Positions 1-32,619 of a DNA stretch of 32,619 bases are shown piece by piece. A program made the translations under genes and the position numbers. The notes under the pieces were generated by a model. It was not told where the DNA came from and made no database searches. It saw nothing but the letters and a program-made list of their open reading frames with translations. Positions within the stretch are counted from its first letter, which is position 1. Each line of letters starts with the position of its first letter. Source of the DNA: an uncultured Muribaculaceae bacterium (lineage in GTDB: Bacteria; Bacteroidota; Bacteroidia; Bacteroidales; Muribaculaceae); assembly GCA_947626355.1 (NCBI GenBank), contig CANQRV010000033.1, forward strand, positions 1 through 32,619, written 5' to 3'.

Positions 1-97
1 CATTGCCGCAGGACTTCACAACTGGCGTATGTCCGCTCGGGCTTAGCATATACTTTTAATTGATGTAAACTCTAATGAGGAGAAGTATGTTGATAAT

Positions 98-445
98 GTG
101 AACTTCAAAGGTTGGATTTTCACGATAATGCGCAATATCTTCATCAACAACTACCGGCAGACGGTGCGCAAGGCTACAGTGATCGACCAGACGGAAGACC
201 TGTATCACCTCAACATCTCGCAGGAGTCGGGACTGTCGACCCCGGAGGGCTCGTATGCCGTGAAGGAGATCTCGAGCGTGCTCGATGAATTTACAGACGA
301 CTACCGCATACCGTTCAACATGTATGTGGCCGGCTACAAATACAACGAGATCGCCGAGAAGATGAACCTTCCGCTCGGCACGATCAAGAGCCGCATCTTC
401 TTCGCCCGCAAGCGTCTGCGCAAGCGTCTTCAGGACTATAGATGA
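98..445 (+). CDS. ECF RNA polymerase sigma factor, N-terminally truncated
   Basis: The 115-residue product keeps sigma region 2.4 (FKGWIFTIMRNIFINNYR) at its start and a full region 4 helix-turn-helix near its end (YNEIAEKMNLPLGTIKSRIFFAR), as in Bacteroides ECF sigma factors of about 165-180 residues. The start used here is GTG at 98. Sigma-like coding continues upstream in frame (NEEKYVDNV) to about base 71, and the frame is closed by TAG at 44-46. None of the three forward frames of bases 1-70 encodes regions 2.1-2.2, which bind core polymerase. The gene therefore looks broken by a rearrangement, and without region 2.1-2.2 the product should not work as a normal sigma factor. Family assignment is firm; functionality is doubtful. 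Confidence 0.75.
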   Translation: MNFKGWIFTIMRNIFINNYRQTVRKATVIDQTEDLYHLNISQESGLSTPEGSYAVKEISSVLDEFTDDYRIPFNMYVAGYKYNEIAEKMNLPLGTIKSRIFFARKRLRKRLQDYR

Positions 446-531
446 AAATCATGTTCCCCTTCAATATAATCTCCCCTCCCACCCCAAAAAGCAAGTTATT
501 CCTTAAGGTAAAAATGTTAGGATAGGAAAAG

Positions 532-652
532 ACTGCGTGAGGCAGTGATTTATTTTATGTGTCAGGTTTACAAAATCGCTTTAGTTTATTAGCCGCGACA
601 AGAGTCGCGGAACAAGTAAGACGCCGACTCAAGCCGGTGTTTTATTTTATAT
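532..652. repeat. Cluster of three stem-loops after the sigma gene
   Basis: Three hairpins lie within 121 bases: ACTGC/GCAGT at 532-546, CCGCGAC/GTCGCGG with an AAGA loop at 593-610, and ACGCCG/CGGTGT (one G-T pair) at 621-640. The first and third share a framework: AGAC before the stem and TTTATTTTAT after it, so they look like copies of one element. They could be terminators for the sigma gene (T-rich tails on the + strand) or a small repeat family. No gene is seen in 446-691. Confidence 0.5.
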
Positions 653-691
653 ACCAGCCGCAACGGGAGGAGATCGGAGGAAGGAGTGGGA

Positions 692-3289
692 TCAGAAGGA
701 GAAATGGAGTGAGACGCGGAGGCCGCTGCGGTCGATGCCGGGCCTGTCGCGGTATGTGAGGCGCCACACGTAGTCGATGCGGAGGAAGGTGAGGATGTTG
801 TCGAGGCCGCATCCGATCTCCATATATGGAGTCGACTTCATCACCGATGCCTCGGCGGCTTCAGGAAAAGTGTAGATCCGCGAATTAAGGGCCGGATTGT
901 TGCGGTGGCTGAGGCCGCCCATCAGCCCGTTGAAAGTGACCACCTCGCGCATCTTCAGCTTCCTGATGCCGGGGATGCGGTTGAAGAGAATGCCGTTGCC
1001 GAAATAGGTGAAGTCCCATGAAAGATACCTGTCGTTGGCAAACTCCATGGCGTTCATGAGCGAGAAGCTCTCGGGCTGGATGGTGTAGGAGAGGTTGGCG
1101 TTGGGCCAGAGGAGGGCCGGAAACGGGACCGCGTTCCATATCATTCCGCCCTTGAGCATGATGTCGGTGTAGCCGAAAGCGGAAAACCACAGTCGCTTTC
1201 TCACGGAGACTTCCGTGCGGTTGATGGCGAAGTCGGAGCCGGCGAAGCCCGAAGGCCCGATCTCGTGGGAGAGCTGGAATACCCAGCTGTCGAGGTTGAG
1301 GGGAGCACGGTTGGTGCGTCCCTGGATGAATTTCTCGCCGGGCGCGTATCGGAGGTCGAGCTTGAGGTATGCCTGGGAGTAGCGGCTGTCGCTGCGTCCG
1401 TCGGGATAGACGAACTGTATCCATGGAGTGGCCTCCTGGGTGACATGGCGCAGGGCGCAACCGACTGAGAAATTGTTGGGGAGCTCGAGGAGGTATGACA
1501 GCTCGGCGAGACGCCGGTAGGTTACGAGGATGCTCTCCTTGCGCTTCAGGGAGAGGAAGATGTTGTCGGCGTTGGTGAAAAGATAGTGCTGGCCGAGCAT
1601 GTCGAGGTCGTAGCTGTAGGTTGCGGCGATGCCGTGGCGGCAGAACTCCCGGGAGTGGTAACGCTTTTTCGGAAAGCTGTATTCGAGCTCCGTCTCGTAT
1701 TTCAGCTTGCGGTCTTTCGTGCCGTATGCGATATATCCCCTGGCGAAGAGATGGGGATTGAGGTTGGCGGTGGTGAGACCGCCGATCCTGAACCGCGTGC
1801 CTTCAACATCGTTGAAGCTGACGAGGGTGTTGACTGGCCCGAAGTCGAAGCGGCTGCGGCGCGAGGTCTTCACGTATCCCCCTTCGAGTATCTCGAGGGC
1901 CTTGCGGGTGTAATAGAGCCAGGGGAGCTCGCGCAGACGGGCATCCATGCCCGAGAGGTTGCGCTCGGCGCGACTCAGCGGCACCATGCGGTTGGCGGCC
2001 CAGAAATCGCCGGGACGCGAATAGGCGCTGTCGAGTTCTATGCGCTCTCCGAGCCTCGTGTACATATCCTCGAAATCATGGCGCGGAGTGTACTGGAAAT
2101 TGTCGTAGACCACCACACGGTGTGTGAAGAACTTCGGCGTGCCGGGCATCACCTGCATCTCGAGACACATGTCGTCGAGCGTCTTGTGGGTCTTTCCGAG
2201 GGAGTCGGTCCTGAAGTTCTGGCTGATGAAGATGTTGTCGACGTAATTGAGGTTGATGGCCTTGGGAATCCTCATGGTGACGCGGCGCAGCGAGCGGGCG
2301 GAGTCGCCGACGGTGACGTAGATCTTTCCGTTGAAGCCCATAGACTCGGGATTGTGTGGGGCGAAGCTGAGCTCGGCACAGAGGTCACCGCCTACCATCA
2401 CGGTGTCGGTGATATGGTATTTGTAGAAGTCGGGGCCGATTTTCGAGAGTGGGCTCACGAAGCGGTTCTGGAGCAGTATGATGTCGTTGTCGTAGAGGTT
2501 TACGTCGCGGAGCACGTCCTCGAATACGGCTGTGATGTTCTGCTGGTTGAATGCCTGGTCGATCCCGCGGCCCGCCACTCCCCTCACTATCTCCTTGTCG
2601 GCATCGGGGTCGCGGCTCATGATGCGCGTAGACAGCTTCTCGCGCAGCATCACGTCGAGAATGGTGCTTCCGGTCCAGGCGGCGGTGTCGACATACTCGC
2701 GGAAAAACTTCCGGGTCTTACCCGCCTTCAAGCTGTCGGGCACGTCCTGATAGTCGTTGAGGGCCACGAGGAGCTTCTCGTAGCGGTCGTAGCTGTAGTA
2801 AGGCTCGAGGGCCGGATTGCCCTCGTCGCGGGCGGCACGTATGGTCTGCATGAGGTCGACGGCGGGATTGTTGCGTTTGGAATACTTCTCCTTCTTCGGT
2901 CGCACCACAAACTCATCGAGCTCCACGGGAGCCTCGGTCAATATGATACGCAAAGTGTCGGCGCCCTTATGCACGTCGACCTCCTCCTGGAGGAAGCCGA
3001 GTGCGTTTACCCGCAGTCGCTTGCTGCCGGAGGGAATGCTGATCGTGAAGACACCGCCGTCGTCGGTGAGCGCTCTGCGCTTACCCTTCCTGGAATAGAC
3101 CTGCACACCGGAGACGGGGTTGCCGGTGAGAGAGTCAGTCACCTTCCCGACCACCGTGCGGTCGGGGGCCGACGGCGCCGAGGCCCTGAGACACAGAGCG
3201 GGCCACAGCAGGAGGGCTGCGGCTATGATCTTTACCTGAACAGTGAAGATCGACAGTGGCTTATGTCTCGATGATAAGTTTCTGGCCAT
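692..3289 (-). CDS. DUF5686 family outer-membrane protein with carboxypeptidase-regulatory-like domain
   Basis: An 865-residue protein with an N-terminal signal peptide (hydrophobic stretch about residues 18-38). A CarboxypepD_reg-like beta-sandwich follows at about 45-130 (GKVTDSLTGNPVSGVQV, then LDEFVVRPKKEKYSKRNNPAV), and then a long DUF5686 region predicted to form an outer-membrane beta-barrel ending in the aromatic SLHFSF. The architecture is standard for this Bacteroidetes family, whose function is unknown beyond being surface/outer-membrane. I start at the ATG at 3289; a TTG directly upstream at 3292 is also in frame. No Bacteroidetes-type promoter is evident upstream. A damaged piece of a paralogous gene lies at 6711-6822. 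Confidence 0.9.
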   Translation of the reverse strand: MARNLSSRHKPLSIFTVQVKIIAAALLLWPALCLRASAPSAPDRTVVGKVTDSLTGNPVSGVQVYSRKGKRRALTDDGGVFTISIPSGSKRLRVNALGFLQEEVDVHKGADTLRIILTEAPVELDEFVVRPKKEKYSKRNNPAVDLMQTIRAARDEGNPALEPYYSYDRYEKLLVALNDYQDVPDSLKAGKTRKFFREYVDTAAWTGSTILDVMLREKLSTRIMSRDPDADKEIVRGVAGRGIDQAFNQQNITAVFEDVLRDVNLYDNDIILLQNRFVSPLSKIGPDFYKYHITDTVMVGGDLCAELSFAPHNPESMGFNGKIYVTVGDSARSLRRVTMRIPKAINLNYVDNIFISQNFRTDSLGKTHKTLDDMCLEMQVMPGTPKFFTHRVVVYDNFQYTPRHDFEDMYTRLGERIELDSAYSRPGDFWAANRMVPLSRAERNLSGMDARLRELPWLYYTRKALEILEGGYVKTSRRSRFDFGPVNTLVSFNDVEGTRFRIGGLTTANLNPHLFARGYIAYGTKDRKLKYETELEYSFPKKRYHSREFCRHGIAATYSYDLDMLGQHYLFTNADNIFLSLKRKESILVTYRRLAELSYLLELPNNFSVGCALRHVTQEATPWIQFVYPDGRSDSRYSQAYLKLDLRYAPGEKFIQGRTNRAPLNLDSWVFQLSHEIGPSGFAGSDFAINRTEVSVRKRLWFSAFGYTDIMLKGGMIWNAVPFPALLWPNANLSYTIQPESFSLMNAMEFANDRYLSWDFTYFGNGILFNRIPGIRKLKMREVVTFNGLMGGLSHRNNPALNSRIYTFPEAAEASVMKSTPYMEIGCGLDNILTFLRIDYVWRLTYRDRPGIDRSGLRVSLHFSF

Positions 3290-3292
3290 CAA

Positions 3293-3629
3293 AGCGCGGT
3301 ATAAATATAAACGTCGGAGCGGGTGTGATTATTATCAAGGCGCCCTTGTCTGTGGACATTGACGGGCGGATAAAAGTATATTCAATAGAGAGCTAATGCT
3401 TCCGCACAATCAAAACCAGGCATTATCAATCACTAAACATTCTCTGTCGTTGGTTATACCGAATGACTTGCCCGGTGAAGTCGGGCAATGAAACAGACGG
3501 CTTCCTTGTTGGGGCAGCCGTCTGTTTATCCCGATGCGGATATACTCCGTGGAGCCGAACCTTGCGGCTAATGGCTATATCATGAGTTGCCAGAAACAGC
3601 ACTCTAAATACCTGAGGGGTGTGTTTGAC
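3293..3629. other. Intergenic region, no gene seen
   Basis: A gap of 337 bases between two leftward genes. Apart from the two hairpins at 3468-3525 nothing recognisable is present: no tRNA-like fold, no convincing open frame on either strand, and no TAnnTTTG promoter for the DUF5686 gene. Confidence 0.5.
3468..3525 (-). terminator. Tandem hairpins downstream of the protease operon
   Basis: Two stem-loops sit side by side: TTGCCCG/CGGGCAA (3468-3488) and a perfect 10-bp stem ACAGACGGCT/AGCCGTCTGT (3493-3525, 13-base loop). They are the first strong structures 3' of the leftward operon ending at 3630. The T-rich side (TTTAT) is on the + strand, so termination of the leftward operon here is likely but not certain. 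Confidence 0.55.
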
Positions 3630-4130
3630 TTATTTGTCTGGTTTGTAATCCTTGCCTAACTGAAATATGTTAAAATAACACTCTCCATCTACATCTTGCC
3701 ACTTTTCTGTTGGCAGTCTGACTATTCTTATAAATAAAGACATTCCATGTATGCTGTCGTTTTCATGCAAAGCCACCGTCAAGGTGCCGTCAGCCGGGTC
3801 GATATCCAGTCGTCTTACCCATTTCGTAGGTTCTTCAGTTATATTTTCTATTTCACCGAAATAATTTTCCGTTCCCTCCGGATTCCAATAATCCCGATCA
3901 CTATAGTATAACCATGCTTCATATATATGATATTCCCCTCCTTTACGGTCTGTGACTTTGAAAACGGCGGTGCCACCTTCTGCCGGGAAGACATAGGCTG
4001 AATGATCATAATATATAGAATCTGCTTCCGGTCCGGGATACGGCTTGTCATCGCACCCCATCAAGGATGCGCTGATGACAGCCAGTATCATGACCGATAC
4101 ACATTTCTGTATGATTTCAGATATTCTCAT
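3630..4130 (-). CDS. Small lipoprotein, candidate inhibitor of the adjacent C10 peptidase
   Basis: A 166-residue protein with a lipoprotein signal: hydrophobic residues 11-24 and lipobox L23-M-G-C26. The mature part is one beta-rich domain (YVFPAEGGTAVFKV near residues 46-59, recalling BACON/Ig-like folds). Its core, RRLDIDPADGTLTVALHEN, matches RSLDLDASGVLRVDMDEN in the N-terminal domain of the lipoprotein at 5335-6477, so the two share a domain. The start lies 8 bases after the peptidase stop, implying co-translation. In Bacteroides fragilis C10 proteases are encoded next to small lipoprotein inhibitors; by position and size this gene could play that role. That function is inference; lipoprotein status and domain sharing are seen directly. 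Confidence 0.75.
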   Translation of the reverse strand: MRISEIIQKCVSVMILAVISASLMGCDDKPYPGPEADSIYYDHSAYVFPAEGGTAVFKVTDRKGGEYHIYEAWLYYSDRDYWNPEGTENYFGEIENITEEPTKWVRRLDIDPADGTLTVALHENDSIHGMSLFIRIVRLPTEKWQDVDGECYFNIFQLGKDYKPDK

Positions 4131-4138
4131 GTCTCTTA

Positions 4139-5311
4139 TCAGTTTAGATATATATGTTTGAGATTGCTTTTATATTTGACATGACCCTCTGGCGTGGGAG
4201 CAGTCCAATAGTTGCCGTGTACCCATCCATTGCTGGTATTCCAACCCCAGTTGCAGAAATACATGACTTCACCCTTTTCATACTTTATACCGGTAATCAG
4301 CCACATATGCCCCGCTTTTAATGCGGATTTCTTCCCACCTACGGGGTGTGGGAAATTGGCTCTCAGACCGGATGCAAGCCTCGACATTGAAATCTCCTTT
4401 CCCTCGTCATAACTCACATTATAGCCTATATCTCGGAGATACTGGTAACCTGCTTTAGGGTCGGAGGCACCACCGCTGCAACCGAATCTTATCTGGCATC
4501 CCAGTGCTACCTCATGACAGAACGCGGCTATTTGTTCAGGAGATCCGCCTCCAGTCCTAAGTATATCAAACGAGAGATTCCTGTTGCCATAGTATGTACC
4601 GGTGAACTTGCCATATTTTGCAATGGCCTGAGCTATCGCTATCGTGACGCATCCAATCGGGTTATGTCCTAAAATTTTTGCACATTCAGAGCAAGTACAT
4701 TCAGGGGCATACAAATTATATGGCCAACCCTGATGCCATTCTGTTTCGAGAATGTTCTCTATATGATAAGGCGATGCCGGTGAGCCTCCCGGATATGAGA
4801 TGCCATCGCAGGCTTGAAGATTCGAGAGTCCCCAGTCATTGGGGCTTATGGTGATCCGGATCTGGGTCGGTATCGTAGTGACGTATTCTTTCAGGGGCTC
4901 GATATATGCGGTATCGGATACAAGGCCCTTCTCCGTGTAGAAGAAGACCCTTTTCATGGTGCTTGTCGTGCCGACTATGGAGTATCCCTTATGCCCATTG
5001 ACAGTGAATGTCGTCGTGGACACGCTGAAGTCGGGAGATGTGCTTCTTGTGGCTTCTTCGTCGGGAAACACCTCCATGACGGTGTCTCCCACGACGGTAT
5101 AGTGGCGATAGGTCGTTCCCTCGATCACCGGCTCCTCATCATTGGAGCGGCTGTTCCGGTGGATTGACCTGTGGAAGTCGATGACGGCCCTCTCGACGGT
5201 GCCCTCCGGGTAATCCTCATGGCTCTGGATATCATCGACAACATAATCCTGTTTATCGCAAGCGGTGACGCCGGCCAGAATCAGAGCCAGAATAAACAAT
5301 ATCTGTTTCAT
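4139..5311 (-). CDS. C10 family (streptopain/SpeB-like) cysteine peptidase, lipoprotein
   Basis: A 390-residue zymogen-like protein. Residues 1-18 are a lipoprotein signal (VTAC, lipidated Cys18). Residues about 20-160 form a propeptide-like region (GYSIVG, RVFFYTEKG). The catalytic domain begins near 160 with LETEWHQGWPYN, carries the nucleophile Cys221 in GCVTIAIAQ, the catalytic His335 in AGHMWLITG, and the NWGW motif at 354-357 that supplies the Asn/Trp of the active site. All expected catalytic residues are intact. The reading frame runs open upstream to 5425, but that extension overlaps the preceding gene; the ATG at 5311, which produces the signal peptide, is the likely start. It is the middle gene of a three-gene lipoprotein operon, 23 bases after the upstream stop. 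Such peptidases in gut Bacteroidales degrade host or microbial proteins. Confidence 0.92.
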   Translation of the reverse strand: MKQILFILALILAGVTACDKQDYVVDDIQSHEDYPEGTVERAVIDFHRSIHRNSRSNDEEPVIEGTTYRHYTVVGDTVMEVFPDEEATRSTSPDFSVSTTTFTVNGHKGYSIVGTTSTMKRVFFYTEKGLVSDTAYIEPLKEYVTTIPTQIRITISPNDWGLSNLQACDGISYPGGSPASPYHIENILETEWHQGWPYNLYAPECTCSECAKILGHNPIGCVTIAIAQAIAKYGKFTGTYYGNRNLSFDILRTGGGSPEQIAAFCHEVALGCQIRFGCSGGASDPKAGYQYLRDIGYNVSYDEGKEISMSRLASGLRANFPHPVGGKKSALKAGHMWLITGIKYEKGEVMYFCNWGWNTSNGWVHGNYWTAPTPEGHVKYKSNLKHIYLN

Positions 5312-5334
5312 ATAAGTCTTGTAAGTCTTGGTTA

Positions 5335-6477
5335 TCAATAGTTTTTCCACTGGGAGTCGACATATCCGAAATGGAATGACAATGACGAGATTCTGTCGTT
5401 CCAGGAATTTGAGCTCCCTATGCATTTGATTTTCTTAAGGTCGGGATACATCACCTTCCTCTGGTCATATGTGGCGATGACGCTGATCCTGTGCTTGGTC
5501 CTGTCATTGTCGCCATTGTTGTAGTCGCTGTCTTCCCAGATGGTCAGCACCGCGCACACATCCTTGTTAGTTCCGTTATAGGATACCGCAAGCGAGCTGA
5601 CCTTGTCGTTGAGGTTCTTGTTCGACATCTTGTTACAGTCCTCAAACTTATTCAGGCCAAGCAGGTTGTAATACATGTAAGTGTCTGTATAGTTGGAATC
5701 GTCGAACAGCGCGCAATACCCGAGGGCATTTGAGGACTGCCACTGGAACGGGTCTCCGGCCCTCGTCGCTTCCACCGGATATCGAGGCGAGCAAGCCATA
5801 CCCCTCACGTTCTCATTACCCAGATAGACTGTCCCGATTCCGGGTATGCACGGATTGTCGCCTACATAATAGTCCACTATGTCAGACTCGGCCAATACGG
5901 CATTGACGCCGTCTATCTCTGCCAGACTGTCAACCAGATACTGGTAGAGCGGACTCTCATACCGTATCGTGGAGTCGCTTGTGGGTATCACGGGGGAGGA
6001 ATACATCCTGCCGTTGTAGCGGCATCTGATGGATCCTATTGTATCGAATCTCCTGCCGCGCTGCCAGATGATGAACGACTCCTGACGTGGGTTCACGCTA
6101 CCAGAGGCGATGACCACCTCCACACCGCGCATGCGGTCTGAAGTGTTTTCATCCATGTCAACCCTCAGGACTCCGGAGGCATCGAGATCCAGAGACCGTA
6201 CACATCCCGAGGTGTATTCCGACCAGTTCTCGCGGTAGGAGTTGCGTGGGTTCTCCGTCCATTCGTTTGCAATGAAGGCAGTGGCATCTTCCGGAAGATT
6301 GCCGATGATGGGAATCCTGAATTCGGACCGCTCCCGCGACACTATAGTGTCGGGCATCAGGAAGTGGCATCCCGGACTTTCATCGGCGACGGGTCCGACG
6401 TCGTCCGAGCAGGACGGAAGCGACAGCAGTGACAGGGCTGTCAGCGCCGCGATGCAGATTTTGGATTGGTCGCTCAT
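5335..6477 (-). CDS. Lipoprotein with C-terminal Ca2+-binding beta-gamma-crystallin domain
   Basis: A 380-residue lipoprotein (lipobox L20-P-S-C23). Residues about 37-140 form a beta-rich domain homologous to the small lipoprotein at 3630-4130. Residues about 145-240 are an unassigned linker domain (RCRYNGRMYSSPVI, SPLYQYLVDSLAE). Residues about 250-372 form two Greek-key motifs: CALFDDSNY ending in NDKVSS (290-295), then LTIWEDSDYNNGDND ending in NDRISS (360-365). Both hexamers fit the (N/D)(N/D)xx(S/T)S calcium clamp of microbial beta-gamma-crystallins. The peptidase-inhibitor family I36 uses the same fold. I start at the ATG at 6477, which gives a clean signal peptide, not at the frame's upstream end at 6528. 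First gene of the protease operon. Fold is well supported; inhibitor or adhesion role is inference. Confidence 0.85.
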   Translation of the reverse strand: MSDQSKICIAALTALSLLSLPSCSDDVGPVADESPGCHFLMPDTIVSRERSEFRIPIIGNLPEDATAFIANEWTENPRNSYRENWSEYTSGCVRSLDLDASGVLRVDMDENTSDRMRGVEVVIASGSVNPRQESFIIWQRGRRFDTIGSIRCRYNGRMYSSPVIPTSDSTIRYESPLYQYLVDSLAEIDGVNAVLAESDIVDYYVGDNPCIPGIGTVYLGNENVRGMACSPRYPVEATRAGDPFQWQSSNALGYCALFDDSNYTDTYMYYNLLGLNKFEDCNKMSNKNLNDKVSSLAVSYNGTNKDVCAVLTIWEDSDYNNGDNDRTKHRISVIATYDQRKVMYPDLKKIKCIGSSNSWNDRISSLSFHFGYVDSQWKNY

Positions 6478-6582
6478 AATGGTTGAGTTTTTATGGTTGA
6501 TATTAAAAGTTGGGCTCATTCTGGCCATTCCGTTTATTGTGTATAGCGGGTGTCATCAGCAAGTAACACATGATGACGGTGG

Positions 6583-6614
6583 CAAAGATAAGGCAAATAT
6601 CCGGCTTTTGCAAA
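6583..6614 (-). promoter_or_regulatory. Predicted promoter of the C10 protease operon
   Basis: Read on the minus strand, TTTG (6614-6611) is followed after 20 bases by TATCTTTG (6590-6583). This fits the Bacteroidetes vegetative consensus TTTG-N19/20-TAnnTTTG. Transcription would begin near 6577, leaving a leader of about 100 bases before the ATG at 6477. Confidence 0.6.
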
Positions 6615-6634
6615 TATCCGGAAAGAAATATTTG
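6594..6634. repeat. Direct and inverted repeats over the -33 box, candidate operator
   Basis: CAAATATCCGG occurs at 6594-6604 and again at 6611-6621. The second copy also forms an inverted repeat, CAAATAT (6611-6617) with ATATTTG (6628-6634). The repeats overlap the -33 element of the protease-operon promoter, a typical position for a regulator site. No regulator is known from the window. Confidence 0.45.
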
Positions 6635-6710
6635 TTTTTTGTTCCAATATTTTACGCAAACGATTTCCTAACCTGTCAAAATGCCGCTGCAATCGCTGAC
6701 ACGTCTTCTC

Positions 6711-6822
6711 CTGCTTCGGGCGCGACATAGATTCATCGAGCGCCATGGGGTCTCTGTCAGCATGATTCGCAGCGTGTCGGCGCCCTTAGGCACGTCGACA
6801 TACTCCGGAAGGAAGCCGGGCG
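6711..6822 (-). pseudogene. Fragment of a DUF5686 / carboxypeptidase-regulatory-like gene
   Basis: Read leftward, this stretch encodes GFLPEYVDVPKGADTLRIMLTETP, then after a one-base frameshift MALDES...RPKQEK. It aligns with GFLQEEVDVHKGADTLRIILTEAP followed by LDEFVVRPKKEK in the DUF5686 protein at 692-3289; the DNA is also visibly similar (shared GTGTCGGCGCCCTTA). Homology stops on both sides, so about 37 codons of a paralogue remain. It is a decayed remnant, not a gene. Confidence 0.75.
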
Positions 6823-6846
6823 GCGCTATTGAAGCGGCCGCCCGGC
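6815..6846 (-). terminator. GC-rich hairpin after the ABC-GntR operon
   Basis: A perfect 10-bp stem GCCGGGCGGC/GCCGCCCGGC with a 12-base loop lies 8 bases past the stop of the 30-residue gene ending at 6854 on the leftward strand. No clear T-tract follows, so it may terminate weakly or stabilise the mRNA 3' end. Confidence 0.55.
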
Positions 6847-6853
6847 CCGTCGC

Positions 6854-6946
6854 TTAGTACGACTGGAAGAAGATGAGGGGAGAGAGGAATGCAAAAAGCA
6901 TCAGAAACACTAATAATCCTATGATGATACGGGTTGTCTTTTTCAT
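6854..6946 (-). CDS. 30-residue membrane microprotein, coupled to GntR
   Basis: The leftward strand encodes MKKTTRIIIGLLVFLML, continuing through FAFLSPLIFFQSY to a TAA stop. This is 30 residues with a basic start and one hydrophobic helix (about residues 7-27), either a single-pass inner-membrane peptide or an uncleaved signal anchor. Its ATG overlaps the TGA of the GntR gene as ATGA, which favours translational coupling, and a strong hairpin follows directly. It is the last gene of the ABC-permease-GntR operon and could be an accessory subunit of the transporter. I do not recognise the family; function is unknown. The ATGA overlap and downstream hairpin are the main evidence that it is real. 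Confidence 0.6.
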   Translation of the reverse strand: MKKTTRIIIGLLVFLMLFAFLSPLIFFQSY

Positions 6947-7326
6947 TTCGCGGGAGTTTGATGGTTGTCGATATATGATTGATAAGCCTCGGCGAGCGCC
7001 TGCGGCGAGATGCCGAGATGCATCATGAGGTCGAAAAGCGATGGCATGCGTGTGTTGATGAGCTCGTCAGTGCGCCGGCGTATGATCTTAAGGCGTGCCT
7101 CGGGAGCCACAAAGAAGCCGATGCCCCGCTTGTTGTAGATCAGACCGTCGGCGGCGAGCCTGTCGTAGCTCCGCATCACGGTGTTGGCGTTGACCTCGGC
7201 CTCGGCGGCATAGTCCCTCACCGACGGGAGACGTCCGTCGGCATCGTAGTCGCCGCGCATGATGGCATCGCATATCCGGTCGGAGATCTGGATATAGATG
7301 GCGCGTCTGCTGTCGTCGAAATCCAT
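6943..7326 (-). CDS. GntR family transcriptional regulator, YtrA-type
   Basis: A 127-residue protein. Residues about 8-75 form the GntR winged helix-turn-helix (AIYIQISDRICDAIMRGDY, LPSVRDYAAEAEVNANTVMRSYDRL, GLIYNKRGIGFFV). Only about 50 residues follow, too short for a FadR or HutC ligand domain, which is the hallmark of the YtrA subfamily that regulates linked ABC transporters. It lies 44 bases after the permease gene in the operon starting at 9091. The palindrome at 9168-9191 in that operon's promoter has YtrA-like half-sites, so autorepression is likely. The inducing signal is unknown; YtrA homologues often respond to cell-envelope stress. Confidence 0.9.
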   Translation of the reverse strand: MDFDDSRRAIYIQISDRICDAIMRGDYDADGRLPSVRDYAAEAEVNANTVMRSYDRLAADGLIYNKRGIGFFVAPEARLKIIRRRTDELINTRMPSLFDLMMHLGISPQALAEAYQSYIDNHQTPAK

Positions 7327-7370
7327 ATTGCTGTGGTCTTGTTGAAATATTCAGATGTGAAGCGCGGGCC

Positions 7371-8258
7371 TCACCAGCGCTTGATGATCTCCCACTCCTT
7401 GAAACGGAAATATGCAAGCGCCCATACCCCGATCACGACAATGAGGCCGATGATGTCGAGCCACACAAGACGCGTCATCGAGAGCACCTCTCTGGAGAAC
7501 CATGAGCGCTCCATGTAATGGCCGTCGGAGAAGAAGAGATGGGTGCCCCAGTGGAAAAGGATGACGTAGACAATCCAGAACACTATGTAGCAGCATATGG
7601 TCTTGAGGAATGCGTTTTTGGGCCATACGGCGCTGCCGAGGGCGTTGACGGCCTGCCCGACAAGGACATTGAGAATCACGACGGAAAGCACGAGCCTCAG
7701 GAACATGCGCATCTCTTCAGGCATGAGGCTTGAGAACGACCCGTCGGGCACGAAGCCGAAAGTGAGGATGTAGTCGATGGAGATGGTCTGGCAAGGCACT
7801 CCGGAAGCGGCGGCGTCGGAGCTGAACGCGAGCACCCTCACCCAGTCGGCGAAGAAGGTGGCGCCGATGTAAAGCAGCGAGCCGGCCACGATGTAAAGCA
7901 CGAAGAAGACGGAGAACTTCTCAAGCGAGGAAGCAGGGGTGAGGAGCAGCTGGCCGCGACTGGTCTTGTTGCCCAGCGGGAAATAGAAGAGGGAGGCGTA
8001 ATAGGCGGTCATGAACACGAAAAGGAAGGTAAACGACCTCATCTCGGCGCTCCAGGCGGGGTCGATCGGGGAATCGGTCGGAGAGTCGTAGTAGTCGGAA
8101 AACCAGGGCACCCCGAGACTCACCACAAGGGGAATCAGGATTGTGATGGCTGCGAGCATCAGCAGCCTGTTGCGGTTTTCGGTCACGAATTTCACCATGA
8201 ATGCGCAGAAGCGCGCCGGGGAGAATATCTGGCTGCAGGCAGGAAGAGCGGTTGTCAT
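7371..8258 (-). CDS. ABC-2-like membrane permease
   Basis: A 295-residue integral membrane protein with about six hydrophobic segments: residues near 32-54 (LMLAAITILIPLVVSLGV), 73-92 (TFLFVFMTAYYASLFYF), 115-140 (FSVFFVLYIVAGSLLYIGA), 187-212 (LRLVLSVVILNVLVGQAVNAL), 218-240 (ICCYIVFWIVYVILF) and 265-285 (DIIGLIVVIGVWALAYF). Its ATG overlaps the ATPase stop codon as ATGA, so the two are translationally coupled and form a transporter. Substrate cannot be read from the sequence; export of lipids or peptides, or a role in envelope stress, is typical for YtrA-controlled systems. Confidence 0.82.
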   Translation of the reverse strand: MTTALPACSQIFSPARFCAFMVKFVTENRNRLLMLAAITILIPLVVSLGVPWFSDYYDSPTDSPIDPAWSAEMRSFTFLFVFMTAYYASLFYFPLGNKTSRGQLLLTPASSLEKFSVFFVLYIVAGSLLYIGATFFADWVRVLAFSSDAAASGVPCQTISIDYILTFGFVPDGSFSSLMPEEMRMFLRLVLSVVILNVLVGQAVNALGSAVWPKNAFLKTICCYIVFWIVYVILFHWGTHLFFSDGHYMERSWFSREVLSMTRLVWLDIIGLIVVIGVWALAYFRFKEWEIIKRW

Positions 8259-9091
8259 TTGAAGATGGATTTGAGGGTTACGGGATCGGTGTGTGCGAAG
8301 TTAAAGAGGAGCTCGAGGTTGAGTCGCGACTCCTCGTCGCCGTCGGCGGGAATGATGACGGATGCTCCCCCGAGGGCCTTCTCCGAATAGAGTGCGCGGG
8401 CTATGAGCTCCTTGTCGAAGGTGTCGACAAACTGGAGACGGCGCTCGATCTCAGCCACCGGCTGGTCGAGGATGACCTCGTGGTTGTCGACTATGAGCAC
8501 ATGGTCGAGGATCTGGCCGACGTCGCGCACCTGATGGGTGGAGATGATGAAGATGCGGTTGTCGGTCATGGCTTTTGAGATAAAGCGCCTGAAAGCGGAC
8601 TTGCCGGGGATGTCGAGACCGTTGGTGGGCTCGTCGAGGAGCACGAGCTTTGTGTTGCAGGCCATGGCGAACGAGAGGAACACCTTCTTCTTCTGCCCCA
8701 TGGATAGGGCACCGAGGTTTTGATCGGGCGTCATGGAGAAAGTCTCGAGGTTGGAGATGAAATCCTCGTGTGAGAAACGGGGATAGAGGGCACCGTTGAC
8801 CCTCGCGAAGGTCTCGAGCGGCATGGATGGGAGGTCGAACTCCTCGGGGACGAGGAATATCTCGGAGAGTGTGGCGGGAAGACGGCGGCGGGTGTTGATT
8901 CCGTCGAGAGTCACATCGCCGGAGCCGGGGGTGAGAAGACCGGCGATGAGGTTGAGGAGAGTGGACTTGCCGGCTCCGTTGGAGCCGAGCAGACCGTAGA
9001 CGCCCCCTTCGGAGAGGGAGAGGGAGAAACGGTCGATCACGGGTGGCTTTCGCTTGCTGTAGCGGAAAGTGCAGTCGTTGATGGTGAGCAT
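8255..9091 (-). CDS. ABC transporter ATP-binding protein
   Basis: A 278-residue cytoplasmic ATPase with every nucleotide-binding motif in place: Walker A GSNGAGKST (36-44), signature LSMGQ (129-133), Walker B LVLLDEP (149-155), D-loop NGLD (157-160) and switch His186 in STHQ. The order and size fit an ABC-2/export-type subunit, as in the YtrB-like group. It is the first gene of the operon that continues with the permease, GntR regulator and microprotein. The start codon is preceded by a tandem heptad array (9099-9140) where a Shine-Dalgarno sequence would normally sit. Confidence 0.93.
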   Translation of the reverse strand: MLTINDCTFRYSKRKPPVIDRFSLSLSEGGVYGLLGSNGAGKSTLLNLIAGLLTPGSGDVTLDGINTRRRLPATLSEIFLVPEEFDLPSMPLETFARVNGALYPRFSHEDFISNLETFSMTPDQNLGALSMGQKKKVFLSFAMACNTKLVLLDEPTNGLDIPGKSAFRRFISKAMTDNRIFIISTHQVRDVGQILDHVLIVDNHEVILDQPVAEIERRLQFVDTFDKELIARALYSEKALGGASVIIPADGDEESRLNLELLFNFAHTDPVTLKSIFK

Positions 9092-9098
9092 GTTTTTT

Positions 9099-9140
9099 AA
9101 GAGTTAAGAGTAAAAAGTCAAGAGTCAAGAGTCAAGAGTC
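9099..9140. repeat. Six tandem 7-bp repeats in the ABC operon leader
   Basis: On the + strand, six heptads follow one another: AAGAGTT, AAGAGTA, AAAAGTC, then AAGAGTC three times. The array is in the 5' leader, 7 bases before the ATG of the ATPase. A related element lies at 16072-16116. The three identical units suggest recent slippage, so copy number may vary. Confidence 0.85.
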
Positions 9141-9167
9141 ATTCCAGGGGAGATGTCCGAAGGAATT

Positions 9168-9191
9168 AGTGTATTAGTATATTAATACACT
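9168..9191. promoter_or_regulatory. 24-bp palindrome, probable GntR (YtrA-type) operator
   Basis: AGTGTATTA (9168-9176) and its exact complement TAATACACT (9183-9191) flank a 6-base centre. The AGTGTA/TACACT half-sites match those known for YtrA-type GntR repressors. It lies directly after the -7 box at 9193-9200 and covers the predicted transcription start, so a bound repressor would block the operon that encodes GntR itself. Confidence 0.75.
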
Positions 9192-9192
9192 G

Positions 9193-9223
9193 CAAAGGTA
9201 AGCATTCTTTTTGAAACAGCAAA
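9193..9223 (-). promoter_or_regulatory. Predicted promoter of the ABC-permease-GntR operon
   Basis: Read on the minus strand, TTTG (9223-9220), a 19-base spacer, then TACCTTTG (9200-9193): an exact fit to TTTG-N19-TAnnTTTG. The start would fall near 9187, inside the palindrome, giving a leader of about 95 bases. Confidence 0.75.
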
Positions 9224-9324
9224 AAAAATTTTGGGAAAATATTCTTGCCGGTGGGGAAACATGCCGGAGGCATGGCGCTACAAGCCGGGTAGTGAACCAG
9301 TTACAATAGAGGATTATGCAAACA

Positions 9325-9354
9325 GGGAGGGCTGCCTGCGAAGGCAGCCCTCCC
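9325..9354 (-). terminator. Terminator hairpin of the giant T9SS protein gene
   Basis: A perfect 13-bp stem (GGGAGGGCTGCCT with its complement) closes on a GCGA tetraloop, 32 bases beyond the stop of the leftward gene ending at 9387. A short T-rich stretch (TGTTTG) follows on the leftward strand. A smaller hairpin CATGCC/GGCATG lies at 9260-9274. Confidence 0.75.
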
Positions 9355-9386
9355 GGGGTTTATATTAGTTTACTTATGCTGAAGTG

Positions 9387-12300
9387 TCAGCGGAGCTGGA
9401 GCTTGCGGCTCATGGCGCCGCTCGGGGTGTCGACCACAAGCATGTAGACGCCATTCTCAAGACCGGAAAGGTCGTGGAAGCCTCTGCCCTCCTCATCAAG
9501 CACTACCCTGCCGTCGACTGTGTAGAGCGCTACGGAGGTGTAGTCGCCGGTTACCGTCAGCGTCCTGCCGTCGAGGATGTAGGTCACATCGGCGGCTTCG
9601 ACTGTGTTGACGCCGGAGCTTGTCACTTCGATGTCGAGGGTAGCCAGCGGCGAATAGCCAGAAGTGTAGACGGAGCGAACACCAACGGTGTGGCGGCCGA
9701 GCGTCATGTCGCGGAGCTGCCAGGAGGTCTCGGAGGTCTCCCCTATCTTCACGCCGTCGAGATAAACCTCGTAGGCACCCTCGGCCCTCGGCATACGCCT
9801 GGGAGCGTAATACGGATTGTCGAAGAGAGAGGCGTGACCGAGGCGGACATTGTCGATCATCAGGATACTTCTCTGGGCGGATGTGCAGTGAATGGCCACA
9901 TACTTGGCCGAAGAGGGTATATCATAGCAGAGTTCATTCCACCATGCATCAACAGTTCGGTTCTCCTCAACCCAGATGAAGTCAACGGGCTCACAGCCGG
10001 TCTCGGAATAGCCAACCTGGATTGTCTCCGGATTCATGCCGTTGAGACTCATTGCATAGAAGCTGAATCTCACAGGCTCGGTGAAGAACAGACGCGGGGA
10101 GATGAACCAGTCGTCGTTGGCATCACCGTAAGAAGCGAAGTCAGCGAGCATCTTCTGGCCCTCATAAGGATAGATGCCCATCACGTCGCAGGCAGGCTCT
10201 GTAGCGTATGGATTGAATACCATGAACGCCATCGGCTCGAATACACCGGGCCACTCATAGCCTACGAAAGCACCGGTCTCACCGCCGTCGCCGTCGATAT
10301 ACTGCCAGCCGAACTTGCCCGGGGAGTTGATCTCGAAGTCGGGATGCTCCTCGAATCCGTCCTCGATCATGTCGGGGAAGTTCCATACAAGGAGCTGGTC
10401 GGAATCATATTCACCCTCGGCCACAGCCTGGAGGTTCTGCGGAGCCTGACGTTCTTCGGTGAGGTTGAGAGTGAGTGCATACTCATTTTCGGAAGAAAGG
10501 TCGAGCTCCTGCTGGATCAGGCCGAAGCCTTCCTTGCCGACCGAGAGGACATAACGGCCTTTCCATATGGGCGACACCTCGAGGATGCCCGTGGCGTCAA
10601 AAGCTCCTGTGTAATTGTGACTGCCATCCGCGTTGGCGAGGTTGTAGTATGCACCCTCGGCCTCGTTTTGCGGAGTGTCGGTGATCACGGTGAGCTTGAG
10701 AGTGGTCTCCATGTTGCGGCCGATGCTGTCGGCATAGCATATCGGAGACTCCTCGCCGCCGGCATAGACGGCCTTCACGCCATAGCGGTAGACACCCTGC
10801 GGAAGGGCATTCCATTCCAGATCGGCATATTCCCTCTCCTTGAGGCCGGAAGCGATCTGCGACCATTCGGTCTGCTCGGGATCAAGGGTGTTGACGCCAC
10901 GGTAGACGTTGTAGCGGATACGGTCTTCGACGGCCTTCCTGGGACCATTGTCAACATTCGACACATAGTCATCGGGGAATGTGTAGAGCTGCGGAGCGGC
11001 GATATCGGAAGACTTTGGAGCTTTTGCAGGCATCCATACGGGCTGGCCGTCGCCGCCGTAAGGAGCGGCCACGCTACGGAAGGCGAAGTTGGCCTTGAAA
11101 TCGGTGTTATCGAGATATGCCCACTGACCGGAAGTATAGTCGGAGCAATAGCAGTTGACACCGGGCACGAAATCCTCGCCGTTGTCGATAGAGAGGCTGA
11201 CGAAGCCGCTGTAGGCCACGCCCATCATATAGCCGTTGGGGCAATCGACAGGAGCCGGCAGGGTGAACTCCGACCATGTATCGTCGGTCATCGGCACATA
11301 GGTATTGCTGTAGAGCACACGGTCGGTAGGATTACCTTCCGCGTCAAGGTCGATGATGTAGACGTATACACTGTAATGGTTGGTGACGGATACCCTAGAG
11401 GCTATGTGGAACGAGCAACCATACACCACAGATGGAGTGCGGTTGACATGGCCGAAGATGGAATAACTGTTGCCGGATTCCATACCGAGCGAGCGCTCGA
11501 GGATTCCATTGTCATACCTCACTTCCCGGGGGTCGCCGAGGGGAGCCATCCATCTCACGGTCGAGACTTCGTCGGTCTGCGAGGCCACTACCTTATGGGG
11601 CGCCTTGAGGTTGTCGGCGAGGGTAATGTCGCCGAAGTCCATGTCGGCGTCAAGGTCGAATGTCGTGCTGTAGCTCATCAGGTTGTCGCGCTCCACCACA
11701 AGGCTGTAGCCGGCGTGGGCGAACACTGCGGGAATATCGAATGAGCCATCGGCGGCGGTAGTAGCGGTATATGCGTTGTAGCCGCCAAGCGATACTTTGG
11801 CATCGACGACAGCATCACCGACTGCATCGATTACGCGTCCTTTGACAGAATATTCCGGGAGAGCCCTCAGGGAGAAGTCGGCAGAACCGGTCTCGAGCTC
11901 CCTGATCTCGATTGTAGATGTCTCGTCCTCAAAGCCGAGAGCGGAGATTATGATGTCGTAGGTGCCGGCGGGGAGATACTCAAGGATGTACTCGCCATTG
12001 GTGTCGGAAACAGAGGTGTAGAGGCCGTCGGAGGTAGCCACGGTAGCACCCGCCACGGGGGCGCCATTGCTTGTCAGCACACCCTTCATGCATCCGTCAT
12101 GGTCTTCCTCGATGCGGATATTGCCGACGGTAAGACCAAAGTCAGGCTCTACAGAGCGATGGACGAAGCCGAAGTTGTAGTCGCCATCCTTATCCACAAC
12201 GGGGAGGGATGCGCGGAAAGTCCTTACACGGTCGCTGCGGAACTCATACTGCGTCACGCTGTCCTGCGCCATGGGAGTTGGCTCCGGGCCGAAGCTGACA

Positions 12301-14009
12301 GCAAGAATCTCAGTCACGTTCTTGTTGCCCGGGAGGGCATCAAACGTCACCTTATAATGCTGACCTTCCTTCATGGTCACCTTCGGAGAGATAAGATAGT
12401 CATGGGCCGGCATCTGATAGAAATAGCTATATGTAGACTGGGCGCCTGTCATCGGCCAGCCGGTATAAGTCCATCTGTTCTCGTCGCCATTGCCGTCGAT
12501 TACTTCCCATGTGTCGAATTCCTCCTGAGTGGCGAATCCGAATGTGTGGGGGACACTGACGGCAGGGCCGCAGACAACACGGTCGGACACCACCTCCACC
12601 GACTCGCCGCCGATGTTCTTCGCCTTCACGCGATAGGAATAGCGGGCGAGATCGGTGATGGTGTTGTCGATAAACTCAGACTCGCGGCAGTCGGTGGCCA
12701 CCGTCACGCCGTCGGAGCGCGTAATCTCGAACACAAGCGAAGAGAGGTCAAGATAAGCGTCAAACTTTCCATGGTCGGGAGCCGTCCATGTCAGCTTCGC
12801 CCCATATCCCTCGGGAGCAAGGATGAGGTCGCTCACAGGCATCGGGATGCCCTGGCCTACGAAGATGGTCTTCACGTATCGGTCGCCGCGGCCGGCCTCG
12901 TTGTGGCAGACCACCTTATATGAATAGAGGTCGTTGGCGGCCACATCATCGTGATATGTCATGGCCTCTCCCACCGCGGGAGACTCGAACGTCTTTATGA
13001 GCTCGTCGTCGCGGTAGACCTCCACCTTTGTGATTGACTCGAGCGTGCCGCCGCGGCCATATGTCCTGGTGGGATTGGTCCAGCTGAGAGTGATTCCGAG
13101 TGCACCTTCAGGATCGGGAGTCACCTCATAGTCGGAGACCTTGGCGGGAGCTCCGGCGGAAGCGACGGTGAACGGGATATGGAAATCGCCCATCAGACGG
13201 TCGTCGCCGAAGATGCCCACCTGCTCCGTGTTTGCGTTCCTGATATTGATCCTGCGCACCTCTTTATAGAGGTTGACCCATGTATAGACATGCCAGTATA
13301 GCTCGTTTGTATCGTTGTCGAAAGCGAGCGAAGTAGAATACATAATAGCCTTCTCAGGGTTGAAATCGAGATCACCCACGAGCGTACACTCGCCGCTGAC
13401 CTTGTTGACCTTATAAAGCCGGCCCCAGTAGGAGACGCCATACATCTCGCCGTCGTAGTTGACAGCGATGGCTTTGAGAGAGTCTTCGCTGTCATATTCC
13501 TCGTTTTTAAGGAGACCTGTGAACGACAGCAGCTTGGTGACATTTCCGGTCTCAAGGTCAACGCTCACGAGGTCTCCTCCACCCATCAGGCCGGAGAGTG
13601 CGTAGACGGTCTGTGTCTGATAGTCGTAGGTAGGAGATGAGAAGCAGATGCCCTGTTTCTGTCCGCCATAACTCTTAACGAGGCTGACAGAACCATCCTC
13701 GGTGTCATAGACATAGAGCGCATCGGAGTCATAGCCATAGTCCTGCTGCACATATTCAAACCAGTAGTATTTGCCGTCGACCATCACACCTGCACCAAGT
13801 GAGTTGCCGCTGGATATAGGATGAACCATAGTAAAGGTCTCGGGAGATGACAGGTCATAGTTGACTATACCTATCTCGGGCGACTGGTTGTCGAGCTGGC
13901 CGGTCAATAGCGACCAGACAGTCTTGGACTCCGCATGCACGCCAAAGGCTGTCGCCGAAGCGATGCACAGGGCTGACGCAAGGGTAGTCCATTTTTTCGT
14001 TCTGTTCAT
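9387..14009 (-). CDS. Giant T9SS-sorted surface protein, FN3 / choice-of-anchor J / carboxypeptidase-regulatory domains
   Basis: A 1540-residue exported protein. Signal peptide 1-26 (ends GVHA). Residues about 30-285 contain propeller-like blades (YYWFEYV, LYVYDTEDGS, LVSVDLETGNVTKL). Then come FN3-type domains (about 290-490), a choice-of-anchor J/cleaved-adhesin-like domain (about 490-635, DTWEVIDGNGDENRW), two CarboxypepD_reg-like domains (about 640-780, PVAGATVATSDG; VKGRVIDAVGDAVVDAKV), further FN3 and anchor-J modules including one near 1225-1390 (GWQYIDGDGGETGAF), and a T9SS type A C-terminal domain at 1467-1540 (LYTVDGRVV, LENGVYMLVV, RKLQLR). It would cross the outer membrane by T9SS and be attached to the surface. 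It follows the Omp28-like gene by 31 bases, so the two are co-transcribed. The ligand is unknown. A protein of similar architecture is encoded at 20937-24269. Confidence 0.88.
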   Translation of the reverse strand: MNRTKKWTTLASALCIASATAFGVHAESKTVWSLLTGQLDNQSPEIGIVNYDLSSPETFTMVHPISSGNSLGAGVMVDGKYYWFEYVQQDYGYDSDALYVYDTEDGSVSLVKSYGGQKQGICFSSPTYDYQTQTVYALSGLMGGGDLVSVDLETGNVTKLLSFTGLLKNEEYDSEDSLKAIAVNYDGEMYGVSYWGRLYKVNKVSGECTLVGDLDFNPEKAIMYSTSLAFDNDTNELYWHVYTWVNLYKEVRRINIRNANTEQVGIFGDDRLMGDFHIPFTVASAGAPAKVSDYEVTPDPEGALGITLSWTNPTRTYGRGGTLESITKVEVYRDDELIKTFESPAVGEAMTYHDDVAANDLYSYKVVCHNEAGRGDRYVKTIFVGQGIPMPVSDLILAPEGYGAKLTWTAPDHGKFDAYLDLSSLVFEITRSDGVTVATDCRESEFIDNTITDLARYSYRVKAKNIGGESVEVVSDRVVCGPAVSVPHTFGFATQEEFDTWEVIDGNGDENRWTYTGWPMTGAQSTYSYFYQMPAHDYLISPKVTMKEGQHYKVTFDALPGNKNVTEILAVSFGPEPTPMAQDSVTQYEFRSDRVRTFRASLPVVDKDGDYNFGFVHRSVEPDFGLTVGNIRIEEDHDGCMKGVLTSNGAPVAGATVATSDGLYTSVSDTNGEYILEYLPAGTYDIIISALGFEDETSTIEIRELETGSADFSLRALPEYSVKGRVIDAVGDAVVDAKVSLGGYNAYTATTAADGSFDIPAVFAHAGYSLVVERDNLMSYSTTFDLDADMDFGDITLADNLKAPHKVVASQTDEVSTVRWMAPLGDPREVRYDNGILERSLGMESGNSYSIFGHVNRTPSVVYGCSFHIASRVSVTNHYSVYVYIIDLDAEGNPTDRVLYSNTYVPMTDDTWSEFTLPAPVDCPNGYMMGVAYSGFVSLSIDNGEDFVPGVNCYCSDYTSGQWAYLDNTDFKANFAFRSVAAPYGGDGQPVWMPAKAPKSSDIAAPQLYTFPDDYVSNVDNGPRKAVEDRIRYNVYRGVNTLDPEQTEWSQIASGLKEREYADLEWNALPQGVYRYGVKAVYAGGEESPICYADSIGRNMETTLKLTVITDTPQNEAEGAYYNLANADGSHNYTGAFDATGILEVSPIWKGRYVLSVGKEGFGLIQQELDLSSENEYALTLNLTEERQAPQNLQAVAEGEYDSDQLLVWNFPDMIEDGFEEHPDFEINSPGKFGWQYIDGDGGETGAFVGYEWPGVFEPMAFMVFNPYATEPACDVMGIYPYEGQKMLADFASYGDANDDWFISPRLFFTEPVRFSFYAMSLNGMNPETIQVGYSETGCEPVDFIWVEENRTVDAWWNELCYDIPSSAKYVAIHCTSAQRSILMIDNVRLGHASLFDNPYYAPRRMPRAEGAYEVYLDGVKIGETSETSWQLRDMTLGRHTVGVRSVYTSGYSPLATLDIEVTSSGVNTVEAADVTYILDGRTLTVTGDYTSVALYTVDGRVVLDEEGRGFHDLSGLENGVYMLVVDTPSGAMSRKLQLR

Positions 14010-14040
14010 ATAGTTGGGAGTTGGTTAGTTTATTAGTTGA

Positions 14041-15954
14041 TCAGAGGATTGTCTTGATGGTCTTGCGGGAGCCGTCGGCGGCTACCGCCATGATGATGTG
14101 GGGACCGTGGATACCGTTGACGTCAAGCTGCGCCGTATCGGCATTGCCATCATATGAAGCCACGCATCTACCGTCGGCGGAGAAGACTTTCAGCATGACT
14201 ATCGAAGAAGCGGAAGCAGCCACGATGCGGCCATCTCTTGCCGAGATAGAGATTCCGCAGGCATCTGCCTGCATGGTATCCACTCCATCGGGAACGAAGA
14301 AGTCACGGAGCGAAAACTTCTCGGCATTGACGATCTCTCCGTTCCTGGAGTTGATGAGGAGCACGGCCAGCTCCGTGTTGGCATCCACCCGTATAGTCTC
14401 GGGCATCGCTATGGTCTCCTCGTGGATGACTTCCTCACCCTCCCTGATCTGGGCGGGAAGGCTCCCATCTATGCCATCGAAACCGTCGGAAATGTAGCGG
14501 GCCACGTCATGATACCACATATCGGCGCCGGGAATGGTGCCGGGAAGGTCCTCGAAGCCACCCATCTCGCCCATGCCGCCTCCGGCGTAATAATTGTTCT
14601 GCTCCCAGCCGTTGTATTTCAGGGGATTTCCCTGCTCATCATAGGCCACGTCATCGCAATGCACATCGTTCTCGATGATTACATAGCAGAGTCGAAGATT
14701 GGCCTCCTCGATATCGCGGGCGCTGAATAGTGAGGTGTGTGCCGTGAGGGTCCTTGACTCCGCATCTACCTCAGCGGTGAGTCCGAGGCCGATGTAATGG
14801 TCACGTTGCATCACCTGGTTGTAGTAGTAGTAGAGATTGCCGGGGTCACCTGTATTGGTGAGCTGGCGGTTGACTGCGCAGTGCGGATAGCCGCCCATGT
14901 TGAACTTGTCGAAGAGCCAGTCGGTATATTCGGGATATGCCATAGGATCTTCCCAGCCCTCGATACCGTTGTGGACAGCGATGCCGAGGAATGAGTCGGC
15001 ATATTCATCGTTCATGGCCTCCATGTTGGCTATGCCTCTGACGCAGTAGCCACACCAGGTGCCGGTGACCTCCTCGGCCACTACCCTGCGGGCGTAGGCG
15101 GAGACCTTGCCTTCCGTGGATGAAGTCTCACCATTTGCTTCCACAGTGAGCTGATAGGAGAGGGTCTCGTTTTTACCGATGCTGACCTCACCGTCGAAGG
15201 AGAAGGAGTTGGTGGCTCCGGCTTTCACTTTCTTATCGATTGTTTTGGTGTATGTCTCGCCGTCGCCGAAACGGTAGCTGACGGTAAAACCGTCGATGTC
15301 GGAGATGGATATATTGCTGACATGGCCGGAAACAGTGATGACGCCGGCCTTCTCCACGACTCTCGGAATCATGGAAGTCACTTCCAGACAAGCGGGCACA
15401 CCAGCCATGATGTCGTCGATCCAGAGTGTCGAACAGTCCTTGGTGTCATTTACGAAAGCGATAAAGACAGTCTTGCCGCTGTAGTCGGCGAGACTCACCT
15501 CATGGTCGGTCCAGTCGGCCTTCTCGGAAGCTATCGAGAAAACGGGAGCCGAGCGGTCGAAATCATCGGGAGTGTCGCCCTTTTCCGAGATATACACAGA
15601 ATAGCCGTCGCGGTAGTCGCGGTCGCCGGCCTTAGCCTTCCATCTCAAGACGGCCTGAGGGGAGGAGACGGTGGTAGCCGGGAGCACCATCCAGTCGTCG
15701 GAAGTGCCGGGGACGCGATACCAGGAAGTGCTGACCGCCGCCATGTTGCCGTCTTTATCGGCAGCCACAATCCAGGGGATGTCAATGTCGAAGCCCAGGT
15801 TCTTCATGTCGACCGATGGCTCGCATCTGTCGAGGTCGTATAGTCCGACCCCGTCGGGGAAACCGTTGCTGAAGTCGCAACTGAAATTGGTGTGCTGTGC
15901 CATAGCCGGCAGGAAGGCCGCGGCTGCAAGCGAAAATAGTAGATTATGTCTCAT
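14041..15954 (-). CDS. Omp28-family thioredoxin-motif protein with choice-of-anchor J and T9SS domains
   Basis: A 637-residue exported protein. The signal peptide 1-20 ends AMAQ. Residues about 20-190 form a jelly-roll choice-of-anchor J domain (CDFSNGFPDG, TLWIDDI). An Ig-like linker follows (about 195-285). An Omp28-related thioredoxin-like domain then carries Cys301-G-Y-Cys304 in TGTWCGYC, followed by HNGIEGWEDP and GGYPHCAVNR. The last 80 or so residues are a T9SS sorting domain (VFSADGRCV, GPHIIMAV, KTIKTIL). The frame is open upstream to 15990, but the ATG at 15954 gives the signal peptide. CxxC implies redox or structural-disulfide function at the surface; the exact role is unknown. 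It precedes the giant protein gene in the same transcription unit. Confidence 0.87.
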   Translation of the reverse strand: MRHNLLFSLAAAAFLPAMAQHTNFSCDFSNGFPDGVGLYDLDRCEPSVDMKNLGFDIDIPWIVAADKDGNMAAVSTSWYRVPGTSDDWMVLPATTVSSPQAVLRWKAKAGDRDYRDGYSVYISEKGDTPDDFDRSAPVFSIASEKADWTDHEVSLADYSGKTVFIAFVNDTKDCSTLWIDDIMAGVPACLEVTSMIPRVVEKAGVITVSGHVSNISISDIDGFTVSYRFGDGETYTKTIDKKVKAGATNSFSFDGEVSIGKNETLSYQLTVEANGETSSTEGKVSAYARRVVAEEVTGTWCGYCVRGIANMEAMNDEYADSFLGIAVHNGIEGWEDPMAYPEYTDWLFDKFNMGGYPHCAVNRQLTNTGDPGNLYYYYNQVMQRDHYIGLGLTAEVDAESRTLTAHTSLFSARDIEEANLRLCYVIIENDVHCDDVAYDEQGNPLKYNGWEQNNYYAGGGMGEMGGFEDLPGTIPGADMWYHDVARYISDGFDGIDGSLPAQIREGEEVIHEETIAMPETIRVDANTELAVLLINSRNGEIVNAEKFSLRDFFVPDGVDTMQADACGISISARDGRIVAASASSIVMLKVFSADGRCVASYDGNADTAQLDVNGIHGPHIIMAVAADGSRKTIKTIL

Positions 15955-16025
15955 ATAATAATGAATGAGGTTTAAGAATTCCGACGGCAAATTAAATAAA
16001 TCAAGATGGAAAAATAATCAAAAAA

Positions 16026-16044
16026 AGGCTTGAAAATCAAGCCT
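16026..16044 (-). terminator. Rho-independent terminator of the TPR-LuxR regulator
   Basis: AGGCTTGA/TCAAGCCT forms an 8-bp stem with an AAA loop. On the leftward strand it is followed by a run of seven T residues. It lies 80 bases past the stop of the regulator gene and separates it from the Omp28-like gene, so the latter needs its own promoter. Confidence 0.8.
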
Positions 16045-16071
16045 GTTAGATTTTGTCTATATGGTTCTAAC

Positions 16072-16116
16072 AAGAGTCAAGCGCTTCGCGCAAGAGTCAA
16101 GAGTGAATTGACTCTT
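16072..16116. repeat. AAGAGTC heptads interrupted by a GCGCTTCGCGC hairpin
   Basis: AAGAGTCAA (16072-16080), the palindrome-like GCGCTTCGCGC (16081-16091), AAGAGTCAAGAGTG (16092-16105), then TTGACTCTT (16108-16116), which pairs with AAGAGTCAA to give a 9-bp stem. The heptad is the same as in the array at 9099-9140, which points to a dispersed repeat family. It sits just after the stop codon of the regulator gene. Confidence 0.75.
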
Positions 16117-16123
16117 ATATAGA

Positions 16124-17905
16124 TCAGATGGAGCGGATGTAGTCGTCGAGTGAATCCTCTTTTGTGAGTCCGAGCTTCTTGCGGATACGGTAGCGGTTGG
16201 TGTTGACGCTCGCCGGGGAGACGGAGAGCATCGAGGCGATGTCTTTTGCACGCATGCCGATGCGGAGATAGGCGCATAGGCGGAGGTCGTTCTCTGTGAG
16301 CTCTTCGGATGCGGCCTTAAGCTTGGTGAAGAAATTAGGATGTACGGAGTCGAAATGCACCTTGAAGCGCGACCACTCGTCATCGCCCCTCAGGCTGTCG
16401 CTTATCATGGAGTTGACCTGCCGCACATATTCATCCGGAATCCGACGGTCGTCCGAATATTGCCGTGTCAGCTCCCCTATCTGTTGCAGCACATCGTTCT
16501 TGTTTGACAGAAGCAGCACCGAGGAGCTGATCTCGCAATCCTTCTGCTTGATGTCCCTTTCGAAATTCTCCAGATTGAGGCGCTTTATAATCATCTCCTG
16601 CTCGAGATTGGAGCGCAACTCGCGGTTCTCGATTTTCCGGAGCTTACTCCGCTGGAGAATGTAGATCACCACGCCGCCGGCAGCGAGGAGCACGACAACA
16701 AGGACAAGCAGAATAATGAAAAAGTGGCTTTTGGCGTTTCTGGCATCCTGCTCCATGCGGGCGATCTGCGTTTTCTGACGGTTGATTGCCTCACGGGCCC
16801 TTGCCTTTGGAATCTCGGCGGCGCGGAGAGTAGCTATGTCGCGCTCGGTGGCCTTGAGATGCTTTTTCAGATAAAGGAAGGCGAGAATGCTGTTGCCCTT
16901 TGCCTCATAGGCGGCAGAAAGAAGCTTATAGAGGTCGGTCTCCCAGTATTCGTTTCTGAAGCGTTCACTGTTTCCCTCCGCTTTCTTGAGAAGCGCAAGT
17001 GAAGCATCCACCTCCCCCTTGATGAGCATGGTCTGGGCCTCCTTCAGGTCGAGGATGATCTTAAGCAGGAAATTGTCGGGGAGCATATCGGCAATCATCT
17101 TCTTGCCGGCTGATACATACCGGAGAGCGCTGTCGGGAAGATTCATTGAGTTGAATATGGTGGCCATTTTGTCGTAAGCCTGCACAGTCATTCCGGGATC
17201 ATCCGCACCTTCGGCAATCGATTTCCGGAACAGGCGAAGCTGAGCCTCCTCATCCTTGGCGAATGTCGCCTCGAAATAGTGGATGCGGTTGGAGGGATAT
17301 CCGGCTTTGCGGTAATGTGAGTCGGCAAGACGTATCTCCTCTATGGCGAGGTCTGGCTCGCTGATGTTGAAATAGTTGAGGCCCATCAGCAGGTGTGCGT
17401 TGCCGAGGAAGTAATCGTCGCCGTATTTCTCGAACACAGGGATTGCCTCCTGAAGTAGCTGATAGGTGACGAAATAGTTGCCTATCCGGTCATGGTTTCC
17501 TGCAAGCTGATACGTGAGGCAGGCGCGGTCGTAGTCATACTCGGAAGGGATAGAAGTCCGGAGCCTCTCAAGGATTGTGATGCAGCTGTCGGGAGCGGCG
17601 TTGATCTGGTTGGCCCTTATCTTCCAGAGCGAGGCCCGGGCCTTGAGCACCGGGTCACCGCTTCGGGACGCGATACGGGAGAGTTGAACAATGTTCTCCA
17701 CGTTTCGCGCCGCGGGGACGCGGTTGAACTCGTTGGTGAGCACCTGGCGGGCGATGGAGTCGAACACGGCATCCACCTGAGTAAACAGGTAAGGAGTCGG
17801 CTTTGCCTTGGCAGCCGGGGAAGCGACCGGCATAAGGAGCGAGATGATCGCGACAACCGCAACCAGCAGGGATTCAATATATGATGTAAGACCGTTTTGT
17901 GGCAT
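16124..17905 (-). CDS. TPR-containing transmembrane regulator with LuxR-type HTH
   Basis: A 593-residue protein. An N-terminal hydrophobic segment (about 11-31) acts as signal or anchor. Residues about 40-370 are helical TPR-like repeats (GNAHLLMGLNYFNISEPDLAIEEI, YDKMATIFNSMNLPDSALRYVSAGK, YKLLSAAYEAKGNSILAFLYLKKH). A transmembrane helix lies at about 402-425, then a coiled coil (about 427-475), and a C-terminal LuxR-like helix-turn-helix (ELTENDLRLCAYLRIGMRAKDIASMLSVSPASVNTNRYRIRKKLGL). The topology puts the TPR part in the periplasm and the DNA-binding part in the cytoplasm: a one-protein membrane sensor-regulator. It is divergent from an AraC gene and upstream of the Omp28/giant T9SS pair, its likely targets. 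Confidence 0.82.
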   Translation of the reverse strand: MPQNGLTSYIESLLVAVVAIISLLMPVASPAAKAKPTPYLFTQVDAVFDSIARQVLTNEFNRVPAARNVENIVQLSRIASRSGDPVLKARASLWKIRANQINAAPDSCITILERLRTSIPSEYDYDRACLTYQLAGNHDRIGNYFVTYQLLQEAIPVFEKYGDDYFLGNAHLLMGLNYFNISEPDLAIEEIRLADSHYRKAGYPSNRIHYFEATFAKDEEAQLRLFRKSIAEGADDPGMTVQAYDKMATIFNSMNLPDSALRYVSAGKKMIADMLPDNFLLKIILDLKEAQTMLIKGEVDASLALLKKAEGNSERFRNEYWETDLYKLLSAAYEAKGNSILAFLYLKKHLKATERDIATLRAAEIPKARAREAINRQKTQIARMEQDARNAKSHFFIILLVLVVVLLAAGGVVIYILQRSKLRKIENRELRSNLEQEMIIKRLNLENFERDIKQKDCEISSSVLLLSNKNDVLQQIGELTRQYSDDRRIPDEYVRQVNSMISDSLRGDDEWSRFKVHFDSVHPNFFTKLKAASEELTENDLRLCAYLRIGMRAKDIASMLSVSPASVNTNRYRIRKKLGLTKEDSLDDYIRSI

Positions 17906-17990
17906 TTTCGTGTGTCAGGATTATTCAGCCCGTGTTTTATTGCGTAAAATTATAAGAATTTATTCAATAAACCAAATTTATTTTAAGCCA

Positions 17991-18060
17991 TAACGGCTGT
18001 TTTTGGAGCATAATGCGTTTTTTAACGCCTGATTGTCCACAAAGGCATAATATAACGGCG
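17991..18060. promoter_or_regulatory. Phased TAACGSC repeats between divergent regulators
   Basis: TAACGGC (17991), TAACGCC (18023) and TAACGGC (18053) lie in the same orientation 32 and 30 bases apart, about three helical turns each. GCATAAT occurs at 18008-18014 and 18045-18051 between them. A TAAATTTG -7-like box for the leftward regulator is at 17980-17973, without a good -33 box. The repeats may bind one of the flanking regulators. Confidence 0.4.
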
Positions 18061-18112
18061 TTCCATTCTTTATATATATGCTCAAGACACGGACCCGGAA
18101 AAAGCATCACAC

Positions 18113-19000
18113 ATGGCCACCACACTCACCGACATCTCCATCGAAAGGCTTCTGCACATGAAGGCTTCGGTCAGACTCACATCCTATAATGACGCTATCG
18201 TGATAATCGACGACATCAGCCAGCTGAGTCTCTTCAGGGAGCCGACGCGCATCAATGCCATATGCATGTTCGTGTGTCTGGAAGGAGAGGTCGAGAGCCG
18301 GGCGAATCTCGAGAGCATCACCCTTCACGCCAACAGCATGAGCCTTCATCTGCCGGGCGACATAATACAGGTTACTGCGAGCCGGGGCATGAAGGGATTC
18401 GCCATACTCATCTCCAATGAATACCAGCGTCAGCTCAAGATAGATTTCAGGCTCCGGACGCAGGCATACATCAACCTGCGCGGCAACACCATAATCCAGA
18501 TGCCGGAAGAAGAGACCCGACTGCTCGAGCCATATCTCGTGTTGCTGCGCAAGAATATCAAGGAAGGAAACGGAGAAGTGATACGGAGTCTGAGCGAGGC
18601 CCTCTCCCACACAGTGCTCCTCGCCATGAGCAAAGCCCAGGCGGAAAGGGCTCCGGAGAAGACATCGACGACACGCGGCCAGCAGATCTTCAGCCGGTTT
18701 ATGGAGCTTCTCACAGACTACCATACCAGTGAGCGCAGCCTGTCGTTTTACGCGGAAAAGCTGTGCCTGACACCCAAATACATGTCGGCCATGGTGAAGG
18801 GGTACACAGGGAAAGGGGCGCTCGACTGGATCAATGAATATGTGGTGCTGGAAGCCAAGATCCTGCTGGGCAACACCGACCTTAACGTGCAGCAGATCGC
18901 CTACCGGCTCAACTTCCCCACCCAGTCGGCGTTCGGCAAATATTTCAGGCAGCAGACCGGCATGAGCCCCAGGAATTACCGACAGAGACATGGAGATTGA
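18113..19000 (+). CDS. AraC family transcriptional regulator
   Basis: A 295-residue cytoplasmic protein. Residues about 15-175 form an AraC-type N-terminal sensing domain with cupin-like beta content (INAICMFVCLEGEVESRANLE, SMSLHLPGDIIQVTA). Residues about 195-290 hold the double helix-turn-helix: RSLSFYAEKLCLTPKYMSAMVKGYTG and VQQIAYRLNFPTQSAFGKYFRQQTGMSPRNYR. No membrane segment. It starts 207 bases from the divergent TPR-LuxR gene and ends 48 bases before the TPR-AraC gene, which has its own promoter. The ATG at 18113 gives the expected length. It probably controls neighbouring surface-protein genes; the effector is unknown. Confidence 0.88.
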   Translation: MATTLTDISIERLLHMKASVRLTSYNDAIVIIDDISQLSLFREPTRINAICMFVCLEGEVESRANLESITLHANSMSLHLPGDIIQVTASRGMKGFAILISNEYQRQLKIDFRLRTQAYINLRGNTIIQMPEEETRLLEPYLVLLRKNIKEGNGEVIRSLSEALSHTVLLAMSKAQAERAPEKTSTTRGQQIFSRFMELLTDYHTSERSLSFYAEKLCLTPKYMSAMVKGYTGKGALDWINEYVVLEAKILLGNTDLNVQQIAYRLNFPTQSAFGKYFRQQTGMSPRNYRQRHGD

Positions 19001-19012
19001 TGGAGCAGGATG

Positions 19013-19043
19013 TTTGGAATCTCAGGATTTTGAACTAATTTTG
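19013..19043 (+). promoter_or_regulatory. Promoter placing the start of transcription at the ATG of the TPR-AraC gene
   Basis: TTTG (19013-19016), a 19-base spacer and TAATTTTG (19036-19043) fit TTTG-N19-TAnnTTTG exactly. The ATG at 19049 is only 5 bases beyond the last G, so the transcript may be leaderless. Confidence 0.65.
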
Positions 19044-19048
19044 CGTAC

Positions 19049-20755
19049 ATGAACAGACCGGCATCGATACTTCTCCTCATAATTTCCATCATCACCATCA
19101 TATCAACCCCTGGCTGCGGCAGCGGCCAGGCCGGCAAAGACACCGACAGAAGCCTTGAGATCATGAAGCGCTTCTGGCACGACAAGCTGAGCGCCGGAGA
19201 GATGGACTCCGTGGTATACGTCACGCGGAAATACTACAACAATATAAAAGGAAGCGGGAGCGACGCCGAGGCGCTGGCCGGGCTTCAGCTCTCACAGGCA
19301 TTCACCATCCTGGAGAACAAAGACTCAGCCGAAAAATACCTTTCGGAAATAGCGCCTCTGGCAAAGGATGCCCCCGACCCTATGGCCAGACTGCTCTACC
19401 ACCATATCAAAGGCTCGCTCGCCCTGAAATACAGACTGAGCTATCCGGAAGCCCTGAGCTCATTCCACGAGGGATACCGGGAGGCGAGAAAGGCGGGAAA
19501 CCAGATGGCGATGGTCACGATGCTCGCCAATATAGGCTACATATATTACATACTCGACGACCCCAACGGCATGGACTACGCCCGGGAGGCAGTGTCGATA
19601 CTGTCGACCGCCGACGCCGACATAGTGTCGCGGTCGCAGGCGTATATGGGGCTCGCCCTCATGCAGGTGACCAACAACCTGTATCCCGAAGCGCTCGCCA
19701 CCCTCGACCATATCGACAGCCTCATACTGGAGCACGACCTCCGGCAGCTCGCCCCCCTGTCGTTTACCACACGCGGCGACATCCTCTCGCGCCAGGGCAG
19801 ACTCCGGGAAGCTGAAAAGGAATACAGAAAGGCAATCGAGCTGCGGGAATATGCCGAACCGAGTTTCGGAGTGCTGGCGCTGATGCGCTACGGGCGCCTA
19901 AAAGAGAGGCAGAAAGACCTGAGAGAAGCCGAGCGGCTCTACAGCAACGCGCTCGCCATCTCGATGTCATTCCGGAATCTCGAGTTTCGCGCCGACATAA
20001 TACTCGCCCTCGCGAAACTCCACTCGCGTCTCGGCAATAAGGAAGAAGCCCTGTCTTTCTTCCATCAATACCACAACCTGAACGACAGCCTTCAGAAAAA
20101 CCGGATGGTGCAGGATTTCAACAGCCTCGTGACAACCAACCTCCGTCTGGAGAAGGAAAATGAAGTGCATAAATACAAGATCAGGAATCTCCGCACCCAA
20201 CGCATCGCCACGATATGCATATCGCTGCTGACAGTGCTCACCGTAGTCCTCATCTCGATGGCCGTCACCCACAGAAGACAAAGAAAGCTCCACGAGGCGA
20301 CAGTGAGACGCCTGCTCGACAACCGCCCCGTTGTCATGACCGGGCTGCCCGAGGGCGCCAAAGAAGAAACGAAAGCGGCAGCCGACGACTCCCTGAGAGA
20401 CGTGTTCCAGAACATCGAATGCAAAATGAGGACGGAAAAGGCATACCGCGACAGCAACATATCGCTGGAATCTCTCGCGGCATCGCTCGGCAGCAACCGC
20501 ACCTATGTCTCCAAAGCCGTCAATGCCTGCGCGGGCGTATCGTTCAGCAGATATATCAACGCCTTCAGGATATCTGACGCAATGGCCATACTATCCGACC
20601 ACACTAGGGACGTGAGGGTGAAGGAGCTTGCCGCCGAACTGGGGTTCAGCTCCGACTCCGTATTCTCGAAAACCTTCAAAAAAGATGTGGGGATGTCGCC
20701 CATGGAATTCCGCAAATCAGCCCTGTCGATAGCAAAAAACGACGGAATCTCATGA
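19049..20755 (+). CDS. TPR-containing transmembrane regulator with AraC-type HTH
   Basis: A 568-residue protein. The hydrophobic N-terminus (about residues 5-22, ending PGC) is a signal anchor or weak lipoprotein signal. Residues about 30-370 are TPR-like helices (LREAEKEYRKAIELREYAEPSF, LRLEKENEVHKYK at the end). A transmembrane helix lies near 390-413 (IATICISLLTVLTVVLISMAV). The cytoplasmic C-terminus (about 450-560) is an AraC double helix-turn-helix (ISLESLAASLGSNRTYVSKAVN; VKELAAELGFSSDSVFSKTFKKDVGMSPMEFRK). It has the same layout as the TPR-LuxR protein at 16124-17905 but with a different DNA-binding module. It lies upstream of the second giant-protein/Omp28 pair, its likely target. 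Confidence 0.83.
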   Translation: MNRPASILLLIISIITIISTPGCGSGQAGKDTDRSLEIMKRFWHDKLSAGEMDSVVYVTRKYYNNIKGSGSDAEALAGLQLSQAFTILENKDSAEKYLSEIAPLAKDAPDPMARLLYHHIKGSLALKYRLSYPEALSSFHEGYREARKAGNQMAMVTMLANIGYIYYILDDPNGMDYAREAVSILSTADADIVSRSQAYMGLALMQVTNNLYPEALATLDHIDSLILEHDLRQLAPLSFTTRGDILSRQGRLREAEKEYRKAIELREYAEPSFGVLALMRYGRLKERQKDLREAERLYSNALAISMSFRNLEFRADIILALAKLHSRLGNKEEALSFFHQYHNLNDSLQKNRMVQDFNSLVTTNLRLEKENEVHKYKIRNLRTQRIATICISLLTVLTVVLISMAVTHRRQRKLHEATVRRLLDNRPVVMTGLPEGAKEETKAAADDSLRDVFQNIECKMRTEKAYRDSNISLESLAASLGSNRTYVSKAVNACAGVSFSRYINAFRISDAMAILSDHTRDVRVKELAAELGFSSDSVFSKTFKKDVGMSPMEFRKSALSIAKNDGIS

Positions 20756-20814
20756 CAAATCATATATTTTACGAATTAACATGACAATTATTTTCCGTTT
20801 ATGGCATCTATAAG

Positions 20815-20822
20815 TAATTTTG
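20815..20822 (+). promoter_or_regulatory. Possible -7 box for the second giant T9SS protein gene
   Basis: TAATTTTG matches TAnnTTTG, but no TTTG is present at the right distance upstream. Transcription from here would give a leader of about 110 bases before the ATG at 20937. An activator could replace the missing -33 box. Confidence 0.35.
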
Positions 20823-20936
20823 GCTACCGGAAATTCCACCCGGAACCATAGTTACAACAAACCTGACGGGCTGCTTCAATCCGGTTCAAGCGTCTGTCAC
20901 GGCAATACCAACATCAGAACCGGCCAACGACAATAT

Positions 20937-23900
20937 ATGAGGAAATATACAAATCTCTATGTCGCCACTCTTCTGGGCAGCGGAGCCGCTTTATGCATAG
21001 GCGCCGCATCGGGGATATCAGCTCCGTTGAAACCCATAAAGCACGTCGCGGTGGAGCAAGGATTCACCACACGCATGGCGAGCCGCGATGACAACACACC
21101 ATGGCGGGTGACTTCAGGAGGGTCGAGCCTGTTCGGCTTCATGTCGTCGTCAGACGTAAGCTCGATGAATCCGCCCAGGGGCGTGTATGAAATAGGCCAG
21201 TATGGCGAGACCACCATGGTCTACACCGATCCGGCGGCGCAGTATTACGATAAATTCAGCTGCGCGTTCCTTCTGGACGGCTGTCTCTACGGCTACGCGG
21301 AGGCATATTTCAGCGATGATTTCTCCAACTTCGGCTCGCCCGCATTCCTGAAAGTGGATTTCGCGACCGGCGAGGTGCTGGAGAAAGTGGATATCGACTC
21401 CACCATCAGCTGGGTATCCCCTCCCGCCTACAACCCCGAAGACGGATACTTCTATTTCTTCACCAGAAACTACGAGCTCGCGAGGGCCACTACCGCCAAT
21501 CCCACGGAAATGGAGATAGTGAAGCAATATGACGATTTCATGGACAACGTGATCTCACTCGCCTACTGCCCCAAAGACAAGGCTCTCTACGGAGTAAACC
21601 TCAACCAACGGTTTGTGAGGATAGACTTCGACGGCACGCAGAGCGTGATAAGCGACATCCCCGACAAGAACGCCCACGGCACGTTCCAGGCCGCCATGGC
21701 ATACGCACCGGCCGAAGACATCTTCTACTGGACCTATCAGAGCAACGACGGCACGACGAGTCTGTATACCGTAACCACCGACGGACTCTTCAACTTCGAG
21801 TGCTCGCTCGATGAGAACGCCTTTTTCGACTGGTTTGTATGTCCCGACACGAAAATAATACCCGGCGCTCCGGAAAGCCCCGTAATCCGCGGAATAGAAT
21901 TCCCCGAAGGCTCACTGTCGGGAAGCGTATCGTTCACTATGCCGGAGCAGACACAGGACGGCAATCCGCTGCCTGACAGCGTCGACTGGGAAGTGAGCGT
22001 CGACGGCATGGCGGCGGCGCAGGGCCAGGCGGCCCCCGGCAGCGATGTATCAGCCGAGATCACCGGACTCGAGACGGGCAACCACGAGTTTGGCGTGACA
22101 GTCTCCGCCAACGGGAAATCGAGCGAGACCCAGACCCGCAGGATGTGGATAGGCCCCGACATCCCGATGGCTCCGAAATCAGTGACGCTCACGCAGGAAG
22201 AGATCAGCTGGGAGGCCACCTCCGCCGGCGTTCACGGCGGCTATGTGGATCTCGAAGGCCTGGTCTATAACGTGCGTATCGAGAATCTGGACGGCGACAC
22301 CGTGTTCGCGACAACCACCACAGCCACGACCACAACCTATCGGCTTGATAATCCGGCAGACCTCTCCCTATATACCGCATATGTGTCGGCGACGAGCAAC
22401 GGAATAGAGAGCGCGGAATCAAGCTCCGACGGCCTCCAGATGGGCGAGGCCATGACTCTCCCCGTGCATTTTACCCCTACAAAGGCCGAATTCGGAATGA
22501 TGACAGTCTTCGACAGGAACGATGACTATAACGGATGGACATGGAACGACGAGAGAAGCGCCATCTACTCCGGCTATTCCTTCGACGCCGATATGGACGA
22601 CTATCTGTTTCTGCCGGCCATAAGCTTCGACAGCACCGACAGGATATACGAGGTGTCGCTCGATGCCTCGGCATGGTCGCCCAACTTCACCGGGGAATAC
22701 CTCGACGTGGTGCTTGCCATAGAGCCGAATTACGACGGAGTGATCGAAAGTCTGGTGGAACGCACGGAAATACCATGCGCCTACGACCAGCAGGGGCAGC
22801 AGGTGTCGCCGTGGAAAAGGCTTCAGGGATATTTCAAGGTCTACGAGCCCGGAACCTATTACATCGGAATCCACTGCTCGTCGGCAGCCGAGATGGCCGG
22901 CGTGCTCATCCGCGATATCAATGTGGAAGACGGCGCCGTGACCGATTCCAGTCCCACCACTGCGGAAGACATCATCCTGACAGCGGCACCGGAAGGCAAG
23001 CTCTCAACGACAGTGGAGTTCAGATTCCCGACAACCACCAATGCGGGCTCTCCGATTCCCGAAGGTGAAGAACTGACAGCGACTATCGACAGTCCGGTCG
23101 AGACAGTGACCGTGACAGGCATCGCAGGCGCCACCGCCGAAGCCACACTGGCCACCAACCAGGGAGAGAACGAAATCGGAATCATCGTATCCAACAGCAA
23201 CGGAGAGAACAGCTTCAGAGCCACCGCCAAGGTATTCACAGGCCAGACAGTGCCCTCCAACGTCACCAACGTAAGCGGAACGGTGTCTGACGACATGCTT
23301 CACCTCACATTGACCTGGAAGGCTCCGGCCACCGGCGAAAACGGAGGATATATCGATCCGTCGCAGCTCACATACAACATCTACAGGTATGACCCCACGG
23401 GAATACCGTCGAACTGGATACCGATCGAGAAAGGACTGACCGAATGCACATACACCTTCACCCCGGAGACACAGGACTATTACCATATCGCTATAGAGCC
23501 AGTGAATATCGCCGGAGCGGGCCCGATGATGTCGGGATCGGCATGGGTAGGTCCGGCATACACGCTGCCCTACTCCGATGATTTCTCGGATCCCTACAAC
23601 ATCTACCAGACGAAGCCCTGGAGGATCTTCACCAACGGATATTACGCCGAATGGACGTTCATATACCTCAAGGACATCGATGCCACCCTGTATGGCGACG
23701 ACAACGACAAGGTGGCGATGTACTGCAGCGGAGTGGAGGGCACGGCAGGACGCGTCTCCATGCCGAGATTCACTACGCTCAACACAGATGTCGCGAGCCT
23801 CACGCTCAACACCTATACCGGCAGCCGCGCGGCCAAGGTGACGCTCTACGGATATTCGACCCACCATTCAGACCAGCTGCTGCCGATCGGAACGCTGCCC

Positions 23901-24269
23901 GTGAACGACGGTGAGGAGATCAGGGCGGTGACATTCGACCTTCCCGAGACCCTGCTTGGAGAGGAATGGGTGCAGATAATCATCGATACCGAGATAGAAG
24001 ACGAGGGCGACTATTTCGCCATGACCTCCGCAGCGGTGTCTCCTACAAGCGGAATCGCCGCCAATCATGTAGCCACCGGCTCGATCCTGGCTGGCCACAA
24101 CAGCATCAGGCTGATCAATCTCAAAGACGCCGAATACTCGGTGTCGACCGCCGACGGACGGGTCGTGGACTCCGGACGTGTAGCCGGCGACGACATGAGG
24201 CTGACAGTGCCGGCAGGCGTCTACGTGGTGAAAGCGGGCGCCAAGACACTCAAGACTATAGTGAGATGA
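20937..24269 (+). CDS. Large T9SS-sorted surface protein with FN3 and choice-of-anchor J modules
   Basis: A 1110-residue exported protein. The signal peptide (about 1-29, LYVATLLGSGAALCIGAASG) starts at the ATG at 20937; the frame is open further upstream, but that part has no signal. Residues about 50-300 carry propeller-like blades (FLKVDFATGEVLEKV, LYGVNLNQRFVRIDFDG). FN3-type domains and choice-of-anchor J-like jelly rolls alternate after that (NDDYNGWTWNDERSAIYSGY; LPYSDDFSDPYNIYQTKPW). The last 65 residues are a T9SS-like C-terminal domain (EYSVSTADGRVV, VPAGVYVVKAG, KTLKTIVR). Layout parallels the 1540-residue protein at 9387-14009, but the CarboxypepD-like modules are lacking. It is followed by an Omp28-like gene. 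The ligand is unknown. Confidence 0.86.
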   Translation: MRKYTNLYVATLLGSGAALCIGAASGISAPLKPIKHVAVEQGFTTRMASRDDNTPWRVTSGGSSLFGFMSSSDVSSMNPPRGVYEIGQYGETTMVYTDPAAQYYDKFSCAFLLDGCLYGYAEAYFSDDFSNFGSPAFLKVDFATGEVLEKVDIDSTISWVSPPAYNPEDGYFYFFTRNYELARATTANPTEMEIVKQYDDFMDNVISLAYCPKDKALYGVNLNQRFVRIDFDGTQSVISDIPDKNAHGTFQAAMAYAPAEDIFYWTYQSNDGTTSLYTVTTDGLFNFECSLDENAFFDWFVCPDTKIIPGAPESPVIRGIEFPEGSLSGSVSFTMPEQTQDGNPLPDSVDWEVSVDGMAAAQGQAAPGSDVSAEITGLETGNHEFGVTVSANGKSSETQTRRMWIGPDIPMAPKSVTLTQEEISWEATSAGVHGGYVDLEGLVYNVRIENLDGDTVFATTTTATTTTYRLDNPADLSLYTAYVSATSNGIESAESSSDGLQMGEAMTLPVHFTPTKAEFGMMTVFDRNDDYNGWTWNDERSAIYSGYSFDADMDDYLFLPAISFDSTDRIYEVSLDASAWSPNFTGEYLDVVLAIEPNYDGVIESLVERTEIPCAYDQQGQQVSPWKRLQGYFKVYEPGTYYIGIHCSSAAEMAGVLIRDINVEDGAVTDSSPTTAEDIILTAAPEGKLSTTVEFRFPTTTNAGSPIPEGEELTATIDSPVETVTVTGIAGATAEATLATNQGENEIGIIVSNSNGENSFRATAKVFTGQTVPSNVTNVSGTVSDDMLHLTLTWKAPATGENGGYIDPSQLTYNIYRYDPTGIPSNWIPIEKGLTECTYTFTPETQDYYHIAIEPVNIAGAGPMMSGSAWVGPAYTLPYSDDFSDPYNIYQTKPWRIFTNGYYAEWTFIYLKDIDATLYGDDNDKVAMYCSGVEGTAGRVSMPRFTTLNTDVASLTLNTYTGSRAAKVTLYGYSTHHSDQLLPIGTLPVNDGEEIRAVTFDLPETLLGEEWVQIIIDTEIEDEGDYFAMTSAAVSPTSGIAANHVATGSILAGHNSIRLINLKDAEYSVSTADGRVVDSGRVAGDDMRLTVPAGVYVVKAGAKTLKTIVR

Positions 24270-24292
24270 CAATCTCCGGATGACCAACCATC

Positions 24293-24321
24293 GGGAAGGG
24301 GTGTCGTATCCACCCCTTCCC
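24293..24321 (+). other. Strong intercistronic hairpin
   Basis: GGGAAGGGGTG pairs with CACCCCTTCCC over 11 bp around a 7-base loop in the 69-base gap between the two T9SS genes. No T-tract follows, so it is more likely a processing or attenuation element that tunes the Omp28-like gene than a full terminator. Confidence 0.6.
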
Positions 24322-24338
24322 TATCAATATCAGACAAC

Positions 24339-26159
24339 ATGACAAGAAAACAGATCCATTTCTATCTGACCCTCCTCCTGCTGTCGCTGTCGCTCGCAGC
24401 CTACCCGGCCACCGACTACCGTCTGGGATACTGCTCGGGCAAAGTCGACACATCGGAAGGAGCGTTTTCCGTGGAGGGAAACGTCACTGTGGAGGCCGCT
24501 ATTTATCTGCCGGCCGAAACGCTCGCGCGCTTCAGGGGAGACGCCTTCAGTGGCGTGAACGCCGGGCTGGCCTCGAAACTCAACGTCCACGAAATGACGG
24601 TATGGGTGCGCGAGGGGCTTGAGCAGGCCAATCTCGCGGAGACCACCATCGACATCCGCTCGGCCCAGAAGCCACGCGACGGATGGAACAACATCGCGTT
24701 CGAGACCCCGGTGGATATCCGGGAAAATACCGGATACTACGTCGGCTACACCTTTACCCAGACAAAGACCTCCTCGGCAGTATCGGCGGTGGATGGCGAG
24801 GAGCCTGACGCGTGCTGGATAAAGACCGGAGAGGAAGGATGGAGACAACGCCCCGAAACCGGCATACTCTGCATAGAGGCCCTGATCAGCGGCGACAATC
24901 TCCCCACCGATGACCTGCGTCTCATATCCGCGTCCCTCTCCCGGGCATACTGTGTGGCGGGAGAGCCGGCGAGGGTAATCTACGAAATCCGCAACGAGGG
25001 AATCAACACAGTGGACTCCTACGTGCTCGAGATCACGGCCTCCGGCACTGATTTCCATGCGGAGAAGCAGGTGAGCCAGACCCTCAATTACGGAGTGTCG
25101 AGAAACTATACGGAAGAGATCTCCCTCGACGGTCTTGAACCGGGCAGGGAATATGACCTCGAGATATCAGTGGCAGCTCCCAACGGCAATGCAGACACCA
25201 TGCCCGACGACAACAGCGTTGTCATCAAAAGCGTCCCGGTGATATCGGCGGTGTTTCCGAGAACGGTGCTGCTCGAGGAGTTCACCACTGAGCGATGCTC
25301 CAACTGTCCTGCCGCCGCACAGACAATCCAGGACATGATATCGATGATGACCGATGAGCAGAAGGCCAGGTTTGTGATGGTATGCCATCATTCAGGATAT
25401 TATGAGGATCCCTTCACACTGGAATGCGACCGGGAATATGAATGGTTTTACAACGACAACGGCTCCACCTATGCACCGGCGTTCATGCTCGACAGGGAGG
25501 AGGAAAGCGGAAGCCGGATCAAGACCCCCGTGTTTATGAATCTTCCGGCCAATGACTTCCTGTATAAGGTGTCGTCGGCACAGGATGTTCCGGCCCTCTA
25601 CAGCATCGGGCTCGACGGCATCCATGACCCAGAGCTTCGCACAGTGACGTTGGAAATCAAGGGAGAGACGGTGCTGAGGATGTTTTCTGACCCGCGTATC
25701 ACAGTGTATCTGACCGAGAATAACGTGGGGGCGAGCGAAAGAGGACAGGCCGGCGCCGGCACCGGCTACATACACAATCATGTGGAAAGAGCCTACAACG
25801 CCACGTGGGGAGAGTCGCCCGAATGGGACGGAGACAGCTACTCCTACAGCTGCACCCTCACCTATCCGGAAGGATGCAGCCCGGAGGAGATGCATGTGGT
25901 GGCCTTCATATCCAATTACGATCCGCAGAGCCCGGTGGCATGCGGGATAGGCAATGTAGCCTCATCAAGCCTCACGGATCTCAAGCCCTCGGCCGTGGCG
26001 GATATGAATGACGACATGCCCCTGACTATAGAACTGCGAGACATGCAGGGAACGCTGATCAACAAAACCGGAGAGACCTCCGGCCTTCAGCATGGTGTGT
26101 ATTTAATCATCAAAAGAGGACAGGAAAAGACCACTGTCTCGAAAGTAATGGTGAAATAA
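24339..26159 (+). CDS. Omp28-family protein with CxxC motif and T9SS C-terminal domain
   Basis: A 606-residue exported protein. The signal peptide is about 1-24. Residues about 28-185 form a beta-sandwich resembling choice-of-anchor modules. A CARDB/Ig-like domain lies at about 195-300 (RVIYEIRNEGINTVDSYVLEI). The Omp28/thioredoxin-like domain (about 305-540) begins VLLEEFTTER and carries Cys320-S-N-Cys323, then VCHHSGYYEDPF and YAPAFMLDR. The C-terminal 45 residues resemble a short T9SS domain (ELRDMQGTLI, LQHGVYLIIK, KVMVK). It is the partner of the upstream giant protein, as the Omp28-like gene at 14041-15954 is on the other side. Its exact chemistry is unknown; the CxxC may act as a redox site or a structural disulfide. 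Confidence 0.85.
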   Translation: MTRKQIHFYLTLLLLSLSLAAYPATDYRLGYCSGKVDTSEGAFSVEGNVTVEAAIYLPAETLARFRGDAFSGVNAGLASKLNVHEMTVWVREGLEQANLAETTIDIRSAQKPRDGWNNIAFETPVDIRENTGYYVGYTFTQTKTSSAVSAVDGEEPDACWIKTGEEGWRQRPETGILCIEALISGDNLPTDDLRLISASLSRAYCVAGEPARVIYEIRNEGINTVDSYVLEITASGTDFHAEKQVSQTLNYGVSRNYTEEISLDGLEPGREYDLEISVAAPNGNADTMPDDNSVVIKSVPVISAVFPRTVLLEEFTTERCSNCPAAAQTIQDMISMMTDEQKARFVMVCHHSGYYEDPFTLECDREYEWFYNDNGSTYAPAFMLDREEESGSRIKTPVFMNLPANDFLYKVSSAQDVPALYSIGLDGIHDPELRTVTLEIKGETVLRMFSDPRITVYLTENNVGASERGQAGAGTGYIHNHVERAYNATWGESPEWDGDSYSYSCTLTYPEGCSPEEMHVVAFISNYDPQSPVACGIGNVASSSLTDLKPSAVADMNDDMPLTIELRDMQGTLINKTGETSGLQHGVYLIIKRGQEKTTVSKVMVK

Positions 26160-26200
26160 GGACGCGGCTATTATCCATAACCCACACCATGCAGAGTGCG

Positions 26201-26232
26201 GAGGGCCGGGGGAATTCCCCCGGCCCTCTTTT
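26201..26232. terminator. Bidirectional terminator after the second Omp28-like gene
   Basis: A perfect 28-base palindrome (GAGGGCCGGGGGAA with its complement, centred on AATT) is followed by TTTT. It lies 41 bases past the stop at 26159 and faces the decayed leftward gene ending at 26288. Confidence 0.88.
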
Positions 26233-26287
26233 CGTCAGCCGTCAGTCAATGGCTTACCGCCATTCCGACTGTGCCGGAGTCGTGGCG

Positions 26288-26980
26288 TCATAGCGCCAGC
26301 TTGATGCCGCGGCCGTCTATGTTGATGATATACAGTCCGTGGCCGAGCGAGGAGATGTCGGCGGTCGGGGTTGTGATGTCCATAACCTTCACTCCTCCTG
26401 CCGTATAGATGGCGCCGGAGGCGATAGCGTAAGTATCCTCTATACGCCATGTCAGGTCGTCGGGGAACTGACCGTCTTCGAAATCATAAATGAGTGCCGG
26501 GGCCTGCTCCACTACAAAGAATTCTTTCTCAACGGTGTTGTTGTCGAAGTTATTGTCGCTGGGATGCGACACCTCTGCCTTCATGATGTGCCTGCCATCG
26601 CCCAGGCCGGCGAGGGCGTTCTCGAATGTCACGTCCTTCTTCGAGAGGATGTTGACCGTCACCTCCTGAGAAGCAACCTCTTTGCCGTCGACAGAGAGCT
26701 TGACGCCGACTCCATGAAAGTGTCGTTTGAGATATTGTCGAGGTCTACGAGGACATTGGTCATGGCTTCCGGAACGGGAGCGTCGCCCCAGCAGACTCTC
26801 CCCCACGTGCTCGGTCACAGGCTCGCCGCCGTTGACGGTGTAGCAGACATCGAAGCCGTCGACGGGGATGTCGGCATAGTTTTTAATCCTCACCGTGATG
26901 CTTTCCTGGCCGAGACCTTCGGCAGAGACAGGCGAGATGATCTGGGCCACGCCTATATCGCGTGGGTTCTCCACGGCCAC
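26288..26980 (-). pseudogene. Decayed C-terminal fragment of a T9SS surface protein
   Basis: The frame encodes a CARDB/Ig-like repeat (DIGVAQIISPVS, ESITVRIKNYADIPVDGFDVCYTVNGGEPVTEHVGESL), a second one (VKLSVDGKEVASQEVTV, PSDNNFDNNTVEKEF) and a T9SS-like tail (ADISSLGHGLYIINIDGRG). Between them (about 26720-26800) the protein turns into arginine-rich nonsense, while the neighbouring frame reads sensibly as WGDAPVPEAMTNVLVDLDNISND; two compensating frameshifts explain this. A TAG lies directly upstream of the GTG at 26980, so there is no signal peptide. It is the 3' remnant of a gene like its neighbours, cut off by the IS remnant at 26995. Confidence 0.72.
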
Positions 26981-26994
26981 GAGCTACACTGAGT

Positions 26995-27653
26995 TCATAT
27001 GAAGGCGCCATTTGTCGGCTGTATCACGGTGACGTTATCGGGACTGTAACCCTGGTAGCCGGTATCCTGCTGAAGAATGCATTCATAGGGAAAGGAATAC
27101 ATCTCATCGGCGATACGCTTGTCGTGCATCTTTCCCTCCACAGTGAGGCTGGCAAAGAGGATAAATCCTGCCATACAGGTGATTACCGCGTTCTTGACGG
27201 TATGCTTCTTCTTTTGCCGCTGTAGTGCTCCTTCTGAAGATCAGGGTCGGAGGGTCTCGGAATCTCGCGTTCTGTCCCATCATGAATGAGTTCATGCACG
27301 ACAGCATCGCCCCCTCGCTCATCGAGAAGTCGCTTGAATGCCTCGACATCGGAAGCCGGAAGCATCCCCGCATCCCCGGTCGCATTGCGGAGTATCTCCG
27401 TCAGGGTGTGAATCCATTGCCCGCACTGCTGCTGGCTCATATCGAAACATGCCGCATGATAGCTCTGAAGAGGGTTGTTCTTCAAATAGACAAGTATGAA
27501 AAACAGCCGTTCCTCAACCGTGGGAAGCGGACTGTTGGACTGAATTGTATGGGAACGCTTTCTTGCAACCTTTTTGCCTTTGACATCATGCCATCGGAAG
27601 TATTCGTCATGGGATTCAGTGAAGTTGCGCGCGTATGTGCGTAAATATAACAA
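26995..27653 (-). mobile_element. Truncated IS transposase (HTH_Tnp_4 / DDE_Tnp_4 type)
   Basis: The first frame (27653-27183) encodes a helix-turn-helix region (TVEERLFFILVYLKNNPLQ, SYHAACFDMSQQQCGQWIHTL) and the first catalytic Asp in IHDGTEREIPRPSDPDLQKEHYSGK. A -1 shift at GGCAAAAGAAGAAG continues the protein as KKKHTVKNAVITCMAGFILF, LTVEGKMHDKRIADE and QQDTGYQG (second Asp), up to DNVTVIQPT. The C-terminal third with the catalytic Glu is missing and the frame stops at 26995. The only start is a TTG, so the 5' end is probably also incomplete. This resembles the Bacteroidetes IS5-like transposases. It is dead as a transposase. Confidence 0.78.
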
Positions 27654-27743
27654 TTTAAGAATGTTTAATGTCTAGTTTATAGATTGACGGATGCAACTGT
27701 AAGCAATTAATCAATGCAATCCAAACAATATTTCTGAAAAGAA

Positions 27744-29699
27744 TCAGTTGAGGAGGGTGACGGAGCCGCCGTTGGGGACTATCTTCAATTTCAGCTTGCC
27801 GCCTTTTACCTTCACGACTTTCTTCTCGAGCTTCTGAAGGTCAGAGGTGTCGGTGTAGAGCACTGCCCTATCGGCGGAGGTGCCGAGAGCGGCAAGGTCG
27901 ACCATCACTTCCACAGGCTCCGACATGGCGTTGACGGCAGCCACATACCAGCGGGAGCCGTGACGACGGGCCATCACGACATAGCGGCCGGGATAGCCGT
28001 CGATAAATCGGATGTCGTCCCATGTCGTGGGCACTTCCTTCATGAATTCGATAGCCTCGACGGGCGCATCGGTAAGATTGTTGGGCGCGAGGGCGAAGTT
28101 CTGCACGGGATTCTGATAAAGCACTGCGGTGGCGAGCTGGAAGGCATCGCCCGTGCGACGCAGGGAGCCTCCGTCGTTTCCCTTGTTGAGGCGACGGTTG
28201 AGCACCGTGCCCCCGAACTCCAGCGAAGCCACGGCATTGCGCATGAAGGGATAGAGAGTGGCCTGATTGGCCTCGAGGTCGCAGAAGTCCTGGGAGAAGA
28301 CAAGATTTTCCGAAGCGAGAGCAGCCTCGGCACCCACGAAATTGGGATACATGCGCTCCCAGCCGCGAGGCAGCGTGCAGCCGTGGAAGATGACGTCGAT
28401 GCCGTAGTCGGCGGCATCGCTGAGGATATCCTCATAGAGGCGCATCGTCTCCTGCTTGTCGCCGCCGAAGAAATCCACCTTTATGTTGCGCACTCCGTTG
28501 TCGCGGAGCCATTTCATCTCCTTCTTGCGCACGACGGGGCGGTCCATGTGGTTGACGGGGCTCTGCTCGATATCATTCCAATGGCCCGAAGAGGAGTACC
28601 AGAGAATCACATTGACACCCTTCGAGCGGGCATACTTTATAAGGTCGGCCATGCGGTCGCGCCCTATGTTGCGGTCCCACCAGTTGTCGACGAGCACATT
28701 GTCGTAGCCCATCTCGGCGGCGAGGTCGATAAACTTCACCTGGTCGTCGTAGTTGATGCTGCCGTCCTGCCAGAGAAGCCAGCTCCAGGTGCCCTTGCCT
28801 GGACGCGCCGGTTCGGCCACCTCATAGCGGGGCTCTACCACACTCCAGGGCACCACAGTCTCCACCACCGGGGCGAGAGTCTCCCCTACCGTTATGGTTC
28901 GCCACGGGGTCTTGCCCGGAAGCGCGATGCCAGGGGCGGCCGTGCCGTTACCGTTGTTCTCCTCCGGCATCGGATACTCTATCGAGAATAAAGAGCCATC
29001 GAAGTCTCCGAGCCGCGAGCCGCAATAGTAGCCGTCGACTCCGGTCTCGTTGAGGAGCACCCAGGCATCGCCCTCCCCACCAACATTAAAGAGCACGGGA
29101 AACGTGAAACCGTGGCCATACTGCGACTTCTGATCCAAAGGAGCCTCCACGATATGGAATTCCTCATAGCTGGGCTTCGTGCGCTTCCATCCAATCATGG
29201 GATCGCTCTGCGGAGTGGCCGTGATCTTCGAGCCCTCAGGGAAACAGAAAGCGGTGTTCTCGCGCTCAATGACAGCGGCTCGCTTCTCCCCCTGTGCAGG
29301 TATGATGTAACGGAAAGCGATATCATTGTCGGCCACCTCCCATTCCACGCCCATCTCTCGTCCATCGGCGCCTTTGAAAGTCGTGGTCTGATGAGTGGCG
29401 TGCCAGTCGACGCGGCTGCGCTTGATCCTGTCCTGGCCGAAGCTGCGGCGCACGGTGTCGGCCACCGAAGACTCGAGACCGAGACCGTAAGTGAAGTCCA
29501 TGCCGTCGGCCATTCGGAAACCGAGGGGCGACCGGCCGAGAATCTCACGTCCGCGATAATCCACAGTATAATAAGGAGTGCCATCGGCATCAGCATCAAC
29601 AGTCACCACGAGAGAGCCGGAGGGGCTTGAGATGCGGGTAGACGCCAGGAGGGCCGGAGCAGCCAGCGTCATCACGAGAATGGAAGTTATCTTTTTCAT
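27744..29699 (-). CDS. Glycoside hydrolase family 97
   Basis: A 651-residue exported enzyme with a signal peptide at about 1-19. The N-terminal super-sandwich (about 22-290) contains TRISSPSGSLVVTVDAD and WEVADNDIAFRY. The (beta/alpha)8 barrel (about 300-560) contains TWSWLLWQDGSINYDDQ, DNVLVDNWWD and IKVDFFGGDKQ, and the C-terminal beta domain ends VPNGGSVTLLN. Asp409 in IKVDF fits the nucleophile of retaining GH97 alpha-galactosidases, unlike inverting SusB-type alpha-glucosidases, which use a Glu base elsewhere. The activity is therefore probably alpha-galactosidase; this is inferred from one motif. The ATG at 29699 gives the signal peptide; a GTG three codons upstream is an alternative. 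It is divergent from the GH43 gene at 29800, with a shared promoter region. Periplasmic or surface location is expected. Confidence 0.92.
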   Translation of the reverse strand: MKKITSILVMTLAAPALLASTRISSPSGSLVVTVDADADGTPYYTVDYRGREILGRSPLGFRMADGMDFTYGLGLESSVADTVRRSFGQDRIKRSRVDWHATHQTTTFKGADGREMGVEWEVADNDIAFRYIIPAQGEKRAAVIERENTAFCFPEGSKITATPQSDPMIGWKRTKPSYEEFHIVEAPLDQKSQYGHGFTFPVLFNVGGEGDAWVLLNETGVDGYYCGSRLGDFDGSLFSIEYPMPEENNGNGTAAPGIALPGKTPWRTITVGETLAPVVETVVPWSVVEPRYEVAEPARPGKGTWSWLLWQDGSINYDDQVKFIDLAAEMGYDNVLVDNWWDRNIGRDRMADLIKYARSKGVNVILWYSSSGHWNDIEQSPVNHMDRPVVRKKEMKWLRDNGVRNIKVDFFGGDKQETMRLYEDILSDAADYGIDVIFHGCTLPRGWERMYPNFVGAEAALASENLVFSQDFCDLEANQATLYPFMRNAVASLEFGGTVLNRRLNKGNDGGSLRRTGDAFQLATAVLYQNPVQNFALAPNNLTDAPVEAIEFMKEVPTTWDDIRFIDGYPGRYVVMARRHGSRWYVAAVNAMSEPVEVMVDLAALGTSADRAVLYTDTSDLQKLEKKVVKVKGGKLKLKIVPNGGSVTLLN

Positions 29700-29732
29700 G
29701 TGTTTCACTATCAGTTGTCAGGTTTTATAGGG

Positions 29733-29770
29733 CAAAGATACTCAAAAACCGTTAAAAATTGATAACTTTG
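29733..29770. promoter_or_regulatory. Back-to-back -7 boxes for the divergent GH97 and GH43 genes
   Basis: On the minus strand TATCTTTG (29740-29733) serves GH97; on the plus strand TAACTTTG (29763-29770) serves GH43. Both match TAnnTTTG, but neither has TTTG at the proper distance upstream, which suggests activator dependence. The leaders would be about 30 bases each. Confidence 0.5.
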
Positions 29771-29799
29771 CAAAACAAAAACCTTAATCGAACACGGAT

Positions 29800-31437
29800 A
29801 TGAGACTATCGAGAAACGTAATCGCAGCGGCCACGATAGCTATGGCCTGTCAGGGAGCAGTCTGGGCGCTGGGCAACGGAGGCTCCGATGCCCAGCAGAA
29901 GAGGCTTGAGTCACACCTGCGCATAGCGCGCGACTTCGCGACCAACAGCGACTATGCCGGCAAAGAGACCTTCAGGAAGGCCATCACACTCGCCGAGCAG
30001 GTGAACGCCAACCCGGCGTCAGGCGACAAAGAGAGGCAACAGGCCCTCGAGGCGCTAAAGAAGGCGTCGAAGGAATATCTCGCCAACCGCCCCGGCGAAT
30101 GGGTGAGGATCAAGAACGGAAAGATGTGGACCGACGACCGCGGGCGCGAGGTGCAGGCCCACGGTGCCGGCTTCATACTGCTCAACGACACCTACTACAT
30201 GATCGGCGAAGACCGCTCCGACAAGTGGCGTCCCGACGTGAACATGTATTCATCGAAAGACCTGAAGAACTGGAAATTCGAGAACAAAATCATCGCCAAC
30301 GAGAAGACACACCCGGAGCTGGGCTCGACACGCATGATCGAGAGGCCGAAGCTCTTCTTCAACGACTCCACAGGACAGTTCGTGGTGTGGTGTCACTGGG
30401 AGGCGCGCGACTACAGCGCCTCGGAAGCCGGAGTCTTCGTGAGCGACTCCGTGGCCGGCGACTACACCTTCCACAGCGGGGGACGTCCCCTCGGCATCAA
30501 GAGCCGCGACTGCAACATCTTCCTCGACGACGACGGCACCGCCTATTTCATCTCGACCATCGAGGAGAACACCGACCTCGGTCTCTTCCGCCTCTCCGAC
30601 GACTATCTTGAGCCGGTAGACTACACAGTGCTCTTCCCCGGCGACCGCCGCGAGGCACCGGCCATCGCGCGCAAAGGCGACCGCTATTATATGCTATCCT
30701 CGGCATGCACAGGATGGGACCCGAATCCCGCCAACCTCTCCTACACAGATACCCTGACCAAGGGATGGAGCCCGCTCCACAAAGTGGGCAATCCGATAGC
30801 CTTCGACACCCAGGCCGCCTCCATCATCAAAGTGGAGGGATCGAAAGACACCACTTATCTATATATAGGCGACCGCTGGCAGGATCCCAACCTTCCGGAG
30901 TCGAAGACCATCATCTTCCCGATATCCTTCACCGATACCGACTGCGCGTTCAACTACGTGCCGGAGTTCGACATCAACTTCGCCACCGGCGAATGGCGCC
31001 CTGTAGACCTGCGCGAGGGGATGGCCGACCGCAGCGGCTGGAAGGTCATAGAGTCAAGTGGCGAGAAAGCCGGCAATCCAGTCGGCAACATATTCGACGG
31101 CGACCTCACGACTATCTGGATCGACGAAGCCGCCACACCGACCGCGGAAGGAGAGGATGCCATACAGTATTTCGTGATAGACGCCGGGAAACCTGTGGCC
31201 TACAAAGGATTCAGGGCAACGCCGCGCAGCGACGCCGGCAGTTCGGAAGGACTTGTAAGAAAATATCGTCTGGAAACAAGCGCCGACGGGAAGAAATGGG
31301 CAACGGTGTCGGAGGGCGACTGGCTCCCCTATTGGACGTACGTAGACACAGATCCGGAATCGGCGAGATATTTCAGATTCTCATCGCTCGGCAACCACTC
31401 CACCTCGCTTGCCGAATTCGACCTGATAGCACAATAA
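29800..31437 (+). CDS. Glycoside hydrolase family 43-like enzyme with F5/8-type C-terminal module
   Basis: A 545-residue exported enzyme. The signal peptide is about 1-23, then a helical spacer (about 30-95, FRKAITLAEQVNANP, ALEALKKASKEYLANRP). The five-bladed propeller (about 100-405) starts WVRIKNGKMWTDDRGREVQAHGAG and includes YYMIGEDRS, MIERPKLFFN, SRDCNIFLDDDGTAYFISTIEEN and EAPAIARKGDRYYMLSSACTGWDPN. These blades resemble the exo-1,3-galactanase-type GH43 subfamilies (24 and 34). A discoidin/F5/8-type (CBM32-like) sugar-binding domain occupies about 415-545 (GNPVGNIFDGDLTTIW, YRLETSADGKKWATV). With GH97 next door, a role in galactose-containing glycans such as arabinogalactan side chains is plausible. 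A strong terminator follows. Confidence 0.85.
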   Translation: MRLSRNVIAAATIAMACQGAVWALGNGGSDAQQKRLESHLRIARDFATNSDYAGKETFRKAITLAEQVNANPASGDKERQQALEALKKASKEYLANRPGEWVRIKNGKMWTDDRGREVQAHGAGFILLNDTYYMIGEDRSDKWRPDVNMYSSKDLKNWKFENKIIANEKTHPELGSTRMIERPKLFFNDSTGQFVVWCHWEARDYSASEAGVFVSDSVAGDYTFHSGGRPLGIKSRDCNIFLDDDGTAYFISTIEENTDLGLFRLSDDYLEPVDYTVLFPGDRREAPAIARKGDRYYMLSSACTGWDPNPANLSYTDTLTKGWSPLHKVGNPIAFDTQAASIIKVEGSKDTTYLYIGDRWQDPNLPESKTIIFPISFTDTDCAFNYVPEFDINFATGEWRPVDLREGMADRSGWKVIESSGEKAGNPVGNIFDGDLTTIWIDEAATPTAEGEDAIQYFVIDAGKPVAYKGFRATPRSDAGSSEGLVRKYRLETSADGKKWATVSEGDWLPYWTYVDTDPESARYFRFSSLGNHSTSLAEFDLIAQ

Positions 31438-31454
31438 CTAAACCGCTTGATGAA

Positions 31455-31500
31455 AGCCAGAGCCTCCGGATGCAGCTGCATCCGGAGGCTCGGCTTTTTA
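31455..31500 (+). terminator. Rho-independent terminator of the GH43 gene
   Basis: A 15-bp perfect stem (GAGCCTCCGGATGCA with its complement, 31460-31491) is extended by AGCC/GGCT and followed by TTTTTA. It begins 18 bases after the stop codon. Confidence 0.92.
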
Positions 31501-31578
31501 GATCATAGTGCTGTTCCAATAAACAAAAACAATCATGACTTGCAAACAGAGCAGGCTATAAATCTGTAAGGTCCAATA

Positions 31579-31609
31579 AATATTTGCGTTTCTCAATATT
31601 TGGTTTCTC
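31579..31609. repeat. Tandem AATATTTG(C)GTTTCTC repeat
   Basis: AATATTTGCGTTTCTC (31579-31594) is followed directly by AATATTTGGTTTCTC (31595-31609), one base shorter. It lies in the AT-rich gap between the GH43 terminator and the NlpC/P60 gene. Nothing else is seen in this gap. Confidence 0.5.
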
Positions 31610-31666
31610 TATATTTATATGCCTATACTGATTGGTCCTATATAATATATGCGTGGTATGTCGCCA

Positions 31667-32281
31667 TCATTCGATGATGCGTCGGGCGCCGAGATAGCGG
31701 CCTTCATAATAACCCTTGCAGTCGTCGACCTTGATGCCGGTGCGGGCTGCATGGATAAACTTGAAATCGCCGGTCTGGGGGTCAGCGCTGACCACGATTC
31801 CCACATGGCCTACGCTGCTTCCGCTACGACGGCTCGTAAAGAAGACGAGGTCGCCGGTCTGAAGCTTCTTACGCTCCACGGGGCGACCCTGGGTGTACTG
31901 GGCCTTGGAGGATGAGCTGAGCGAATATCCGAACTGACGATAGACGTAGCTCGAGAATCCGGAGCAGTCGAAAGTCGAGGGGCCCTTGGAGCCGGCGCGG
32001 TATCGCTTGCCGAGATGAGTACGGGCCTCCTTGATGAGGTCGTTGGCAAGGGTAAGACCCTCAGCGGAGAGCGAGCCCTCGCTGGCGACGGCCGCCTCCC
32101 GGCGTGCCACGTCTTCCTTGAGACGGTCGGAAATCACCGTCATGTCGAGACGCGACTTCACATTGGCGAGCTGGTCCTTATGTGCTTTGGAATGGAGCGA
32201 CCTCATCGACGGCGACTGCGCGGCGGCGCCGAAAGAGGCGGCGACTATCATCATTATAGGGAGAATATGTCGGAAAATCAT
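31667..32281 (-). CDS. NlpC/P60 family cell-wall peptidase
   Basis: A 204-residue exported protein with signal peptide 1-22 (ASFGAAAQ). A helical segment (about 25-85) leads to the NlpC/P60 domain (about 85-204). The triad is present: Cys106 in FDCSGFSSYVY, His159 in GHVGIVV and His177 in FIHAART. GDLVFF is also conserved. Family members cut peptidoglycan stem peptides, typically between D-Glu and the diamino acid, in growth or recycling. The frame is open upstream to 32377, but only the ATG at 32281 gives a signal peptide at the N-terminus. It is a single gene with its own promoter. Confidence 0.92.
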   Translation of the reverse strand: MIFRHILPIMMIVAASFGAAAQSPSMRSLHSKAHKDQLANVKSRLDMTVISDRLKEDVARREAAVASEGSLSAEGLTLANDLIKEARTHLGKRYRAGSKGPSTFDCSGFSSYVYRQFGYSLSSSSKAQYTQGRPVERKKLQTGDLVFFTSRRSGSSVGHVGIVVSADPQTGDFKFIHAARTGIKVDDCKGYYEGRYLGARRIIE

Positions 32282-32346
32282 TATTCTGGTGGTTGGGTTG
32301 TCGGGGTATATACATTGCCGGAGCCCCCTGGTGAAAACCGGCGAAA

Positions 32347-32378
32347 CAAAATTAATAAAAAAAGTCGAGGGCAACAAT
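32347..32378 (-). promoter_or_regulatory. Predicted promoter of the NlpC/P60 gene
   Basis: Read leftward, ATTG (32378-32375; one mismatch to TTTG), 20 bases, then TAATTTTG (32354-32347). Transcription would start near 32341, with a leader of about 60 bases. Between 32379 and 32544 I see only a small hairpin, CACAGA/TCTGTG, and no gene. Confidence 0.5.
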
Positions 32379-32544
32379 CGGCAACGCCCGAAAGATGAGG
32401 CTTTTAAGATAATTTATTATTTGGCACACAGACCGGAAATCTGTGCACAAAGCGCCATATCAGCCAAATTATCAAGGGTATAAGCCACAAGCGCAGCCGC
32501 GATGCGCCAAAATGGCCAAAGAGGGATATGCCGATTTATAAAAA

Positions 32545-32594
32545 TGTCTAGTCCTGAAAAATCTTGACTAAAAAGTTAAAGATTTTAACGGACA
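32545..32594 (+). other. Possible left end of an insertion sequence, with leader hairpin
   Basis: The stretch starts TGTCTAGTCC and contains AAAATCTT (32558-32565) paired with AAGATTTT (32579-32586). It leads directly into a short open frame beginning at 32595. The TGTCTAG start and the close ATG resemble ends of Bacteroidetes IS3-like elements as I remember them, but the rest of the element is outside the window. Confidence 0.3.
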
Positions 32595-32619
32595 ATGAGT
32601 GAAGAAATCAAAAAAATCT
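32595..32619 (+). CDS. Start of an unidentified gene, cut by the window end
   Basis: The ATG at 32595 opens MSEEIKKI and runs into the window edge. TAACGGACA precedes it, a plausible weak ribosome site. Eight residues are too few to name a family; a transposase is one possibility, given the upstream sequence. Confidence 0.35.

Follow-up and report, generated by a model that had tools for sequence, protein, structure and literature searches.

A predicted calcium-type beta-gamma-crystallin lipoprotein recurs beside a C10 cysteine peptidase in a Muribaculaceae bacterium and its relatives

What controls or aims the C10 (streptopain-type) peptidases of the Muribaculaceae? C10 matches are found in 180/198 sampled genomes of this family, yet the control and aiming of these enzymes are poorly known. 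We examined a locus of an uncultured Muribaculaceae bacterium where a C10 gene lies between two other lipoprotein genes (contig CANQRV010000033.1; the window is the whole stretch of DNA analysed, 32,619 nucleotides). The three genes, here A, B and C, occupy the minus strand from 6477 to 3630 and are ordered A, B, C in the direction of transcription, with intergenic gaps of 23 bases (A-B) and 8 bases (B-C). A lipobox stands at the start of all three products, and this layout is as the earlier note had described it, positions included.

6583..6614, minus strand: promoter-like site of Bacteroides type, TTTG-N20-TATCTTTG, an exact match about 100 bases upstream of gene A
5335..6477, minus strand: gene A, a lipoprotein of 380 aa with a BACON-like domain, a middle domain (MID), a Thr-Arg linker and a beta-gamma-crystallin domain, in this order
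4139..5311, minus strand: gene B, a C10 (streptopain-type) cysteine peptidase lipoprotein of 390 aa (PF01640, E 1.2e-11)
3630..4130, minus strand: gene C, a predicted BACON-like lipoprotein of 166 aa
3491..3527, minus strand: hairpin, a possible terminator situated about 100 bases beyond gene C

The pattern TTTG-N20-TATCTTTG, which we take to be the Bacteroides promoter consensus, occurs three times in the window against 0.03 expected from shuffles, and the hairpin 3' of gene C has 15-base arms that are 93% complementary and a 7-base loop. The G+C content is 0.533 in gene A, 0.492 in gene B, 0.419 in gene C and 0.550 in the window. A role in anti-phage defence was rejected, the three proteins being without any PADLOC match.

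Gene B matches PF01640 at 45.7 bits (cut-off 26) and the catalytic residues are in place in an alignment of partner C10s, consistent with the proposal that the middle gene encodes an intact C10 peptidase; proteolytic activity is predicted.

4142..4741, minus strand: mature peptidase domain of gene B, with Cys221, His335, Asn354 and Trp355

The genome has seven C10 matches, this one included. Nine relatives were found at E<=0.001 in a very large protein collection, the same species included, all 374-396 aa long and all matching PF01640.

What are the proteins on either side? The gene A product can be divided as follows.

6409..6420, minus strand: lipobox LPSC, with CSDDV as the mature start
6043..6381, minus strand: BACON-like Ig domain, residues 33-145
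5860..6036, minus strand: MID, residues 148-206, b-b-a-b-b in the predicted model
5749..5856, minus strand: disordered linker, residues 208-243 (pLDDT 32-43 in blocks 211-240)
5752-5766, minus strand: TRAGD (residues 238-242), proposed processing site in the linker
5350..5745, minus strand: beta-gamma-crystallin domain, residues 245-376
5593..5610, minus strand: first Ca-type motif, NDKVSS
5488..5538, minus strand: strongly conserved loop WEDSDYNNGDNDRTKHR, candidate interaction site
5383..5400, minus strand: second Ca-type motif, NDRISS

The mature start CSDDV resembles SDDDD, the signal proposed for export of B. fragilis lipoproteins to the surface (excerpts of PMC5080379). In the predicted model, the first domain is an Ig-like sandwich that matches solved BACON structures, the best Bacteroides structure being 2mw1. 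A Pfam scan of the gene A protein itself gave no PF13004 match, and 20/33 aligned gene A relatives match PF13004 at E<=0.1 (best 2.1e-5). MID is also present in MID-crystallin proteins that have no BACON part. When profiles of MID, the BACON part and gene C were compared with the proregion of the partner C10s, none matched, and the idea that MID or BACON duplicates this proregion was rejected.

Gene C is nearly an orphan. Apart from the species itself, a homologue search recovered a single relative (43%), gene C has no Pfam match of its own, and pairwise BLAST against gene A is not significant (E 0.28). Profile-profile comparison of gene C with the BACON region of gene A and its relatives gave E 6.2e-8, and no link was found to the other operon parts tested. 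When gene C was scored as a single sequence against the BACON profile, it reached E 0.0025. The control was 32 other lipoprotein-like frames, each scored singly: at the top were two L013 lipoproteins (one with a weak PF13004 match) and the N-terminal frame of the split gene A relative of L096, and the best of the 29 remaining frames reached E 0.03. Against PF13004, two of four lipoproteins of similar operons gave weak matches under the cut-off (E 4.2e-4 and 0.061) and two gave none. The gene C model (mean pLDDT 73, from ten sequences) also has 2mw1 as its best Bacteroides structure, with unrelated Ig folds within about 1 Z unit. Thus, gene C is predicted to be a BACON-like lipoprotein and the domain common to A and C a BACON-like, generic surface domain. 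The core that the earlier note had seen in the first and third products is therefore borne out by profile comparison. Its further suggestion, that this domain docks on or inhibits the protease, found no support: the domain is BACON-like (the 20/33 PF13004 matches above), and excerpts of PMC12853789 describe BACON as common across Bacteroidota and suggest that it is a spacer. We accordingly set aside the shared domain as a C10-specific docking domain. The element that tracks C10 is the MID-crystallin protein, which also has relatives without C10.

The crystallin domain has a two Greek-key fold in the predicted model, as judged by structure comparison. The NDXXSS motif of beta-gamma-crystallins, N/D-N/D-X-X-S/T-S, occurs once per Greek key (excerpts of PMC3551895), and it is present in each Greek key of the gene A domain. 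We infer that this crystallin is of the calcium-binding type. Thus the calcium-binding module formerly ascribed to the first gene stands, as a Ca-type beta-gamma-crystallin by fold and motifs, with the binding itself a prediction. Conservation is highest in the loop region (residues 314-331), where the mean top-residue fraction is 0.82 against 0.67 for the whole crystallin domain and 0.39 for BACON; pLDDT falls below 50 at residues 320-322. Inhibitor_I36 (MEROPS I36), the family of crystallin-fold protease inhibitors, is not among the 12 Pfam families listed for 33 gene A members at E<=0.1.

Is the pairing of crystallin and C10 peculiar to this window? A C10 gene lies on the same strand within 1.4 kb of an A-type crystallin protein in 15/18 distinct loci: the window, C79, L012, L013, L014, L015, L017, L018 (a remnant), L019, L022, L057, L058, L060, L061 and L062. 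C79 is a second such pair in this very genome. The loci without C10 are L020 (contig edge), L021 (degenerate) and L016, which has none in 7 kb on either side and keeps the crystallin and two BACON-like lipoproteins. To arrive at 18, duplicates were merged by hand, and L023 (a 38-residue fragment), L069, L082 and L102 (all three of the MID-crystallin lineage without C10), BACON-only matches and duplicate fetches were dropped beforehand; imperfect loci that were kept are L018 (80-residue C10 remnant), L020 (starting near the contig end), L021 (degenerate) and L057 (ending at the contig end). In L019, L020 and L058/L096, the gene A relative falls into two frames. Absence of C10 genes beside such proteins in other genomes had been named in the earlier note as counting against its reading, and their presence is what we found. 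Thus, the crystallin-C10 pairing is genuine, and the set of three proteins is found outside the window as well.

The gene order varies, with C10 before or after A and one or two BACON-like lipoproteins between them, after them or absent. BACON-like lipoproteins, identified mostly via the N-terminal part of the A-family profile, occur in 8/18 loci (window, L013, L014, L016, L017, L022, L095, L098). At L022, the crystallin gene is devoid of BACON, and downstream of it lies a gene for a stand-alone BACON-like lipoprotein, showing that the parts are modular. The reach of the search depended on the query: searching with the gene A protein alone gave relatives in just 2/198 family genomes, while the A-family alignment found 12 loci in one genome collection, matches in at least 24/397 genomes sampled from this family (this genome among them; some BACON-only or MID-crystallin) and partial matches in five other genomes among 393 sampled at order level. 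Four first-look candidates were scored per genome in the alignment searches, so loci may have been missed. In a separate protein collection, 3/9 C10 relatives have a longest contig equal in size to that of a gene A relative (149937, 6574, 6939), which suggests, without proving it, that the two lie on the same contigs.

Are the partner C10s intact? Cys and His are present in the 16 aligned partner C10 frames except the first C10 of L013, that of L019 and the L018 remnant, whose Cys region is outside alignment coverage. Both catalytic residues are gone from the first C10 of L013, the one that adjoins the crystallin gene, and in L019 the His is replaced; the second C10 of L013 keeps Cys and His and has no Asn-Trp pair. 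The collection protein P0077, listed for 31 contigs, shows the same losses as the first C10 of L013, and in two further collection C10 relatives the His was not matched by the search pattern.

A second lineage carries MID, the Arg site and the crystallin and has no BACON part, with no C10 within the 7-11 kb read. Four of its members (L101, L102, L105, L107) have operon neighbours that encode a small lipoprotein, a TonB-dependent receptor and DUF4249, the receptor and DUF4249 being assigned by Pfam for L101 and L102 and by resemblance for L105 and L107. L106 has no receptor in the stretch read, and L103 and L104 are MID-crystallin genes standing alone in one genome of another family. MID-crystallin thus looks like a cassette acquired or kept by one set of C10 operons. 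These operons bear on the idea that the proteins of our locus never touch and are simply surface proteins under common regulation that serve to forage on proteins or glycoproteins, with matrix or glycans bound by the crystallin and BACON parts. The company of TonB-dependent receptors and DUF4249 fits foraging, as does the original description of BACON alongside carbohydrate-active domains (excerpts of PMC12853789), but C10 pairing in 15/18 loci with variable gene order exceeds what loose co-regulation usually gives, and we think this reading quite unlikely.

The same operons speak against the crystallin protein being just an inhibitor of C10, since MID-crystallin lipoproteins exist there without C10. 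Could A, C or both nevertheless be cognate inhibitors that keep C10 harmless until release, as proposed for Spi, staphostatins and Bfi/Bti? Their genes adjoin C10 at operon-like spacing, and the conserved flexible loop of the crystallin could serve as a reactive loop; some crystallin-fold proteins do inhibit proteases. Some Bacteroides C10 genes are also co-transcribed with putative staphostatin-like inhibitors (excerpts of PMC3462683 and PMC2873492), but those inhibitors are 116-138 aa long, and A (380 aa) and C (166 aa), which like Bfi/Bti adjoin the C10 gene and, with a lipobox each, are predicted to be exported, fall outside this size. Moreover, 9/18 loci already have a separate small protein (105-134 aa, its start signal-like on visual inspection) upstream of C10 (C79, L012, L013, L019, L022, L096, L097, L098, L099); by size, the one feature compared, it fits Bfi/Bti better than A or C does. 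An assignment of these small proteins to DUF3244 was rejected: of five scanned, L013 alone matched, weakly and below the cut-off (E 0.091). With the BACON-like nature of the shared domain also against it, inhibition by A or C, the chief alternative to the explanation favoured below, is in our view unlikely.

How might the crystallin domain be released? In gene A, Thr-Arg (residues 238-239) of the linker precedes the crystallin domain. Of 69 relatives fetched, 66 have a recognisable crystallin motif, and 58/66 carry [TSG]R within 30 residues around the crystallin start, compared with 298/2483 background windows (12%) of the same proteins. Partner C10s have a similar site: TR[AGST] falls within the 32 residues that precede the mature domain in 12/15 partner C10s and 1/34 other C10s, a difference for which Fisher p 5.9e-8 is a guide only and overstates the case, since the sequences are related and not independent. 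Duplicates and the last three residues were removed for this count, and the 34 controls, mostly long C10s of secretion-tail types, are not the best control. The looser [TS]R gave 13/15 against 10/34; [TSG]R[AGSTD] gave 13/16 against 9/33 in a count that includes some duplicates and the Thr-Arg of the mature domain itself. These Arg sites before the crystallin and before the mature domains of partner C10s suggest joint maturation. The C10s of this genome's own crystallin pairs (window and C79) do not support it, since neither has an Arg site before the mature domain, and the site is found in 5/9 of the closest C10 relatives.

Candidates for an Arg-specific protease are the C25 (gingipain-type) proteins, of which this genome has six matches (five exceed the cut-off); one of the six lies two genes downstream of the C79 crystallin gene, and one match may be a type IX secretion sortase. 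C11 was rejected for this role, with no match in this genome. On the basis of the Arg sites and the C25 matches, we suggest trimming of the gene A product by an Arg-specific protease, which in many relatives would also process the C10. Alternatively, gene A might be a substrate of C10, which would liberate the crystallin domain as an effector. A disordered linker does separate the lipid-anchored part from the crystallin domain, but the conserved linker residue is an Arg after Thr, whereas C10 enzymes of the SpeB type favour hydrophobic residues in the P2 position, and the same kind of site occurs where no C10 is found nearby. We consider this role improbable.

The explanation that we favour, tentatively and with somewhat less than even confidence, is a surface-displayed C10 with a dedicated partner whose calcium-locked crystallin, a binding module, is freed by Arg cleavage, with BACON as a spacer. 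One promoter would give three lipoproteins that end up in the outer membrane, probably facing outwards. Gene B would be the C10 zymogen, gene C a spacer domain without cargo, and gene A the dedicated partner, consisting of a lipid anchor, a BACON spacer, the small pro-like MID, a flexible linker containing the Arg and the calcium-locked crystallin. An Arg-specific protease would cut the gene A product after Thr-Arg, freeing the crystallin domain beside C10; its conserved loop may then bind C10 or the target of C10, such that a binding part and a cutting part act together. In most relatives found via the crystallin gene, the C10 zymogen has the same kind of Arg site and both could be matured together. 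This explanation draws support from the 15/18 pairing, the second pair at C79, the crystallin fold with its Ca-type motifs, the Arg sites and the C25 matches; it is weakened by the MID-crystallin proteins without C10, by L016, by the catalytic losses in L013 and L019 and by the two crystallin-paired C10s of this genome, which have no Arg site before the mature domain. A bolder version, which we regard as doubtful, is an undescribed two-part surface device of gut Bacteroidales in which the same Arg-specific protease matures the C10 zymogen and a removable, lipid-anchored, calcium-locked crystallin; the crystallin would be an exchangeable binding part, and the MID-Arg-crystallin cassette would have moved between protease and TonB-receptor operons. 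A partner that keeps appearing beside C10 genes, with a calcium switch predicted and a candidate site for maturation, opens the control or targeting of commensal proteases to concrete tests.

How does this locus compare with known systems? A limited literature search, in which part of the matches were examined, returned no description of a C10-crystallin pair, and within it the operon appears undescribed. Spherulin 3a (1hdf), the F. johnsoniae protein 3hzb and vibrillin, all microbial beta-gamma-crystallins, have the fold and the paired NDxxSS motifs in common with gene A, whose crystallin differs in forming part of a lipoprotein with BACON-like and MID domains, encoded in a protease operon. 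BACON (PF13004) is, as in gene A, an Ig-like N-terminal domain of Bacteroidota surface proteins; what differs is that it is here fused to MID-crystallin and also stands alone beside C10. T-Mac of Treponema denticola (TDE0362) is one polypeptide, with no crystallin domain in its abstract, and Ig matches at such Z values are common. In Streptococcus pyogenes, SpeB is a C10 with an adjacent partner gene, as here, but Spi is a propeptide analogue according to the excerpts consulted, and the tested parts of A, and C, are unlike the partner C10 proregion. The Bacteroides precedents are Bfp/Bfi of Bacteroides fragilis and Btp/Bti of B. thetaiotaomicron, also lipoprotein C10s beside small exported partners, several of them co-transcribed; in contrast to A and C, the partners there are small and staphostatin-like, and the excerpts of PMC2873492 and PMC3462683 mention no BACON or crystallin partner. 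A C10 with co-encoded exported partners is a known theme, and what appears to be new here is the partner that bears a crystallin.

At a G+C content of 0.419 against 0.550 for the window, gene C (window 3630-4130), the BACON-like lipoprotein gene of the operon, is far richer in AT and looks, from its composition, as if it had been recently acquired. Further to the Bacteroides-type promoter-like site upstream of gene A, the window holds the following features:

9193-9223, minus strand, exact Bacteroides-type promoter-like site
9387-14009, protein of 1540 aa that contains the domains CarboxypepD_reg and Cleaved_Adhesin and, at its C-terminus, weakly matches a sorting domain
19013-19043, plus strand, exact Bacteroides-type promoter-like site

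The same genome carries another C10-crystallin pair on a second contig, C79 (L094, 3076-10732). Downstream of it, a gingipain-type C25 protease is encoded between proteins of 346 aa (before it) and 393 aa (after it), with ends that by eye resemble secretion tails. At the related locus L013 (2984-7015), the C10 adjoining the crystallin gene lacks both catalytic residues, and another C10, with Cys and His, comes after the crystallin gene.

Lipoproteins joining the small middle domain (MID), an arginine site and the crystallin domain are also encoded in operons without C10 (L101, L102, L105 and L107), where their neighbours are a TonB-dependent receptor, a DUF4249 protein and another lipoprotein of small size; the receptor and DUF4249 are assigned by Pfam in L101 and L102 only. 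Two MID-crystallin lipoproteins stand alone (L103, 5686-6420; L104, 5751-6503), both in one genome of a different Bacteroidales family, and here too arginine precedes the crystallin domain. Upstream of some operons lie genes for TPR proteins (L012, 3280-5169; L102, 2680-4446; L022, 3325-5013, the last with weak TPR and HTH matches), which may be regulators of the adjoining operons.
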